NCBI GenBank assembly: GCA_013373635.1
Contig: JABXHN010000022.1
Location: forward strand, 186,001 to 250,000
Direction: 5' to 3'
DNA: 64,000 bases
Origin: Flavobacteriaceae bacterium
GTDB lineage: Bacteria > Bacteroidota > Bacteroidia > Flavobacteriales > Flavobacteriaceae
In this document: positions 1 through 64,000 of the stretch, piece by piece
How positions within the stretch are numbered: the stretch's first letter is position 1
Layout: every line of letters starts with the position of its first letter
Notes under the pieces: model-generated
The model's input: only the letters and a program-made list of their open reading frames with translations
Told to the model about the DNA's origin: nothing
Databases searched by the model: none
Program-made: the position numbers and the translations under genes

Positions 1-602
1 TTAGTCACCTTGTATCCCAAATATTCACACATTCTGCGAATCTGTCTGTTGAGTCCTTGAGTAAGGATTATTCTAAAATTGCGATCGTCAAGTTGCTCAA
101 CAGTACATTTTCTGGTGACCTGACCTAGAATTGGAATTCCATTGGACATCTTTTGAACAAAATCAGCTTCGATCTTTTTGTTAACTCTCACGATGTATTC
201 TTTTTCGTGATGGTTGCGAGCTCTAAGTATTTTATTGACGATATCTCCATCTGAAGTTAAAAGGATTAACCCCTCACTTGGCTTGTCGAGTCGTCCAATA
301 GGAAAAATTCTTTTAGGGTATTTGATATAGTCGATGATATTGTCTTTTTCAACACGGGTGTCGGTAGTACAAACAATTCCAATAGGTTTGTTAAATGCGA
401 TATAAACAGGCTTTTCATTCTGATTTTTTACTGGCTTTCCATCGACAGCCACAACATCGCTTTCCGATATTTTAGTCCCCATTTCTGGTAGCTCCCCATT
501 AATGGTTACTCTTTTTTGTTCGATAAGCTTGTCAGCAGCCCTTCTAGAGCAGTATCCAATCTCACTGAGGTATTTGTTTATTCGAATTTTTTGGTCACTC
601 AT
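1..602 (-). CDS. rluF: 23S rRNA pseudouridine synthase, RluF type (3' end outside window)
   Basis: About 200 residues are visible from an ATG at 602; the C-terminus lies beyond the window edge. An N-terminal S4 RNA-binding domain (about residues 5-60) precedes the RsuA/RluB-family catalytic core. The motif GRLDKPSEGL carries the catalytic Asp106, and the family stretch NRQIRRMCEYLGY is present. The segments VNKILRARNHHEKEY and GIPILGQVTRKC resemble RluF, which makes pseudouridine 2604 in 23S rRNA, more than RluB or RsuA. It lies 21 bases downstream of the LETM1-related gene on the same strand and is probably co-transcribed with it. The family is certain; the RluF specificity is by motif similarity. 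Confidence 0.88.
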   Translation of the reverse strand, partial: MSDQKIRINKYLSEIGYCSRRAADKLIEQKRVTINGELPEMGTKISESDVVAVDGKPVKNQNEKPVYIAFNKPIGIVCTTDTRVEKDNIIDYIKYPKRIFPIGRLDKPSEGLILLTSDGDIVNKILRARNHHEKEYIVRVNKKIEADFVQKMSNGIPILGQVTRKCTVEQLDDRNFRIILTQGLNRQIRRMCEYLGYKVT

Positions 603-623
603 AAGGCAAAGATACCAAAAGAC

Positions 624-1781
624 TTATTCAATTCTATTCTCATCAAAGGCAGAAGGTAATAATTTTGGAATAAGGCGTATAAATATAGGGAGTAATAAGG
701 CTCCACCGGGAAGCATAAATATTGCTAGGGAAGGGATGCTCTTAGCAATATCCAAAGCGTATTGTTGCACTTTTTTCTGTTCTTCAGGACTGAGATCTCT
801 ATGAGTTGAATGACTTAGAAGCAATAGTAACTCCTTTGAATTTTTTAGTTCTCGAATAATGCGCTTGGAATTTCTCTTAATGAGTCGTTCAGCTAAATTG
901 TTGATCTTGGACTGAAATCGTTGAATGGTATTCGAAGATTTTAAAGAACTTAGTTTTGATTCAAAATTCTCGGAGAATCGTTTGGCATTCTTTATACATA
1001 GTTGATAATCATCTGAGTCGAGATGTAATTCAGAGCTTATTGTTTGCAAATAGGATTGATGAGGTTCCTCAAGTTCGTTCTGTGCGTAAAGAATAATCGA
1101 ACACAAATCGAGAATATAGCGGTGATACCAATAGGTGTCTGTCTCAATACTATCAGCATCGTAATTTTCAAAGACTGTATCTGCTCCTAAATGAGCCAAA
1201 AGAATCCCGTAGAGCTGGTGTTTGGAGTCAGGTATTTGGAATTGTGTTTTTTTTCCATAGAGAATCGTCAACTCTTTTAAATAACCATAGGAATCGTCAA
1301 AATCAGTTTTATTTCTGAGAAAGTGATAAAAGCAAATGGGATCATAAATTACAAATGCATTGTAGAAATTGGAGCTGAACAATTGTGTCAAACGATTGTT
1401 CCCATTGTTGATTCTCTTATCGATAACCTCTTCTAGTGTGGTAGATGGGTTTTTTGACAAGAGATTTTTCCAAAAACTAGACGCCTTTACCAAGGGTTGG
1501 TAAAATTTGAGAACATCTTCTAAAAAGAGATTGTAATCTCTAGTCTTAGAGTATTGGGCATGCACTTCACAAAGTGCGTGTAAGAGATTGAGTTTCGCAA
1601 TCTCATCAGCTAATAATTCATGGGAAGTCGTATAGTTTTCTACGGTTTTAAAATGCAAACCATACACAAATCCTACGTCTGTCAATTGTTGGTATAAGTC
1701 TTTGAATTCTAAAATCGGATTTGATTTAGATTCAAAGACCACACCAAATTTTTTAACCCATGAAGAGGAAGAAGGATTCAT
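624..1781 (-). CDS. LETM1-related protein
   Basis: A 385-residue protein that is mostly alpha-helical and charged. It ends in a LETM1-like segment (about residues 348-379) with a hydrophobic stretch around IFMLPGGALLLPIFIRLIP. LETM1 in mitochondria is an inner-membrane protein tied to cation/proton exchange and ribosome binding. Bacteroidota homologues are usually called LETM1-related biofilm-associated proteins and have no proven function. Only one credible hydrophobic segment is visible and there is no signal peptide, so a cytoplasmic or membrane-associated location is inferred. The MNPS start fits my recollection of the family. The start codon follows a terminator-like hairpin almost directly. 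Confidence 0.75.
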   Translation of the reverse strand: MNPSSSSWVKKFGVVFESKSNPILEFKDLYQQLTDVGFVYGLHFKTVENYTTSHELLADEIAKLNLLHALCEVHAQYSKTRDYNLFLEDVLKFYQPLVKASSFWKNLLSKNPSTTLEEVIDKRINNGNNRLTQLFSSNFYNAFVIYDPICFYHFLRNKTDFDDSYGYLKELTILYGKKTQFQIPDSKHQLYGILLAHLGADTVFENYDADSIETDTYWYHRYILDLCSIILYAQNELEEPHQSYLQTISSELHLDSDDYQLCIKNAKRFSENFESKLSSLKSSNTIQRFQSKINNLAERLIKRNSKRIIRELKNSKELLLLLSHSTHRDLSPEEQKKVQQYALDIAKSIPSLAIFMLPGGALLLPIFIRLIPKLLPSAFDENRIE

Positions 1782-1783
1782 AT

Positions 1784-1807
1784 AAAAAAACCCTATAAAA
1801 GGGTTTT
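1784..1807 (-). terminator. Rho-independent terminator after the sod gene
   Basis: On the minus strand a 7-bp stem (AAAACCC at 1787-1793 pairs with GGGTTTT at 1801-1807, 7-base loop) is followed by a run of seven U. It ends the superoxide dismutase transcript. The U-run finishes only two bases before the ATG of the next gene. Confidence 0.75.
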
Positions 1808-1812
1808 AAGAT

Positions 1813-2382
1813 TTATTGGATAATACCTGTACAGCTGACCCTTGCTCCAGCAGCACCACTTGGCTGTGAAACTAAATCATCAGTTCCTTGGTGAACGATT
1901 ACTGCTTTTCCGATGATGTTTTTGGTCTCATCCTCACAATCCATACACCACTCATCGGTCATAAAGTGTACTGTTGCTTTTCCATCAGCACCAACCGTAA
2001 AGTTTCCGATATCACCTTTGTGATAGCCTTCTGCAGATCCCCACGCTCCGTGTTGTTCATGTGTTGGATTCCAATGTCCTCCTGTTGATTTTCCATCCTC
2101 TGAGCTACAATCAGCTTTTTCATGTAAGTGGATTGCGTGTTCTCCAGGTGTAAGTCCTGAGAGATAAGCCATCATCATAACCTCTTCACCCATTTGTGAG
2201 AATTCAACAGTTCCTTTTACTTCAGAGCCACTTTTAGACTCCATATCAAAAGTTATTTTGTGAACTTCTTCACTCATTTCCATAGGTTGGTGTTCTGTTT
2301 TAGCCTCCTTGCTTGTAGTATTCTTACAAGAAACGATGCCTAATAGTGCTATTGATACTGATAGTAATGTTATTTTTTTCAT
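1813..2382 (-). CDS. Cu/Zn superoxide dismutase, lipoprotein
   Basis: This enzyme converts superoxide to hydrogen peroxide and oxygen in the periplasm or at the cell surface. The ATG at 2382 gives a 189-residue protein with a lipoprotein signal ending in the lipobox LLGIVSC. An upstream in-frame start at 2418 would spoil this signal and is rejected. All metal ligands are visible: IHLHE, GGHWNP, QHGAWG, YHKGD and VIVHQG. Two cysteines (ADC and VSC) can form the conserved disulfide. It is the last gene of the exo-protein operon, 14 bases after the SPOR gene, and is closed by a terminator. Confidence 0.92.
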   Translation of the reverse strand: MKKITLLSVSIALLGIVSCKNTTSKEAKTEHQPMEMSEEVHKITFDMESKSGSEVKGTVEFSQMGEEVMMMAYLSGLTPGEHAIHLHEKADCSSEDGKSTGGHWNPTHEQHGAWGSAEGYHKGDIGNFTVGADGKATVHFMTDEWCMDCEDETKNIIGKAVIVHQGTDDLVSQPSGAAGARVSCTGIIQ

Positions 2383-2396
2383 TGTTTTATAGTTAA

Positions 2397-4481
2397 TTAT
2401 TCTTCTATTAATACCCATGCACCTTTAAAACCTTGATTGTTTAATAAATCAATTGCAGCTTTGGTATCGGTGCGATTTTTAAAATGTGCTGCACTTACTC
2501 GATAAGAGTTATTTGAATTAAGAATATAGGCATTTACAAATCCCATTTTTCTTAGATTTTCAGTAATTGAAACGGCCCTTTTTGAATCCGTAGTTGAGGC
2601 GGCAATTACATGGTGAATTGGCCTGTAAGGAATCGAATTTGAATTTCTTTCAAAGATAGAATCTTCTTCAACAACCGCTACTTCAACCTCAGGTTGAACA
2701 GCCTCAATTAGATCATTATTTAAAGGAACTTGAACAATTGAATCAACAGGTATAGTTAAATTTATTTCCTTCTCTGAAATGGTGTCATTTTTAATTTCCT
2801 GATCTACAGTTTCAGGTTTTTGAATTGGAATTTGATTTTCAATTTCATCCTCAGATTCTAAAGTCAGATCTTTCTCATAATCGATCAATGTCGTATCAAA
2901 AATCCATGCGTATTTAAATCCATCGGCTTTTAACTTCAGGATTAATTTTTGTAAATCTTCTATTTTTTTCGATTTGGCAGCACTTATACGATATACTCCT
3001 CCATAAGGTTTTTTAAATACATAGGCACTTTTGTATCCTTTCGAACGAAGTGCTTCAATGTGTTTTGGAGCAAATCCAAGTTCTGTTACAGCGCCAATAA
3101 CTAAGTGATAAATTGGAGATTTAAATTTTCTTTTACCAGCTGTCTCTCTTTGAGCACTGATTCTCTGTAGGAGTTCAGTATCTTGATTTTGAATATTGAC
3201 AATATCAGAATTCATCAAATTGGAATCTTTGTCAAAAACTTGATCTACTTCTTTAGTTTCATTCTGTATTGAATCAGTTTGAGAATCGTCAACTTTTATT
3301 TGATCAGCACCCTTCTTAATTGGAACTAATTCAACAGTAGAAATAGTAACAGTAGTACTTAAAATCCATGGTTTGTTGTATCCGATAGATGCTAATTTTT
3401 GACGCGTGAGTTCTGCTTTGCTCTTATCTTTGAAATCCTGAGCACTTATTCTGTAGTATCCATTTTGAGAAATTTCTAAAACCTGACCATTAAAACCATC
3501 TCTTTTAAGTCTATTTAATGATTTAACTGTACTCACTTGGTCTTTGTGTGCAGCAGTAATTACAAAATGTCGCAACTCATTCGAATAGACAATTACTTCT
3601 TCTAATTCGATTTCATCAGAAATACTTTTTTCAAACTCTTGTTTTGTATTCTCTTCTCGATCAAAGTGGTGGTCATCGCCTATTAGATTATCCACTTTTT
3701 CGTTGGTATCGAAAATAATTTCTTTAGGCGCTTCAATTACTTTTTGGATTGGTAAAGGTGTTTCAATGGATGAGGAATCAGAAGTGGTTTTTTTATTGTT
3801 TCTCCAGGAAGTATTTATATAAAGTCTCGAAACAATAAATTGGTTGGTATTCCCTTTTAATCCCTCGTCAATCAATCCCAATTCAAATTTAAAATCTTTT
3901 GAGAGGGGGCTTCCAATGGATAAGTTGTTTCGCATGTTGACTAATTTATCTTGTTGCACAACATAAAAAGCTTCACTAAATGCCTTTACATATACTTTTT
4001 TGCTAATATTTTTTACCAGCGTTAGTTGAAAGCGCAGTCGATTATCTCTAAGTGTTTCAGGACTGTTGTTAGGATAAATCCATCTTCTCTCATGACGAAA
4101 TCTTGTTTTAATTTTAAGAGAAGATGGAGTTCCAAAATCGAATTGGTATTCGTCATATATCCATCGTTGTAATTGAAAGTTTTCAATTAACGATTTATCC
4201 ATTGGCTTTTTGTCAACAGTTGAAAATCCTAAATGAAATTTAAAGTGTTTCGTGAATTGATATTCAAATGCTGATCGTACCAAAAACTGCTTTTGATTTC
4301 CAAAAACTTCATAATTATGAAATCTGGCTTGCGTGAAAAAAAACAGTTTTTTTCCAATTTCAGGATTTAAAATGAAGATCTCATAACTTCCAAGTGAAGA
4401 ATCAGTTTGCTGTGCAAAAGATTTCATTCCAGAACCTAAGATTAGAATCAGTGAAAGTAAGATGAGAAAATTTCGATTCAT
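2397..4481 (-). CDS. DUF2490 beta-barrel fused to three SPOR domains
   Basis: A 694-residue secreted protein with a Sec signal (residues 1-23, ending SFAQ). Residues about 25-230 resemble DUF2490, a Bacteroidota outer-membrane-barrel-like family, with alternating aromatic strands. Three SPOR-like repeats follow, at about 304-375, 456-530 and 621-694. Each starts with a HxVI-type strand, has a central YRISA or YRVSA motif and ends with a glycine-Trp pattern such as FKGAWVL. Acidic, low-complexity linkers separate the repeats. SPOR domains bind denuded peptidoglycan, so the protein may link the outer membrane to the cell wall; this is inference. Its ATG overlaps the stop of the propeller gene (TAATG), which suggests coupled translation. 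Confidence 0.7.
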   Translation of the reverse strand: MNRNFLILLSLILILGSGMKSFAQQTDSSLGSYEIFILNPEIGKKLFFFTQARFHNYEVFGNQKQFLVRSAFEYQFTKHFKFHLGFSTVDKKPMDKSLIENFQLQRWIYDEYQFDFGTPSSLKIKTRFRHERRWIYPNNSPETLRDNRLRFQLTLVKNISKKVYVKAFSEAFYVVQQDKLVNMRNNLSIGSPLSKDFKFELGLIDEGLKGNTNQFIVSRLYINTSWRNNKKTTSDSSSIETPLPIQKVIEAPKEIIFDTNEKVDNLIGDDHHFDREENTKQEFEKSISDEIELEEVIVYSNELRHFVITAAHKDQVSTVKSLNRLKRDGFNGQVLEISQNGYYRISAQDFKDKSKAELTRQKLASIGYNKPWILSTTVTISTVELVPIKKGADQIKVDDSQTDSIQNETKEVDQVFDKDSNLMNSDIVNIQNQDTELLQRISAQRETAGKRKFKSPIYHLVIGAVTELGFAPKHIEALRSKGYKSAYVFKKPYGGVYRISAAKSKKIEDLQKLILKLKADGFKYAWIFDTTLIDYEKDLTLESEDEIENQIPIQKPETVDQEIKNDTISEKEINLTIPVDSIVQVPLNNDLIEAVQPEVEVAVVEEDSIFERNSNSIPYRPIHHVIAASTTDSKRAVSITENLRKMGFVNAYILNSNNSYRVSAAHFKNRTDTKAAIDLLNNQGFKGAWVLIEE

Positions 4482-7400
4482 TAAAAAATATTGACTTCTT
4501 TAAAAGGGGACAAGGTTGCGACATCAAACTGATCTCTATAGGTTCTCCAATCTTCTTTGAAAAATCCATTAACCTCACCTAAGGTAATGTTTAATGCACT
4601 TTTAGCAAAATTTATTAGTCTTAATTCATTGTCATTAATTCCTGTTTTTCTTGACTGAACATAACTATTTGCTAAATTTAATCGCTGCATCACTGTGACT
4701 TCAGGATTCCTAGTAATCCCTTGTCGTTTATCTACTTTACCGATAAATTCTGCAACTAAATTCTCAATTTTCTTGCTGATTTTCTCACTAGATTCAATGA
4801 GATCTTTGTTGGCAGTTTCATCAATTTTCTTTAGATCTGCAGCTATTTTGTCAGCGATGTTTTTACTCTCAATCAATTGTTTTACTGCATCAGCAGCTTT
4901 TTGAATCGAAGATTGTAAGTCTTTAGCGTAGGTGTAAACTTCTTCTAAATCACTTCTTTTGACTTCAATTCTTGGATCTGATTTTACTTCGATGGAAGTA
5001 GCATACTTCTGATCACCATAGGTGAGCTCTATTTTATAAGTTCCAGGCAAGACACTCATGCCTCCGCGCTCTCTGTTGTTCTTGCGAATTGTTCTCGAGG
5101 GGTAATCAGCACCTTTTTCATCCATTCTCCAGTAAATTCTATGGAATCCTGCTTTTTTTGGTTTTTTATAAGATAGGGTACGAATCAATCGATCTCCATC
5201 GTAGAAGTTAAAAAAGATGGAATCCTTTTTTGATTTTTTAGAATCTGTTGCCTCTGATTTAGTGTTTTCCTCTTTTTTGTCAGCTACCTTTTCTTTAATT
5301 TCAGAAGGGTTGAGGTAATAGGTAATCATGGCTCCTGATCTTCTGTTTTCTCCCTGATACATTGCATCGGCACCAAATCGACTACCAGTGGGTTGTTGAT
5401 AAGCAGCTTGATAGGCTATTGGTGGTTCAAACAATGCGACCTCTTGTTTTAGGATTTCTGCGTTTTTAGCAACAGCTCTAAGAGGTCTGATGTCGTCTAA
5501 AACCCAAGCAGCTCTACCAAAGGTTCCAATAACCAAGTCTTGTTCTCTTGGGTGAATCATTAAATCCTTTGTAGATACCGTAGGAAACTCATGGGTCCAT
5601 TTGCTCCAGTCTTCTCCTGCATTAATTGATACATACAACCCATCATCAGTTCCCAAGAACATTAAATTTGGATTCTCTGAATCTTCGAGTATCGCAAGTG
5701 CATAACTTTGAACGTCGCTAGAATCTACAATGCGTTTCCAGGTCTTACCATAGTTAGTAGTGCGGTATACATAAGGTTCATAATTAAACCTTCTGTAGTC
5801 GTTAGCCACTAAGAGTGCTTCGCCTTTGTTGTTATGAGAAGCTTTAATCTGAGGAATCCAACTTCCTTCTGGTAGTCCCTTAATGTTTTTGGTCACATCA
5901 ATCCAGTTGGTTCCACCATCGATGGTATAGTGGACTTTTCCATCGTCAGATCCACTCCAAAGCATGTCTTTTTCTACTGGTGAAGGTTCGATCACAATTA
6001 TAGTGGTGTGATTTTCAGCACCAGTGGCATCCATCGTAAGACCTCCACTTTCGCTTTGTTTTTGCTTTTGTGGATCATTGGTAGTTAAATCAGGAGAAAT
6101 AACCTTCCAATTGAGTCCTTTGTCGGTACTCTTGTGAACAAACTGAGATCCAAAATACACGGTGCTTGAATCAAATGGATCTTGAGCAATCGCTGCATTC
6201 CAGTTAAATCTAAGAACGGTATTTTCATCCTCTGGAGTCGGTCTAACGGAATAGTTGTTTCCAGTTTTCCAATCGTATCTCGATACATATCCTTGTTGGC
6301 TCATCGAATATCCGTATTGTGAGTTTTCTAGATCTGGAACGACATCAAAACCATCACCAAAGGAGATTTCTTGCCAATAACTGTTTCTAATTCCCTGGTC
6401 TTTCCAAACATAAGCAGGCCCTCTCCAAGATCCGTTGTCTTGCATACCACCGTAAACATTATATGGAAATTCCATGTCGACATTGATATGATAGAATTGT
6501 GCAACGGGGATATTTCCAACAAAACGCCATGATTTACCACCATCGCGCGTAATATTCATTCCACCATCATTTCCATCGAACATCAATTTTCCGTTTTTAG
6601 GATGTATCCACCAGGCGTGATGATCTGGGTGAACACCATTGTCTACACCATAGGCAGGCATGAGTTCTGTGAAATTCTTTCCACCGTCTTCAGAGACGTT
6701 CACATAAGTAAATACCGAATACACACGATTTTCATTCTGTGGATCTACAAAAATGTCAGAGTAGTAGAAAGGGCGATTTCCTATATCGCTTTTGTTGTTG
6801 ATCATTTTCCAAGAATGACCACCGTCAAAAGATTTGTAGAGTGCATTTTTCTTAGCTTCAACTAATGCATAGATGATGTTGGGATCACTGTTGGCGATTG
6901 CGAGTCCAATTCTACCGAGATCTCCTTTAGGTAATCCATCCTCAGAACTCACTTTTTTCCAGTGTTCTCCACCGTCATAAGTAATGTGAATTCCAGATCC
7001 TGGTCCTCCTGAATTAAAGAACCAAGGGTCTCTTTTGTGCTCCCACATCGCTACCACTAATTTGTTGTGATTGCTAGGATCCATCACCATATCAGCAACT
7101 CCGGTTTTATTATTTGCAAATAGAATTTGTTTCCAAGATTTACCACCATCAGTGGTTTTGTAAACACCTCGTTCAGGGTGTTCACCCCATGGAGATCCAA
7201 TAGCTCCCACGTAAACAGTATTTGAATCCGTTGGATCTATAATGATTCTATGAATATGTCTTGTTTTTTCTAATCCCATCGATTGCCAGGTTCTACCGCC
7301 ATCGAGTGATCTATAAACTCCAAAACCACCGTTGAGACTATTTCTTGGATTTCCTTCACCAGTTCCAACCCAAACTACCGAAGGGTTAGATTGGTCAATT

Positions 7401-7672
7401 GCTACAGCTCCAATCGATGCCGTAAGCTCTTTGGTAAATACAGGCTCCCATTTAATTCCTCCTGAGGTAGATTTCCAAAGCCCTCCAGAAGCTGTTCCAG
7501 CATACATGATTTCAGGGTTGTCGTAAACGGCATCTAAAGCAGTGACACGACCACTCATTCCTGCTGGTCCTATGTTTCTAGGTTTTAGGTCTTGCATGAG
7601 CTTCATGTCAAGCGTTTGACCTATTGCAATACTACTTAATAAACTAAGGGTGAGAATTAATAACTTTTTCAT
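4481..7672 (-). CDS. Secreted Asp-box beta-propeller protein (VPS10/sortilin-like)
   Basis: A 1063-residue protein with a Sec signal (IAIGQ). Roughly eleven Asp-box/BNR motifs of the form S-x-D-G-G-x-x-W are scattered over residues 60-690 (for example RSLDGGRTW, KTTDGGKSW, KSFDGGHSW, YTIDGGTNW). This is typical of the sortilin/VPS10-type propeller proteins that databases call glycosyl hydrolases. No sialidase Arg triad or acid residues can be recognised, so enzymatic activity is doubtful. The C-terminal third (about 760-1063) holds a beta-sandwich-like stretch and then a helical, Lys-rich segment. It follows the M1 peptidase gene by 5 bases and overlaps the SPOR gene by one base. A role in peptide or glycan binding outside the cell is inferred. 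Confidence 0.82.
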   Translation of the reverse strand: MKKLLILTLSLLSSIAIGQTLDMKLMQDLKPRNIGPAGMSGRVTALDAVYDNPEIMYAGTASGGLWKSTSGGIKWEPVFTKELTASIGAVAIDQSNPSVVWVGTGEGNPRNSLNGGFGVYRSLDGGRTWQSMGLEKTRHIHRIIIDPTDSNTVYVGAIGSPWGEHPERGVYKTTDGGKSWKQILFANNKTGVADMVMDPSNHNKLVVAMWEHKRDPWFFNSGGPGSGIHITYDGGEHWKKVSSEDGLPKGDLGRIGLAIANSDPNIIYALVEAKKNALYKSFDGGHSWKMINNKSDIGNRPFYYSDIFVDPQNENRVYSVFTYVNVSEDGGKNFTELMPAYGVDNGVHPDHHAWWIHPKNGKLMFDGNDGGMNITRDGGKSWRFVGNIPVAQFYHINVDMEFPYNVYGGMQDNGSWRGPAYVWKDQGIRNSYWQEISFGDGFDVVPDLENSQYGYSMSQQGYVSRYDWKTGNNYSVRPTPEDENTVLRFNWNAAIAQDPFDSSTVYFGSQFVHKSTDKGLNWKVISPDLTTNDPQKQKQSESGGLTMDATGAENHTTIIVIEPSPVEKDMLWSGSDDGKVHYTIDGGTNWIDVTKNIKGLPEGSWIPQIKASHNNKGEALLVANDYRRFNYEPYVYRTTNYGKTWKRIVDSSDVQSYALAILEDSENPNLMFLGTDDGLYVSINAGEDWSKWTHEFPTVSTKDLMIHPREQDLVIGTFGRAAWVLDDIRPLRAVAKNAEILKQEVALFEPPIAYQAAYQQPTGSRFGADAMYQGENRRSGAMITYYLNPSEIKEKVADKKEENTKSEATDSKKSKKDSIFFNFYDGDRLIRTLSYKKPKKAGFHRIYWRMDEKGADYPSRTIRKNNRERGGMSVLPGTYKIELTYGDQKYATSIEVKSDPRIEVKRSDLEEVYTYAKDLQSSIQKAADAVKQLIESKNIADKIAADLKKIDETANKDLIESSEKISKKIENLVAEFIGKVDKRQGITRNPEVTVMQRLNLANSYVQSRKTGINDNELRLINFAKSALNITLGEVNGFFKEDWRTYRDQFDVATLSPFKEVNIF

Positions 7673-7677
7673 TGGTA

Positions 7678-9291
7678 TTAGTTTTTTAGGGTGATATAGT
7701 AATCTTCAACAGTTTTAACTGTAGCTTTTTTTGAATTTGTTGGAATTTGTTTCCATTTTGTAGAACCTTCTAATCTGATAAGTTTACCATCGATTTCAAG
7801 ATCAAAAGGCATTTGAAATTGATCGATTACATTGTTAAATCGATAATAGAGGGTTTTCTTTTCTTGTTTGAGTTCTAATTCAGGAATTTGAACGGTTCTG
7901 AGGTATTGATCAAAGAATGAGCTTAAATCAATTCCCGAATGCTTAATGATATAGGACTCGATTTGAGCAGTCGTAACGGTCTGATGGTAAAATTCTTCGT
8001 TTAAGCCTCTAAGGATGGTTCTCCATTGATCGTCATTGCCAATCATCGTTCGTATCATATGAAGAATATTAGCTCCTTTGTAATACATATCTCCAGAACC
8101 TTCGGAGTTAACGTCATAGGTCCCTATGATAGGAATGTCATTTTGAATACGCTTTCGAGTTCCAATCACATATGCTCTTGCTGCTTCTTTTGAAAAGTGG
8201 TAATTGAGATAAAGGTTTTCACTATAAGCTGTAAAACCTTCATGAATCCACATGTCAGCAGCGTCTTTATAAGTGATATTGTTGGCAAACCACTCGTGAC
8301 CAGCCTCGTGAATGATGATAAAATCAAATTTTAACCCCCATCCTGTTCCTGATAAATCAGAACCTAGATATCCATTTTCAAACTTATTTCCATAGGTGAC
8401 AGAACTCTGGTGTTCCATTCCCAAATAGGGAACCTGAACTAATTTAAAACCATCTTCGTAAAAAGGGTAGGGTCCAAACCAATGTTCAAATGCTTCGAGC
8501 ATCATACTGGTTTGTGCAAATTGTTTTTTTGCTTTTTCAAGATCCTCTTTCAATACGAAATAATCCACTTTTAAAGGTCCTTTTTCACCTTGATAGGTTT
8601 CTCCAAAATGAGTGTAGTCTCCGATATTAACGTTGACTCCATAATTATTGATAGGGTTATTGACCTCCCAAGTGTAGGTGGACCAATCAGCATTTTCTTC
8701 AGTATTGATGAGTTGTCCATTAGAGACGTCCATCAAATGACTGGGGGTTGTAACACTGATGGTCATATGTTCTGCCTCATCGTACATATGGTCTTTACAG
8801 GGCCACCATACAGAGGCTCCAAGGCCTTGACAAGAAGTCGCGACAAATGAATTTCCATTAGAGTCCTCACTCCATGAAAACCCTCCATCCCAAGGTGCTC
8901 TAACGGCAACTTTTGGATTTCCAGAAAAGTAAACAGTTATTGAATTTTGATCACCGATTGATTGTTCTTTCTCTAACGTAATATAATGCGCATTTCCATC
9001 GTGTTCAATTAAAAGTTGCTTGCCATCCCTTATAACAGAATCAATTTTCATCGGTTCTTGTAAGTCAATTTGCATACGTTGATGCTTTGATACTACCGTA
9101 TAGGAAATGGTATTGCTTCCTTGAATGTATTTTTGATCTGGGTTGACCTTAACTTTTAAATCATAGTCATTTAAATCCCACCAACTGCGCTCTGGAGTGA
9201 TACTTCCTCTGATTGAATCTTGATGGGTAAAGGTCTGAGCGGTACCAAATAGGCTCAACATGCTCAGAACTAAATTGATCAATAGTTTCAT
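7678..9291 (-). CDS. M1 family metallo-aminopeptidase, secreted
   Basis: A 537-residue zinc aminopeptidase with a Sec signal (FGTAQ). It carries the substrate-binding GMEHQ (291-295), a variant of GAMEN, and the zinc site HEAGH (328-332) with the third ligand Glu351 eighteen residues later. Those are the M1 hallmarks. The protein is shorter than PepN and consists of the N-terminal beta domain and the catalytic domain, with a short C-terminal part. It removes N-terminal residues from peptides, presumably in the periplasm. Its ATG overlaps the stop codon of the upstream M28 peptidase gene (TAATG), so both peptidases should be made together. Confidence 0.93.
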   Translation of the reverse strand: MKLLINLVLSMLSLFGTAQTFTHQDSIRGSITPERSWWDLNDYDLKVKVNPDQKYIQGSNTISYTVVSKHQRMQIDLQEPMKIDSVIRDGKQLLIEHDGNAHYITLEKEQSIGDQNSITVYFSGNPKVAVRAPWDGGFSWSEDSNGNSFVATSCQGLGASVWWPCKDHMYDEAEHMTISVTTPSHLMDVSNGQLINTEENADWSTYTWEVNNPINNYGVNVNIGDYTHFGETYQGEKGPLKVDYFVLKEDLEKAKKQFAQTSMMLEAFEHWFGPYPFYEDGFKLVQVPYLGMEHQSSVTYGNKFENGYLGSDLSGTGWGLKFDFIIIHEAGHEWFANNITYKDAADMWIHEGFTAYSENLYLNYHFSKEAARAYVIGTRKRIQNDIPIIGTYDVNSEGSGDMYYKGANILHMIRTMIGNDDQWRTILRGLNEEFYHQTVTTAQIESYIIKHSGIDLSSFFDQYLRTVQIPELELKQEKKTLYYRFNNVIDQFQMPFDLEIDGKLIRLEGSTKWKQIPTNSKKATVKTVEDYYITLKN

Positions 9292-10619
9292 TATCTGATA
9301 ATTTTATTGGGGAATACCACTGGACTCTCATGTCCATCAGCTCCTACAGCTGCGACTCCGAAGAAATAATTATCGATGACAATACCTTTTAAGGTGTGTT
9401 TGGTGTCTTGTGTATAAAAAGAATGATCCCATGTAGGAGAGGTGGTATCTCTCCAATAGACTTTGTAACCTTTAGCTCCATCAACTTCACTCCACTCCAA
9501 TCGAGCATCGGCTTCGACGATTCCCCCAATCCCTAATGTAGTTGGAGCAGGAGGAGCCCATGCCAAAGAGGCTAAGTTGATCGCATTTACGGCTGTGAGC
9601 TTAGCGGCATATTCAAAATTGACATGTTCAAAAGTATCTCCGTAATTAATTCCATTTTCTGTTCTAATATCTTGGTGTTGTTGGGTGTAATTTTCATGCG
9701 CTTCCATAATACGAATCCCCGCAAAACCAGCATCGTTAAAAGGTCTGTGGTGTCCACCACGTCCAAAACGATCCAAGCGATAAATCATCATAGGATTCAT
9801 ACTTGGCATATAAGTTTTGACGTTGTGATGTACATAACGAGCTAATTGTCTGGATATTCCATCGACTTCTCCTCCGTAAAATCGTCTTGATTTTCGAGCT
9901 TGTTCGGATTCAGTTGGAGGAACTGGTTCAGAAAAGATTCTAAAATCAACATTACTGATCGTACCATCTACTCCTTTGATATTTCCAATCATATCATTGT
10001 TGAGAATACCGATGATATCCCATCCTTTTTCTTTGGCATAAGCTGCTAGACCTTTTCCGCCATAAAGCCCTTGTTCTTCTCCAGATAGTCCCACAAAAAT
10101 GATGGAGTTTTCAAAACTGTATTTGGAGAGTATTCGCGCAGCTTCAATAGTCCCAGCCATACCCGACGCATTGTCATTCGCTCCAGGTGAATCTGAGGTA
10201 TAATCATTTGGATCACTGACTCTTGAATCAATATCGCCACTCATAATGACATAGCGATTGGGATATTTGGTTCCTCTTTTGATAGCGACAATATTGACAA
10301 TATCAACATCTTTAACAATTCTTGCCCCATCACCTTTCGGTGTAAAGTTGTGTTGCTCAAAAACCTCTAAACAGTTATTGCAATCCTTAGAAATTCTATT
10401 GAATTCTGCTTTGATCCAACGACGAGCTGCACCAATTCCTCGCTTTTCTGAGATGGTATCAGATAAGGTGTGTCTGGTTCCAAAATCAACTAAAGTTTTT
10501 ACAGTCGATTTAATACGATCAGGCGATACATCATTGATGATATCGTACATTCTAGAATCGGTTTGAGCATAAGAAAAGGCTGTAACTATCAGCGCTATAA
10601 ATAAAGTAAAGGGTTTCAT
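9291..10619 (-). CDS. M28 family metallopeptidase with C-terminal FN3-like domain
   Basis: A 442-residue secreted peptidase (Sec signal ending FSYAQ). The M28 core shows SPGANDNASG (Asp149), GLSGEEQG (Glu181/182) and NNDMIGN (Asp209), and a late GGHHRPF may give the last His ligand. The first zinc ligand, normally the His of a GHYDS-type motif, reads GDIDS here (Asp129-Ile-Asp131). Residues about 355-442 look like a fibronectin type III domain (LEWSEVDGAKGYKVYW). It begins the operon of secreted proteins. The aminopeptidase or exopeptidase role follows from the family; the effect of the ligand change is unknown. Confidence 0.88.
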   Translation of the reverse strand: MKPFTLFIALIVTAFSYAQTDSRMYDIINDVSPDRIKSTVKTLVDFGTRHTLSDTISEKRGIGAARRWIKAEFNRISKDCNNCLEVFEQHNFTPKGDGARIVKDVDIVNIVAIKRGTKYPNRYVIMSGDIDSRVSDPNDYTSDSPGANDNASGMAGTIEAARILSKYSFENSIIFVGLSGEEQGLYGGKGLAAYAKEKGWDIIGILNNDMIGNIKGVDGTISNVDFRIFSEPVPPTESEQARKSRRFYGGEVDGISRQLARYVHHNVKTYMPSMNPMMIYRLDRFGRGGHHRPFNDAGFAGIRIMEAHENYTQQHQDIRTENGINYGDTFEHVNFEYAAKLTAVNAINLASLAWAPPAPTTLGIGGIVEADARLEWSEVDGAKGYKVYWRDTTSPTWDHSFYTQDTKHTLKGIVIDNYFFGVAAVGADGHESPVVFPNKIIR

Positions 10620-10679
10620 AGGGTTTAGTTTGTCATAAAAATAACACTTTAGACTTAAAGGATCATAAATTTTGAAACT

Positions 10680-12104
10680 TTATTGGCTTTTCAAAGTATT
10701 TGAATCCGCTAAATCGATTATTTTTTTTAGAACCAAATCGTAATCCGCTTCTTCGGTGAATGCATTCATCGTATTGAGTCGAATGTAGACCTTTTCGTTT
10801 AGGATGGTTTGAAGAATGTAAAAATCACCTTCTTCTAGAAGTGATTGTCTAATTTCTTTGTTGATTTGATTGAGCTCTTGATCTGTTTTAGCGCGATGTA
10901 CATATCTAAAGCAGAGAATATTGGTGTCTGGATCAACTGCTAATTCAAGACTGGGATGTTGTTTGATTTTATCAGCCAACATTCTGCAATTGTCATACGT
11001 TTTGGTTACAAACTCATCAAAGATATCTTCAGAATAGGCTTTAATCATTACATACCACTCAATAGCCATCATGTTTTTGGTGCACTCAAAGGTTCGTTTG
11101 GCCAAATTACTCCAATCTTCTTCTTCGGTTGCTGTGAGTAGGTAATCTGCCTTTTGTTTGAAGGTATTATAGGAATCAGTTCCATTTTTAAAGAGTACAG
11201 CTGTGGTAATAGCGGGTAGCATCATCATTTTATGCCCATCGATTACAATGGAATCGGCTTTTTCGATTCCCTTTAAATCTCCTTTGTATGTAGTGGAAAA
11301 AATAGCGGCTCCACCGTGAGCTGCATCGATGTGATACCAGATGGAATGTTTTTGGCAAAATTCAGCAATAAAATTTAGGTCATCAATTTTACCAGTAGCG
11401 GTAGAGGGCGCATTCCCAATAAAGGCAATGACTTCAATTCCTTGTTCCAATGCCCTTTGATAGTTTTTTTCAACTTGATGTTCATCAATGGTAAAGTCTT
11501 CTTTTGAGGGGAGTAAGATAAGACCTTCAGCTTCTAATCCCATGATTCTACCGGTGCGTTCAATTGAGTAGTGCGCCTGTTCACCCACCATGATCCCCAA
11601 TCGTTTGGCATTTGGATGACGATTTAAGTAGGCTGCCTTAGCGGCTAGGAGCGCTGTTAAATTCCCCAAGGATCCACCAGAGGTTAAAAAGCCTCTTGAG
11701 TTTTTGTCATAACCAACTTTATTGGAAAGTAATTCACAAACAATACGTTCAATAGCGTTGTTGGCCATCCCCATTTCATAGACTGCTGATCCGTTGTTTA
11801 AAAAGGAACTAACCAGTCCTGCAATAGCACTCAGTGGAGCAGTTGCTCCAACTTGATGCCCCATATATTTTTTGTGATGGGTGCGTACGGAGCGATCTAG
11901 AACGTTTTCAAAAAAGTTTTCAGCTGAAGTAAATTCAAAGTCATTCCAAAATTGATATTCAGTTTCGGCATCCTTGTAGGGAATCGCTTTCCCTTTACCA
12001 TTAATAGCATTTGACAAATGATTGGAAAGTAATTCAACAGTAGCATTCGCTTGTTTTTTAAAGTCCTCAGCGTTGTATACCTTAGAGAGTTTTGATGAGT
12101 TCAT
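10680..12104 (-). CDS. PLP-dependent group II amino-acid decarboxylase-like protein
   Basis: A 474-residue cytoplasmic enzyme of the aspartate aminotransferase fold. The PLP site is clear: TSGGSLGN (141-148) grips the phosphate, His178 stacks on the ring, DAAHGG (260-265) holds the pyridine nitrogen, and Lys292 in IDGHKMMMLP forms the Schiff base. These are features of the DDC/GAD family of decarboxylases, which act on glutamate, aromatic amino acids, 2,4-diaminobutyrate or aspartate. The substrate cannot be read from the sequence. It stands alone between the terminator of the fad operon and the M28 gene, 60 bases away, and may have its own promoter. Confidence 0.85.
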   Translation of the reverse strand: MNSSKLSKVYNAEDFKKQANATVELLSNHLSNAINGKGKAIPYKDAETEYQFWNDFEFTSAENFFENVLDRSVRTHHKKYMGHQVGATAPLSAIAGLVSSFLNNGSAVYEMGMANNAIERIVCELLSNKVGYDKNSRGFLTSGGSLGNLTALLAAKAAYLNRHPNAKRLGIMVGEQAHYSIERTGRIMGLEAEGLILLPSKEDFTIDEHQVEKNYQRALEQGIEVIAFIGNAPSTATGKIDDLNFIAEFCQKHSIWYHIDAAHGGAAIFSTTYKGDLKGIEKADSIVIDGHKMMMLPAITTAVLFKNGTDSYNTFKQKADYLLTATEEEDWSNLAKRTFECTKNMMAIEWYVMIKAYSEDIFDEFVTKTYDNCRMLADKIKQHPSLELAVDPDTNILCFRYVHRAKTDQELNQINKEIRQSLLEEGDFYILQTILNEKVYIRLNTMNAFTEEADYDLVLKKIIDLADSNTLKSQ

Positions 12105-12130
12105 TGAAGGGTGTTTAGCACAAGCAATTT

Positions 12131-12162
12131 AAATAAAAAAAGCTATCCATTGGATAGCTTTT
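12131..12162 (-). terminator. Terminator of the fadNAE operon
   Basis: An 11-bp perfect stem (12138-12148 with 12152-12162, loop ATT) reads AAAAGCTATCC/GGATAGCTTTT. On the minus strand it ends in an A-interrupted U-run, just beyond the stop of the acyl-CoA dehydrogenase gene. Confidence 0.85.
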
Positions 12163-12183
12163 ACCTACTAAATTAAATTTCAA

Positions 12184-13995
12184 CTATTGATCAAAAGTAT
12201 AGCCGTCTTTGGCTTTAATTTCCTCAGCAATTAAATTCTTAAGTTCGATGACGTTGGGATAATTAACGTATTTGGTAAAACGTCTAAGTCCCATCAGTAG
12301 CATACGCTGCATATCTCCATCAGCAAAAGAGATGATCGCTTCTTTTCCTTTGGATGCTGCTATTTCTACTGCTTGATAGAGGTAGAGTTTCGACATGGCG
12401 ATCTCAGCCTTTTGACTGTCTTCTCCAAATCGTTTGGCGTTTTTCTCAGTTCTAAGGATGGCTGATTCTGCCATATAGATCTCAATCAGCATATCAGAGG
12501 CTGCTAAGAGCAGTTGTTGGTGTTCTTCTAGTTCCATTCCAAAAGTTTCAACAGCTTTCCCAGCAACCATTAGAAAGGCCTTTTTGAGCTTTTTGATCAT
12601 GTCTTTTTCTTCGGCAAAAAGCGCTGAGTAATCTGGAGTGTCAAAATCAGGAATACCGAGTAGTTCTTCGCCCACAGCTGTAGCTGGACCTAGAAGGTCT
12701 ACATGGCCTTTCATCGCTTTTTTGAGCAACATACCCACGATGAGCATACGGTTGATTTCATTGGTTCCCTCGTAAATTCTAGCGATACGAGCATCTCTAT
12801 AGGCAGATTCCATCGGTGCATCGGCGCTGAATCCCATTCCTCCGTAGAGTTGTACTCCTTCGTCGGCTGTTTGCTGAGCGTCTTCTGAAAGCGCTATCTT
12901 TAAGATGGATGCTTCAATAGCGTATTCTTCAACACCTTTGAGCTCTGCTTCCTGATGTGAATTACCTGCTGCTTCTCTAAGGGCTATACGATCTTCAATA
13001 TTCTTTGAGGCTCTATAGACTGCAGATTCTCCTACATAGGTATTGGTTGCCATTTGAGCAATCTTTGCTTTAATGGCTCCAAAGTCTCCAATTGGAGTTT
13101 TAAATTGTAAGCGCTCTTTGGCATAGGATGTCGAGAGATTGGTGATTCTTCGCTGTGCTTCGATACAGGCACCAGCGAGTTTAATACGACCAACATTAAG
13201 GGCATTCATGGCTATTTTAAAACCATTGCCTCTTTCAGAGAGCATATTTTCTACAGGCACTTTGGTATTGTCAAAGAAAACTTGACGAGTAGAAGAGGAG
13301 TGAATTCCCATTTTGTGCTCTTCTTCTCCCATACTAATACCGTTATTGGAATCATTTTCTACAATAAATCCAGTAATGTTTTTGTCGTCTTCAATTCGAG
13401 CAAAGACAATAAATAGATTGCAGAATCCCGCATTGGAGATCCACATTTTTTGTCCAGTGATTAGATAGTGCTTTCCATCCTCACTGAGTACAGCCTTGGT
13501 CTTACCAGAGTTGGCATCCGATCCAGCTGTAGGTTCGGTTAAGCAATAAGCACCGAACCACTCACCACTAGCGAGTTTGGGAACGTATTTTTGTTTTTGT
13601 TCTTCAGTTCCATAGAGGGTGATTGGTAGGGTTCCAATCCCTGTATGTGCCCCAAAAGCAGTACTAAAGGATCCTGTTACACCAGAAATATAATCACAGA
13701 CGAGCATGGTGGATACAAATCCCATTCCCATTCCGCCATAGGCTTCTGGTACAGCGATGGATAAGAGTCCCAGTTCACCAGCTTTTTTCATACACTGAAA
13801 AGTGAACTCATAATCTTTTTTCTCAAAGCGTTCCCAATTTGCCCAAAGTTCTCGGTCTACGAATTCCTTGGTACTATCACGCATCATCTTTTGTTCTTCA
13901 GAGAGATCCTCCAAAGTAAAAACATCATCGCAAGAGGTTTCTTTGACAATAAAATGTCCACCTCTCAATAATTCATTTTTTTCTTGAGTTTCCAT
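12184..13995 (-). CDS. fadE: Acyl-CoA dehydrogenase, FadE (Bacillus-type)
   Basis: This FAD enzyme performs the first step of beta-oxidation, acyl-CoA to trans-2-enoyl-CoA. The 603-residue protein shows the flavin-binding signature YCLTEPTAGSD (about 150-160), a central domain, and the C-terminal IYEGTNEINR motif with the probable catalytic base Glu409. About 170 residues follow the usual catalytic domain, as in the 594-residue FadE of Bacillus subtilis. It is the third enzyme gene of a marR-fadN-fadA-fadE operon, 11 bases after fadA, and a terminator follows. Family and step are certain; the chain-length preference is unknown. Confidence 0.92.
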   Translation of the reverse strand: METQEKNELLRGGHFIVKETSCDDVFTLEDLSEEQKMMRDSTKEFVDRELWANWERFEKKDYEFTFQCMKKAGELGLLSIAVPEAYGGMGMGFVSTMLVCDYISGVTGSFSTAFGAHTGIGTLPITLYGTEEQKQKYVPKLASGEWFGAYCLTEPTAGSDANSGKTKAVLSEDGKHYLITGQKMWISNAGFCNLFIVFARIEDDKNITGFIVENDSNNGISMGEEEHKMGIHSSSTRQVFFDNTKVPVENMLSERGNGFKIAMNALNVGRIKLAGACIEAQRRITNLSTSYAKERLQFKTPIGDFGAIKAKIAQMATNTYVGESAVYRASKNIEDRIALREAAGNSHQEAELKGVEEYAIEASILKIALSEDAQQTADEGVQLYGGMGFSADAPMESAYRDARIARIYEGTNEINRMLIVGMLLKKAMKGHVDLLGPATAVGEELLGIPDFDTPDYSALFAEEKDMIKKLKKAFLMVAGKAVETFGMELEEHQQLLLAASDMLIEIYMAESAILRTEKNAKRFGEDSQKAEIAMSKLYLYQAVEIAASKGKEAIISFADGDMQRMLLMGLRRFTKYVNYPNVIELKNLIAEEIKAKDGYTFDQ

Positions 13996-14006
13996 ATGCT
14001 CAGTGT

Positions 14007-15197
14007 TTATTGTAAAAATTCAAAAATTCCAGCTGCACCTTGACCCGTTCCTACGCACATCGTAACGATTCCGTGCTTGCCTTTTAAGTTTCTAGATCTC
14101 ATTTCAGAAATGAGTTGTGTTGTGAGTTTCGCTCCTGTGCATCCCAAGGGATGTCCGAGTGCGATAGCTCCTCCGTTTACATTGACAATCTCGGGATTGA
14201 GCCCAAGGGTCTTGATCACTGCGAGTGACTGTGAAGCAAAGGCTTCATTGAGTTCTATAAGTTCAATTTGATCTTGTTTTAAGCCAGCTAAATTCAGGGC
14301 TTTTGGAATCGCTTCAACTGGTCCTATTCCCATGATTCTAGGGGGAACTCCTGCTGCTGCATAGGATGCCAGTCGTGCAATGGGTTCTAAATTGAGTTCT
14401 TTTACTAAATCTTCACTCATAACCATTACAAAGGCAGCTCCATCACTCATTTGAGAGGAGTTACCAGCAGTTACACCACCTCTAGCATCAAATACGGGTC
14501 TTAATTTAGATAGTGCTTCTATCGAAGTGTCTTTTCGTGGTCCTTCATCACGGTCAACCGTGTAGGATTTGGAAGCTTTCTTCCCATTGGAGTCCACATA
14601 AACCTGTTCAATTGTAATAGGTACAATTTGATCTTTAAATTTTCCAGCTTCTTGAGCAGCAATTGCTTTTTGATGGGACTGATAGGAGAATTGATCTTGT
14701 TCTTCTCGGCTTACTTCATATTGACTGGCAACAGCCTCAGCGGTAAGTCCCATTCCCCAATAGTAATCCTCTAAGCCTTTCTTTGCAAGTTCATAGCTAG
14801 GGGTAGGTTTATAACCTCCCATTGGAATATAACTCATGCTTTCAGCACCTCCTGCAATAATACAGTCCGCCATTCCCGATTGTATTTTGGCAGTGGCAAT
14901 TGCAATGGTTTCAAGTCCAGAGGCACAGTATCGATTGACAGTCATTCCAGGTACATCGACAATATCGAGCCCCATAAGTGAAATAAATCTTCCCACATTG
15001 AGCCCTTGTTCAGCTTCAGGCATGGCATTACCAACAATCACATCATCGATTCTTTTTTTGTCGAGTTCTGGAAGTTGCTCTAAGAGGTATTGAATAGTTT
15101 CAGCAGCCAATTCATCCGGTCTTTTAAAACGGAAGACTCCTTTTGGAGCTTTTCCAACAGCGGTGCGATAGGCTTTGACGATATAGGCAGTTTTCAT
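14007..15197 (-). CDS. fadA: 3-ketoacyl-CoA thiolase, FadA
   Basis: This enzyme cleaves 3-ketoacyl-CoA with CoA to acetyl-CoA and a shortened acyl-CoA. The protein has 396 residues, the usual thiolase length. The nucleophile Cys91 lies in NRYCASGLET, His349 in GGAIALGHPLGCTG, and the second Cys381 in CVGTGQGAAG. It sits 4 bases downstream of fadN and 11 bases upstream of fadE, so the three enzymes of the cycle are made from one message. Confidence 0.95.
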   Translation of the reverse strand: MKTAYIVKAYRTAVGKAPKGVFRFKRPDELAAETIQYLLEQLPELDKKRIDDVIVGNAMPEAEQGLNVGRFISLMGLDIVDVPGMTVNRYCASGLETIAIATAKIQSGMADCIIAGGAESMSYIPMGGYKPTPSYELAKKGLEDYYWGMGLTAEAVASQYEVSREEQDQFSYQSHQKAIAAQEAGKFKDQIVPITIEQVYVDSNGKKASKSYTVDRDEGPRKDTSIEALSKLRPVFDARGGVTAGNSSQMSDGAAFVMVMSEDLVKELNLEPIARLASYAAAGVPPRIMGIGPVEAIPKALNLAGLKQDQIELIELNEAFASQSLAVIKTLGLNPEIVNVNGGAIALGHPLGCTGAKLTTQLISEMRSRNLKGKHGIVTMCVGTGQGAAGIFEFLQ

Positions 15198-15201
15198 TTG
15201 T

Positions 15202-17595
15202 TTAATTTCTTAAGGGTTTTCCAGTTTTTAACATATGTTGAATGCGCTCAAGTGTTTTTCGTTCACTACAGAGTGATAGGAATGCTTCTCTTTCTAAATC
15301 CAATAAGTATCGCTCTGATACTAGTGTTGCCTCAGAGAGATCACCACCAGCCATAACATAGGCTAATTTGTTTGCTATCTTCTTATCGTGCTCTGAGATA
15401 TAATTACCTGCGAGCATGGAATCAGTTCCTACCATAAACATTCCCAAGGCTTGTTTACCAAGTACTTTGATATCGGTTCTCTCAATCGGTTTAGTGTATC
15501 CCGCATCAGCCATCAGTATCGCATGTGCTTTTGCAACTGCTAATTGACGGTCCTTGTTAACTACTACCACATCTTTGCCTTTTTGCATTGAGAAATTGTC
15601 ATAGGCTTCATAGGCAGAGGTAGAAACCTTAGCCATTGCGATAGCTAAAAAGTGTTCTCTTAGACTGTTGAGTTCTACATCGTTCTTTTGATAGGTATCT
15701 GAAGCTCTTAGAGTCATTTCTTTGGAACCTGCTCCACCAGGGATTACTCCAACTCCAAATTCAACAAGACCCATATAGGTTTCTGCAGCAGCCACTATCT
15801 TATCGGCGTGTAAACTAAGTTCACAACCACCTCCAAAGGTCATTCCATGTGGTGCTGATATGGTTGGGATCGAACTATAACGCATTCGCATTACCGTATT
15901 TTGGAACATTTTAATAGCCGTATTCAGCTCTTCGTATTCCTGTTCAACAGCCATCATAAAAATCATCGCTAGATTGGCTCCCACTGAAAAGTTGGGGCCT
16001 TGGTTTCCAACGATAAGCCCTCTAAAGTCTTTTTCAGCAATATCAATCGCTTTATTGAGTCCTTGAATAACATCACCTCCAAGAGTATTCATCTTGGATC
16101 GAAACTCTACATTTAAAATACCATCCCCTAAATCTTCTACGACTACTCCAGAGTTCTTATAAACAGCGGATTGTTCACGAATATTATCTAAGACAATAAA
16201 GGACTCCTGTCCTGGAATCTTCGTCTGATCTTTTGAATTGGTATCGTAATAGTAATTAGCACCTTCTTTAACGGTGTAAAAAGTGTGATTGTTTTCAGCG
16301 AGTTCTTTGACCCAATCAGCCACTTCTAATCCCTGTGCATTAGCCAAACCAACACCTTCTTTGATTCCAATGGCTTGCCATATCTGAAAAGGACCGTGTT
16401 GCCATCCAAATCCAGCCTTCATTGCATCGTCGATCTGGTAACAGTGATCGGCAATTTCAGGGATACGATGGGAAACGTATGCAAATAGCGCACCAAATGA
16501 CTTTCTGTAAAATTCACCAGCCTTATCTTTACCTTTAATAAGGACCGAAAAACGATCGATCACCTCATCGATTGTTTTGGTAAGCTCTAGGGTAGCAAAT
16601 TTTGCTCTTTTATTCGCTCGGTATTCAAGTGTATTTAAATCTAAGGTCTGAATTTCAGAACCTCCCTTTTCGTTTTTAACTTTTTGATAAAATCCTTTTC
16701 CAGTCTTAGATCCCAGCATATTCTCTTTCTGCATATGGGCTATAAAATCAGGAATTTTAAAAAGCTCTAAACGTTCATCTTCCTTACAATTTTCTTCAAT
16801 ACCATTAGCAACGTGAACAAGGGTGTCTAATCCAACCACATCAACAGTTCTAAAAGTCGCTGATTTTGGTCTACCGATGACAGGTCCTGTGAGTTTATCT
16901 ACTTCTTCAACAGTCATATCTAATTCCTTCACCAAGTGAAATAGCGATTGTATTCCAAAAATTCCGATGCGATTCCCAATAAAAGCTGGAGTGTCTTTTG
17001 CAATGACACTGGTTTTTCCAAGGAATTTTTCGCCATATGAATTTAAAAAGTCAATCACAGATGAATCTGTTTTTGGACCAGGAATGATTTCAAAAAGTTT
17101 TAGATAACGTGCAGGGTTAAAGAAGTGTGTTCCACAAAAGTGCTTCTGAAAGTCGTCACTTCTACCTTCACTCATAAATCGAATTGGGATCCCAGAGGTA
17201 TTAGAGGTGACAAGAGTGCCTTCCTTACGGTATTTTTCAATTTGTTCATATACCTGCTTCTTGATGTCTAAACGTTCAACAACCACTTCGATGATCCAAT
17301 CCACATCTGCAATCTTAGCTATGTCATCTTCAGTATTACCTGTGCTGATTCGTCCAGCAAATGAACTGTGATAGAACGGTGCAGGTTTGTGGCTAAGAGC
17401 CTTTATTAGTGCTGTTTCAGAGAGGTAATTTCTCTTGTTTTTGCACTTTGAAGCTAATTTTGGATCCATTTTATCTTCAGGAATTACAATATCCAAAAGC
17501 AGCACTTTGACTCCAATATTTGCAAAGTGAGCAGCGATACCAGAACCCATAATTCCAGAACCGATAACTGCTACTTTTTCAATGTGTTTTCTCAT
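15202..17595 (-). CDS. fadN: 3-hydroxyacyl-CoA dehydrogenase / enoyl-CoA hydratase, FadN
   Basis: A two-function beta-oxidation enzyme of 797 residues. The NAD-binding 3-hydroxyacyl-CoA dehydrogenase half comes first (GSGIMGSGIA near the N-terminus). The crotonase/enoyl-CoA hydratase half comes last (MTFGGGCELSLHAD and VGVIPGGAGSKEM). This order is the reverse of E. coli FadB and matches Bacillus FadN. I chose the ATG at 17595 because the longer reading would need a TTG at 17604 and would overlap the MarR gene. Only one base separates it from the marR stop, so translation is probably coupled. Confidence 0.93.
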   Translation of the reverse strand: MRKHIEKVAVIGSGIMGSGIAAHFANIGVKVLLLDIVIPEDKMDPKLASKCKNKRNYLSETALIKALSHKPAPFYHSSFAGRISTGNTEDDIAKIADVDWIIEVVVERLDIKKQVYEQIEKYRKEGTLVTSNTSGIPIRFMSEGRSDDFQKHFCGTHFFNPARYLKLFEIIPGPKTDSSVIDFLNSYGEKFLGKTSVIAKDTPAFIGNRIGIFGIQSLFHLVKELDMTVEEVDKLTGPVIGRPKSATFRTVDVVGLDTLVHVANGIEENCKEDERLELFKIPDFIAHMQKENMLGSKTGKGFYQKVKNEKGGSEIQTLDLNTLEYRANKRAKFATLELTKTIDEVIDRFSVLIKGKDKAGEFYRKSFGALFAYVSHRIPEIADHCYQIDDAMKAGFGWQHGPFQIWQAIGIKEGVGLANAQGLEVADWVKELAENNHTFYTVKEGANYYYDTNSKDQTKIPGQESFIVLDNIREQSAVYKNSGVVVEDLGDGILNVEFRSKMNTLGGDVIQGLNKAIDIAEKDFRGLIVGNQGPNFSVGANLAMIFMMAVEQEYEELNTAIKMFQNTVMRMRYSSIPTISAPHGMTFGGGCELSLHADKIVAAAETYMGLVEFGVGVIPGGAGSKEMTLRASDTYQKNDVELNSLREHFLAIAMAKVSTSAYEAYDNFSMQKGKDVVVVNKDRQLAVAKAHAILMADAGYTKPIERTDIKVLGKQALGMFMVGTDSMLAGNYISEHDKKIANKLAYVMAGGDLSEATLVSERYLLDLEREAFLSLCSERKTLERIQHMLKTGKPLRN

Positions 17596-17596
17596 T

Positions 17597-18025
17597 TTAT
17601 TCAATTTGTTCGTTTGCGTAACTTTTAATTACCTCAATGACTTCAAAGAAATTTTGAAGTTTTTCCTTGTTGAGTTTATGGTCGATGATTTCATTAAAGT
17701 GAAAGACCTCTTTTTTTGATTCATCTCTCATTTTAAGACCTTCTTTGGTCAGTTGTATGATTACAGATCTACCGTCTGTAGGATGTGCTACTTTTCTGAT
17801 GACCCCTTTTGCTTCCATGAGTTTTAAGGTTCTTGAAAGTGAAGTGGCTTCAATTCCCATCAGTGGCCCTAGTGCAGTAGATGGAGTTCCTATTTTTGGA
17901 TCGATGCTCAAGAGAACAAACGCTTGAGTCATAGTTGCTCCATAGGACTTAGCACGCTCGTTGTACATCTTTTGAACAGCTTGCCATGCAGTTCGAAGTG
18001 CGTAATCAATAGTTGTTTTGCTCAT
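17597..18025 (-). CDS. MarR family transcriptional regulator of the fad operon
   Basis: A 142-residue winged-helix protein starting at the ATG at 18025 (MSKTTIDYA). A longer reading frame up to 18130 would run through the divergent promoter region and is rejected. The MarR core is visible: helix-turn-helix ATSLSRTLKLMEAKGVIRK, then the wing with the conserved DGRSVIIQLTKEG. It is the first gene of the marR-fadN-fadA-fadE operon and diverges from an acyl-CoA synthetase gene, so it probably senses acyl-CoA or fatty acids and represses both units. That role is inferred from position and from the palindrome in the shared promoter region. Confidence 0.88.
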   Translation of the reverse strand: MSKTTIDYALRTAWQAVQKMYNERAKSYGATMTQAFVLLSIDPKIGTPSTALGPLMGIEATSLSRTLKLMEAKGVIRKVAHPTDGRSVIIQLTKEGLKMRDESKKEVFHFNEIIDHKLNKEKLQNFFEVIEVIKSYANEQIE

Positions 18026-18058
18026 AAGATTTGAAATCAGTTTAAATATATAAAATAA

Positions 18059-18076
18059 TATTATGCATGCATAATA
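18059..18076. promoter_or_regulatory. 18-bp perfect palindrome, candidate MarR operator
   Basis: The sequence TATTATGCATGCATAATA equals its own reverse complement. It lies between the divergent marR-fadNAE and acyl-CoA synthetase genes. On the minus strand a -7-like element TATATTTA (18043-18050) starts 8 bases away, so a bound MarR dimer would cover the spacer and -33 region of that promoter. Confidence 0.65.
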
Positions 18077-18121
18077 AATTTGTGTTAAATTTTTGTAATT
18101 TGACTTCACAAATAGAAGACT

Positions 18122-19891
18122 ATGCAACAACCGACAAGACTTTTTGATTTTGCCTATTGGGAGCGAGATAATTATAACTTAGAGAAAGCCTTTGTGTCTA
18201 AGTATCAGGGTACTTGGGAGACTACATCATCAGAGGACTATATCAATAAAGGGAATATTATTAGTAGAGCTCTTTTGAGATTAGGAGTGCAAGCCAATGA
18301 TAAAATTGCCGTTATTTCATTAACCAATAGAACTGAATGGCATATCATGGATTTAGGAGTGCTTCAAATAGGAGCTCAAAATGTACCTATTTACCCAACG
18401 ATTTCCATTGAAGATTATGAGTATGTTTTGAATCACTCAGAATCAAAATACTGTTTTATATCCTGTGAATTTGTCTATGAGAAAATAAAAGCTATAAAGG
18501 ACAATACCTCTTTAATTGAAATTTACTCATTTAACGAAATTCCTGGATGTAAACATTGGACTGAATTATTGGAACTAGGAGCTGACCCTTCGAATCAAAG
18601 TGAAGTAGATGCACTAAAGGATGCAGTAAAAGAAGAAGATCTAGCAACCATTATTTATACCTCAGGAACTACTGGTAAGCCAAAAGGTGTGATGCTCTCT
18701 CATCGCAATGTAGTAAAGAACGTTATTTATTCCTGTGATCGCCTTCCCCTAGAACGTGGCTCTAGTCGTGCACTGAGTTTTTTACCAATCTGTCATATAT
18801 TCGAAAGAGTGATTACCTATATCTATCAATATGTAGGAGTTGAAATTGTCTTTGCGGAATCACTTGAAACCATTAGTGATGATCTAAAAGAATTTAAGCC
18901 TGAAGTCATGACAGCGGTACCTAGGTTGTTAGAAAAGGTCTATGACAGTATCATAGCCAAGGGAGCAGCACTTACAGGGATTAAGAAAATGTTGTTTTTC
19001 TGGGCAGTAAATCTCGGTCTAAACTTCGAACCATACGGTCAAAACGGTTGGTGGTACGAGCGCAAATTAAAGCTTGCTCGAAAACTTATCTTTAGCAAGT
19101 GGAAAGAAGGATTGGGAGGAAACCTCAAACTGATCGCTTCAGGTTCTGCTGCACTTCAACCTCGATTAGCACGTATATTTAACGCAGCTGAATTAGGTGT
19201 GATGGAAGGATACGGTTTAACGGAGACTTCTCCTGTGGTATCGGTTAACGATATGAGAGATGGAAAGTTTCGAATAGGAACTGTTGGTAAACTCATTGCA
19301 GATACTGAAGTTAAAATTGCAGAAGACGGCGAAATTCTCGTAAAAGGACCTCAAGTGATGATGGGTTATTACAAAGATCCTGAAAAGACAGCAGAGGTTA
19401 TTAAAGATGGTTATTTTCATACAGGAGATATTGGTGAACTAGATTCCGATGGCTTTTTAAGAATTACCGACCGCAAAAAAGAAATGTTTAAGACCTCAGG
19501 AGGAAAGTACGTTGCTCCTCAATTACTAGAGAACCGTTTTAAACAATCTCGATTTATCGAACAAATTATGGTTGTTGGAGAAGGAGAGAAGATGCCTGCA
19601 GCAATTATTCAACCTGACTTTGTCTTTTTAGGAAATTGGGCAAAGAAAAAGGGAATTGCTTTTACCAACAATGAAGAGTTAATCGCTTCTGAGAAAGTAA
19701 TTAAACGCATTCAGAAAGAAGTTGATGAAGCGAATGAAGATTTTGCAAAGTTTGAAAAGGTGAAGCAGTTTCGATTAAGTTCTATTCAATGGACTCCAGA
19801 TTCTGGACACCTAACTCCAACGATGAAACTCAAACGTAAAATCGTTAAAGAATTTCACAAAGATCTATACGAATCCATCTATAGACCATAA
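18122..19891 (+). CDS. Long-chain acyl-CoA synthetase (AMP-forming)
   Basis: This enzyme activates fatty acids with ATP and CoA and so feeds the adjacent beta-oxidation enzymes. The 589-residue protein belongs to the ANL superfamily. The phosphate loop YTSGTTGKPKGVMLSHRN, the adenine motif EGYGLTETSP, and the hinge region with HTGDIG and ITDRKKEMFKTSGGKYVAP are all present; the last resembles FadD15/eukaryote-like synthetases more than E. coli FadD. It runs away from marR across a short shared promoter region that holds the 18-bp palindrome, so joint control is likely. A strong hairpin follows. Confidence 0.92.
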   Translation: MQQPTRLFDFAYWERDNYNLEKAFVSKYQGTWETTSSEDYINKGNIISRALLRLGVQANDKIAVISLTNRTEWHIMDLGVLQIGAQNVPIYPTISIEDYEYVLNHSESKYCFISCEFVYEKIKAIKDNTSLIEIYSFNEIPGCKHWTELLELGADPSNQSEVDALKDAVKEEDLATIIYTSGTTGKPKGVMLSHRNVVKNVIYSCDRLPLERGSSRALSFLPICHIFERVITYIYQYVGVEIVFAESLETISDDLKEFKPEVMTAVPRLLEKVYDSIIAKGAALTGIKKMLFFWAVNLGLNFEPYGQNGWWYERKLKLARKLIFSKWKEGLGGNLKLIASGSAALQPRLARIFNAAELGVMEGYGLTETSPVVSVNDMRDGKFRIGTVGKLIADTEVKIAEDGEILVKGPQVMMGYYKDPEKTAEVIKDGYFHTGDIGELDSDGFLRITDRKKEMFKTSGGKYVAPQLLENRFKQSRFIEQIMVVGEGEKMPAAIIQPDFVFLGNWAKKKGIAFTNNEELIASEKVIKRIQKEVDEANEDFAKFEKVKQFRLSSIQWTPDSGHLTPTMKLKRKIVKEFHKDLYESIYRP

Positions 19892-19907
19892 TATTGAATT
19901 AAAAAAT

Positions 19908-19935
19908 AGCCCTTCATTTGAAGGGCTTCTTTTTT
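19908..19935. terminator. Bidirectional terminator between acyl-CoA synthetase and purL
   Basis: A perfect 8-bp stem, AGCCCTTC (19908-19915) and GAAGGGCT (19920-19927), with a 4-base loop. T-runs follow on the right, and A-runs on the left serve the opposite strand. It lies between two convergent genes and overlaps the purL stop codon. Confidence 0.9.
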
Positions 19936-22900
19936 AGTTGTGCTTCTCAATCCATTTACGAGCATTGATAAATGCTTCAATCCAAGGACTGACCTTATCA
20001 TCTCTATCTTTTGGGTAATCTGCCCAGTTCCATTCAAAGATGGAACGTTCAATATGAGGCATCGTCACTAAATGTCTGCCAGTTGCATCGGTAAGCATTG
20101 CTGTGTTGTAATCACTTCCATTAGGATTAGAAGGATAGGCGTCATAAGCATATTGAGCTACGATATTGTAATTTTCTCTCGATAGTGGAAGGTTGAATTT
20201 ACCTTCTCCATGTGAAATCCATACTCCTAGGGTAGTTCCAGCAAGTGATGAAAGCATCACAGAGTTGTTTGCTCCAATAGTTACCGAAGTAAAACTGCTC
20301 TCGTGTTTGTGAGAATCGTTGTGAAGCATTTTACCGTGAACTTCTAATTCTGGATGAATGAGTTCCAATTCCATAAAGAGTTGACATCCATTACAGATAC
20401 CCACTGATAGGGTGTCAGGTCTGTCAAAGAAGTTTTTAAGTGCTTTATTGGCCTTTTCATTGTATTTAAATGCTCCAGCCCAACCTTTAGCAGATCCTAA
20501 AACATCGGAGTTAGAGAATCCACCAACAGCTCCGATAAATTGAATGTCTTCAAGAGTTTCTCTACCTGATATCAAGTCCGTCATGTGGACGTCTTTAACA
20601 TCAAATCCAGCTAAATACATCGCATTGGCCATTTCTCGTTCCGAGTTGGATCCTTTTTCTCTGAGTATTGCAGCTTTAGGCCTTTTACCTTTTGGTAGTT
20701 CTGGTAATTGACCATTAAATCCAGTTGGGAAATTGTAATTTAACGCTTGTTTTTTATAGTTATTAAAGCGCTCTAAGGCTTTGTTATTAGCAGTTTGCTT
20801 ACTGTCTAACAAATAGGATGTTTTATACCAAATATCTCTTAGTTGAGGTATCGGTAAAATAAGTTCGGTCTTATTGTGTTTAAGTCCAATGGCTCCTTTT
20901 GAAATCGCTTTTCCAATTTTAATGGCTTGAATATCAGAATTTTCAATTGCTTGTTCAGCTTCTGAATCTTTAGCTTGAATTAAGATACCAGCATTCTCAG
21001 CAAAAAGCACCTTGATTAAATCATCTTCATTTAATGAACTTAAATCAATTGTAGCTCCAAGGTCATTATCTGCAAAACACATTTCGAGTAGTGCAGTTAT
21101 GAGTCCACCAGAACTGATATCGTGTCCGGCAGCGATCTGATTGTCATTGATGAGTTCTTGAACTTTATTAAAGGCCTTTTTAACAAAAGCAGCGTCTTTT
21201 ACATCAGGAACCTCACTACCAACTGTATTTAAGATCTGAGCAAATGAAGATCCTCCCAGTTTAAACTGATCTTGTGAGAAGTTGATATAATAAATGGCTC
21301 CAGCATTTCTTTGAAGCATGGGTTCTACCACCTTTGTGAAATCAGAACAATGAGCAGCAGCAGATATAATTACGGTACCAGGGGCAATGACATCACCATC
21401 AGGATAACGTTGTTTCATAGAAAGGGAATCTTTTCCGGTTGGAACATTGACTCCGAGCTCTATAGCATAGTCAGAAACCGCTTGAACAGCTTCGTATAAA
21501 CGAGCATCTTCACCAGGGTTGTTACAAGGCCACATCCAGTTTGCCGATAGGGAAACGGATTGCAATTGATCTTGTAGTGGAGCCCAAATAATATTGGTCA
21601 AAGATTCTGTGATACTATTTCTACTACCTGCAGCAGGATTGACTAGTGCTGATACGGGACTGTGTCCAATAGCAGTCGCAACTCCGTCTACTCCTTTGTA
21701 ATCCAAGGCCATCACACCACAGTTGTTAAGTGGTAATTGAAGTGGTCCAACACATTGTTGGATAGCAACTTTTCCACCGACACAACGGTCTACTTTATTC
21801 GTAAGCCAGTCTTTACAACCAACAGACTCCAGTTGTAGTACATTTTCAATATAGATTGATAGCTCATTGATATCATAAGCTACATCTTTGTAGTTACGGT
21901 CTATTTTTTTGTCTTCCATGATAGTTTTTGGTGCAGAACCAAACATATCAGAAAGGGCTAGATCCATTGGTTTTTCACCAGTAGTCTTCGACTCAAAACT
22001 AAAGCGATAATCTTTAGTCACCTCTCCAACTTCATACATTGGAGCGCGTTCTCTATCGGATACTCTTTTTAAGAAAGCAGTGTCTTTTTCTCCGATTACA
22101 AGTCCCATACGCTCTTGAGATTCGTTTCCGATAATCTCTTTTGCAGAAAGGGTAGGGTCTCCAACAGGAAGTTGGTCTAAATCAATTTTTCCACCAGTTT
22201 CTTCAACGAGTTCTGAAAGACAGTTGAGGTGTCCACCAGCTCCGTGATCGTGAATCGATACAATTGGATTGTTGTCTGATTCAATCATTCCACGAATAGC
22301 ATTGGCAGCTCTTTTTTGCATTTCTGGATTCGAACGCTGAATAGCGTTGAGCTCGATAACTTCTCCAAAGGCACCAGTGTCAGCACTAGAAACAGCAGCA
22401 CCACCCATACCAATACGGTAGTTGTCACCACCTAAGATGACAATCTTATCACCTTTCTCTGGACGGTCTTTTAAAGCTTGAGACGCTTTCCCAAATCCGA
22501 TACCACCAGCCTGCATAATCACTTTGTCGTATCCAACTTTTCGGCCATCTTCTTCATGTTCGAAGGTCAATACCGATCCATTGATCAGTGGTTGTCCAAA
22601 TTTATTTCCAAAATCAGAAGCACCATTCGATGCTTTGATCAAAATGTCGATTGGGTTTTGATAGAGCCACTTACGAGCAGGCATTCCATTTCGCTCCCAT
22701 GATCTTCCATCTAATACTCTAGAATAAGGAGTCATATAAACTGCTGTTCCTGCAAGTGGAAGCGCTCCTTTTCCTCCAGCGAGACGATCTCTAATTTCAC
22801 CTCCTGAACCAGTTGCAGCACCGTTAAAAGGCTCTACAGTTGTTGGGAAGTTATGCGTTTCTGCTTTGAGAGAAAGTACTGTTTCCATTTCAGTTTCCTG

Positions 22901-23599
22901 ATAGTAATCAGGCTGATCAGGTGTTTTAGGAGCAAATTGAATCGCTTTAGGTCCTTTGATAAAAGCGACATTATCTTTATAAGCAGATACCACTGAATTA
23001 GGATGTGTTTCAGTAGTTTTTCTGATGAGTTTAAAAAGAGAGTGGGGCTTTTCAACTCCATCAATTACAAAGTTCCCATTAAATATTTTATGTCTACAGT
23101 GTTCTGAATTGACTTGTGAAAATCCAAATACTTCAGCATCTGTTAATTTTCTGCCAATACGCTCAGAAACTTCTTCTAGATACGTAACTTCATCATCACT
23201 CAAAGACAATCCTTCCTGAATATTATAGGCTGCAATATTTTCAATTTCAAGAACAGCCTCAGGCTTTATATCAACTCTGAATAAAGATTGGTCTAAACTT
23301 GAAAATTTTTGAGAAAGCATTGGGTCAAAGTCCTCAAAGTTTTCGTTTACTGCATAGTATTCTTCTATTCGAATAACACCTTCAATCCCCATGTTTTGGC
23401 TGATTTCAGTAGCATTCGTACTCCAAGGACTAATCATAGTAGCTCTTGGACCAATAAAATATCCAGATAGACTTTCTTCTTTTAGAAGCGTTTCATTACC
23501 GAATAACCATGTTAATTTTGAAGTATCGTCTGCAGATAAATTGTTTGAAGTTTCTACTGCATAAACTTTTTGAGAAGGATTCCCGAAAAAATGGATCAT
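19934..23599 (-). CDS. purL: Phosphoribosylformylglycinamidine synthase, large single-chain form
   Basis: Fourth step of de novo purine synthesis: FGAR plus glutamine plus ATP to FGAM. The protein has 1221 residues from the ATG at 23599 (MIHFFGN), the usual size of the one-chain proteobacterial/Bacteroidota enzyme. The ATP-binding AIR-synthase-like domains contain LSLKAETHNFPT and IHDHGAGGHLNCLSE. The C-terminal glutaminase has its nucleophilic Cys in GICNGCQLF and a late His in ISHGEGKF. An in-frame start eight codons earlier is poorer. A -7 box (TAAATTTG) stands about 22 bases upstream. purB lies 27 kb away, so the purine genes are scattered here. Confidence 0.96.
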   Translation of the reverse strand: MIHFFGNPSQKVYAVETSNNLSADDTSKLTWLFGNETLLKEESLSGYFIGPRATMISPWSTNATEISQNMGIEGVIRIEEYYAVNENFEDFDPMLSQKFSSLDQSLFRVDIKPEAVLEIENIAAYNIQEGLSLSDDEVTYLEEVSERIGRKLTDAEVFGFSQVNSEHCRHKIFNGNFVIDGVEKPHSLFKLIRKTTETHPNSVVSAYKDNVAFIKGPKAIQFAPKTPDQPDYYQETEMETVLSLKAETHNFPTTVEPFNGAATGSGGEIRDRLAGGKGALPLAGTAVYMTPYSRVLDGRSWERNGMPARKWLYQNPIDILIKASNGASDFGNKFGQPLINGSVLTFEHEEDGRKVGYDKVIMQAGGIGFGKASQALKDRPEKGDKIVILGGDNYRIGMGGAAVSSADTGAFGEVIELNAIQRSNPEMQKRAANAIRGMIESDNNPIVSIHDHGAGGHLNCLSELVEETGGKIDLDQLPVGDPTLSAKEIIGNESQERMGLVIGEKDTAFLKRVSDRERAPMYEVGEVTKDYRFSFESKTTGEKPMDLALSDMFGSAPKTIMEDKKIDRNYKDVAYDINELSIYIENVLQLESVGCKDWLTNKVDRCVGGKVAIQQCVGPLQLPLNNCGVMALDYKGVDGVATAIGHSPVSALVNPAAGSRNSITESLTNIIWAPLQDQLQSVSLSANWMWPCNNPGEDARLYEAVQAVSDYAIELGVNVPTGKDSLSMKQRYPDGDVIAPGTVIISAAAHCSDFTKVVEPMLQRNAGAIYYINFSQDQFKLGGSSFAQILNTVGSEVPDVKDAAFVKKAFNKVQELINDNQIAAGHDISSGGLITALLEMCFADNDLGATIDLSSLNEDDLIKVLFAENAGILIQAKDSEAEQAIENSDIQAIKIGKAISKGAIGLKHNKTELILPIPQLRDIWYKTSYLLDSKQTANNKALERFNNYKKQALNYNFPTGFNGQLPELPKGKRPKAAILREKGSNSEREMANAMYLAGFDVKDVHMTDLISGRETLEDIQFIGAVGGFSNSDVLGSAKGWAGAFKYNEKANKALKNFFDRPDTLSVGICNGCQLFMELELIHPELEVHGKMLHNDSHKHESSFTSVTIGANNSVMLSSLAGTTLGVWISHGEGKFNLPLSRENYNIVAQYAYDAYPSNPNGSDYNTAMLTDATGRHLVTMPHIERSIFEWNWADYPKDRDDKVSPWIEAFINARKWIEKHN

Positions 23600-23620
23600 A
23601 ATCACTGTTTTAAGACCCTG

Positions 23621-23628
23621 CAAATTTA
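23621..23628 (-). promoter_or_regulatory. Putative purL promoter -7 box
   Basis: The minus strand reads TAAATTTG, an exact match to the Bacteroidota -7 consensus TAnnTTTG, 22 bases before the purL ATG. No convincing -33 TTG at the right distance is seen. Confidence 0.45.
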
Positions 23629-23691
23629 AGGTAAATTCAGAGATTATTCCCTATATCAAATAAGGAGTTATTAAAGAAAGTTGTTAATAGG

Positions 23692-24906
23692 TTATTCGAC
23701 CTTTTTGAGAAGGGCCATATAGAAACCATCAAAACCGCTCTTAGATGCAAAAACGTGATTCTCTTTTTCTAATTGAAAAGATTTACCTGCTTCAGTATTT
23801 AAAAAAGCCTCTACCTGCATTTGATTCTCTTGTGGTAAGATCGAACAGGTAGCATAAACCATTTTACCTCCAGTTTTAACCATTTTGCTATAAGATTCAA
23901 GAATCTCAGCCTGAGTTTTTAAAACGCGATCCAAGAATGACTGATCGAGTTTCCACTTCGCATCTGGATTTCTTCTCAGAACACCAAGGCCTGTACAAGG
24001 AGCATCGATGAGTAGACGATCCGCCTGTCCTTTTAACTTTTTAATCACTTTGGTAGAATCGATGACTCTAGTTTCGATATTGTGTGCTCCGTTACGCTTC
24101 GCTCTTCGTTTTAATTCTTTTAATTTATTCTCATAAATATCGAGTGCAATCAATTGACCTTTGTTTTCCATTTGAGCAGCAATGTGAAGAGATTTCCCTC
24201 CAGCACCTGCGCAGGCATCAATCACTCGCATACCTGGTTCTACCTCTAAAAATGGTGCTACTAATTGTGAAGAAGCATCTTGTACTTCGAACCATCCATT
24301 TTGAAATAAATCCGTCTTAAAGACATTGGATCTTCTTTTGAGGATTAAAGCATTTGGATAATCATCAGATTTATCGGTCACGATATCCAGTTTTAAGAGT
24401 TCTTTATAGAGTTGCTCTTTGGTACATTTAAGAGTGTTTGCTCTTAGGACCACTTGTGCCTCTTGATTGAGAGCGTGTAATTCTTTAGCCCAAAATTCTT
24501 CACCTAAAGCTTTAACTCCTAATTCATCCATCCAATCAGGAATAGATTCTGCAATTTTTCGAGTGGCTGATAATTCGTCAAATTTCCCCTTGATTCTTCG
24601 CTCAGGAGTTCCTTCAATTTGCTTCCAATCAGGTAGTTGATGTCCTTTTAATACCGCCCAAACTGCCCATATTCTGTATAAATTTTCTCTACTGTAAGGA
24701 GCTTTTACCTCTGCAATGGTTTCATACAATCGCTTATAGCGAACAATTTCATAGGTGGTTTCAGCGATGAATCCACGATCTCTAGCACCCCAACGCTTAT
24801 CAAACTTCAAAACTTTTTCAACGACCTTATCTGCGTATTGACCTTCGTTAAAAATCATATTACAGGCGTCGACTACTGCAAAGACTAGATTTCTGTGTAA
24901 TTTCAT
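23692..24906 (-). CDS. RsmB/NOL1-type rRNA (cytosine-5) methyltransferase
   Basis: A 404-residue SAM-dependent RNA m5C methyltransferase. The SAM loop CAGAGGKSLHIA (about residue 235), motif IV DAPCTGLGVLRRNPDAKW with the release Cys, and motif VI ATCSILPQEN with the catalytic Cys are clear. The N-terminal third is helical, as in NusB-like or RNA-binding extensions, but shorter than in E. coli RsmB. The target is probably 16S rRNA; the exact base is not readable. It diverges from the BNR lipoprotein gene over 52 bases. Confidence 0.88.
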   Translation of the reverse strand: MKLHRNLVFAVVDACNMIFNEGQYADKVVEKVLKFDKRWGARDRGFIAETTYEIVRYKRLYETIAEVKAPYSRENLYRIWAVWAVLKGHQLPDWKQIEGTPERRIKGKFDELSATRKIAESIPDWMDELGVKALGEEFWAKELHALNQEAQVVLRANTLKCTKEQLYKELLKLDIVTDKSDDYPNALILKRRSNVFKTDLFQNGWFEVQDASSQLVAPFLEVEPGMRVIDACAGAGGKSLHIAAQMENKGQLIALDIYENKLKELKRRAKRNGAHNIETRVIDSTKVIKKLKGQADRLLIDAPCTGLGVLRRNPDAKWKLDQSFLDRVLKTQAEILESYSKMVKTGGKMVYATCSILPQENQMQVEAFLNTEAGKSFQLEKENHVFASKSGFDGFYMALLKKVE

Positions 24907-24925
24907 AGGAACTTTAATTCTGCTA

Positions 24926-24933
24926 CAAAGCTA
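24926..24933 (-). promoter_or_regulatory. Putative -7 box of the RsmB-type methyltransferase gene
   Basis: The minus strand reads TAGCTTTG, matching TAnnTTTG, 20 bases before the ATG at 24906. A -33 element is not obvious. Confidence 0.4.
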
Positions 24934-24958
24934 AGCTTAATTTTTGTACTTTTTACTC

Positions 24959-25972
24959 ATGAAACCAAGCTATCTTATAATCCTATCATTTCTGTTGCTC
25001 GCTTGTAATTCTAAAGAAATGAAACCCATTACGACTGTTAAGGTCAGTGAACTCTATAAGGATTCTGTATCCATACGTGCAATTTCAATAAAAGATCAAC
25101 AGTTGTTTTTTGGAACTTCAAAGGCCTATGTTGGAATTTTAGATCTAAAAACGCATCAACTCGATACGCTAGCGTTTCCTGGGCAGGCCTTTAGAGCCAC
25201 TGCTATAAATTCAAACTCCTACCTTGCCTTATCACTTAATAATCCAGCCCAACTACTAAGGATCGATTCACAGATGAATTCTGAATTGGTTTACACTGAG
25301 ACTGGTGAAGCTGTCTTTTACGACGCCCTACATTTTATCGATGATCAAGTTGGTTTTGGTCTAGGAGATAATTACGATGGTTGTATGTCTGTTGTTTCAA
25401 CTACTGATGGTGGTAGAAGTTGGATTAAATTAAACTGTGAAATGCTTCCTGAATCAACCATAGGAGAGGGTGCCTTTGCTGCTAGTAATACCAATATTGA
25501 ATCCTATGGATCCACTATATGGATGGCAACAACAATGGGAAAAGTCTACAGATCAGAAGATTTTGGAGCTCATTGGACAGCTGTTCAAAGTCCCTTAGTT
25601 GATGAATCAGCGACTCATGGAATTTACTCTATGGATTTTTACGACCAGCAGAGAGGAATCATCTACGGAGGGGATTATACCAATCCTCAGTACAATAAAA
25701 ATAATATTGCAGTCACCTCAGATGGAGGTCAGCATTGGAAGCTGATAGCAGATGGGACCAATCAAGGTTATAAGAGTTGTGTTCAATACGTACCTAATTC
25801 CAAAGGTCAACAAATCATTGTTGTAGGGTTCACTGGAATCGCTGTATCAAATGACAGTGGAAACAAATGGATCCCACTGTCAGATGAGGGATTTTACACA
25901 ATTCGATTTGTGGACGAATCAACTGCTTATGCAGCTGGTAATGGAAGAATTGCTAAATTAGAATTTAACTAA
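24959..25972 (+). CDS. BNR/Asp-box repeat lipoprotein (YCF48-like propeller)
   Basis: A 337-residue lipoprotein. The ATG at 24959 is chosen because it gives a compact signal with the lipobox LLLAC; an in-frame start five codons earlier is weaker. Asp-box motifs such as STTDGGRSW, RSEDFGAHW, VTSDGGQHW and VSNDSGNKW mark a beta-propeller related to the HCF136/YCF48 plant photosystem assembly factor family, often annotated as an oxidoreductase in Bacteroidota. No catalytic motif is visible, so the function is unknown. Its 3' end overlaps the convergent DUF302 gene by 8 bases. Confidence 0.78.
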   Translation: MKPSYLIILSFLLLACNSKEMKPITTVKVSELYKDSVSIRAISIKDQQLFFGTSKAYVGILDLKTHQLDTLAFPGQAFRATAINSNSYLALSLNNPAQLLRIDSQMNSELVYTETGEAVFYDALHFIDDQVGFGLGDNYDGCMSVVSTTDGGRSWIKLNCEMLPESTIGEGAFAASNTNIESYGSTIWMATTMGKVYRSEDFGAHWTAVQSPLVDESATHGIYSMDFYDQQRGIIYGGDYTNPQYNKNNIAVTSDGGQHWKLIADGTNQGYKSCVQYVPNSKGQQIIVVGFTGIAVSNDSGNKWIPLSDEGFYTIRFVDESTAYAAGNGRIAKLEFN

Positions 25973-26357
25973 GTTGAGCAATTACTTTATCGAGTTTCGC
26001 ATTGACTTCACTCGCCAAAGCTCCTAATTCTTCATTCTCGACTGACATCATAGAAGCCATGGGATCAACTGCTGATACTTCGATGCTTCCATCCTCGTGT
26101 TGTTGAACCACAACATTACAGGGTAAGAATACTCCGATCTTGTTTTCTGAGCTGATTGCCTTATGTGCAAAGTGAGGGTTGCAAGCACCTAAGATGCGGT
26201 ACTTTTGAAAATCTAGATCTAATTTCTTCTTGAAAGTGGCAGATACATCAATATCGGTTAATACACCAAAGCCTTCTGTTTTTAATGCTTCGGTAACAGC
26301 TTCGATGACCTCTTCAAATGATTTTCCTTCTTGGGTTACGCTTTTATGATAGTTCAT
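25965..26357 (-). CDS. DUF302 family protein
   Basis: A 130-residue cytoplasmic protein with the DUF302 pattern: an alpha/beta fold, FKKKLDLDFQKYRILGACNPHFAHKA in overview with a Cys-Asn-Pro centre (CNPHFA), and PCNVVVQQHEDG. DUF302 proteins are small, widespread and of unknown biochemical function, and are often near sulfur or redox genes. No partner gene is evident here. A 6-bp inverted repeat (26408-26413 and 26422-26427) lies about 50 bases upstream of its ATG. Confidence 0.85.
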   Translation of the reverse strand: MNYHKSVTQEGKSFEEVIEAVTEALKTEGFGVLTDIDVSATFKKKLDLDFQKYRILGACNPHFAHKAISSENKIGVFLPCNVVVQQHEDGSIEVSAVDPMASMMSVENEELGALASEVNAKLDKVIAQLS

Positions 26358-26428
26358 GATTTGGAGTTTTAATTAAGTAATGAAATTAATCAATCAAATC
26401 TTGAACCTGTGTATACGATGTTACACAA

Positions 26429-26926
26429 TTAAAGTAATGGAAGTGCTGTTTCTTTAGCCTTTTCTTTAGATTGATTGTCTTGACCTCTTCGTTCTCTGTG
26501 CATTCTCATTAGTTTTCTTCTAAAGCTATCTTCAGCTCTAGGCAATAAGAGTACTTTATTAGCAGGTAAAACATCTTGTAAATCCTTATAGAGTTTCATG
26601 GTTCTCTTGTGTTCTGCAGTTCGTTCAGCTATATATTCTTCAAGTAGTTTTTTAGCTTCAGTTTCACTGAGTGAGCTAGAATCTTCATTAGATGCTTCAG
26701 CTCTTTTTCTCATAGATTGCCACATTTCAATTTGAGCTTTTTCAAATTGGTTATATACAGGCCAAAAGTTAGAAGCTTCTTCTGCAGTCAAGGAAAGTTG
26801 TTCTGTGAAGTAAGCAACCTTATAACTCTTAATTTTTTCGAATTGATTCTTCTCACTATCCGTTTGAGCGTATGTAAAAAGTGAGCTGAAGATTAAGAGT
26901 AGTGAAAGGTATATTTTAGTAATCAT
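26429..26926 (-). CDS. Periplasmic sensor-like protein of the ECF sigma module
   Basis: About 165 residues with a Sec signal ending FTYAQ. A helical region follows, with the pattern LSLTAEEASNFWPVYNQFEK that recalls Spy/CpxP-type periplasmic proteins and the family annotated as sensor of ECF-type sigma factor. The C-terminal half is rich in Arg and Lys. The gene overlaps the anti-sigma-like gene, so the two are translationally coupled. An ATG two codons earlier (26932) is equally possible. The sensing role is inferred from the operon. Confidence 0.7.
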   Translation of the reverse strand: MITKIYLSLLLIFSSLFTYAQTDSEKNQFEKIKSYKVAYFTEQLSLTAEEASNFWPVYNQFEKAQIEMWQSMRKRAEASNEDSSSLSETEAKKLLEEYIAERTAEHKRTMKLYKDLQDVLPANKVLLLPRAEDSFRRKLMRMHRERRGQDNQSKEKAKETALPLL

Positions 26927-27392
26927 TTCCATAGAGATTTAATTCTGAATATTCTTCTATTTGTAAATCGATATAGTCTTCAATAGCGGACTGATTGGAA
27001 GCTAAAAAGTCCAATTCAGTAGTCCCTTGGGGTAAATCGCTCGCTAAATAATAATTGTCAAAAGAGGTTTGAGTTGATCTGAGATAAGAATCGACCTCAT
27101 TAAAACTCAATTGCTCGAAATCTATAGCAGTCGATTGATTAGAGTTGATAAGGATAGGAACAGCGATTAAGATAGTGATAGCTGCCGCTATAGCAGTGAT
27201 CTTATAACTACTGATGAGTCGAATCACTTTGGGTTTGGACTCCTTCTCAGGAAGCCTTACCTTAAATGAATCAAAGTAGTTGTCTGGAGCGCTAAAGCCA
27301 GAACGAGCCTTCTTTTCTCCAAGGGAAACCTTGAAGTCTTCCAGATAATTTTCTGGAATTTTAAAGGGGTTATTTTTTGGTATCTCGTTCAT
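26916..27392 (-). CDS. Anti-sigma-like single-pass membrane protein
   Basis: A 158-residue protein. Residues 1-73 are cytoplasmic and hold two PENYLEDFKV/PDNYFDSFKV-like repeats. One membrane segment (about 75-93, ITAIAAAITILIAVPILI) follows, then an acidic external domain. This layout, directly downstream of an ECF sigma gene and upstream of a secreted sensor-like protein, is that of an anti-sigma factor, although no RseA- or FecR-type motif is recognised. Confidence 0.6.
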   Translation of the reverse strand: MNEIPKNNPFKIPENYLEDFKVSLGEKKARSGFSAPDNYFDSFKVRLPEKESKPKVIRLISSYKITAIAAAITILIAVPILINSNQSTAIDFEQLSFNEVDSYLRSTQTSFDNYYLASDLPQGTTELDFLASNQSAIEDYIDLQIEEYSELNLYGNDY

Positions 27393-27423
27393 ATCAAATA
27401 AGATGTAATTTTTTACAAAAGGT

Positions 27424-27966
27424 TTAATGCTCGGTTAAAAATTCTTTAATTTTTGTTGTTGCATGATGGTAGGAAGCTTTTAATGCTCCTACGGAAGTTT
27501 CTAGTATTTCTGATATTTCCTCGTACTTCATTTCTTCAAAATACTTCATATTAAACACTAATCGTTGCTTTTCCGGAAGGCTTGCTAAAGCTTTTTGAAG
27601 GGATGTTTCAATGGCATCTCCCTCAAAATACACATCAGATTCTAGTTGAGAAGCTTTTTGATCGATATAATCACTCGATTCAATGCCTAATTTTCTGGAT
27701 TTTTGTCTTAAAAAACTCAAGGCTTCATTAGTTGCTATACGATACAACCAAGAATAGAGCTTGGAATTACCCTTAAATGAATCGATGTTTTCATAACACT
27801 TAATAAAAGTGTTTTGAAGTACGTCATCAGTGTCGTCGTGATCGAGTAATATTCTACGAATATGCCAATACAAACGCTCCTTATAAGCATCGACTAGCAT
27901 TTCAAATGCCGAGTGCTTTAAGCTTTCATTTTGTAGGTTTTCAACAAGTAGACGTTCTTCGATCAA
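27424..27966 (-). CDS. ECF-type RNA polymerase sigma factor
   Basis: A 180-residue group IV sigma factor with only regions 2 and 4. Region 2 carries the conserved DDVLQNTFIKCYENIDSF; region 4 carries LPEKQRLVFNMKYFEEM and a helix-turn-helix. It leads a three-gene unit with a membrane anti-sigma-like protein and a secreted protein. An AAC-N16-CGTC element upstream suggests that it activates its own promoter. Confidence 0.93.
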   Translation of the reverse strand: MIEERLLVENLQNESLKHSAFEMLVDAYKERLYWHIRRILLDHDDTDDVLQNTFIKCYENIDSFKGNSKLYSWLYRIATNEALSFLRQKSRKLGIESSDYIDQKASQLESDVYFEGDAIETSLQKALASLPEKQRLVFNMKYFEEMKYEEISEILETSVGALKASYHHATTKIKEFLTEH

Positions 27967-27985
27967 ATGAAGTATTTAAGTGTAA

Positions 27986-28010
27986 GACGACTAAAGATAC
28001 AAAAGGTTTA
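27986..28010 (-). promoter_or_regulatory. Candidate ECF-type promoter of the first sigma module
   Basis: The minus strand reads TAAAC, 16 bases, CGTC. This is the ECF arrangement of an AAC-containing -35 and a CGTC -10. It ends 20 bases before the sigma gene ATG, and the same layout stands before the second ECF gene at 48861-48885. Confidence 0.55.
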
Positions 28011-29831
28011 AGAAAGAGATTGAAGATTCACCAATTTATAATAGTGATTTTCATTAGCAATAAGCTGCTCGTGTGTCCCTTGTTCTAGGACCTTGCCGTT
28101 TTGCATTACAGCTATTTTATCAGCATTTTTAATGGTGGATAGCCTGTGAGCAATTACTAAGGTAGTCCTGTTTTGCATCAGTTTTTCTAAAGCATCTTGA
28201 ACGAGTTGTTCACTCTGTGTGTCTAGGGCAGAGGTAGCCTCATCGAGAATCATAATGGGAGGATTCTTTAAAATGGCTCTTGCGATGGCTAAACGTTGCT
28301 TTTGACCACCACTGAGTTTGTTACCACCATCGCCAATATTGGTTTGATACCCTTGTTCTAATTGCAAAATGAATTCATGAGCATTGGCTGCTTTTGCAGC
28401 TTCAATTACTTGTTCTTCATTGCAGTTTTCAACTCCAAGACAAATATTATTGATTACAGAATCATTAAAAAGAATGGATTCCTGAGATACAAAGGCCATA
28501 TTTGATCTCAGTGATTTAAGGCTAAAATCTTTGATATTATGACCGTCTATTTCAATCGCTCCCTTTTTAATTGGATAGAAGCGCATTAACAGATTCGCTA
28601 GGGTGGTTTTTCCAGAACCTGACTGTCCTACTAAGGCAAGTGTTTCCCCTTTGTTTAAACTCAGATTGACAGAATCGAGAACCTGCTTGTCTTCATAAGA
28701 AAAACTAAGTTCTTTAAATTCAATGGAACTCTTAAAGGTACTGAACTCTTTAGGGTCTTTTAGTTCATCTAAACCACTGTTGTCGTCGAGGACCTCTAGG
28801 ATACGGGCAGCAGCGGCATTTCCTTTTTTAAGACCGTAGGAAGCCTTACTGATCGCCTTGGCAGGAGTAAGAATATTATAAGCTAATCCCATATAAGCGA
28901 TAAAAGAAGAGGCTTCTAAACTTCCTTCGATTAAGACCATAGTACCACCGTACCACAGCAATACTCCAATAACTGCTATTCCTAGGAATTCAGAAGTTGG
29001 AGAAGCTAAATTTTGTCGGTTGAGCAAACTGTTTGAAAAGTGAAAAAAGCGATCGGTTGTATGGTGAAATAAGACTTTAAATTTCTTTTCAGCCACAAAA
29101 GCTTGAATGATTTTTAATCCTCCGAGTGATTCTTCAACAACAGATAGAATTTTCCCCTGTTCTTGTTGAACGCGATCTGATTTCTTTTTGAGCGATTTAC
29201 CAATTCTAGAGATGATTGCTCCAGATATCGGAATCACCACAAATACAAATAAGGTCAACTTAACAGAGATAAATAGCATCACTAGTAAGGTAAATACAAT
29301 CGTTAAAGGCTCACGAACGATGAGTTCTAAGATGGATAAAAAGGATGTTTGAACCTCAAGGACATCGGTTGTGATCCTCGAGAGCATATCTCCTTTTCGC
29401 TTATTGCTAAAGTAGAAAACAGGAAGAGATACAATTTTATCGTAAAGTGCATTGCGAATGTCTTTTAAAACTCCATTTCTGAGGAAAGTGATAAAATACA
29501 TCGCTAAATAGTTAAACAGGTTTTTGAGGAAAAAGAGCCCTAGGATGAGTCCAATCACCATAAAGAGTCCTCCGATTTCATCTTCACCACTAATTTGAGA
29601 TAAGTGGTAGTTGAGACTTTCTTGAACATAGGTTTTTAAATGACCTATCCCATCGTAAACAGGCTTTACTTCAACCTGTTTGGTCTTGTCAAAAAGCACA
29701 TCTAACATAGGGATGAGCGCTGCAAATGACAGTGCTGAGAACAAGGCATAGAGAATATTAAAGAATATATTGAGAAAGGCGTATTTCTTATACGGCCTGG
29801 CAAAACTCAATATTCTCTTAAAGTAGTTCAT
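28008..29831 (-). CDS. ABC exporter with fused membrane and ATPase domains (MsbA-like)
   Basis: A 607-residue half-transporter. Residues 1-320 contain six transmembrane helices, and the C-terminal ATPase has Walker A GQSGSGKTT, signature LSGGQKQR, Walker B MILDEATSALD and the H-loop IAHRLSTI. Such proteins work as homodimers in lipid or drug export; MsbA flips lipid A core. It is the last gene of a unit with DUF4199, a family 2 glycosyltransferase and a phosphohexomutase, three bases after the latter, so a role in envelope lipid or glycolipid export is inferred. Confidence 0.9.
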   Translation of the reverse strand: MNYFKRILSFARPYKKYAFLNIFFNILYALFSALSFAALIPMLDVLFDKTKQVEVKPVYDGIGHLKTYVQESLNYHLSQISGEDEIGGLFMVIGLILGLFFLKNLFNYLAMYFITFLRNGVLKDIRNALYDKIVSLPVFYFSNKRKGDMLSRITTDVLEVQTSFLSILELIVREPLTIVFTLLVMLFISVKLTLFVFVVIPISGAIISRIGKSLKKKSDRVQQEQGKILSVVEESLGGLKIIQAFVAEKKFKVLFHHTTDRFFHFSNSLLNRQNLASPTSEFLGIAVIGVLLWYGGTMVLIEGSLEASSFIAYMGLAYNILTPAKAISKASYGLKKGNAAAARILEVLDDNSGLDELKDPKEFSTFKSSIEFKELSFSYEDKQVLDSVNLSLNKGETLALVGQSGSGKTTLANLLMRFYPIKKGAIEIDGHNIKDFSLKSLRSNMAFVSQESILFNDSVINNICLGVENCNEEQVIEAAKAANAHEFILQLEQGYQTNIGDGGNKLSGGQKQRLAIARAILKNPPIMILDEATSALDTQSEQLVQDALEKLMQNRTTLVIAHRLSTIKNADKIAVMQNGKVLEQGTHEQLIANENHYYKLVNLQSLS

Positions 29832-29834
29832 CGT

Positions 29835-31535
29835 TTAATTGTTAAAGTCTTTTGCTATCGCATCGATTCGTTCTTGTAATTTTTGAGATGTACTGAGGTA
29901 ATCATCTATAGTTGCTAATGAAGCATTGACGCTGATATAAAATTTGATTTTAGGTTCCGTACCACTTGGTCTGGCTGCAATCATTGAACCTTTCTCGGTG
30001 TGAAAAATCAACACATTTGATTTAGGTAAATCAATGGTTGTTTCAGAGTTGTCTCTCAAGTCTTTAAGAGTAGACTCTTGATAATCCGCAACCTTGATTA
30101 CTTTTTCTCCTCCAATATTCTGTGGTGGCTGTTGTCTTAGATCCACCATCATTTGAGCGATTTCTTCAGCTCCTTTCTTTCCTTTTTTAACCAGTGAGAT
30201 CAAGTGTTCTTTATAACATCCGTGATCCTTGTAGAGCTCTAGTAGTCTCTGATACATACTGATGCCTTCAGATTTTGCATAAGTTGCAATTTCACAAGCT
30301 AATAGAGTAGAGGTTACCGCATCTTTATCTCTTACAAAGTCACCTACCATAAATCCATAGCTTTCTTCACCACCTCCTATAAAGTACTGTTGTTCTCTAT
30401 TTTTGATCGCATCAGCAATCCATTTAAAACCGGTAAGTGTTTCGATATATCCAACCTCATAAGCATCAGCAATGACCTTCATCATTGGAGTCGATACAAT
30501 GGTTGAGGCGATATAATCTCCTTTTTTAAAGCCTTTCTTTTGGCGCTCTTGCAATAAGAAGTCAATCATGAGCACCATAGTTTGATTTCCATTGAGTAGG
30601 ATTAGTTTTCCACTCTGGTCTCTGACAGCAATACCCAATCGATCAGAATCGGGATCGGTTCCAATGACAATATCAGCATGCACCTCATCTGCCAATTCTA
30701 GTGCCAATTTTAAAGCTTCTGGTTCTTCTGGATTCGGCGATTTTACTGTTGGAAAATTCCCATCGGGAACTCTTTGAGATTCTACTATGTGTACATTTTC
30801 GTAACCCGCTCTTTTAAGTACTTCTGGAATTGCTGTAATTGAAGTTCCGTGGAGCGGAGTAAAAACAATATTTAAATTCTCTTTATTTGGAGCTTTAAAA
30901 TCTCCATTGGCAACAGAAGCGTTAAAAAAGGCTTCATCAGTATCCTTTCCTAATAATTTAATTAGGGATGCATTGGCGTTGAAATTGATGTCTTTAAAGT
31001 CAATCGCATTGATATGATTGACGATTTCTTGATCCTGAGGAGGAACAATTTGTCCGCCATCGGCCCAATAGACCTTATAACCATTGTATTCAGGTGGATT
31101 GTGGGATGCAGTGAGTACAATTCCCGCCTGGCAATTGAGTTCTTTAACAGAAAAAGATAGGGCAGGAGTCGTTCGAAGTTCTGGATACAAATAAGCGATG
31201 ATACCATTTGCAGAAAGCACATTAGCTACAGTTTGAGCCAAAGTATTGGAGTTATTTCTACAATCGTAGGCAATAGCCACCTTTAATTCTTTTGTAGGAT
31301 AGAGCTCTTTTAAATAATTCGCTAATCCTTGAGTGTTTTTTCCAAGGGTATATTCGTTGATCCTATTGGTTCCAACTCCCATAACACCTCTCATTCCACC
31401 AGTGCCAAACTCTAAGTCTCTGTAAAAGCAATCCTCCAACAACTCTGGGTTTTGCTTCATTTTTAAAACCTCATTTACAGTGTCATTGTCAAAAAAGTCA
31501 TCTGTCCATTCCTGGGCGCGCTCTAAATAACTCAT
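29835..31535 (-). CDS. Phosphohexomutase (phosphoglucomutase/phosphomannomutase)
   Basis: A 566-residue enzyme of the alpha-D-phosphohexomutase family that interconverts hexose 1- and 6-phosphates through a phosphoserine. The active-site loop TASHNPPEYNGYK with the catalytic Ser, the metal loop GTDPDSDRLG, the sugar-specificity loop GGGEESYGF and the phosphate loop RPSGTEPKIK are all seen. Its size is close to the PgcA type of 570-600 residues, acting on glucose and possibly mannose. The ATG at 31535 is used; the longer reading needs a TTG. Gaps to both neighbours are 3-5 bases. Confidence 0.93.
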   Translation of the reverse strand: MSYLERAQEWTDDFFDNDTVNEVLKMKQNPELLEDCFYRDLEFGTGGMRGVMGVGTNRINEYTLGKNTQGLANYLKELYPTKELKVAIAYDCRNNSNTLAQTVANVLSANGIIAYLYPELRTTPALSFSVKELNCQAGIVLTASHNPPEYNGYKVYWADGGQIVPPQDQEIVNHINAIDFKDINFNANASLIKLLGKDTDEAFFNASVANGDFKAPNKENLNIVFTPLHGTSITAIPEVLKRAGYENVHIVESQRVPDGNFPTVKSPNPEEPEALKLALELADEVHADIVIGTDPDSDRLGIAVRDQSGKLILLNGNQTMVLMIDFLLQERQKKGFKKGDYIASTIVSTPMMKVIADAYEVGYIETLTGFKWIADAIKNREQQYFIGGGEESYGFMVGDFVRDKDAVTSTLLACEIATYAKSEGISMYQRLLELYKDHGCYKEHLISLVKKGKKGAEEIAQMMVDLRQQPPQNIGGEKVIKVADYQESTLKDLRDNSETTIDLPKSNVLIFHTEKGSMIAARPSGTEPKIKFYISVNASLATIDDYLSTSQKLQERIDAIAKDFNN

Positions 31536-31540
31536 CAATA

Positions 31541-32506
31541 TTATTCTTTCTTTTGTTTTTTAATACCTATTTTCTTTGAGATGTTGTAGTGGTTGGTTTG
31601 TTTTTGTTGACGGATTAGTAGTTCACCTACAAAACCAGCCAAAAAGAGTTGTGATCCTAAAAGGATACAAATTAGTGCTATGTAAAATTCAGGACGCTCT
31701 GTGATGAGTCTTCCTGTGGTATTGATAAAAAGTTTGTCAACCCCTAAATAGAGGGTAAATAAAAATCCTACAATAAAGACGATAACTCCCCAAGTTCCAA
31801 AAAAGTGCATGGGTCTTTTGCCGAATTTACCGACGAACCAAATGGTTATTAAATCTAAAAATCCATTGACAAATCTACTCATACCAAATTTTGTCTTTCC
31901 GTATTTTCTGGCTTGATGTTTTACAATATGCTCCCCTATATTTGAATAGCCTGCATTTTTAGCAAGAACTGGAATATAACGGTGCATTTCACCAGTTACT
32001 TTGATGTTTTTTACAACTTCATTTTTATAAGCCTTAATTCCGCAATTAAAATCGTGAAGTTTGATTCCTGAGGTTTTACGAGCAGCCCAATTGAAGAGTT
32101 TAGAAGGAATGTTCTTCAATAACACAGAATCAAATCGCTTCTTTTTCCATCCAGATACCAACTGATAACCTTGATGCTTAATCATCTGGAAAAGCATTGG
32201 AATCTCTTCTGGATTATCTTGAAGATCAGCATCCATTGTGATGATGACTTCACCCTCAGCTAGTTCAAAACCTGCGTCTAAAGCTTGAGATTTTCCAAAG
32301 TTTTTGGAAAACTTAATTCCTTTAATTTCTGAATGTTTTTCTGAGAGTTCTTCTATGAGATTCCACGAACCATCATCACTTCCATCATCGATAAAGATGA
32401 CCTCATAAGAAAAAGAATTGGACTGCATCACCGATGCAATCCAATTGTATAATTCTCTTAAAGATTCTTCTTCGTTTAATAAAGGTATGACTACAGAAAT
32501 CTGCAT
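31541..32506 (-). CDS. Family 2 glycosyltransferase, dolichol-phosphate-sugar-synthase type
   Basis: A 321-residue enzyme from the ATG at 32506; a TTG seven codons earlier is rejected. The GT-A domain begins SVVIPLLNEEES, with FIDDGSDDGSW and the nucleotide/metal motif DADLQDNPEEIP. Two C-terminal transmembrane segments (about 230-255 and 270-295) match the ArnC/DPM1 type, which moves a sugar onto polyprenyl phosphate at the inner face of the membrane. It is co-transcribed with the phosphohexomutase and ABC exporter genes, which suggests a shared envelope glycan role. Sugar and lipid acceptor are unknown. Confidence 0.9.
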   Translation of the reverse strand: MQISVVIPLLNEEESLRELYNWIASVMQSNSFSYEVIFIDDGSDDGSWNLIEELSEKHSEIKGIKFSKNFGKSQALDAGFELAEGEVIITMDADLQDNPEEIPMLFQMIKHQGYQLVSGWKKKRFDSVLLKNIPSKLFNWAARKTSGIKLHDFNCGIKAYKNEVVKNIKVTGEMHRYIPVLAKNAGYSNIGEHIVKHQARKYGKTKFGMSRFVNGFLDLITIWFVGKFGKRPMHFFGTWGVIVFIVGFLFTLYLGVDKLFINTTGRLITERPEFYIALICILLGSQLFLAGFVGELLIRQQKQTNHYNISKKIGIKKQKKE

Positions 32507-32542
32507 AGGTGTGATTTGAGTCAACAAAAATACGTTTTTTGT

Positions 32543-33061
32543 TTACTCTTCTCTCTTCTTTTTTAAGATTACTCCTGATAACAGCCCAATAATTAAGCCC
32601 AAAAGAGTGTTCATAATAATCATCATTGGATAGGTGATCCACTTCATGCTTTTTTGAGTCTCAATTGCTTGATCAACTTGCTCATCTGACATTTGTGGAT
32701 AAGTGTCTATGATTGTTTGTCTTCCAATTTCATATGATTTATCCCAAAAATCAGGTTCGATGACATTAGCGAGTATTAATAAGTATACAATACTTATAAG
32801 AGCAGCAATAACTCCTGCTCCTGAACCGATTTTAATCGCTTCTTTAACTGTTAAGAATCCTTCGTTGTCTTTTTTAAAGGTTTTAACACCGACAAAAATA
32901 ATTACTAATGCAGCGAGAATACCGATGATACTTTGAACTGGGCTTTGTTCATATAGCATATCCATCATATAGATCATTACGCTAAAAACAACTCCTACAA
33001 TACCTAGAAGTCCACCGTAAGTTAAGGCGTATTTACCTGTTTTTGGTCCATTTTGTTCCAT
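32543..33061 (-). CDS. DUF4199 integral membrane protein
   Basis: A 172-residue protein with four hydrophobic segments (about 17-34, 43-60, 80-98 and 145-166) and a large polar loop between the last two. This matches the Bacteroidota family DUF4199, whose function is unknown. It begins the unit that continues with the glycosyltransferase 36 bases on. It ends in a basic KKKREE tail. Confidence 0.87.
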   Translation of the reverse strand: MEQNGPKTGKYALTYGGLLGIVGVVFSVMIYMMDMLYEQSPVQSIIGILAALVIIFVGVKTFKKDNEGFLTVKEAIKIGSGAGVIAALISIVYLLILANVIEPDFWDKSYEIGRQTIIDTYPQMSDEQVDQAIETQKSMKWITYPMMIIMNTLLGLIIGLLSGVILKKKREE

Positions 33062-33119
33062 GAGATTTGGTTTTAAGTTTAATAAGTTAAAGATACATCA
33101 TTATTTTTTTAATCAAACA

Positions 33120-33149
33120 TTGTTGGTTTAATAAAAAAGATTAAATTTG
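33120..33149 (+). promoter_or_regulatory. Promoter of rpmE2 (L31)
   Basis: TTG at 33120-33122, a 19-base spacer, then TAAATTTG at 33142-33149, an exact TAnnTTTG. The ATG follows 27 bases later. Confidence 0.7.
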
Positions 33150-33176
33150 CAGTCCAAAATCAGAAGTAATTAGATC

Positions 33177-33428
33177 ATGAAACAAGGAATTCATCCAGAG
33201 AATTATAGATTAGTAGCATTCAAAGATATGTCCAACGAAGATGTATTCATTACTAAATCTACTGTAGAAGCAAAAGAAACAATCGAAGTTGAGGGTGTTG
33301 AATACCCATTGGTAAAGTTAGAGATTTCTAGAACTTCTCACCCTTTTTACACAGGTAAAACTAAATTGGTTGATACAGCAGGACGTATCGATAAATTCAA
33401 GAACAAATACAAGAAATTCCAGAAGTAA
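33177..33428 (+). CDS. rpmE2: 50S ribosomal protein L31, type B
   Basis: An 83-residue ribosomal protein of the zinc-free type: it lacks the paired cysteines of type A, and the family motifs HPFYTGK and [10 protein letters not shown] are present. It begins with [11 protein letters not shown], typical of the type. It is a single gene with its own promoter and a very strong terminator. Bacteria that carry both types use B under zinc shortage; whether type A exists elsewhere cannot be seen here. Confidence 0.97.
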
Positions 33429-33452
33429 GGAATTTTTTAACCTTATATTTAA

Positions 33453-33489
33453 GTCACGTTTCAATTGAGGTTGAAACGTGACTTTTTTG
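33453..33489 (+). terminator. Terminator of rpmE2
   Basis: A perfect 12-bp stem: GTCACGTTTCAA (33453-33464) and TTGAAACGTGAC (33471-33482), with a 6-base loop, followed by TTTTTT. Confidence 0.93.
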
Positions 33490-33502
33490 TTGATTATATT
33501 TG
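33471..33502 (+). promoter_or_regulatory. Candidate promoter of the GlmU-like gene, inside the L31 terminator
   Basis: TATATTTG (33495-33502) is an exact TAnnTTTG, and a TTG at 33471-33473 lies 21 bases upstream, in the right arm of the L31 terminator. Only four bases separate the -7 box from the ATG at 33507, so the message may be leaderless. Confidence 0.5.
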
Positions 33503-33506
33503 TATT

Positions 33507-34676
33507 ATGAATATCGTATTATTTGATTCTAAAGAACGGATTAACTTTCTTCCATTGACATATACAAGGCCTATGGCTGATATGCGTATGGGAATGATGA
33601 CTTTTAGAGAGCGCTGGGAGCACTATTTAGGTGTTTCAAGCTCGAGTCTTACAGAAGGTTATTTAAGTACAAAGTATTCACTCACTCTTGAATCAGATAA
33701 TTTATTTATTCACGGCACTCTTGTTGCTACGCAGCAATTAGTGGAGCAAATCAATCAATTGACCATTGGACAAGGATTGACCTATGAAGGAGATTTGATT
33801 GCCTACAGATCTTCAAATAGTGTAGAGGATCTCAATATGCTTCAATTGACAGCCTTGGACTTTAAGGTATTAGTATTAAAGCAAGTTTGGGAGTTGTTCG
33901 TTAATAACGATACAGTTCTCAGAGCTGATTTTGAGTTGTTGACAAAGGGCAGAGAGAGTGCTCCTATACCAGAGCACTGTACTGTCATCAATCCCGAACA
34001 ATTCTTTATGGAAGAAGGGGCTAGCATTTCATGTAGCGTATTTAACGCTTCTACTGGACCAATCTACATCGGAAAAAATGCTGAGGTGATGGAGTCATCT
34101 GCGATTAGAGGTCCTTTTTCTCTAGGGGAACATTCCACTGTAAAAATGGCTAGTAAATTCTACGGAGCTATCAGTATCGGACCTCATTGTAAGGTTGGTG
34201 GAGAAATCAACAATTCAATTGTCTTTGGTTATTCCAATAAAGGTCACGATGGGTTTTTAGGAAATTCAGTTATTGGAGAATGGTGCAATTTTGGAGCAGA
34301 TACCAACACCTCAAATTTAAAGAACGATTATTCAATCACCCGACTTTGGAATTACGCTCAAAATAGGTTTGTTTCGACTGGTAGACAGTTTTGTGGACTG
34401 ATTATGGGAGATCATTCTAAATCGGCTATTAATACCATGTTTAATACGGCAACGGTAGTTGGAGTAAGCTCTACTGTTTTTGGATCTGGCTTTGTGAAGA
34501 ACTTTGTCCCAAGTTTTAGCTGGGGTGGTGAAAAGAATTCGACAACCTACCTGTTAAACAAGGCACTAGATACCGCAGAGCGAGTTATGGAACGAAGGTC
34601 TATAGTGCTCAGTGAAGAAGATAAGGCGATTCTCGAAGAGGTCTTTGAGCAATCTAAAGCTTATAGAAAAGATTAA
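33507..34676 (+). CDS. GlmU-family protein (alternative bacterial GlmU)
   Basis: A 389-residue protein from the ATG at 33507; longer readings would start in the L31 terminator. The N-terminus (FDSKERINFLPLTYTRPMADMRMG) is a nucleotidyltransferase-like segment. From about residue 180 on, hexapeptide repeats of the left-handed beta-helix type are visible (ISIGPHCKVGGEINNSIVF, SVIGEWCNFGADTNTS). This fits the Bacteroidota family of putative UDP-GlcNAc diphosphorylase/glucosamine-1-phosphate acetyltransferases that replaces classical GlmU; its activity is less well proven. It is one base from mtaB and probably co-transcribed. Confidence 0.85.
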   Translation: MNIVLFDSKERINFLPLTYTRPMADMRMGMMTFRERWEHYLGVSSSSLTEGYLSTKYSLTLESDNLFIHGTLVATQQLVEQINQLTIGQGLTYEGDLIAYRSSNSVEDLNMLQLTALDFKVLVLKQVWELFVNNDTVLRADFELLTKGRESAPIPEHCTVINPEQFFMEEGASISCSVFNASTGPIYIGKNAEVMESSAIRGPFSLGEHSTVKMASKFYGAISIGPHCKVGGEINNSIVFGYSNKGHDGFLGNSVIGEWCNFGADTNTSNLKNDYSITRLWNYAQNRFVSTGRQFCGLIMGDHSKSAINTMFNTATVVGVSSTVFGSGFVKNFVPSFSWGGEKNSTTYLLNKALDTAERVMERRSIVLSEEDKAILEEVFEQSKAYRKD

Positions 34677-34677
34677 A

Positions 34678-36003
34678 ATGAAGCTTGAAGTAAATTCTAA
34701 AAAAGTAGCTTTTTACACCCTCGGGTGTAAACTCAATTTTTCTGAGACCGATACCATTAAACGTTCTTTTGAAGCGGAGAACTTTAAATCCGTTTCTTTT
34801 GATGAATATGCGGATATCTATGTTATCAATACTTGTTCGGTTACTGAAAATGCCGATAAGAAATTCAAGAATTACGTCAAGAAAGCTCAAAAACAAAACC
34901 CCAATGCCTTTGTTGCAGCTGTAGGATGTTACGCTCAATTAAAACCGGAGGAGTTAGCCGCAGTCGATGGAGTAGACCTTGTGTTGGGAACCAAAGAAAA
35001 ATTTCAGCTCACTTCCTACTTAAACGATTTGACCAAAAATGAATTTGGTCAGGTTCACGCTTGTGAAATTGAAGAGTCAGATTTTTATGTAGGCTCTTAT
35101 GCAATCGGAGGAAGAACAAGAGCCTTTTTAAAAGTTCAAGACGGTTGTGATTACAAATGCACCTATTGTACGATTCCACTTGCTAGAGGAATCTCTAGAT
35201 CAGATACCTTAGAACGCGTTTTGGAAAATGCTGCAGAAATATCATCCAAAGGAATTAAAGAAATAGTGCTTACTGGAGTGAATATCGGTGATTACGGTAA
35301 GGGTGAATTTGGAAATAAGAAACACTTACACACCTTTTTTGATTTAGTTCAGGCACTAGATAAGGTTGAGGGAATATCAAGATTGAGAATATCCTCTATT
35401 GAACCCAATCTTCTCAAAAATGACGTGATTGATTTTGTGAGTCAATCTCGCTCTTTTGTCCCTCACTTTCACATTCCATTGCAATCGGGAAGTGATGCGC
35501 TTTTAAAGCTGATGAAAAGACGTTACTTAACTGATTTGTATACCGAAAGGGTGAGTCAAATCAAGTCAGTAATGCCAGATGCTTGTATTGGTGTGGATGT
35601 CATTGTAGGCTTTCCAGGGGAAACTGATGAACACTTTTTGGAAACCTATCGCTATCTTTCTGAGTTAGGAGTATCCTATCTACACGTTTTTACCTATTCT
35701 GAACGAGAAAATACAGAAGCTATCGATATGGATGGGGTGGTTCCTCAAGAAGTAAGAGCTAAGCGTTCCAAAATGCTCAGAGGTCTTTCTTCAAAACTCA
35801 GACATGCCTTTTATGAATCCCAATTAGGTACAGAGCGCAATGTTTTATTCGAGGGGGAGAATAAAAAAGGATACATCCACGGCTTTACAGAAAACTACGT
35901 CAAAGTAAAAGCTCCATGGGATCCATCACTTGTCAATACCATGCACAAGGTTATCCTTAAAAGTATCGATGAGGATGGTTTGGTTCGATTTGAATACGCA
36001 TAA
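34678..36003 (+). CDS. mtaB: tRNA (t6A37) C2-methylthiotransferase, MtaB
   Basis: This radical-SAM enzyme adds a methylthio group to t6A37 in tRNAs reading ANN codons. The 441-residue protein has the three methylthiotransferase parts. The N-terminal UPF0004 domain has YTLGCKLNFSETD, INTCSVTENADKKF and AVGCYAQ cysteines for one iron-sulfur cluster. The radical-SAM domain has the CDYKCTYC (CxxxCxxC) motif, and a short TRAM domain ends the protein. KxNFSETD is typical of MtaB rather than MiaB. The ATG at 34678, one base after the upstream stop, is preferred to an earlier in-frame codon inside the GlmU-like gene. Confidence 0.93.
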   Translation: MKLEVNSKKVAFYTLGCKLNFSETDTIKRSFEAENFKSVSFDEYADIYVINTCSVTENADKKFKNYVKKAQKQNPNAFVAAVGCYAQLKPEELAAVDGVDLVLGTKEKFQLTSYLNDLTKNEFGQVHACEIEESDFYVGSYAIGGRTRAFLKVQDGCDYKCTYCTIPLARGISRSDTLERVLENAAEISSKGIKEIVLTGVNIGDYGKGEFGNKKHLHTFFDLVQALDKVEGISRLRISSIEPNLLKNDVIDFVSQSRSFVPHFHIPLQSGSDALLKLMKRRYLTDLYTERVSQIKSVMPDACIGVDVIVGFPGETDEHFLETYRYLSELGVSYLHVFTYSERENTEAIDMDGVVPQEVRAKRSKMLRGLSSKLRHAFYESQLGTERNVLFEGENKKGYIHGFTENYVKVKAPWDPSLVNTMHKVILKSIDEDGLVRFEYA

Positions 36004-36005
36004 AA

Positions 36006-36029
36006 AAAGACGAGTGGCTGCTCGTCTTT
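36006..36029. terminator. Bidirectional terminator after mtaB
   Basis: A 9-bp stem, AAAGACGAG (36006-36014) and CTCGTCTTT (36021-36029), with a 6-base loop. Poly-A lies on the left and a T/A-rich run on the right. It sits between convergent genes. Confidence 0.75.
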
Positions 36030-36055
36030 AAAAAAAAATAGAATTTGTTCGGTTG

Positions 36056-36349
36056 TTATATTCGAATGCCTACCGGAAGCATTTCTTTGTAGCGTCTGTT
36101 TTTTCTAAGAAAAACAGCAACCTCAGGACAGGTTGGTACCACTCTTAAATTTTTTTCTTGTATTTCATCTAATACTGCAACTATGAATTGATCTCTAAAT
36201 GATTTACTGTTTACTTCTTGAGGGATAATGAGTTTTGTCAGAAAAATCTTTCGTTCCTGAGCCGAATACTCGATCTTACATAAGTGATTGTCAACTGTTG
36301 TTTCAAATTGTCTTAAAAAACCATTGTCGGTGATCATTAAATTGCCCAT
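36056..36349 (-). CDS. Small GNAT-like acetyltransferase (COG2388 type)
   Basis: A 97-residue protein of the short YjdJ-like GNAT family. It ends in the recognisable run PTCPEVAVFLRKNRRYKEML, where the P-x-CP motif followed by a hydrophobic helix forms the acetyl-CoA cleft. The N-terminal half is a beta sheet (FETTVDNHLCKIEYS). The substrate is unknown. It is a lone gene that converges on mtaB. Either ATG (36349 or 36337) would serve as a start. Confidence 0.72.
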   Translation of the reverse strand: MGNLMITDNGFLRQFETTVDNHLCKIEYSAQERKIFLTKLIIPQEVNSKSFRDQFIVAVLDEIQEKNLRVVPTCPEVAVFLRKNRRYKEMLPVGIRI

Positions 36350-36454
36350 ATATTGTAATTTTAGAACACGAATCGTTTGTGAACGTAATTATTTGCCAAA
36401 AAAAGTAAGCTAATTTAGTTAAATAAATCATAATATCCTAACAATTAATAAGAT

Positions 36455-37123
36455 ATGAATTCACTTAAACCACAAAAACAAACTGTTTATTGTATTCCGG
36501 GTTTAAGTGCTTCAAAATCGATATTTGAATACTTACCCCATAGCGATTCTGTTGAGTATGTTTTATTGGACCAAAAGTTTCCATTAGCTGGAGAATCTTT
36601 TGATAGTTATATCGAGCGATGGTCAAAAGAAATCAAGATTGAAAATGCAATTGTAATTGGCGTTTCTTTTGGAGGAATTATCGCTCAAGAGCTTGTAAAA
36701 CACAAAGCCATTTCTAAAATAATACTTATATCGAGTGTTCGATCACCTAGAGATTATTCCTCAATGATGAAAGTGTTCAAATATATAAGGATCTATAAAT
36801 TATTATTAACTAGGATTCTAAAGAAGATTTACAAGATTGAGCAAAATCCTAAGACCGAACACCAAAGAAAAATGAGTGCTATGCTCAAAAAGTATCTTCC
36901 CTACAGAGATCCCTATTATGTGAAGTGGTCTGCAGAAAAAATTATCAATTGGATCCCTGCAGAGATATCAATTCCTGTGCTACAAATTCACGGAACTAAA
37001 GATGAAATCTTTCCATTTGCTAAAACAAAAAAAGCCATCTCGATAAAAGATGGCACTCATGCAATGATTGTAACTAAGCGAAAATGGTTTGAAGAAAATC
37101 TTCTAAACTATTTAATCGATTAG
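36455..37123 (+). CDS. Alpha/beta hydrolase
   Basis: A 222-residue hydrolase with the nucleophile elbow GVSFGG (Ser near residue 71), a probable acid in GTKDEIFPF, and the catalytic His in DGTHAMI. There is no signal peptide. A basic, helical lid region lies between residues 100 and 145. The substrate is unknown. Its stop codon overlaps that of the convergent TPR-like gene by 4 bases. It begins 106 bases after a divergent small acetyltransferase gene. Confidence 0.8.
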   Translation: MNSLKPQKQTVYCIPGLSASKSIFEYLPHSDSVEYVLLDQKFPLAGESFDSYIERWSKEIKIENAIVIGVSFGGIIAQELVKHKAISKIILISSVRSPRDYSSMMKVFKYIRIYKLLLTRILKKIYKIEQNPKTEHQRKMSAMLKKYLPYRDPYYVKWSAEKIINWIPAEISIPVLQIHGTKDEIFPFAKTKKAISIKDGTHAMIVTKRKWFEENLLNYLID

Positions 37124-37635
37124 ATTCTTTTGAGTTGTTGTTTCATCATTTTAATTTGATCTCCCAACATATTCTGTTTATCGAGCTTTTTAGCCTCAGC
37201 TAAAAGAGTTGTAGCTTCTCTTTTTCTTCTTTTTTGCATAGAGATACCAGCTAGACTCAATTTAGCCATAGCCATATCATAATCCATATTTAATCCAAGT
37301 TTAACAGCCTTCTTAAAATACTTTTCAGCTTTGGATAAATTTGTTTGTGAATTGATGATTCCATGCAAGTAATTGTAATACCCTTGTTGTTTGCTTGTCA
37401 AAGCTGCCTCAGGGTTCTTAATTTTGTTTAACCAGCGTTCAGTACCTGCAAGATCTTGTTTTCTCATTCTAAGAAAAGCCATTAGAAGAATTTCATTTCT
37501 AAAATAGAGGAATATAAAGATCGTTGAAAGCAGCACTAAAAAGATTCCGTTGCCGATTTCTCCATCGATAAATTGATAAACGGCATAAGCGTTTATTGCA
37601 GCTGTAATGATAAGTTTGATGATTTTATGAAACAT
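37120..37635 (-). CDS. Membrane protein with TPR-like helical repeats
   Basis: A 171-residue protein starting at the ATG at 37635 (MFHKIIK); a longer reading crosses the rpmH promoter and is rejected. Two hydrophobic segments (about 5-22 and 28-48) are followed by a helical region with TPR-like spacing (YYNYLHGIINSQTNLSKAEKYFKKAV in outline). The protein is probably anchored in the inner membrane with the repeats in the cytoplasm. I do not recognise a specific family, and its role is unknown. A -7-like TACTTTTG lies about 53 bases upstream. Confidence 0.7.
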   Translation of the reverse strand: MFHKIIKLIITAAINAYAVYQFIDGEIGNGIFLVLLSTIFIFLYFRNEILLMAFLRMRKQDLAGTERWLNKIKNPEAALTSKQQGYYNYLHGIINSQTNLSKAEKYFKKAVKLGLNMDYDMAMAKLSLAGISMQKRRKREATTLLAEAKKLDKQNMLGDQIKMMKQQLKRI

Positions 37636-37729
37636 ATGAATTGTTTTAGGAATGTGAGCTTTATGAAGCTCATGTTCTAATGAGATGCAAAAGTAATAAA
37701 AACAATTAAAAATATTTTTTATTTTAGTC

Positions 37730-37759
37730 TTGTTAAAGCAAAAAGTCTTTGTATATTTG
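37730..37759 (+). promoter_or_regulatory. Promoter of rpmH (L34)
   Basis: TTG at 37730-37732, a 19-base spacer, then TATATTTG at 37752-37759. This is a full match to the Bacteroidota promoter pattern, 60 bases before the L34 ATG. Confidence 0.72.
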
Positions 37760-37819
37760 CGCCCAGCTTTTGAGCATGGAATCGAAAGCATAAACATTTA
37801 GTTATAAAAATTAAGCTCA

Positions 37820-37978
37820 ATGAAAAGAACATACCAGCCATCAAAGAGAAAAAGAAAGAACAAACACGGTTTTAGAGAACGTATGGCTTCTGCTAACGGA
37901 AGAAAGGTGCTTGCTCGTAGAAGAGCAAAAGGAAGAAAGAAATTAACTGTATCTTCTGAATTGAGACATAAGAAATAA
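37820..37978 (+). CDS. rpmH: 50S ribosomal protein L34
   Basis: A 52-residue, very basic ribosomal protein. It reads [18 protein letters not shown] and then [20 protein letters not shown], the universal L34 signature. It is short, has its own promoter and ends at a strong terminator. Unlike in most bacteria, the next gene is carB rather than rnpA. Confidence 0.98.
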
Positions 37979-38000
37979 TGATTGAAACGTTATTTAATAT

Positions 38001-38036
38001 AGGTGTTACTTTTTTATAAGTAACACCTTTTTTTTT
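38001..38036 (+). terminator. Terminator of rpmH
   Basis: A perfect 11-bp stem, AGGTGTTACTT (38001-38011) and AAGTAACACCT (38018-38028), with a 6-base loop, followed by at least eight T. Confidence 0.93.
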
Positions 38037-38068
38037 ATATTTTGCAAAACACTTAAGACTTAAACACA

Positions 38069-40921
38069 ATGCCTAAAAGAAACGATTTAAACTGCATCTT
38101 AATTATTGGATCTGGACCTATTATTATTGGACAAGCCTGTGAATTTGACTATTCTGGTTCTCAGTCGCTTAGATCCCTCAGAGAAGATGGCATTGAAACC
38201 GTTTTAATCAATTCCAACCCTGCAACGATCATGACGGACCCATCGATGGCTGATCATGTTTATCTAAAGCCTTTAACGACTAAATCTATTTTAGAGATTT
38301 TAGAAGCGCATCCACAAATCGATGCGGTACTACCAACAATGGGTGGTCAAACTGCACTTAACTTGTGTATTGAAGCAGATGAAAAAGGAATCTGGAATGA
38401 TTTTGGAGTTGAAATTATAGGAGTAGATATCGATGCTATCAACATTACTGAAGATCGTGAGCAGTTTAGAAAACTCATGGAAAAGATCGGTATAGGAATG
38501 GCTCCTCAAGCGACCGCAACTTCCTTTTTAGAAGGAAAAGAAATCGCTCAGAGATTCGGTTTTCCACTGGTAATTCGTTCATCGTTTACACTCGGTGGAG
38601 CAGGAGCTTCGATCGTATATGATCCAAAGGATTTTGATGAACTTCTTTCGAGAGCGCTTGAAATTTCACCGATTCATGAGGTAATGATTGATAAAGCCCT
38701 CATGGGGTGGAAGGAATACGAATTAGAGCTTTTACGCGATAAGAATGACAATGTGGTGATTATCTGTACCATTGAGAATATGGATCCTATGGGAATCCAT
38801 ACCGGTGATTCTATTACAGTAGCACCTGCCATGACGCTTTCAGATAGAACCTTCCAAAAGATGAGAGATATGGCCATCAAGATGATGCGCTCTATCGGAG
38901 ATTTCGCGGGTGGATGTAATGTTCAATTTGCAGTAAGTCCTGACGACCAGGAAGATATTATTGCTATTGAGATCAACCCAAGGGTATCTCGTTCTTCGGC
39001 CTTAGCATCAAAAGCAACAGGTTATCCTATTGCTAAAATTGCTTCTAAATTGGCAATTGGATATCACTTAGACGAATTAGATAATCAAATCACTAAGTCA
39101 ACTTCAGCATATTTTGAGCCAACTCTTGACTATGTGATTGTAAAAATCCCACGTTGGAACTTTGATAAATTTGAAGGTTCTGATCGTACTTTAGGACTCC
39201 AAATGAAATCAGTAGGAGAGGTGATGGGAATTGGAAGATCATTCCAAGAAGCTTTACACAAAGCAACTCAATCTCTTGAAATCAAAAGAAATGGTCTAGG
39301 AGCGGATGGTAAAGGATATAAAGATTACGATCAAATCATTGAAAAGCTTACGATTCCTAGTTGGGATCGAGTATTTGTAATATACGATGCAATTCAACTC
39401 GGAATTCCACTTACAAGAATTCACGAAATCACAAAGATTGATATGTGGTTCTTAAAGCAATACGAAGAATTATACGCTTTAGAAAAGGAAATTTCAAACT
39501 ACAGCTTAGAAAGTCTACCAAAATCTTTACTATTAGAAGCAAAACAAAAAGGATTTGCCGATCGTCAGATCGCTCATATGGTTGATTGCTTAGAATCTGA
39601 AGTATACAACAAAAGAGAAGAACTCAATATCAACAGAGTATTTAAATTAGTAGATACTTGTGCTGCAGAGTTTAAAGCGATGACGCCATACTATTACTCT
39701 ACTTTTGAGTCAGATGTACAAACAGCTGATGGAGATCGCTATACTGCAAATGACTCAATCGTTACCGATAAGAAAAAGATTGTAGTATTAGGATCAGGAC
39801 CTAATAGAATTGGCCAAGGAATCGAATTCGATTACTGTTGTGTACACGGGGTCTTAGCTGCATCTGAATGTGGCTACGAAACTATCATGATCAACTGTAA
39901 CCCAGAAACGGTCTCTACCGACTTTGATACCGCTGATAAACTGTATTTTGAGCCTGTATTCTGGGAGCATATCTACGATATTATCAAGCATGAAAAACCT
40001 GAAGGTGTCATCGTTCAGCTCGGAGGTCAAACGGCTCTTAAGCTCGCTGAGAAGTTAAATAAATACGGTATTAAAATTATCGGTACCAGCTTTCAAGCAC
40101 TTGATTTAGCAGAGGATAGAGGAAGTTTTTCTACGCTGCTTAGAGAAAACAATATACCATTCCCTGAGTTTGGTGTTGCTGAAACTGCAGATGAAGCTTT
40201 AGCTTTAGCAGATCAATTAGATTTTCCATTACTTGTTAGACCTTCTTATGTACTAGGTGGACAAGGGATGAAGATTGTAATCAATAAAGAAGAATTGGAA
40301 AAACACGTCGTTGATTTATTGCGTAAGATTCCAAATAACAAATTACTTCTCGATCACTATTTAGATGGTGCTATCGAAGCTGAAGCAGATGCTATCTGTG
40401 ACGGTGAGGATGTGTATATCATTGGTATCATGGAGCATATTGAACCATGTGGTATCCACTCTGGAGATTCTAATGCAACACTTCCTCCATTTAACTTAGG
40501 AGAATTTGTAATTCAACAGATTAAAGATCACACTAAGAAAATTGCCTTAGCATTAAATACCGTTGGTCTTATCAATATCCAATTCGCAATTAAAGATGAT
40601 AAAGTATATATCATCGAAGCAAACCCAAGAGCATCGCGAACCGTTCCATTTATTGCAAAGGCTTATAAGGAGCCTTATGTTAACTACGCGACTAAAGTGA
40701 TGCTTGGAGAAAAGAAAGTTAAAGACTTCAACTTCAATCCTCAATTAGATGGTTATGCGATTAAGCAGCCAGTATTCTCATTTAATAAGTTTCCAAATGT
40801 TAATAAGAACTTAGGACCAGAGATGAAGAGTACAGGAGAGAGTATCCTCTTTATCGATAGTTTAAAAGACGATCAATTTTACGAACTCTACCACAGAAGA
40901 AAAATGTACTTGAGTAAATAG
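38069..40921 (+). CDS. carB: Carbamoyl-phosphate synthase large subunit, lacking the MGS domain
   Basis: Makes carbamoyl phosphate for pyrimidine and arginine synthesis from bicarbonate, ATP and ammonia supplied by CarA. The 950-residue protein holds two repeated ATP-grasp halves. GSGPIIIGQACEFDYSG opens the first, and GSGPNRIGQGIEFDYCC opens the second. ATP-grasp loops such as RSSFTLGGAGASIV and RPSYVLGGQGMKIV are present. E. coli CarB has 1073 residues, ending in an allosteric MGS-like domain; here the protein stops at YELYHRRKMYLSK, where that domain should begin. So control by UMP and ornithine is probably absent. This short form is usual in my knowledge of Flavobacteriaceae. carA is not in the window. 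Confidence 0.95.
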   Translation: MPKRNDLNCILIIGSGPIIIGQACEFDYSGSQSLRSLREDGIETVLINSNPATIMTDPSMADHVYLKPLTTKSILEILEAHPQIDAVLPTMGGQTALNLCIEADEKGIWNDFGVEIIGVDIDAINITEDREQFRKLMEKIGIGMAPQATATSFLEGKEIAQRFGFPLVIRSSFTLGGAGASIVYDPKDFDELLSRALEISPIHEVMIDKALMGWKEYELELLRDKNDNVVIICTIENMDPMGIHTGDSITVAPAMTLSDRTFQKMRDMAIKMMRSIGDFAGGCNVQFAVSPDDQEDIIAIEINPRVSRSSALASKATGYPIAKIASKLAIGYHLDELDNQITKSTSAYFEPTLDYVIVKIPRWNFDKFEGSDRTLGLQMKSVGEVMGIGRSFQEALHKATQSLEIKRNGLGADGKGYKDYDQIIEKLTIPSWDRVFVIYDAIQLGIPLTRIHEITKIDMWFLKQYEELYALEKEISNYSLESLPKSLLLEAKQKGFADRQIAHMVDCLESEVYNKREELNINRVFKLVDTCAAEFKAMTPYYYSTFESDVQTADGDRYTANDSIVTDKKKIVVLGSGPNRIGQGIEFDYCCVHGVLAASECGYETIMINCNPETVSTDFDTADKLYFEPVFWEHIYDIIKHEKPEGVIVQLGGQTALKLAEKLNKYGIKIIGTSFQALDLAEDRGSFSTLLRENNIPFPEFGVAETADEALALADQLDFPLLVRPSYVLGGQGMKIVINKEELEKHVVDLLRKIPNNKLLLDHYLDGAIEAEADAICDGEDVYIIGIMEHIEPCGIHSGDSNATLPPFNLGEFVIQQIKDHTKKIALALNTVGLINIQFAIKDDKVYIIEANPRASRTVPFIAKAYKEPYVNYATKVMLGEKKVKDFNFNPQLDGYAIKQPVFSFNKFPNVNKNLGPEMKSTGESILFIDSLKDDQFYELYHRRKMYLSK

Positions 40922-40940
40922 TTAGATTGATTATATAAAA

Positions 40941-40971
40941 AAAAGGAGCCCTGTAAAGGCTCCTTTTTTTT
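40941..40971. terminator. Bidirectional terminator between carB and rmuC
   Basis: A 10-bp stem, AAAAGGAGCC (40941-40950) and GGCTCCTTTT (40958-40967), with a 7-base loop and a T-run. Poly-A precedes it for the opposite strand. It sits between convergent genes. Confidence 0.9.
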
Positions 40972-40985
40972 AGTAGTAATATGTG

Positions 40986-42287
40986 TTATTCTTCTTCATT
41001 GTCCTCCATTGCTCGTTCCAAAAGGTTTTCTGGAAGTGATTTTTTAGCTTTGGCTCCAAGTGTTTTTAGTTTTTCAACTCTAGAGATGAGATCTCCTTTT
41101 CCTGTATGAAGTTTATTCATTGCAGCTTCATAAAATCCTTTAGAATCATCCAATCGTTTACCAATTTGAATTAAATCTTGAAGTAAGCCTTCAAATTTAT
41201 CGTATAAAGCTCCGGCTTGACGAGCAATTTCAAGCGTGTTTTTACGTTGTTTTTCACTTGTCCAAAGTGATACAATGGTGCGTAATGTCGCTAATAGTGT
41301 AGAAGGAGTAACAATGACTATGTTTTGGGTGTATGCTGTATTGAACAATTCGTTTTCTTCATTAATTGCTGTAGAAAAAGCAGTTTCAATTGGGATAAAT
41401 AACAATACAAAATCCAAACTTTCGATATCGTAGAGTTCTTCGTATTTCTTAGCTGAGAGTTGGGAAATATGTCTTTTAATAGATTCGATATGTTTCTTTA
41501 AATATTGTTTTTTCAACAATTGATCATCTTCATTGATATAGCGTTCATAATCGGTTAGCGATACTTTAGAGTCTACAACCATATGTTTTTGATCCGGTAA
41601 ATTAATGACCACATCTGGGAGTTGTCTATTTCCATTCTCATCAGTATAAGATTGTTGAACCAAATACTCTCGATCTTTTTCAAGACCTGATTTTTCTAAC
41701 ACTTTTTCGAGTATTAATTCTCCCCAATTTCCCTGCATTTTCGAATCTCCTTTTAAAGCATTAGTAAGATTTTCAGCTTCTTTTTTAAGGGATTCATTCT
41801 GTGTTTTTAGGTTTTTAAATTGCTCTTCTAAAGCAGTTTTCATCTCAATATTAAAATTTTGAGATTTTTCAACACGTTCTTCAAAGGTTTTTATCTTCTC
41901 CTGTAAGGGTTTTAATACCTGATCGATATTCTCCTTGTTTTGAACGGTGAATTTCTGACTCTTATCTTCAAATATTTTTTGAGCTAAATTTTCAAAATTG
42001 ACAGCAAATTCCTTTTGAAGCTTTTTTAATTCTTCAGCTCGTTCTTCTTGTTCCTTTCTGAGGTGTTTTAAATCAGATTCTGCTTCTATATTTTTAGATA
42101 GGGTTTGTTGGTGTTCTTCTCGAAGCAGCTCCAATTGTTTTCTGGTCAGATTTAAATCTTCTTTCAGCGTTTGTACTAGTTCTGTAGGTTTATCTGAATT
42201 AGATTTAATCCTTGTGATGTATTGACCAATAAAGTATCCAAATGCTAAAAATAAGATTGGGCTGATGTAAATGTAAAGTTGATTCAT
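40986..42287 (-). CDS. rmuC: DNA recombination protein RmuC
   Basis: A 433-residue protein with an N-terminal membrane anchor (residues 5-25), long coiled-coil helices (about 35-180) and the conserved RmuC core. Core markers are QGNWGELILEKVLEKSGL, DSKVSLTDYERYI and IPIETAFSTAI. RmuC limits recombination at inverted repeats and has a nuclease-like fold. Its ATG overlaps the stop of the btuD-like gene by four bases (ATGA), so it is carried on the B12 uptake transcript, though no functional link is known. Confidence 0.92.
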   Translation of the reverse strand: MNQLYIYISPILFLAFGYFIGQYITRIKSNSDKPTELVQTLKEDLNLTRKQLELLREEHQQTLSKNIEAESDLKHLRKEQEERAEELKKLQKEFAVNFENLAQKIFEDKSQKFTVQNKENIDQVLKPLQEKIKTFEERVEKSQNFNIEMKTALEEQFKNLKTQNESLKKEAENLTNALKGDSKMQGNWGELILEKVLEKSGLEKDREYLVQQSYTDENGNRQLPDVVINLPDQKHMVVDSKVSLTDYERYINEDDQLLKKQYLKKHIESIKRHISQLSAKKYEELYDIESLDFVLLFIPIETAFSTAINEENELFNTAYTQNIVIVTPSTLLATLRTIVSLWTSEKQRKNTLEIARQAGALYDKFEGLLQDLIQIGKRLDDSKGFYEAAMNKLHTGKGDLISRVEKLKTLGAKAKKSLPENLLERAMEDNEEE

Positions 42288-43048
42288 GGGTGGATATCTT
42301 TTAAGACAAAGCTTTTACTGTGAGGGTTAAAATTAACCATTTCAGATGGAAAAATACGCTGGAAGACTTCTTTGTCGATTAAATTTTGAGGCGTATCAAA
42401 ATAGGGTTCATCTTTGAGTAATACGAGCATTTGATCACTTAATTCTATCGCTCTTTCAATTTCATGAGTGGATAGAATTATACATTTGTTGTAGTTGTGA
42501 GCTAGGTTGGATAGAATCTTAAACAGGTTTATTTTGTGATATAAATCTAAATGAGTGCTCGGTTCATCGAGGATGATATAAGGAGTATCTTGGGCAAAGG
42601 CTCTTGCGATTAATACTTTTTGATACTGCCCATCGGAGAGTTCAAAACACTTTTGATTCTTAAATTCTGTTATTTCAAAAAGAGCAAGTGCCTGATCAAT
42701 GATTTGTTTGTCGTTCTCAGTGAGTTTTCCAATCCAATTCAGATAGGGGTAGCGTCCCATTTGAACAAGCTCATAAACACTTAAAAATTTGTTTTCTTCA
42801 CGTGAAGTATGTACCACACTTATATGTTTTGCGAGCTCTTTGAAGCTGATGTTTTCAATGAATTCACCTTCAATCGAAACAGATCCCTCAATGCTTTGAA
42901 GTTCACCACAAATAGTTTTGATCAGCGTTGATTTTCCAATTCCATTGATTCCAACGATGGTATGTAAGCTTCCCAATTTGAATTCTAAATTCAAATTACG
43001 AACCACAGTGAAGTTGTCATAGCCGATATGTAGGTTTTCTAACTTCAT
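42284..43048 (-). CDS. btuD: Vitamin B12 ABC importer ATPase, BtuD
   Basis: A 254-residue ATP-binding subunit of a type II importer (FecE/BtuD family). Walker A GINGIGKST, signature LSDGQYQK, Walker B YIILDEPSTHLD and the H-loop STHEIE are all visible. The third Walker A glycine order is slightly unusual. The ATG at 43048 overlaps the stop of btuC (TAATG). Assignment to B12 rather than iron-siderophore comes from the neighbouring btuF and the riboswitch-controlled btuB; the family alone does not decide. Confidence 0.85.
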   Translation of the reverse strand: MKLENLHIGYDNFTVVRNLNLEFKLGSLHTIVGINGIGKSTLIKTICGELQSIEGSVSIEGEFIENISFKELAKHISVVHTSREENKFLSVYELVQMGRYPYLNWIGKLTENDKQIIDQALALFEITEFKNQKCFELSDGQYQKVLIARAFAQDTPYIILDEPSTHLDLYHKINLFKILSNLAHNYNKCIILSTHEIERAIELSDQMLVLLKDEPYFDTPQNLIDKEVFQRIFPSEMVNFNPHSKSFVLKDIHP

Positions 43049-44055
43049 TAAAAATGCATTTTCTTTTTGCGAATGAGTAACCAAATGACAATCGGTGCTC
43101 CAATGATGGATGTGATGGCGTTTATGGGTAAAACAGCGCTGCTGTAGGGTAGCTGTGAAATGGTGTCACAAATAAGCATAAACAAGGTCCCGCTGATCAG
43201 TGAAGCAGGGTAGAGGATTTTGTGATCGACGGTATTAAACCACAATCGACAAAGGTGTGGAATCGCCAATCCCAAAAAGGCAATTGGACCTACTATTGCA
43301 GTACTAGTACCGGCTAATAAGCCTGTGATGATAATGATTAAGATTCTAGAATTTTTAACAGAGACACCTAAATTTCTAGCATTTGATTCCCCTAATAAAA
43401 GCGCATTCAAAGGTTTGATTAAGGTGAGGCCTACTGTAAATGAAAGTATTGAAATTCCCACTAGAATACTCAAGGCTGTTGAATCTACCGCGCCTAAGTT
43501 TCCTAAGGACCAATAGATAAATTGTTGTAACTCTTCCTTAGAACTTAAAAAAGAAAGAACTGAAACAACCGCTGCTGTGATACTTCCAAACATGATTCCG
43601 ATAATAAGTAGACTCATAGAATCTTTAACTCTAAGAGCGATGGTGCCAATTAAACTCAAAACCAATAAACTTCCAATACTAGCCCCAAGTGTCGTCACTA
43701 GGGTTGAAACATGGGAAATGCCAAAAAGTGATGCTCCCATAATAAGAAGAGCAACCCCTAAAGAGGCTCCTGAGCTGATTCCCAACACAAAGGGCCCAGC
43801 AAGTGGGTTTCTAAAAAGGGTTTGCATCAATAATCCGCTTAAAGCTAGTGAAGCACCTACAAATAGAGCTGTAATGGCCTTTGGAATTCTGTAAGACCAA
43901 AGAATATATTCTAGACTTTTATCCTCCAATGGGGTTCCCAACAAAGATTTAAAACTATCCAAAAAGGGAATCTCTACCGAACCCAAGCTCAAATTGAGAA
44001 TTAGAGCAACAATGGTCAGTAGTGTGAGAATCGTAAATTTTTGAGATTTACTCAT
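43048..44055 (-). CDS. btuC: Vitamin B12 ABC importer permease, BtuC
   Basis: A 335-residue FecCD/BtuC-type permease with about ten transmembrane helices. The family features YRIPKAITALFVGASLALSG near residue 55 and GPIAFLGLAIPHLCRLW near 265 are clear. It forms the membrane channel with BtuD, overlaps btuF by 8 bases and btuD by one base. Confidence 0.88.
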   Translation of the reverse strand: MSKSQKFTILTLLTIVALILNLSLGSVEIPFLDSFKSLLGTPLEDKSLEYILWSYRIPKAITALFVGASLALSGLLMQTLFRNPLAGPFVLGISSGASLGVALLIMGASLFGISHVSTLVTTLGASIGSLLVLSLIGTIALRVKDSMSLLIIGIMFGSITAAVVSVLSFLSSKEELQQFIYWSLGNLGAVDSTALSILVGISILSFTVGLTLIKPLNALLLGESNARNLGVSVKNSRILIIIITGLLAGTSTAIVGPIAFLGLAIPHLCRLWFNTVDHKILYPASLISGTLFMLICDTISQLPYSSAVLPINAITSIIGAPIVIWLLIRKKKMHF

Positions 44056-45169
44056 GGACTAGCGGTTTAAAAAACGTTGGTTGATAGTTTTTTAAAAGTT
44101 GTGGGTGTAAGATATAAATAAGGTCTTTTAAGACCAAATCTGGTCGATGTGCCGCCAATTCAAAATAAAGCATCCCACCAGTTTCACCCTTGGTGAGTGC
44201 ATAGGTAAATACCTTCTTGTTTTTAAAAGATTCAAATACTCCGTAATGTGTATTAGAATCGAGCATTTCTTGATATGAGGTAAATTGAGCGGGTGCAATC
44301 CAAAAGCTAGCTGTTGATCCTTTGACGATAGCCTCTTCAATTGAAAGTGATAAACTGCCACTAGATCCCATATCTGAGAATAGATAGTCTGCATTTGCAT
44401 CTTTGAAAAAGCTAGCAGCCCAAGAATCATTTCCTGGGGCATACCAAACATCTTTGTATAGAGAACCACTAATCAAGGTGGGTTGCTTATTAGCTTTAGC
44501 AGCTAATTTTTTAGCCTCTAAATAATCGGCTTCAATTTGATTGAAAATATGTTGAGCCTGTGCTTCTTTATTAAAAAATAATCCAAAAAACTTAACCCAT
44601 TCAGCCTTTGCTAATGGTGACTGCTCAAGCCAGTCAGCATTTAATACGATTGGGATCCCAAAGGCTTCCAATTCATCATAAGCTTTATTGGAGCTGTTAA
44701 TGCTAAATCCAATGATAACCTCTGGATGTAGTGCAATAGCTGTTTCAATATTGATCTTTTCGTTTAGCCCCAATTCTTTTATTTGTCCTATATCAATGGC
44801 CTCCCTAACCTCTTTTGAGGAGATTAAATCAGTGCCTGCAAATCCCACGATGGATTCTACTTCATCTAAATCTACAACTGAAGGAATGTGTGTGGTAGAA
44901 CTCAAAACGATGCGTTCTACGGGAGTGAAAATACATTGATAATCTCGGTAATTGGCTTTTAATTCCTCGTTGTCTTTTGGAATGAGAGCAAACTCATAAG
45001 AGATGTTTGAATTGGGCCATGGATTGATTACAGTTAGAATTTTTACACCATCTTCCTTTTCATTAACCTTAAAATGCTCAGCATAATAGAGCTTTAATTG
45101 TTGATCTTGTGCCATTGTAGCACTCAGTGAAAAAGCAAAGAATAGAATCGTATATATTTTGTGTACCAT
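44048..45169 (-). CDS. btuF: Vitamin B12-binding periplasmic protein, BtuF
   Basis: A 373-residue substrate-binding protein of the helical-backbone (cluster A-II) type. A Sec signal (residues 1-20, ending TMAQ) exports it. The lobe-forming stretches RIVLSSTTHIPSVVDLDEV and HPEVIIGFSIN are family-like. It delivers cobamides to BtuCD. It is the first gene of btuFCD-rmuC, with an exact -7 box eight bases before the ATG and no riboswitch on its own side. The family is certain; B12 as the ligand is inferred from the adjacent riboswitch-btuB. Confidence 0.85.
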   Translation of the reverse strand: MVHKIYTILFFAFSLSATMAQDQQLKLYYAEHFKVNEKEDGVKILTVINPWPNSNISYEFALIPKDNEELKANYRDYQCIFTPVERIVLSSTTHIPSVVDLDEVESIVGFAGTDLISSKEVREAIDIGQIKELGLNEKINIETAIALHPEVIIGFSINSSNKAYDELEAFGIPIVLNADWLEQSPLAKAEWVKFFGLFFNKEAQAQHIFNQIEADYLEAKKLAAKANKQPTLISGSLYKDVWYAPGNDSWAASFFKDANADYLFSDMGSSGSLSLSIEEAIVKGSTASFWIAPAQFTSYQEMLDSNTHYGVFESFKNKKVFTYALTKGETGGMLYFELAAHRPDLVLKDLIYILHPQLLKNYQPTFFKPLVHE

Positions 45170-45176
45170 GGCAAAT

Positions 45177-45207
45177 CAAAAATACTATTTAATTATTGTG
45201 TGCTCAA
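45177..45207 (-). promoter_or_regulatory. Promoter of btuFCD
   Basis: On the minus strand, TTG (45205-45207), a 20-base spacer, then TATTTTTG (45177-45184), an exact TAnnTTTG, 7 bases before the ATG. It interleaves with the btuB promoter on the other strand. Confidence 0.6.
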
Positions 45208-45225
45208 TAAATAAGGCTATTTTTG
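45196..45225 (+). promoter_or_regulatory. Promoter of the riboswitch-btuB transcript
   Basis: TTG (45196-45198), a 19-base spacer, then TATTTTTG (45218-45225), an exact TAnnTTTG. The predicted start lies a few bases before the cobalamin riboswitch. Confidence 0.7.
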
Positions 45226-45231
45226 ACGTGA

Positions 45232-45440
45232 AATTAGGTTTTTCTAGAGTTGCTCTAGAAAATTAAAAGGGAAACTAGTTCAAATCTAGTGCTGTTCCCG
45301 CAACTGTAAGCTCAGTCGAAAGATGCTTTTAACGACTACAATACCACTCTTAATAGGGGAAGGTAAGTTAAAAAGACGCAAGCCAGGAGACCTGCCAGTT
45401 TCAAAACTGATTTATAAACTTTCGGGTAAAAAGTTTTAAG
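45232..45440 (+). promoter_or_regulatory. Cobalamin riboswitch upstream of btuB
   Basis: Conserved riboswitch blocks appear in the right order: TTAAAAGGGAA (45263-45273), GCTGTTCCCGCAACTGTAA (45291-45309), CCACT and the B12 box AGCCAGGAGACCTGCC (45381-45396). The downstream platform to about 45440 can form an A/T-rich hairpin (AAACTTT with AAAGTTT) and leads directly to the btuB start. When cobalamin binds, btuB expression should fall. The minus-strand gene btuF is not covered by it. Confidence 0.95.
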
Positions 45441-45477
45441 GTTCATTCCTTCATGCTTCCGTGTTAAACAACACAAA

Positions 45478-47325
45478 ATGAAAAAACAATTTAAAATCTT
45501 GAGCGTAGTAGCTCTTGGATTAAGTCTGTCCATACATGGACAAGAACAATCAAAAGATTCTGTATCAGCATTAAATGAGGTGGTGCTTTACGGATTAAAA
45601 GTACCTCAAAAAGAAGCTTTAATAGGTAAAAACATTACGCTGCTCAATGAAAAGGATATTCAAGCTTACCAAGGCTATTCCTTAGCTCAATTGATCAATA
45701 CAGTATCGGGGATTAGTGTTCAAGGAGCACAACTCCCTATGGGAAACACTCAGAGTATTTACGCTAGAGGAGGTCGATCTAAACAAGTATTAATCCTTAT
45801 TGATGGTATTCGAGTGGCGGATCCTTATTCAGCATCCTTGTCTTATGACTTACGATTATTAAATCTCTCAAATATTAAACAAATAGAGGTGCTTAAAGGA
45901 GCGAGTAGTGCTGTTTATGGAAGTTCTGCTTCAACCGTTGTCATTGCCATTACCACTAAAGAAAATCAAAAAAACGGTTTGACCTTAACCAGTGGTATTG
46001 GATCCAATCAGATTGCAGAAGATCAAAATATGCAATTTAATTACAATAAGGTTGGGGTTGATTATACAGGCTCAATTAGTGAACTTCGCTATCGATTGAG
46101 TTATGCTCATCTTTATGAAGGTGGTGTTTCTGCACTTGAAAACACGCAGGAAGAAGATCCTTTTAAGAGAAGTCACTATTCAATTGAGATTCAAAATAGT
46201 GCTCAAAATCGATGGAATTGGAAACTCAAAAGTTCCCGTACTTCTATGAGTGCTGATTACGATGATTCATACACTGGGACTGATCGGGATTTTCAATTTC
46301 TTACTCAAAAAACCTCTATTGGTTTTCAATCGAATTATCGTCTCTCTAAAGGGAATTTATTTTTAGGAGTTAATCACGATCAATTTGATTCTGAAGCGAT
46401 ATCCGATTATGGAGGTCTCTTTAAATCCAATAGTAGTAATTTCGACTTGTATTACAAATCGAATACCAATCATAAGATACAAAGTCTCTTTGGGATTCAA
46501 TCTGCAATTGATGCTTCGAGTTCGATTAATGAATCATCCGTTGTTACATTCGATCCTTATGTAAGCGTGTTTTATAGATCTACTAATGGATTGAATATCA
46601 GCTCTGCAGCTCGATTAAATCACCACAGCACCTACGGGAATCATTTTGTAGGGCATTTAAATCCTTCATTGAGTTTTGGAAGTGCTGATCAATATGTGCT
46701 TTATTCAAGTGTAGCTACAGCTTTTATCAGTCCTAGTTTGTTTCAACTCTACGGTGATTGGGGAGCTAATGAAAACTTAATTCCAGAAACTAACACTACC
46801 GTTGAGTTTGGAATTAGAAGTACTCAGGGTTTTACAAACTGGAATCTCTTGGTTTTTAAACGAAATGAAAACAATGCAGTGTTTTGGAATTCTGAAAGCT
46901 TTCAATACGGTAACTCGGATGGAACCACTAAAGCGGAGGGATTGGAATTTGATTTAACATCACAATTCACTAAGGATTTTCAATTCAAATTTAATTACAC
47001 TTACATATGGAGGGATCAAGAATTGATGATCAGAATTCCAAAGCACAAGTTTAACCTGAATTCTACCTATCGATTCGGAAAGCATCAATTCCTTCTTGAG
47101 ACTCAGTTTGTGGGAAAACGTTATGATACTGATTTTACCACCTATACTAATGTTGAATTAAATCCCTATACCTTGATTAATTTAAATTGGAATCACCAAA
47201 TTAGCGATCGGATTCAAATCCAATGTGGGGTACACAACATGTTCAATAAGAGTTTTATAGAACAAATCGGGTTTAATAGTCTAGGTAGAAATTATCGTTT
47301 GAACTTCAATTATACCTTATTTTAA
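45478..47325 (+). CDS. btuB: TonB-dependent outer-membrane receptor for cobalamin, BtuB
   Basis: A 615-residue receptor: Sec signal (about 1-22), a TonB-box-like NEVVLYG, the plug domain with IYARGGRSKQVLILIDGIRV and VLKGASSAVYGSSA, then about 22 beta strands with alternating aromatic residues, ending in a Phe (YTLF) as barrels do. Its small size is typical of BtuB-like receptors. Direct control by the cobalamin riboswitch fixes the likely substrate. Its end overlaps the convergent S41 peptidase gene by 9 bases. Confidence 0.95.
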   Translation: MKKQFKILSVVALGLSLSIHGQEQSKDSVSALNEVVLYGLKVPQKEALIGKNITLLNEKDIQAYQGYSLAQLINTVSGISVQGAQLPMGNTQSIYARGGRSKQVLILIDGIRVADPYSASLSYDLRLLNLSNIKQIEVLKGASSAVYGSSASTVVIAITTKENQKNGLTLTSGIGSNQIAEDQNMQFNYNKVGVDYTGSISELRYRLSYAHLYEGGVSALENTQEEDPFKRSHYSIEIQNSAQNRWNWKLKSSRTSMSADYDDSYTGTDRDFQFLTQKTSIGFQSNYRLSKGNLFLGVNHDQFDSEAISDYGGLFKSNSSNFDLYYKSNTNHKIQSLFGIQSAIDASSSINESSVVTFDPYVSVFYRSTNGLNISSAARLNHHSTYGNHFVGHLNPSLSFGSADQYVLYSSVATAFISPSLFQLYGDWGANENLIPETNTTVEFGIRSTQGFTNWNLLVFKRNENNAVFWNSESFQYGNSDGTTKAEGLEFDLTSQFTKDFQFKFNYTYIWRDQELMIRIPKHKFNLNSTYRFGKHQFLLETQFVGKRYDTDFTTYTNVELNPYTLINLNWNHQISDRIQIQCGVHNMFNKSFIEQIGFNSLGRNYRLNFNYTLF

Positions 47326-48798
47326 TTCAGTTCCCTTTGAAGGAATTAAATACATTTCCTGACTGAACTTTTCTTCTTGAATAGGTTTCCCAACTGGGTA
47401 AACATTCATGGAAGGACGCAGATCCATCTTAGCAGTTGTTCCTGTAATTAGATTTAAGGCAGCTGCTAGGAAGGGTTCAGTTGGATCACCAAAATCTTTG
47501 ATTTCTGTTGGATAGTCCATTTCATCGAGTTCTATCGTGGGTACAAATCCATTGTCGTAGTCATTCTGGCCTAATTTATTGTAGATCTGAAAAACGATGG
47601 GTTGCATCCCAACAGTGTGATTTGGATTTCTGTTGTCCGGATCATCATAACTATTAGGAGAGTCTACAACAGTGATGGATCCTTCATTTTTACCTACAGT
47701 AGTACCACCAATTGTGATGACATTCATATAAGGTCTAAGTCCATTAATAATCATTTCAGAGGCTGAGGCAGTGCTAGCAGAGGTGAGTACATAAAGCGTT
47801 TCAATTGAGGTCAATCGATTCATAGGTACTGTTGATTGGTAATTACCATCAAAATCATAGAGGTACACATCGCCAAAGAATGGATAAGTCGATCCCTTGG
47901 TTGGATTTCTCTTGTCATTGTATCTCAAATCGGCAAAGGCTTCCTGTTCTGGAGTAATCGATCCATCTATCATACTCGCTAGAAAGGCTGCAGTAATAAC
48001 AGTACCACCACCGTTGTATCTTAAATCCAAAACTAATTCATCCACTCCATTGTCTTTGAAATAACCAAAAACATCGTTGAGTTCTTTGTGAAATGGATAT
48101 TTAAATGAATTGTAAACTAAATAGCCAATTTTCTTTCCTGAAGTTTCAAGAACGGTATAGTATTGGATTGGAGTCGCAGGGAATTCAATTCGAGTAATTT
48201 CTACATCACTGCCACTGGCTTGAAAAGCACCATCTACAAAACTACCCACTCCAATGGTAACGGTGTCGTTATTAAACAAATTGTTGATTACAGAATAATT
48301 GTCAGGATTCATCACAGTCCCATCGACTCTATATATTAAGTCGCCTCTTTTCAATCCTGCTTCTTCCGCTGGAGAACCAGGTACCACATAGGCAATATAG
48401 ATATAGACATTTCCTCCTGCTTCGACATAAAATAAACTTCTCGCTAATCGAATACCATAAGATTTACTTGTTCCAGCAAACGATTTTAGCTGTTCAGCAA
48501 CATCGTCTATATACCATGAAAAATCGTCTTGACTGTCATATTTTAAATGATCAAACAAGGCCTCTGGACTATCAAAAGTGCTGAGGTATAAATGGTAATC
48601 GTCTAAATTGCTGAGTTTGCTATCGCTTAACTCTTCGATTTCTCCTTGCCAATAATACCAGTAGTTAAGACCTCTCCAAATAAAATCGGTGATTTCATCA
48701 TATTCTATTTGAGGTGCGTCGTCTTGATCCTTTACACAACTACTCAGAATTACTAAAGAAGCGATGAGGCTTAATGCTAAATATTTTATCTTGTGCAT
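47317..48798 (-). CDS. S41 family peptidase with PDZ domain, lipoprotein
   Basis: A 493-residue secreted peptidase of the tail-specific protease/CtpA family. A lipoprotein signal ends at LSSC. An N-terminal helical region (30-110) is followed by a PDZ domain (about 120-200, with PGSPAEEAGLKRGDLIYRVDG) and the S41 core. The core has LDLRYNGGGTVITAA and the catalytic Ser in TSASTASASEM, with a possible Lys in GKNEGS. It probably acts in the periplasm on C-terminal tails. It diverges from the second ECF sigma gene. Confidence 0.9.
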   Translation of the reverse strand: MHKIKYLALSLIASLVILSSCVKDQDDAPQIEYDEITDFIWRGLNYWYYWQGEIEELSDSKLSNLDDYHLYLSTFDSPEALFDHLKYDSQDDFSWYIDDVAEQLKSFAGTSKSYGIRLARSLFYVEAGGNVYIYIAYVVPGSPAEEAGLKRGDLIYRVDGTVMNPDNYSVINNLFNNDTVTIGVGSFVDGAFQASGSDVEITRIEFPATPIQYYTVLETSGKKIGYLVYNSFKYPFHKELNDVFGYFKDNGVDELVLDLRYNGGGTVITAAFLASMIDGSITPEQEAFADLRYNDKRNPTKGSTYPFFGDVYLYDFDGNYQSTVPMNRLTSIETLYVLTSASTASASEMIINGLRPYMNVITIGGTTVGKNEGSITVVDSPNSYDDPDNRNPNHTVGMQPIVFQIYNKLGQNDYDNGFVPTIELDEMDYPTEIKDFGDPTEPFLAAALNLITGTTAKMDLRPSMNVYPVGKPIQEEKFSQEMYLIPSKGTELK

Positions 48799-48860
48799 AT
48801 TCTTTTTATACTTAATTATTAGTACAAGTTACAATCCTTTCTAATATTTTGAAATTATTT

Positions 48861-48885
48861 GTAACAATTTTAACCATTAAACGTC
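48861..48885 (+). promoter_or_regulatory. Candidate ECF-type promoter of the second sigma module
   Basis: GTAAC (48861-48865), 16 bases, CGTC (48882-48885). This -35 AAC / -10 CGTC layout is typical of ECF sigma promoters and stands 26 bases before the sigma ATG. Confidence 0.65.
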
Positions 48886-48911
48886 ATACTTATAGAACGG
48901 AAACATATTTT

Positions 48912-49421
48912 ATGAATCAACTTGAGTTTTCAAATACGGTTATAAGTCTACAAGACAAATTGTTTAGAATAGCAAAACGTCTTCTAGTATCTAGTGATGA
49001 AGCTCAAGATGCATGTCAAGAAATACTTTCAAAGTTATGGGAAAAACGATCCGATCTAGACGGATTAAGATCTGTAGAGGCCTATGCAATCACCATGACT
49101 AAGAATTATTGTCTCGATCGCCTCAAATTAAAGGAAGCTTCCAATTTGAGATTGGTTCATTCAAATTACGAATCCGCATCTGATAATGTTCAACGAACAA
49201 TTGAACAACAGGATCAACTCGATTTGATCGATGCATTTTTAAAAACACTACCTGCTAACCAGCAGCTATTGTTTCAACTCAGAGAAGTTGAAGGAATGGA
49301 ATATGATGAAATTGAAAAGATTTTAGATATGAAACCCACTGCAATACGTGTGTCCTTATCTAGAATTAGAAAACAACTGAGAGAACAACTCTTAAAAATG
49401 AATTCTTATGGAATTAGTTAA
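48912..49421 (+). CDS. ECF-type RNA polymerase sigma factor
   Basis: A 169-residue group IV sigma factor starting at the ATG at 48912; an earlier in-frame start lies inside the promoter. Region 2 has SSDEAQDACQEILSKLWEKR, and region 4 has LPANQQLLFQLREVEGMEYD and a helix-turn-helix ending in SRIRKQLRE. It leads a four-gene unit with a membrane anti-sigma-like protein and two DUF4252 proteins, and overlaps the next gene by 14 bases. Confidence 0.93.
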   Translation: MNQLEFSNTVISLQDKLFRIAKRLLVSSDEAQDACQEILSKLWEKRSDLDGLRSVEAYAITMTKNYCLDRLKLKEASNLRLVHSNYESASDNVQRTIEQQDQLDLIDAFLKTLPANQQLLFQLREVEGMEYDEIEKILDMKPTAIRVSLSRIRKQLREQLLKMNSYGIS

Positions 49422-49827
49422 AATAGAAGCATTATTAGAAAAGTATTTTGAAGCTGAAACTTCCCTAAAAGAAGAAGCAATTTTAAAATCGTTCTTTAGC
49501 TCGGATCAGGTCCCAGCACATTTAGAAATGTACAGACCTATGTTTGCCTATGCTGTAGCGGAATCGAAGTTAAAAGATCAGACTCCGTATCGCATTCGAT
49601 CAAAAAGACGTTTGAGCCCGTTTATGAAGATTGCTGCTTCTATTACGGTTGTTGTATCCATTGGAATATTCGCTCGAGAATACCAACAGAAAAAACAGGC
49701 TGAATACGCTTATCAGCAGACGATGGCAGCGATGGAACTCATCGCAAATCAGTTCGATAAGGCAAAACAGTCAATCGGGTATTTAGAGGTATACGAAGAT
49801 TCTAAAAACAAGATTTTTAAAAAATAG
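49408..49827 (+). CDS. Anti-sigma-like single-pass membrane protein
   Basis: A 139-residue protein with a cytoplasmic part (1-70), one membrane segment (about 72-88, MKIAASITVVVSIGIFA) and a helical external part. It overlaps the sigma gene by 14 bases, so the two are made in a fixed ratio, as for sigma and anti-sigma pairs. No known anti-sigma domain is recognised. Confidence 0.62.
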   Translation: MELVKIEALLEKYFEAETSLKEEAILKSFFSSDQVPAHLEMYRPMFAYAVAESKLKDQTPYRIRSKRRLSPFMKIAASITVVVSIGIFAREYQQKKQAEYAYQQTMAAMELIANQFDKAKQSIGYLEVYEDSKNKIFKK

Positions 49828-49856
49828 ATAAATAGATAATAGATAAATTAAAGAAG

Positions 49857-50423
49857 ATGAAAAGAAAATTATTAATTAGTAGTATGATGCTCCTTTTTGC
49901 GGGCATGACTTACGCACAGTCCCTTTTTGATAGATTCGAGGATGAACCAAATGTAAGTTCAGTTGTCGTAAGCAAGAGTATGTTCAATCTTTTAAGCAAG
50001 TTTGAGGTCGTCGTAGAAGACGATCCTGAGGCTAGAGACTTTGTCGCAATGGCTAAGAGTATCGAAAGTCTAAAAGTTTTTACAACTTTTGACAAGAATG
50101 TTTCAGATGATATGAAACACGAAGTAGATCAGTATCTAAAGAAAGCAAATCTAACTGAACTAATGAGAATCAAAGATGAAACGGCTAATGTTAAATTTTA
50201 CGTTCGCCCTGGAAGAACTGATTCACAGGTGAAGGAGCTTTTGATGTTTGTCAATGGATTTGATGCTAAATCAATGGATTTAGATCTCAATATCAATGGA
50301 AAAGAACGCAATATCGAAAGTGTATTGCTCTCAATAGTTGGAGATATCGATCTAGATAAAATTAGCTCATTGATTGCAAAAATGAATCTGCCTGAAGAGC
50401 TCAATCAAGTAAAACAACACTAA
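49857..50423 (+). CDS. DUF4252 secreted protein
   Basis: A 188-residue protein with a Sec signal (residues 1-20, ending TYAQ). It has the DUF4252 pattern: a compact alpha/beta fold with FDRFEDEPNVSSVVVSKSMF and a late helix-strand repeat. DUF4252 proteins are Bacteroidota-specific, exported and of unknown function. It is followed after one base by a second member, so the pair may work together. It sits in an ECF sigma operon, which suggests a role in a cell-envelope response. Confidence 0.82.
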   Translation: MKRKLLISSMMLLFAGMTYAQSLFDRFEDEPNVSSVVVSKSMFNLLSKFEVVVEDDPEARDFVAMAKSIESLKVFTTFDKNVSDDMKHEVDQYLKKANLTELMRIKDETANVKFYVRPGRTDSQVKELLMFVNGFDAKSMDLDLNINGKERNIESVLLSIVGDIDLDKISSLIAKMNLPEELNQVKQH

Positions 50424-50424
50424 G

Positions 50425-50979
50425 ATGAAACAGTTCATTAAAATCACAGGAATACTTCTTGTAGTCTTAATAGGCATGTCTTCCTGTGAATCTAACAAAA
50501 GTGTTCAACAGTATTTACTAGAAAAGCAGTCGTCTTCTGACTTTGTGTCCATAACACTACCTGCTAGTCTATTAAATATCGCTCTTGATTCATTGGGAAG
50601 TGAAGAAAGAGAAGCAGTGAATTCTTTAAAGAAACTCAATGTACTGGTTTACCACGCTCCTAGTGGTGATCAACAGGCCTTTGAAAAGGAACAAGCTGAA
50701 ATCAACACAGTACTTAAAAACTCTAAGTACGAAGACCTCATGAGAGCTCAAACTCATATGGGTTCAGGTAGAATTATGATTCTAGGATCAGAGGCAAAAA
50801 TCGATGAATTTTTAGCCTATGGTACAGATTTGAAAAGTAATTTTATCCTAATCAGAGTCTTAGGTGATCATATGAATCCAAAACACATCAAACCATTTAT
50901 TGCAGCACTTCAAGAGAGCAATGTAAATGAAGATGAATTATTAGGATTGTTATCTTCTTTAAAACCTAAGAAGGAATAA
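50425..50979 (+). CDS. DUF4252 lipoprotein
   Basis: A 184-residue lipoprotein (lipobox GMSSC) from the same DUF4252 family as the preceding gene, one base away. Shared features are a Leu-rich N-terminal strand, KNSKYEDLMRAQTHMGSG near the centre and a helical end. The first member is soluble and exported, the second is lipid-anchored. The gene is closed by a terminator inside the convergent purB gene. Confidence 0.8.
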   Translation: MKQFIKITGILLVVLIGMSSCESNKSVQQYLLEKQSSSDFVSITLPASLLNIALDSLGSEEREAVNSLKKLNVLVYHAPSGDQQAFEKEQAEINTVLKNSKYEDLMRAQTHMGSGRIMILGSEAKIDEFLAYGTDLKSNFILIRVLGDHMNPKHIKPFIAALQESNVNEDELLGLLSSLKPKKE

Positions 50980-51005
50980 AGTAAAATAACAGAAATAAAG
51001 GAATA

Positions 51006-52349
51006 TTAAATTCCAGTAAAAGAGCTAGGCGATATCGCTTTTAGCTCTTTTTTTATTTTATCAGATACCTCAAGTGTATCTATAAAATTAGAGATGCTTT
51101 CAGCGTTGATCTTTTCGTTAGTTCTTGTTAATCCTTTAAGGGCTTCGTAAGGATTTGGATATCCTTCTCTTCTCAGGATGGTCTGGATGGCCTCAGCTAC
51201 AACAGCCCAGTTGTTTTCTAGGTCTTGAGCAATCTTCTCCTCGTTTAAAAGTAATTTATTCAATCCTTTGAGGGTTGATTGAAACGAGAGAATGGTATGT
51301 GCTAAAGGAACTCCGATATTTCTGAGAACTGTTGAGTCAGTAAGGTCTCTTTGTAATCTTGAAATTGGAAGTTTAGCTGAAAGATGCTCAAAGAGTGCAT
51401 TGGCAATTCCCAAGTTTCCTTCTGAATTTTCAAAATCGATTGGATTTACTTTATGTGGCATTGCAGAAGATCCAACTTCACCCTTTTTGATTTTTTGTTT
51501 GAAGTAGTCCATAGACACATAAGTCCATATATCGCGATCTAAATCGATAAAAATGGTATTAATTCTCTTGAGTAAATCAAAAAGAGAAGCCATATGATCG
51601 TAATGCTCAATCTGAGTTGTTGGAAAAGAGTGGTTCAATCCAAGTCTTCCTTCCACAAAATCAGTTCCAAATTGCTTCCAATTAGTTGTAGGGTAAGCAA
51701 CGTGATGAGCGTTGTAATTTCCTGTAGCTCCACCAAACTTTGCAGCGTGTGGTATCGATTGAAGTTGTTTGTACTGTTCTTCTATTCTAGTAATAAAAAC
51801 CTGAATTTCTTTTCCTAAACGAGTAGGAGAGGCAGGTTGTCCATGGGTTCTAGCTAATAAAGGAATTGCTTTCCAGTCATTGGCAAGAACTTTTAAAGTT
51901 GAAAGTACTTCTTCTATCGATGGAACGTAAACATCTTCAATTGCCTCTTTCAGAGAAAGCGGAATAGAAGTATTGTTAATGTCCTGAGAAGTCAATCCAA
52001 AATGGATAAACTCTTTGTAGGCTTGAAGGTTTAATGTGTCAAACTTTTCTTTGATAAAGTATTCTACAGCCTTAACATCGTGATTGGTTACTTTTTCGAT
52101 GTCTTTAATTGCGATAGCATCAGCATCGCTAAAGTTTTTATAAATAGCTCTTAACTCACTGTAAAGGGAAGCGTCAAAATCGCTTAGTTGTTTTAAAGGA
52201 AGTTCACATAGTGCGATGAAATATTCAATTTCAACACGGACTCTGTACTTGATAAGTGCAGCTTCTGAGAAATAAGTTCCTAAAGAATCAACTTTTGATC
52301 GGTATCTTCCATCAATTGGAGAAATAGCATTTAAGGTAGTTAAAGACAT
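51006..52349 (-). CDS. purB: Adenylosuccinate lyase
   Basis: Splits SAICAR and adenylosuccinate in purine synthesis. The 447-residue protein belongs to the fumarase/aspartase superfamily. It begins TTLNAISPIDGRYRSK, with LTSQDINNTS, ARTHGQPASPTRLGKE and the signature loop KGEVGSSAMPHKVNPIDFEN. The length is usual for the E. coli-type enzyme. It follows a short helical-repeat protein gene by 42 bases and may share an operon with it. Confidence 0.96.
   Translation of the reverse strand: MSLTTLNAISPIDGRYRSKVDSLGTYFSEAALIKYRVRVEIEYFIALCELPLKQLSDFDASLYSELRAIYKNFSDADAIAIKDIEKVTNHDVKAVEYFIKEKFDTLNLQAYKEFIHFGLTSQDINNTSIPLSLKEAIEDVYVPSIEEVLSTLKVLANDWKAIPLLARTHGQPASPTRLGKEIQVFITRIEEQYKQLQSIPHAAKFGGATGNYNAHHVAYPTTNWKQFGTDFVEGRLGLNHSFPTTQIEHYDHMASLFDLLKRINTIFIDLDRDIWTYVSMDYFKQKIKKGEVGSSAMPHKVNPIDFENSEGNLGIANALFEHLSAKLPISRLQRDLTDSTVLRNIGVPLAHTILSFQSTLKGLNKLLLNEEKIAQDLENNWAVVAEAIQTILRREGYPNPYEALKGLTRTNEKINAESISNFIDTLEVSDKIKKELKAISPSSFTGI
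51018..51054 (+). terminator. Terminator of the ECF/DUF4252 operon inside purB
   Basis: A plus-strand stem AAAAGAGCTA (51018-51027) and TAGCTCTTTT (51042-51051) with an inner GCG/CGC pair, followed by TTTTTTT (51048-51054). It serves the plus-strand operon but lies within the last codons of the convergent purB gene. Confidence 0.7.
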
Positions 52350-52391
52350 ATCGTTCTAATTAAAGCTGCAAAGATAATAAATCCTAAGGCC

Positions 52392-52949
52392 TTAATTCAA
52401 CTTTTTTAGACGATTTAAAACCTTTCTCGCCCTTGCTTGATAGGCAGCACTTTGAGACTGATAATTGAGTTCGATGAGTTCAATCAGATTGGGTTTGATC
52501 CAATCTTCTAAATTACATAATCGACTCAAATTTTCCATAGCGTGAACCTTAACTGCTACTCTATAGGCTTCAGTAAACCAAATAAAATTACAATCTACCA
52601 TATGTAGTTGAACTTTTTTGTCCAATTGGTCAAATGCTTTTTTTAATATGGGATTAGTTAAAATGATACTTCCAATTTTAGCGATGGATCGTAGGGTGGA
52701 ATCATCCTGTTTTTCAGGAAGTGTGCTAATGAATAGCTCTAAGTGATTCACTATACACAAGGGATTGATCAACATCGCTTGCTCAATGGTCCATATGGAC
52801 TTAAGTGCAAACTTGTGTTGGGGATTATTAACAAATTTTATCAGATCTATTAAATAAGATGGCTGGTCTAGTAATAGAACAGCCATATCTTGTCTCGATT
52901 GCAGCCGTGCATTAGTTTGTTCTAAACTATTTAAGAAGGCTGCATCCAA
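52392..52949 (-). CDS. Helical (HEAT-like) repeat protein next to purB
   Basis: A 185-residue, fully alpha-helical protein without signal or membrane segment. Pairs of helices with Leu/Ile spacing (LIKFVNNPQHKFALKSIWTI, TEAYRVAVKVHAMENLSRL in outline) suggest HEAT- or armadillo-like repeats. Similar short proteins beside purB in Flavobacteriaceae have been mislabelled adenylosuccinate lyase, as far as I recall. No lyase motif is visible. It follows the amylase gene by three bases. Function unknown. Confidence 0.65.
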   Translation of the reverse strand: MDAAFLNSLEQTNARLQSRQDMAVLLLDQPSYLIDLIKFVNNPQHKFALKSIWTIEQAMLINPLCIVNHLELFISTLPEKQDDSTLRSIAKIGSIILTNPILKKAFDQLDKKVQLHMVDCNFIWFTEAYRVAVKVHAMENLSRLCNLEDWIKPNLIELIELNYQSQSAAYQARARKVLNRLKKLN

Positions 52950-52952
52950 TTT

Positions 52953-54599
52953 TTAATTGTGTAATAGTACAATAGTAAAAGGACTGTCAATGGTTACGCT
53001 TCCATTAGAAACGACTGCAGTACTTCCTGAGTAATCATCGGTTAGAGTTTCGCCTTCCTCAAATACAGATCCAACCGAAATTGTTTTTACTCCAGTTGAA
53101 AGATCTAATCCAACAACAACTTTGTCATTGTCGAGTATTCTACTAAAGCTATAAGGGGACTCAGAAATCATCTTATGTCTACCAGCTCCTACTGCAGGGT
53201 GTTTTGCTCTAAATTGACCTAACTTTTGCCAATGGAAGAGATTTGCTTGAACAGAAGCATCATTTGCAATAGCTTCCCAGTTCATATTCGATCTCAAATT
53301 AGCATCACCATTCGCTCCCTCAACCATCAGCGGCCTATTGGATTCATCGCCATAATATATTTGTGAAGCTCCAGGAGTGAGTAGGAGAACATTTGCAGCC
53401 TTATATCCATTGCTTCGCTCTCTGTCAAAAGGTGCGCCATCATCGTGTGAAGTAAGATAGTTTAACACGCTTTTTCCTTTGAGTTGACTGTTTAGAATTC
53501 CGTCGTATTTAGAGAAGATTTCTTCGTAACTTCTTTGTGCAGCATCGTATTTAATTTCAAAGTTGATCAGGCTATTAAAGCCATGTTTATAGTAATCGAC
53601 AGTTTGATCTCCAAAAGAATACGCTCTACCTGAAGAGATTCCATATCCGTATACTTCACCAACCATATAAAATAAATTGTCATCCAATACCTGATCTGGA
53701 TGGTTTTGTTTCCACAAATCAAAAGAGTATTGAGCTTCATCTCCTAAGAGGGACCAAACCCATTCCGAAGCGTGTTTTACGGTATCTACTCTAAATCCAT
53801 CAACACCTAATTCTTTTACATAATCAGTTAGCCATTTAACTATATAAGCCGAAGGTGTTTTTGCGTAATTTGTTCTTGTAAAGAATTCATCCAATTCTTT
53901 GACTTCTTGATCGTATCGACCTTCACTCATCCATTTCTCAACAAGTAGTTCGGGTAATTCAACTGCTTGATCTTCATTTTCAGTGATCACATCTGGAAGA
54001 TTTTTCACAAGGGTACAGGCAGTAGTCCCATCATAGGATGAAAAGTCACAAGGAGGTCCTGTTCGAACCCAATCTGAAGGCCATACGGGATCCATCTCTG
54101 TAACAGGTCCTGTGTGATTGACAACAACGTCTAAAATGACTCTGATCCCTCTTTGGTGGGCTTTATCGACAAGATCTTTTAAATCTTCTTGTGTTCCAAA
54201 ATTAGGATCTAATACTGTCCAATCTTTAGCCCAATAACCGTGATAAGCATACGTATTACCCGTTCCTTCATCCGTTGAATCGTGAATTTGTTCCACAACT
54301 GGAGTAAACCATATCGCATTAACTCCCAAGTCCGTAAAATAACCTTGCTCAATTTTTTGGGTAATCCCTTTGATATCTCCACCTTCAAAACCTCTTAATA
54401 CTGAAGTTTCTTTAGTTCTGTTAAAATTTATGTCATTAGAAGTATCAGCATTATTGAATCGATCTGTCAATAAGAAGTATATGTTAGCAGCTTCCCATAG
54501 AAAAGGTGAATCCATAGAGTTGATTTGATTTTTTGAATTGTTTTGACATCCCAATAGCATTAAAATGAATGCTGTTGAAAAAAGAGCCATCTTTTTCAT
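52953..54599 (-). CDS. GH13 alpha-amylase family lipoprotein
   Basis: A 548-residue glycoside hydrolase that acts on alpha-glucans. A lipoprotein signal ends at MLLGC. The GH13 conserved regions are seen in order: DVVVNH (region I), DGFRVDTVKH with the nucleophile Asp (II), VGEVYG with the acid Glu (III) and YLTSHDDG with the third carboxylate (IV). A short beta domain ends the protein. It is likely a surface or periplasmic amylase. It begins a possible unit with the helical-repeat protein and purB. Confidence 0.94.
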   Translation of the reverse strand: MKKMALFSTAFILMLLGCQNNSKNQINSMDSPFLWEAANIYFLLTDRFNNADTSNDINFNRTKETSVLRGFEGGDIKGITQKIEQGYFTDLGVNAIWFTPVVEQIHDSTDEGTGNTYAYHGYWAKDWTVLDPNFGTQEDLKDLVDKAHQRGIRVILDVVVNHTGPVTEMDPVWPSDWVRTGPPCDFSSYDGTTACTLVKNLPDVITENEDQAVELPELLVEKWMSEGRYDQEVKELDEFFTRTNYAKTPSAYIVKWLTDYVKELGVDGFRVDTVKHASEWVWSLLGDEAQYSFDLWKQNHPDQVLDDNLFYMVGEVYGYGISSGRAYSFGDQTVDYYKHGFNSLINFEIKYDAAQRSYEEIFSKYDGILNSQLKGKSVLNYLTSHDDGAPFDRERSNGYKAANVLLLTPGASQIYYGDESNRPLMVEGANGDANLRSNMNWEAIANDASVQANLFHWQKLGQFRAKHPAVGAGRHKMISESPYSFSRILDNDKVVVGLDLSTGVKTISVGSVFEEGETLTDDYSGSTAVVSNGSVTIDSPFTIVLLHN

Positions 54600-54643
54600 G
54601 AAAAATTAGTTTAGTTTAGCAGGTTAAAGTTAAGAATAATTGA

Positions 54644-55408
54644 CTAGTCTTTTCTATTCAAGACCTTGTATTCTTCATAACATTCACTTATCGCATCTAA
54701 TATTTGTAAATCATTTGCCGTTTGAATAAACGACTTTGAATAATTACAATTACTCAAGATGTCTTGAATGTCTATTTTTTCTATTTGAAGTAATGCTTGA
54801 AGTGTTTCACGATCAAATTTAGAAGCGAGTAAATCTCTGATAGCATCATCATCTTTCATTTCACGAAGTCTCTTCATTTGCTTTGGTTTTTTACCAAATA
54901 AATTCCTCAGAAGGTCAGCGGGATTCAAAATAGCTCCTAAGACTTTAGATACAGCAGATGGTTTTCTGCTACCAGCCTCGTATCCAACAGAAAGCCCAGA
55001 AATACTGTATTGAAATGCTTCTTCGACAGGGAGTCTCTTGACGTCAATTTCTAAATAACCAGTGAGTTGAAACGGTTTAACAACTACTTCTTCAAGAGCA
55101 TAAGCAAGTTCGGTGAGTCCAAAGGAAGTGTTCTCAAATCGAAACATATCTTGAGTAACTCTCACCTTTACCGTTTTAAAACCTAAATAAGAAAAATAAA
55201 GTGTATCATTAACCGAAGCAGGAATTTCAAAGCTACCATCCTTTTTTGATATGGTTCCTTTAATCTTGCTTAGGTTAATGATATGAACATTCTCTAGTGG
55301 AGAATCGTCTTGTGCGTTTTTTACAGATGCCTTTAGGTACTCATCACTCGTTTGAGCATAGGTAATCAGGCTAAAAAGTAGTAGAAATACAAATCCTATT
55401 TTTTTCAT
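54644..55408 (-). CDS. Secreted protein with carboxypeptidase-regulatory-like domain
   Basis: A 254-residue protein with a Sec signal (ending TYAQ). A CarboxypepD_reg-like beta-sandwich (about 25-105) carries SPLENVHIINLSKIKGTISK and YLGFKTVKVRV, as found at the N-termini of SusC-type receptors. The C-terminal half is helical and lacks a barrel, so it is not a receptor. Function unknown; it probably remains in the periplasm or at the surface. Confidence 0.75.
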   Translation of the reverse strand: MKKIGFVFLLLFSLITYAQTSDEYLKASVKNAQDDSPLENVHIINLSKIKGTISKKDGSFEIPASVNDTLYFSYLGFKTVKVRVTQDMFRFENTSFGLTELAYALEEVVVKPFQLTGYLEIDVKRLPVEEAFQYSISGLSVGYEAGSRKPSAVSKVLGAILNPADLLRNLFGKKPKQMKRLREMKDDDAIRDLLASKFDRETLQALLQIEKIDIQDILSNCNYSKSFIQTANDLQILDAISECYEEYKVLNRKD

Positions 55409-55459
55409 CGATTTAAAGATATTGTACTTTAAATGATTTTAATAGAAATTATAAGATTT

Positions 55460-57274
55460 TTAACTAAATCCCTTTCTTTTTGCACCTTTTGATTTAGGTT
55501 TTGAACCTGAAAATTTCTTGTCTTTAGATCCGGAGAATCTTCTGCCTGGTTTACTATCGTTAAATTTATTACCGCGATCCGAACGTTCAGAACGATCTGA
55601 ACGATCTCTGCGACCTCCTCTGTCTCTACGATCTGATCGATCACCTCGATCTTTTCTGCGACTTCTTCTTCCAGAACCATCTTCAGGTTTTGAAGAAACC
55701 TCTACATTGACAAATCTTCCATCAATTTTTAAATCTGTAAAGACTTCTAAAATTTTTGGCATATGTTCTGGATCCGTATTAAAGAATGAAAAGGTGTCTT
55801 TAACATCTACTTTGTATACGTCGTCTTTTGAAAGTTGAGTTAACTCGCGAATAAAATCTTTAAGACTTCCCCAAGTGTAACCATCGCGTCTACCAACATT
55901 GATAAAATAACGAATAGAGTTAGGATTGGCATTGCCTTCTCCAGAAGATTCAGGTGAGGATATGTCTTGAGTCTTGTTGTAGTAATCAAAAAATCGTGTA
56001 AATTCAACAGACACAATTTTTTTAATGAGTTCTTCACGATCTAAACCATCTAATACTTGATGTATCTTTGGTAAGTATTCATCTACTTGATGATTTATTT
56101 CTGTATCCTTTATCTTATGAGCTAAATAGAATAATTGTTTCTCACAAATTTCAATTCCAGTAGGAATTGGTTTTAGAGTAAATTTCTTTTTGATGATTTT
56201 CTCAATGGTTCTGATCTTACGCTCTTCAGATTTCGTTACAATAACCATTGAAACCCCTTCTTTTCCAGCTCTACCTGTTCTACCAGAACGGTGAGTATAG
56301 GTTTCAATTTCATCTGGAAGCTGATAGTTAATTACATGGGTAATATCATCAACATCAATTCCACGTGCTGCTACATCTGTAGCCACTAACATATGGATTT
56401 GCTTTTTTCTAAAAGCATTCATGACCAAGTCACGTTGATTTTGACTTAAATCACCGTGGAGCGCTCCAGCATTGTATCCGTCTTCGATTAGTTTTTCGGC
56501 AACTCTTTGGGTATCGCGTTTGGTTCTACAAAATACTACTGAAAAGATTTCAGGGTTTGCATCTGCCAATCGTTTAAGTACAGGGTAGCGGTCTCTACCA
56601 CTAGCGATATAATATTCGTGAGCAACTGTAGAAGCACCTTCATTTTTAGAACCAACGGTAATTTCGTCTGGACTATTCATGAATTTTTTTGCAATGATGG
56701 CAACCTCTTTAGGCATGGTTGCTGAAAATAACCAGGTGTTTTTTTCTTTTGGAGTATTGGATAAGATATCTTGGATATCTTCAAAGAATCCCATATTGAG
56801 CATCTCATCTGCTTCATCTAAAATACAGTAGTCAATTTTAGAAATATCTACCATATTTCTACCGATCATATCCTTCATTCTACCAGGAGTAGCTACTACG
56901 ATTTGTGCACCTCTTTTGATTTGACTGGCTTGTTCAGTAATACTTGCACCTCCGTAGATGGCAACGGTATTTAAGCCTTTGATGTATTTAGAATACAACT
57001 TGATTTCATTGGTAATCTGTAAACAGAGTTCACGAGTAGGAGATAGGATTAATCCTTGCGTGAATTTCTTTTCTGCATTAATTTTTTGAATTAATGGAAA
57101 ACCAAATGCAGCTGTTTTTCCAGTACCTGTTTGGGCAAGGGCTACTAAATCGGTTTCTTTAGAAAGTAAAATTGGAATGGCTTTTTCTTGAACTTCAGAA
57201 GGCTCTTTGAAGCCCATATCAGAAATAGCGTTAACTAAGGACTCATTAAGTCCTAAATCTTGGAATTTTTGCAT
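55460..57274 (-). CDS. DEAD-box RNA helicase with DbpA-like domain and RD-rich tail
   Basis: A 604-residue ATP-dependent RNA helicase starting at the ATG at 57274. Motifs: AQTGTGKT (I), PTRELCLQ (Ia), DEAD (II), SAT (III), VARGIDV and HRSGRTGR (VI). A DbpA-type RNA-binding domain (about 445-525, with RYFINVGRRDGYTWG) follows. The last 75 residues are a repetitive, charged tail of RDRSDR-type units with Gly and Lys, likely disordered and RNA-binding. The tail is encoded by imperfect short DNA repeats near 55560-55670. The gene has a leader of about 90 bases. A role in ribosome assembly or cold adaptation is inferred from the family. Confidence 0.93.
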   Translation of the reverse strand: MQKFQDLGLNESLVNAISDMGFKEPSEVQEKAIPILLSKETDLVALAQTGTGKTAAFGFPLIQKINAEKKFTQGLILSPTRELCLQITNEIKLYSKYIKGLNTVAIYGGASITEQASQIKRGAQIVVATPGRMKDMIGRNMVDISKIDYCILDEADEMLNMGFFEDIQDILSNTPKEKNTWLFSATMPKEVAIIAKKFMNSPDEITVGSKNEGASTVAHEYYIASGRDRYPVLKRLADANPEIFSVVFCRTKRDTQRVAEKLIEDGYNAGALHGDLSQNQRDLVMNAFRKKQIHMLVATDVAARGIDVDDITHVINYQLPDEIETYTHRSGRTGRAGKEGVSMVIVTKSEERKIRTIEKIIKKKFTLKPIPTGIEICEKQLFYLAHKIKDTEINHQVDEYLPKIHQVLDGLDREELIKKIVSVEFTRFFDYYNKTQDISSPESSGEGNANPNSIRYFINVGRRDGYTWGSLKDFIRELTQLSKDDVYKVDVKDTFSFFNTDPEHMPKILEVFTDLKIDGRFVNVEVSSKPEDGSGRRSRRKDRGDRSDRRDRGGRRDRSDRSERSDRGNKFNDSKPGRRFSGSKDKKFSGSKPKSKGAKRKGFS

Positions 57275-57369
57275 TTTTTGAGTTTTTTTTCGCAAATATG
57301 TCTGTTGCATAGAGCGAAAACCTTTTTAACTCAGCGCAACACATGCTATACCAGCGGCGTTTAAAGCGG

Positions 57370-57377
57370 CAAAGATA
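57370..57377 (-). promoter_or_regulatory. Putative -7 box of the helicase gene
   Basis: The minus strand reads TATCTTTG, matching TAnnTTTG, 95 bases before the helicase ATG. No clear -33 TTG is seen. It implies a long untranslated leader. Confidence 0.45.
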
Positions 57378-57418
57378 CGCTTTTGTTTTGCATTTCCTAC
57401 TAAAAACTACAATATCAG

Positions 57419-58012
57419 TTATTTAAGCTGGTTTATGAATTCTATTAGTGCAGCGGTAGCCTTGGCTCGATGACTGATTTTATTCTTGATACTCGAATCT
57501 AATTGTGCAAACGTTTGATCAAATCCTTCAGGAATAAACACTGGATCATAACCAAACCCATTTTCACCAATAGGTTGTTCGGTAATTGTTCCGTGAATTT
57601 CACCACTAAACAGGTAGTTTTCTTTTTCTGTCACCAAACTGATAACAGTTTTAAAATGTGCTGAGCGATCGGCTTCTCCTTCTAGCTTTTTAAGTAAAAG
57701 TTGAACATTGTCTTGGTCTTTAGCATTTTCACCTGCAAATCGAGCAGAATAAATCCCTGGAGCACCGTCTAGGGCATTGACAAAAAGACCAGTGTCATCT
57801 GCAAAACAAGGATGTCCAGTAGCCATAAAAACGGTTTCAGCCTTAAGCTTTGCATTCCCTTCAAGACTGTCTTTAGTTTCCTCAATATCACTGTTAAATC
57901 CACAATCCTTTAAGGAAACAATTTGAATTGAATCGGTTGTAATTTTTCTGATTTCTTCAAGTTTGTGAAGATTGTTTGTCGCAAAAACGAGTATGGATGA
58001 TTTTAAAGGCAT
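57419..58012 (-). CDS. rdgB: Non-canonical purine NTP pyrophosphatase (RdgB/HAM1)
   Basis: Removes ITP, dITP and XTP from the nucleotide pool by cleaving off pyrophosphate. The 197-residue protein has the family start VFATNNLHKLEEI, the central FADDTGLFVNALDGAPGIYS and the late GFGYDPVFIPEG and SHRAKA. Length is normal. It is a single gene and converges with nothing; a promoter region of 192 bases separates it from the divergent serBA fusion. Confidence 0.96.
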   Translation of the reverse strand: MPLKSSILVFATNNLHKLEEIRKITTDSIQIVSLKDCGFNSDIEETKDSLEGNAKLKAETVFMATGHPCFADDTGLFVNALDGAPGIYSARFAGENAKDQDNVQLLLKKLEGEADRSAHFKTVISLVTEKENYLFSGEIHGTITEQPIGENGFGYDPVFIPEGFDQTFAQLDSSIKNKISHRAKATAALIEFINQLK

Positions 58013-58168
58013 AAATCGATATTTAATTTTGAAGCTATTCTTAAAAAATAACTAATATAAACTCATTAAAATGTCAAAAGGTTAAAAAAGGACCTCAATT
58101 GCAAATAAAAAAATAATTTAACAAAATCACTATTCGTTATAATACAATATGACATAGATATCACTGTT

Positions 58169-58184
58169 TAAATTTGTAAATTTG
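58169..58184 (+). promoter_or_regulatory. Tandem -7 boxes upstream of the SerB-SerA gene
   Basis: Two exact copies of TAAATTTG stand head to tail (58169-58176 and 58177-58184), each matching TAnnTTTG. The GTG start follows 20 bases later. No -33 TTG is seen at the usual distance. Confidence 0.45.
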
Positions 58185-58204
58185 CAACTTAATTAAAATT
58201 AGTT

Positions 58205-60088
58205 GTGAGCAAAAAATACGTATTTGATTTTGACAGTACACTTACTAGTGTAGAAGCACTAGACGTACTTGCTGAAATTACATTAGAACACAATCCCAAT
58301 CGAGATGAAATTATCAAACAAATCCAAGAGATTACAAATCTAGGAATCGATGGAGATATTTCATTTACCGAGTCTTTAAAGAGAAGAATTGCTTTGCTAA
58401 AAGCGAATCAAGATGATTTAGATGAATTGGTAAGAAGGCTTGAGAAGAAAATTTCAAAATCAATTAAAGAAAACAAAGAGTTTTTTGAAAAACACTCTGA
58501 AGATATTTATGTCATATCCTGTGGTTTTAAAGAATTCATTGATCCTATTGTCGCTCATTATAACATTCCATCAGAAAAGGTTTATGCCAACACTTTTGAA
58601 TTTGATCAACAAGGGTATATTTCAGGTTTTGATGCTGATAATGTACTCTCAGCTCACAATGGAAAAATCGATTGTTTAAAGAACCTTAACTTAGAAGGAG
58701 AGGTTCAAGTTATCGGTGATGGTTACAGTGATTACGTGATGCGTGAAGCAGGAATCGCTGATAAGTTTTTTGCTTATACTGAAAATGTGTCTCGTGAGAA
58801 AGCCGTAAAAAATGCGGATCACGTGACCCCAACTATAGATGAATTTTTATACTTGAATAAATTGCCTAGAAAAATTTCTTACCCAAAGCACAGAATTAAG
58901 ATTTTACTCTTAGAAAATGTGCACCCAGACGCTTTTGATAACTTAAAATCAGATGGATTTACAGTTGAACTCATCAAAACGAGTTTAAGTGAAGAAGAGC
59001 TTATCGAAAAAATTAAAGGAGTTCACGTGATTGGAATTCGATCTAAGACTCAGATCACTGAAAAAGTTTTAGAAGCGGCTGATAAATTAATGGTCATTGG
59101 AGCATTCTGTATCGGAACGACACAAATTGATTTACAAGCAGCTAAGGAAAGAGGAGTTGTGGTTTTTAATGCACCTTATTCCAATACTCGTTCAGTTGTT
59201 GAATTAGCAATTGGAGAAATTGTAATGTTAGCACGTTCTATTTTCCCAAGATCTACAGAGATTCACAATGGTCAGTGGAATAAAACTGCTGCTGGATCAC
59301 AAGAGGTGAGAGGTAAGAACTTAGGAATTATCGGATATGGAAATATCGGTAAACAATTGTCTGTTCTTGCTGAATCAATTGGGATGCACGTTTATTTCTA
59401 CGATGTTGATGAGCAATTAGCACTCGGAAATGCTACCAAGTGTTCAAGTATAGAAGAAGTTTTAAAAGTTGCTGATTTTGTTTCACTTCACGTTGATGAC
59501 AATAAGGCTAATACCAATCTCTTTGATGCAGAGCGTTTTGCTCAAATGAAAGAAGGTTCAGTCTTTATCAACCTAGCTCGTGGATTTGTAGTGGATATTC
59601 CTGCCTTAGTAGAGGCTTTAAAGAGTGGACGTCTTAAAGGAGCTGCTGTGGATGTATTCCCAGAAGAACCTGCAGCTAATGGAGATTACTACACCGAATT
59701 ACAAGGTTTAGAAAATGTGATCCTAACTCCTCATATCGGTGGAAGTACCATGGAAGCACAGCGAGATATCGCTGACTTCGTGCCTAACAAGATTATGGGG
59801 TATATCAACTCTGGTAATACTGTTGATGCGGTTAACTTCCCTAATATTCGTTTGCCTAAACAAGAGAACAAACACCGTTTCTTACACATTCACAAAAATG
59901 TACCTGGAGTGATGGCTAAGATCAATAAAGTATTGGCTAAATACGAACTCAATATTACAGGACAATTCTTATCGACTGATCCTGATGTTGGATATGTGAT
60001 TGTAGAGGTGGATAAAGAATACAATCAAGATGTTATCAAAGCATTGAGGTCTATTGATAATACGATTAAGTTTAGAGTACTTTATTAA
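58205..60088 (+). CDS. serA: Phosphoserine phosphatase-like / 3-phosphoglycerate dehydrogenase fusion
   Basis: A 627-residue protein joining two serine-synthesis activities. Residues 1-215 are a HAD phosphatase of SerB type: DFDSTLT (Asp8, Asp10), Glu17, Ser105, Lys154 and GDGYSD (Asp172, Asp176), so the site looks intact. Residues about 230-545 are a full E. coli-type SerA: GYGNIG (377-382) binds NAD, with Arg279 for substrate and Arg459, Glu488 and His510 for catalysis. A C-terminal ACT domain (about 555-627) may give serine feedback. SerC would still be needed between the two steps. It starts with GTG; no ATG fits better. Expression is driven by its own promoter region. Confidence 0.93.
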   Translation: MSKKYVFDFDSTLTSVEALDVLAEITLEHNPNRDEIIKQIQEITNLGIDGDISFTESLKRRIALLKANQDDLDELVRRLEKKISKSIKENKEFFEKHSEDIYVISCGFKEFIDPIVAHYNIPSEKVYANTFEFDQQGYISGFDADNVLSAHNGKIDCLKNLNLEGEVQVIGDGYSDYVMREAGIADKFFAYTENVSREKAVKNADHVTPTIDEFLYLNKLPRKISYPKHRIKILLLENVHPDAFDNLKSDGFTVELIKTSLSEEELIEKIKGVHVIGIRSKTQITEKVLEAADKLMVIGAFCIGTTQIDLQAAKERGVVVFNAPYSNTRSVVELAIGEIVMLARSIFPRSTEIHNGQWNKTAAGSQEVRGKNLGIIGYGNIGKQLSVLAESIGMHVYFYDVDEQLALGNATKCSSIEEVLKVADFVSLHVDDNKANTNLFDAERFAQMKEGSVFINLARGFVVDIPALVEALKSGRLKGAAVDVFPEEPAANGDYYTELQGLENVILTPHIGGSTMEAQRDIADFVPNKIMGYINSGNTVDAVNFPNIRLPKQENKHRFLHIHKNVPGVMAKINKVLAKYELNITGQFLSTDPDVGYVIVEVDKEYNQDVIKALRSIDNTIKFRVLY

Positions 60089-60097
60089 TCTATAAGA

Positions 60098-60571
60098 TTA
60101 GTTGTGGTGGTAAGGTTCATTTTTTAGAATACTAAATCCCCTGTAGAGTTGCTCTACCACAAATAAACGAATCATTTGATGTGAAAAAGTCATCTTGGAA
60201 AAACTGATTTTCGAGATGGCTTTTTTTCTGACCGCTTCACTAAATCCATAAGGTCCACCGATGACGAGTACGAGTTGTTTACAACCGCTATTCATTTTCT
60301 TTTGAAGGAATTCAGAAAACTGAACAGAAGTGTATTCTTTTCCTTTTTCGTCTAAAATAATGAGCTGATCAGTTGGTTTTAATTCCCTTAAAATCAATTC
60401 ACCTTCTTTTGTTTTCTGCTGTTCCTCTGAAAGGTTTTTGACATTCTTAATATCGGGAATAATACACATTTCAAATTTGATATAATGTTTAAGTCTTCCA
60501 ATATAAGTATCGATGAGCAATTGCAATTCATTGCTGTCCGTTTTTCCAATGGCGATTAGTTTGATAGTCAT
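60098..60571 (-). CDS. rlmH: 23S rRNA (pseudouridine1915-N3)-methyltransferase
   Basis: A 157-residue SPOUT methyltransferase that methylates pseudouridine 1915 in helix 69 of 23S rRNA. The SAM-binding knot region VLVIGGPYGFSEAVRKKA and the C-terminal end HQMIRLFVVEQLYRGFSI are characteristic, and the length fits. It converges with the SerB-SerA gene over 9 bases. Confidence 0.96.
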   Translation of the reverse strand: MTIKLIAIGKTDSNELQLLIDTYIGRLKHYIKFEMCIIPDIKNVKNLSEEQQKTKEGELILRELKPTDQLIILDEKGKEYTSVQFSEFLQKKMNSGCKQLVLVIGGPYGFSEAVRKKAISKISFSKMTFSHQMIRLFVVEQLYRGFSILKNEPYHHN

Positions 60572-60653
60572 AAGCTAAATTTCGAGACTAAATTACAAAA
60601 CTATAGCTAAGCTGCTATTTGTTTTATTAAATTAGCACAAGAGAATATATTCC

Positions 60654-61634
60654 ATGTCAAAAGCTGTAGAAGAACAATTAGATAAGATTCCAATCATCAA
60701 TTTATTGGTTAGAATTTTAAAGAAGCCCAAGCTTAAAGCTTTAAAGGGAATGTCTATCTATGATTTAATAGAGATGTATATCTTGGGTATAGTCAATGGT
60801 GCATTGGGAACCAGGGCTTCTGCAATTGCATTTAGTGTGTTTTTGGCCTTATTTCCACTGATCATATTCATATTGACTTTGGTGCCTTATATCATTCCTT
60901 ACGTACAGGTTGGAACAGGTGATTTAGACGCAGAAATTTTAGTGTTTATTGAATCCTTTTTACCATCATCAACAGGGGAATATTTTGGTGATATCTTTCT
61001 TCAGATTAAAAATCAGAAGCACGGGGGGCTAATGTCATCTTCCTTTCTTTTATCCATTTTTTTAATGGCTAATGGTGTCAGTGCCATTTTTAGCGGTTTT
61101 GAAACTTCTTATCATATTGAGTTTAATAGATCATACTTTAAACAATACCTCTATGCGCTGATGATAGGACTAGTTTTGTCGTTGTTATTGATTATTGGAG
61201 TAGTGGTGTATCTGTATTTTGAGTACTATATTTTGACAACCTTAACCGATATGATCAATAATTCATCTCAGGTGATTCGAAGTTCAGAAGACCTGTACAT
61301 CATATCGGGAATTAAGGTTCTGTTTTACTTTGTACTCTTTTATTTGATTGTATTTATTCTATACAATTTTGGAACCATGGAGACTAGATCAGTTAAGTTT
61401 TTCTCTATAGGAGCAGCCATGACTTCAATACTTTTTATTCTAACTTCTTATTTCTTCGGATTTTATATTGACAATTTTTCTAGGTACAATGAGCTCTACG
61501 GAGCCTTAGGAGGTCTTTTAATTCTGATGCTATACATCTGGTTAAACTCTATTATATTGCTTTTAGGTTTTGAGCTTAATGTGAGTGTCAGTTCTCTTAA
61601 AAAGACTTCTGAATCAAATCAAGAGCAGGCTTAG
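60654..61634 (+). CDS. YihY/BrkB family inner-membrane protein
   Basis: A 326-residue protein of the YihY (UPF0761) family with six predicted membrane helices (about 55-80, 110-150, 165-195, 215-245, 255-280 and 285-305). The family start RASAIAFSVFLALFPLIIF and the late LYGALGGLLILMLYIWL are clear. The function is not settled; it was once thought to be RNase BN. It is followed by priA after one base, so the two are probably co-transcribed. Confidence 0.88.
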   Translation: MSKAVEEQLDKIPIINLLVRILKKPKLKALKGMSIYDLIEMYILGIVNGALGTRASAIAFSVFLALFPLIIFILTLVPYIIPYVQVGTGDLDAEILVFIESFLPSSTGEYFGDIFLQIKNQKHGGLMSSSFLLSIFLMANGVSAIFSGFETSYHIEFNRSYFKQYLYALMIGLVLSLLLIIGVVVYLYFEYYILTTLTDMINNSSQVIRSSEDLYIISGIKVLFYFVLFYLIVFILYNFGTMETRSVKFFSIGAAMTSILFILTSYFFGFYIDNFSRYNELYGALGGLLILMLYIWLNSIILLLGFELNVSVSSLKKTSESNQEQA

Positions 61635-61635
61635 T

Positions 61636-64000
61636 ATGAGTTATTATGTAGATGTTATAACTCCATTGCCTCTAGAAAAGCCATTGACATACAAGCTTAC
61701 AGAGGAGCAGGCGAAATTCCTTGAAAGAGGAATGAGACTCATTGTTCCCATTCGAAATCGCTACTATACAGCATTGGCACTAAAAATTCACAAGGATCCT
61801 CCACAAAACTACGAGGCAAAGGAAGTGGAAGAGTTATTAGATGATCATCCAGTAGTTCAGCTCTCTCAATTAAAACACTGGTTGTGGATCTCTAAGTATT
61901 ATATGTGTAGCTTGTCAGAGGTGTATAAGGCAGCGATGCCATCTGCGATGCTCTTGGAGAGTGAAACTATGATTAGTTTACCAAAAGAAGCGGTTGTAGA
62001 AGAAGAACACAGTGATAGGGAATACCTCATAATCGAAGCGTTAAAACAACAACCGACTCTTAAAATAAGTGAAGTGATGGCCTTATTGGGAATCAAACAG
62101 GTGATGCCACTTATTCACTCTATGGTTTCTAAAAATCTATTGATTGTTGAGGAATACATTGAAAACAAATACAAACCTAAATTTGAAACCTATTACTATT
62201 TAGATTTTGATCTCTCAAATCAACTGTTATTTGAGCAGCATATGGCTGATTTAAAAGGAGCCAAAAAGCAGTTAGAACTTTTTTTGTTATTGTGTCAACT
62301 CATGGCGACTGTTGATAATCCTATCTCTTCTAAAAAACTCAGAATCAAATATGAGGGTTATTCGAGTTTTATAAAGAGTCTGATTGCAAAAGGGGTTGTT
62401 AAGTCAGAAAAAAGACAAGAAGACCGTATTCAGTTCGATTCAAAAATCTCATTAAACAATCTAAAAGAGCTCAATGAGGATCAGCAAAAAGCATATCAAC
62501 AGTTAAATGACCATATTGAGGCAAAGAAGATAAGTTTGCTCAAAGGAGTGACCTCTTCAGGAAAAACTGAAGTATATGCAAAGCTTATCAAGGATCAGTT
62601 GGATCAAGGGAAACAGGTTTTGTACTTAGTCCCAGAGATAGCACTTACGGTACAACTCATCAAGAGATTGCAGTCCTATTTTGGAAAATCACTGGCAGTC
62701 TTTCATTCAAAATACAACAATCAAGAACGAGTGGAGGTTTGGAATCAGGTTCTTGAGGGAAGTGACAAGGCTCAGCTCATTTTAGGAGCTAGATCTTCAC
62801 TCTTACTTCCTTTTAAAGATTTAGGACTCATCATTGTCGATGAGGAGCACGAAGCCTCCTATAAACAATACGATCCAGCTCCTAGGTATCACGCAAGAGA
62901 CGCTGCTGTTTATTTGGGAAGCCTGCATCAAATAGCTGTCGTATTAGGTTCAGCAACACCGAGTATCGAGAGTAGGTACAATGTGGATAAAGGAAAATAC
63001 GAACTTGTAGAGCTTACTAAACGATATGAAGATGTACTCATGCCAGAGATTCAACTCATCGATTTAAAAAAACACTACAAGAAAAAGGAGGTGAAAAATC
63101 ATTTTTCATTTCCACTGCTTGAAGCTATAGATGCTACTGTTAATGATCGTAAACAGGTGATTCTCTTTCAAAACAGAAGAGGTTATGCCCCTGTGATGGA
63201 ATGCGAACGCTGTGGTCATACTCCGGGATGCCCACACTGTGATGTTAGCCTTACGTATCATCAACACAGCAAACAATTGCGTTGTCATTACTGCGGATAT
63301 CACGAAAGTTACCAATCCAATTGTCAGGCCTGTGGAAGTGTTGAACTCAACACCAAGGGCTTGGGAACAGAACAAATTGTGGATGCCCTCAAGGAACTCA
63401 GACCTGATTTAGCAATAGAGCGATTGGATTACGATACGACACGAGCTAAAAATTCATACGATGAAATTATTACCGCCTTCGAAGAGCGTCAAATTGATGT
63501 GCTAGTTGGAACTCAAATGGTGGCTAAAGGGCTTGATTTTGAGCACGTCGGTTTGGTAGGAGTTATGAATGCAGATACGCTGCTTAATTTTCCAGAATAC
63601 AATGCACACGAGAGAGCTTTTCAAATGCTAACTCAGGTAGCTGGTAGAGCTGGGAGAAAGAAAGACAGGGGGAAGGTACTTATTCAATCTTATAACCCTT
63701 ATCACGAAATCTTAAAATTGGTGAGTACCAATGATTACGATGCGATGTATAAAGAACAGTTGTATCAGCGTGAGATCTACAAATACCCCCCTGCTAATAA
63801 AATCATTAAGATTACCTTTAAACACAAGGAATACAATCGTATCAATGAAGCAGCACAGTGGTATGTAAACGGTTTAAAGAAAGGGTTGACAAACGTGACA
63901 ATTTTAGGACCTGAATTCCCCTCAGTTGCAAGAGTTAAAAACAATTACATCAAAAATATTGTTATTAAAATTCCAATAGCAGCACCAGCAGCAGAAATTA
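61636..64000 (+). CDS. priA: Primosomal protein N' (replication restart helicase), 3' end outside window
   Basis: Restarts stalled replication forks as a 3'-to-5' DNA helicase. 788 residues are visible, from the ATG at 61636; the rest lies beyond the window. The N-terminal 3'-end-binding domain starts SYYVDVITPLPLEKPLTYKL. Helicase motifs are Walker A GVTSSGKTEVY, DEEH, GSATPSIESR and the late GRAGRK. Eight zinc-binding cysteines appear as CERC, CPHC, CHYC and CQAC. It lies one base after the YihY gene. Confidence 0.97.
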   Translation, partial: MSYYVDVITPLPLEKPLTYKLTEEQAKFLERGMRLIVPIRNRYYTALALKIHKDPPQNYEAKEVEELLDDHPVVQLSQLKHWLWISKYYMCSLSEVYKAAMPSAMLLESETMISLPKEAVVEEEHSDREYLIIEALKQQPTLKISEVMALLGIKQVMPLIHSMVSKNLLIVEEYIENKYKPKFETYYYLDFDLSNQLLFEQHMADLKGAKKQLELFLLLCQLMATVDNPISSKKLRIKYEGYSSFIKSLIAKGVVKSEKRQEDRIQFDSKISLNNLKELNEDQQKAYQQLNDHIEAKKISLLKGVTSSGKTEVYAKLIKDQLDQGKQVLYLVPEIALTVQLIKRLQSYFGKSLAVFHSKYNNQERVEVWNQVLEGSDKAQLILGARSSLLLPFKDLGLIIVDEEHEASYKQYDPAPRYHARDAAVYLGSLHQIAVVLGSATPSIESRYNVDKGKYELVELTKRYEDVLMPEIQLIDLKKHYKKKEVKNHFSFPLLEAIDATVNDRKQVILFQNRRGYAPVMECERCGHTPGCPHCDVSLTYHQHSKQLRCHYCGYHESYQSNCQACGSVELNTKGLGTEQIVDALKELRPDLAIERLDYDTTRAKNSYDEIITAFEERQIDVLVGTQMVAKGLDFEHVGLVGVMNADTLLNFPEYNAHERAFQMLTQVAGRAGRKKDRGKVLIQSYNPYHEILKLVSTNDYDAMYKEQLYQREIYKYPPANKIIKITFKHKEYNRINEAAQWYVNGLKKGLTNVTILGPEFPSVARVKNNYIKNIVIKIPIAAPAAEI

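Follow-up and report, generated by a model that had tools for sequence, protein, structure and literature searches.

A DUF2490 barrel-like protein with three SPOR domains, a possible multivalent tie between outer membrane and peptidoglycan in Flavobacteriaceae

The well-known anchors that join the outer membrane to the cell wall are OmpA-like or lipoprotein-based. If a barrel with several SPOR domains acts as a tie, it would be another way of making this connection, possibly at chosen places on the wall. As described in the available part of PMC6895207, a glutamine in strand 1 of the SPOR domain contacts the glycan in RlpA (Q270), and the same glutamine matters in FtsN and DamX, whose septal localisation is lowered by its mutation. 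This residue is strongly conserved among solved SPOR domains and is preferred, though not obligatory, in the family; many of the glycan contacts come from main-chain atoms, which enables poorly conserved SPOR domains to bind the same glycan (PMC6895207). On the barrel side, the accessible text of PMC4827864 gives DUF2490 as a putative porin family of TCDB (1.B.81) whose function is not established. In TCDB's family table (PMC4827864), SPOR is also named as one of the domains found in the alginate-export porin family 1.B.13, so a link between barrels and SPOR domains is already in print in that form. PMC9143113 (in excerpt) reports a role for PorP-like proteins in anchoring secreted surface proteins. 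In our literature search, DUF2490 and SPOR were met only in separate places and were not found discussed as parts of one protein. We likewise found no relevant account of SPOR with PorP or with flavobacterial barrels in the portions of the texts available, and nothing useful on CCDC81 with SPOR, tandem SPOR domains or SPOR in Cytophaga hutchinsonii.

Layout of the protein and identity of its domains

The gene described here lies in a 64,000-nucleotide stretch of a Flavobacteriaceae bacterium (assembly GCA_013373635.1, contig JABXHN010000022.1, positions 186,001 to 250,000), which we call the window. It is a single open frame running from ATG to TAA without an internal stop (2397-4481, minus strand; 694 aa) and encodes a signal peptide, a DUF2490 barrel-like domain and three SPOR domains. 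Both families scored over their Pfam cut-offs in the whole protein: DUF2490 (PF10677) at residues 34-204 (E = 1.7e-17, 64.2 bits vs a cut-off of 29.8) and SPOR (PF05036) in three stretches (E = 4.6e-17, 62.6 bits vs a cut-off of 21). The first-pass annotation had proposed this combination in this order, and it was right on both counts. An assembly join or frame error was ruled out as the source of the fusion, since a 696-aa protein that is 96% identical occurs in a separate MAG (L042, 6001-8091) among neighbours identical in kind.

All parts of the gene are given here on the minus strand. The signal peptide, assigned by eye from the translation, spans residues 1-23 (MNRNFLILLSLILILGSGMKSFA; 4413-4481) and is followed by QQ; A23 and Q24 are frequent throughout the DUF2490 family alignment. 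The DUF2490 domain (residues 24-236; 3774-4412) leads into acidic linker A (residues 237-299; 3585-3773; 63 residues, pI 4.2, net charge -12) and SPOR repeat 1 (residues 300-377; 3351-3584). Linker B (residues 378-452; 3126-3350; 75 residues, pI 4.6, net charge -4) precedes SPOR repeat 2 (residues 453-532; 2886-3125), and linker C (residues 533-617; 2631-2885; 85 residues, pI 4.05, net charge -18) precedes SPOR repeat 3 (residues 618-694; 2400-2630), which forms the C-terminus. The three SPOR domains carry net charges of +6, +9 and +4, and the barrel part is likewise basic. The acidic character of the linkers had been noted beforehand, and the repeat boundaries lie close to those first drawn.

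Scanned singly with Pfam, repeats 1 and 3 exceed the SPOR cut-off of 21 bits (25.4 and 33.8 bits), and repeat 2 misses it by 0.7 bit (20.3 bits, E = 7e-4) and is therefore marginal; by these single scores, the initial assignment of all three to SPOR stands for repeats 1 and 3 and falls just short for repeat 2. As first described, the copies are strongly diverged, with pairwise identities of 24, 29 and 32% (24% between repeats 1 and 2, 32% between repeats 2 and 3). A model of repeat 3, built from six repeat sequences, has a pLDDT of 88.6 and the order E H E E H E. Its best match in the PDB was the SPOR domain of CwlC (1x60; E = 1.5e-4, TM 0.85), with no other match reaching an E below 0.001; next, among other ferredoxin-like folds, came FtsN (1uta, E = 0.009), DedD (6ztg, E = 0.022) and RlpA (6i05, E = 0.11). 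The predicted structure thus indicates that the RNP-like SPOR fold, beta-alpha-beta twice, is present in repeat 3. Chance resemblance to SPOR was ruled out by the Pfam matches and the fold, the case being weakest for repeat 2. Elsewhere in the window, a further SPOR-like match (54102-54224; 11.6 bits, E = 0.78) falls inside what reads as an alpha-amylase-type enzyme and was dismissed as chance.

In a 30-row alignment of the DUF2490 family, the window protein retains both invariant columns (R129 and R150) and differs from the 14 nearly invariant ones at W33 and Y203 only. Using a home-made scale, we found strand periodicity in a 68-row DUF2490 profile, a set that includes three identical pairs, with 22.6% of residues exceeding the 95% null (500 shuffles: mean 5.1%, maximum 17.5%). 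The signal was weak in the window sequence alone (10.4% vs 5.0%, with 33 of 500 shuffles equally high). A profile search of the PDB with DUF2490 returned nothing significant; 18 of its 19 weak matches were outer-membrane barrels or a designed barrel (best E = 0.026), of only four kinds. A model of the barrel part from two near-identical sequences was strand-rich and unreliable (pLDDT 41), and searching the PDB by sequence with the whole protein found nothing. From these sequence features, the DUF2490 part is likely an outer-membrane beta-barrel. PorP/SprF gave no match in the protein (PF11751, Pfam E up to 10; TIGR03519, NCBIfam E up to 0.01), and in a DUF2490 tree the window barrel sits on a branch of 3.5 changes per column, without a supported sister.

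Distribution, gain and selection

Surveys of related genomes recovered the DUF2490-SPOR fusion in two genomes of one genus and nowhere else in the samples. Searching with the whole protein, we obtained matches in 84 of 199 family genomes (at most the best 5 candidates per genome) and in 24 of 395 phylum genomes (best 2 candidates per genome), and in both sets only the window's own genome held the fused form. A search of 395 order genomes with the SPOR half matched 23 and contained no other frame longer than 507 aa (best 4 candidates per genome). Among 296 order genomes, the matches listed lay in frames of at most 295 aa (best 10 candidates per genome); these are strong hits, with E values of about 5.6e-35 or lower, and the window gene is not among them, so the survey bears on strong hits only. 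The DUF2490 profile matched 48 of 60 relatives, where over-cut-off frames longer than 330 aa occurred only in the window and in one genus genome (G207), and 46 of 138 phylum genomes, where the only long over-cut-off frames were that of the window and a 399-aa frame in G680. Every candidate was scored in these two DUF2490-profile searches and in a search of 120 genomes with a repeat profile. The absence of other fusions is therefore a statement about sampling, given that some searches were limited to the top candidates of each genome and that the samples overlap.

Several candidates were set aside. The G680 gene is 382 aa long and has an N-terminal extension and no SPOR domain, and a 649-aa frame in G198 corresponds to an actual gene of 232 aa. 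Sub-cut-off DUF2490 matches in the window's genome (L010 and L011; frames of about 700-820 aa) appear by eye to be other proteins, one of them resembling a TonB receptor. Viral contigs held no DUF2490 relative, and phage records gave no match.

The fusion gene sits in a compact arrangement on the minus strand. Its ATG overlaps the TAA of the upstream gene by one base (TAATG), which encodes a Sortilin-Vps10/BNR protein (1063 aa; 4481-7672), and 14 bases separate its stop from the start of a Cu/Zn superoxide dismutase gene (1813-2382) whose product has, by eye, a lipoprotein-like start. When all candidates were scored in 12 genus genomes, the full-length protein was found in two, the window's and G207 (taken as the same assembly as L042); one more gave a weak match to a stand-alone DUF2490 gene. 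In all eight other readable genus genomes (G203, G208, G205, G201, G206, G166, G204 and G200), the Sortilin-Vps10 and superoxide dismutase genes are adjacent, with no gene between them. The gap at this empty site is 10-52 bases, or 107 in G200, whose upstream frame ends early; in G199 and G202 we found no ortholog of the upstream gene. One gain is simpler than repeated exact loss in eight of eight readable relatives, and the fusion gene was therefore probably gained recently in the window's lineage rather than lost elsewhere. On a foreign origin of the gene, two measures point in different directions: its G+C content is 0.323 vs 0.368 for the window, but by distance from mean codon usage it comes only 23rd among 31 long frames. 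Seven neighbouring genes were scanned, and no division gene is among them.

Comparison with the L042 ortholog gave a dN/dS of 0.10 for the whole gene and 0.09, 0.02 and 0.09 for repeats 1, 2 and 3. Constraint on the gene is slightly looser than on four neighbouring genes (0.03-0.07), and linker B is its fastest evolving part (0.25). Values of 0.02-0.09 indicate that the SPOR repeats are maintained by purifying selection. The barrel parts of the two species differ by one amino-acid and four silent changes, and these five changes say very little about selection on the barrel. The dN/dS values bear on the reading that the protein is a common type of small DUF2490 protein, a porin or an assembly factor, whose SPOR tail is decayed or neutral. 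Repeat 2 scoring just below the SPOR cut-off and the faster evolution of linker B would fit such a tail, but the dN/dS of the repeats mostly refutes this reading and the frame is intact in both species; we regard this explanation as very improbable.

Three further features of the gene run were observed. Identity between the window (2400-10600) and L042 is uneven, at 98-100% around 3600-5200, 88-90% at 3000-3600 and 82-93% in the M1 and M28 peptidase genes, a pattern that looks like recombination tracts. Four genus genomes (L090, L092, L093 and L094) lack the M1 peptidase gene at its usual position; there, an unrelated gene of 258-266 aa lies between those for the M28 peptidase and Sortilin-Vps10. 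The same run includes a 385-aa protein (624-1781, minus strand) with a partial C-terminal LETM1-RBD match; its counterparts in seven genus relatives are 30-34% identical, and most neighbouring genes are 59-76% identical.

The glycan-contacting site and possible partners of the SPOR domains

In our alignment, the site of the glycan-contacting glutamine is occupied by I308, V461 and I626 in repeats 1, 2 and 3, so that the glutamine is absent from all three. The site is isoleucine or valine in 55 of 55 aligned domains, a set chosen by a profile seeded with 13 domains of this Gln-less subtype; the 49 domains besides the repeats of the window and L042 come from proteins of the same family, order and class. 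An Amidase_3 protein (L006) and a 126-aa SPOR protein (L002) of the window's genome retain the glutamine, by eye. Loss of the residue is therefore a trait of the subtype rather than decay of the window gene. Since the replacement runs throughout the subtype, its binding to denuded glycan is not assured. Binding may nevertheless persist without the glutamine, as many of the contacts described in the available text of PMC6895207 are made by the main chain. A second position is also informative: the arginine of a YR[IV]SA motif (R344, R498 and R661) is kept in every repeat in both species, and the column is arginine in 23 of the 55 domains, including all six repeats of the window and L042. We tentatively equate these arginines with the basic patch of FtsN (R285) and RlpA (R309), which is our own reading of the sequences.

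We built a tree of the 55 domains, based on few columns and with a bootstrap that had not settled, in which the three repeats do not cluster: repeat 1 stands beside the SPOR domain of a PorE-like protein, L075 (98/71), with no placement obtained for repeats 2 and 3. An old internal duplication with separate roles, which the first-pass annotation had suggested from the divergence of the copies, is thus not supported, and the tree leaves such a duplication neither established nor excluded.

The position of repeat 1 would suit a reading in which the SPOR domains bind a protein partner instead of glycan, the Gln-less subtype having become a docking module, with the barrel being recruited to an envelope machine such as a T9SS/PorE-type complex. 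The uniform absence of the glutamine across the 55 domains also points that way, as does the fusion of the same subtype to PorE/OmpA-like proteins and PorP/SprF barrels. However, the basic arginine is kept in all three repeats, PorE-like proteins already have an OmpA domain, and an HU-CCDC81-SPOR protein in the same genome shows the same subtype in an unrelated context. We consider docking of this kind unlikely.

Another possibility is that the three SPOR domains draw the barrel to denuded septal glycan and so aid outer-membrane constriction. SPOR domains elsewhere bind such glycan mostly by backbone contacts (PMC6895207, available part), and the Amidase_3 protein L006 has a SPOR-like end (16.7 bits, below the cut-off), so denuded glycan is probably made in this genome. 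Against the division-site preference proposed at first, the residue important for septal localisation of FtsN and DamX (PMC6895207, same part) is isoleucine or valine in every repeat. The gene is also absent from eight of eight readable genus relatives, which argues that it is no core division gene, and the neighbours scanned hold none either. A role at the division site is, in our judgement, quite unlikely.

We lean instead towards a multivalent outer membrane-to-peptidoglycan tie, the DUF2490 counterpart of a PorP/SprF-SPOR design described below, and regard it as somewhat probable. In such a tie, the protein would be exported and its DUF2490 part would form a small barrel inserted in the outer membrane, both of its ends facing the periplasm. 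A barrel with an even strand number has both ends on that side, and the SPOR tail would accordingly be periplasmic if the strand number here is even. The C-terminal chain would then extend into the periplasm, where the basic SPOR domains on their long acidic linkers would grip the peptidoglycan glycan. Linkers of 63-85 residues, if flexible, should be long enough to reach the wall, and binding at three points would be firm even if it were weak at each. We therefore favour the multivalent tie. In its favour are the Pfam matches, the fold of repeat 3, the low dN/dS of the SPOR domains, the retained arginine and basic charge of the repeats, the Amidase_3 protein, the TCDB listing of DUF2490 and the PorP/SprF proteins of like layout. 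Against it weigh the poor barrel model, the weak periodicity of the window sequence alone, the missing glutamine, the slightly looser constraint on the whole gene and its presence in two genomes only. Insertion of the barrel, the side on which the tail lies, binding to glycan and a bias towards division sites are themselves points that we infer, as is gain of the gene rather than loss.

SPOR-bearing envelope proteins and comparison with known systems

A profile of the window repeats matched 31 of 120 family genomes. Nine long-frame loci came from the repeat-profile and DUF2490 surveys, of which eight (all but L145) were scanned with Pfam. One of them, L150 (611-1894; 427 aa), combines PorP_SprF (40.5 bits, cut-off 22.3) with a C-terminal SPOR domain (29.1 bits); against the NCBIfam PorP model it scores 40.1 bits, below the cut-off of 90.55. 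A near-full-length L150-type protein was present in 6 of 299 family genomes, L150's own included (at most the best 5 candidates per genome), and the same search found no relative of L150 in the window's genome. This search yielded 20 further loci, 18 of which (all but L177 and L180) were scanned with Pfam. PorP_SprF and SPOR together exceed their cut-offs in L150, L172 (920-3064), L184 (2424-4433) and L189 (2250-4388); PorP_SprF alone does so in L174, truncated by a contig end, L179 and L181.

We also used our own SPOR profile, whose 13 seeds include domains of L150, L075 and L076, those of the window, and a single repeat from each of L172 and L189. Its scores are circular for seeds lying among the domains scored; repeat 1 of L172, repeat 1 of L189 and the domains of L152-L156, L171, L173, L175, L179, L181, L184 and L186 are non-seeds. 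With this profile, L179 and L181 each gain a SPOR domain, and three are placed in L172 (714 aa; residues 398-474, 537-613 and 635-711) and in L189 (712 aa), where Pfam reports two stretches and one, respectively. Pfam misses one domain in some PorP-SPOR relatives, with SPOR only in L152 and L153 and PorP only in L156.

Other carriers of SPOR domains were also recorded. SPOR, OmpA and PD40 all pass their Pfam cut-offs in L171, L183, L187, L188 and L190, and do not in L176, L182 and L185. L143, the sole PorE/OmpA-like locus scanned with NCBIfam, lies below the cut-offs of the PorE and CHU_0125 models. SPOR is joined to HU-CCDC81 in L003 and L149. SPOR-like C-termini found by our own profile, and not by Pfam, occur in L175 (712-2754), L186 (2323-4341) and L173 (1027-2697), whose carriers are OstA_2/LptD_N proteins and a Peptidase_M56 + TonB_C protein. 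L144 (1606-2889; 427 aa) has an N-terminal SPOR domain, a long acidic linker and a C-terminal part that is strand-rich by eye and has no Pfam match; it is perhaps a third barrel-SPOR fusion, with the order reversed.

The gain of SPOR tails by barrels of different families in Flavobacteriaceae is the wider and more interesting point. Such proteins may form a recurrent, unnamed class of connectors in the family, assembled at least twice (with DUF2490, with PorP/SprF and perhaps in L144), in which a glycan-reading domain of the division type has, in its Gln-less form, turned into a general multivalent envelope anchor; we offer this tentatively, as something a little short of an even chance. Given the reported anchoring of secreted surface proteins by PorP-like proteins (PMC9143113, in excerpt), SPOR tails on PorP-like barrels could link such surface proteins with the wall. 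As for the window gene, it is a natural experiment, being held by two genus genomes and absent at a clean site in eight relatives.

We compared the window protein with four kinds of known or related proteins. Stand-alone DUF2490 proteins (TC 1.B.81) share its domain, including R129 and R150, and are found in one to five copies per matching genome; most of their frames measure about 210-320 aa and stop after the domain, and among the over-cut-off matches listed, only those of the two fusion genomes continue into SPOR. The SPOR domains of CwlC, FtsN, DedD and RlpA are alike in fold, as judged from repeat 3, whereas the window protein has isoleucine or valine at the glutamine site and carries its three copies C-terminal to a domain of a barrel family. 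PorE/OmpA-like proteins (L075, L076, L143, L146, L147, L171, L183, L187, L188 and L190) are likewise envelope proteins with SPOR over the Pfam cut-off, and the SPOR domain of L075 is the nearest relative of repeat 1, but they have a PD40 propeller and OmpA wall-binding parts and no barrel. The PorP/SprF-SPOR proteins come closest in layout, with an N-terminal barrel family, a linker, one to three C-terminal SPOR domains and isoleucine or valine at the glutamine site, and this likeness also suggests the tether reading, which is plausible. The first-pass annotation knew of no description of the arrangement; the DUF2490-SPOR pairing itself turned up in two of the genomes sampled and in no paper located by our literature search, but its design is shared with the PorP/SprF-SPOR proteins, from which the window protein differs in its barrel family, DUF2490 in place of PorP_SprF.
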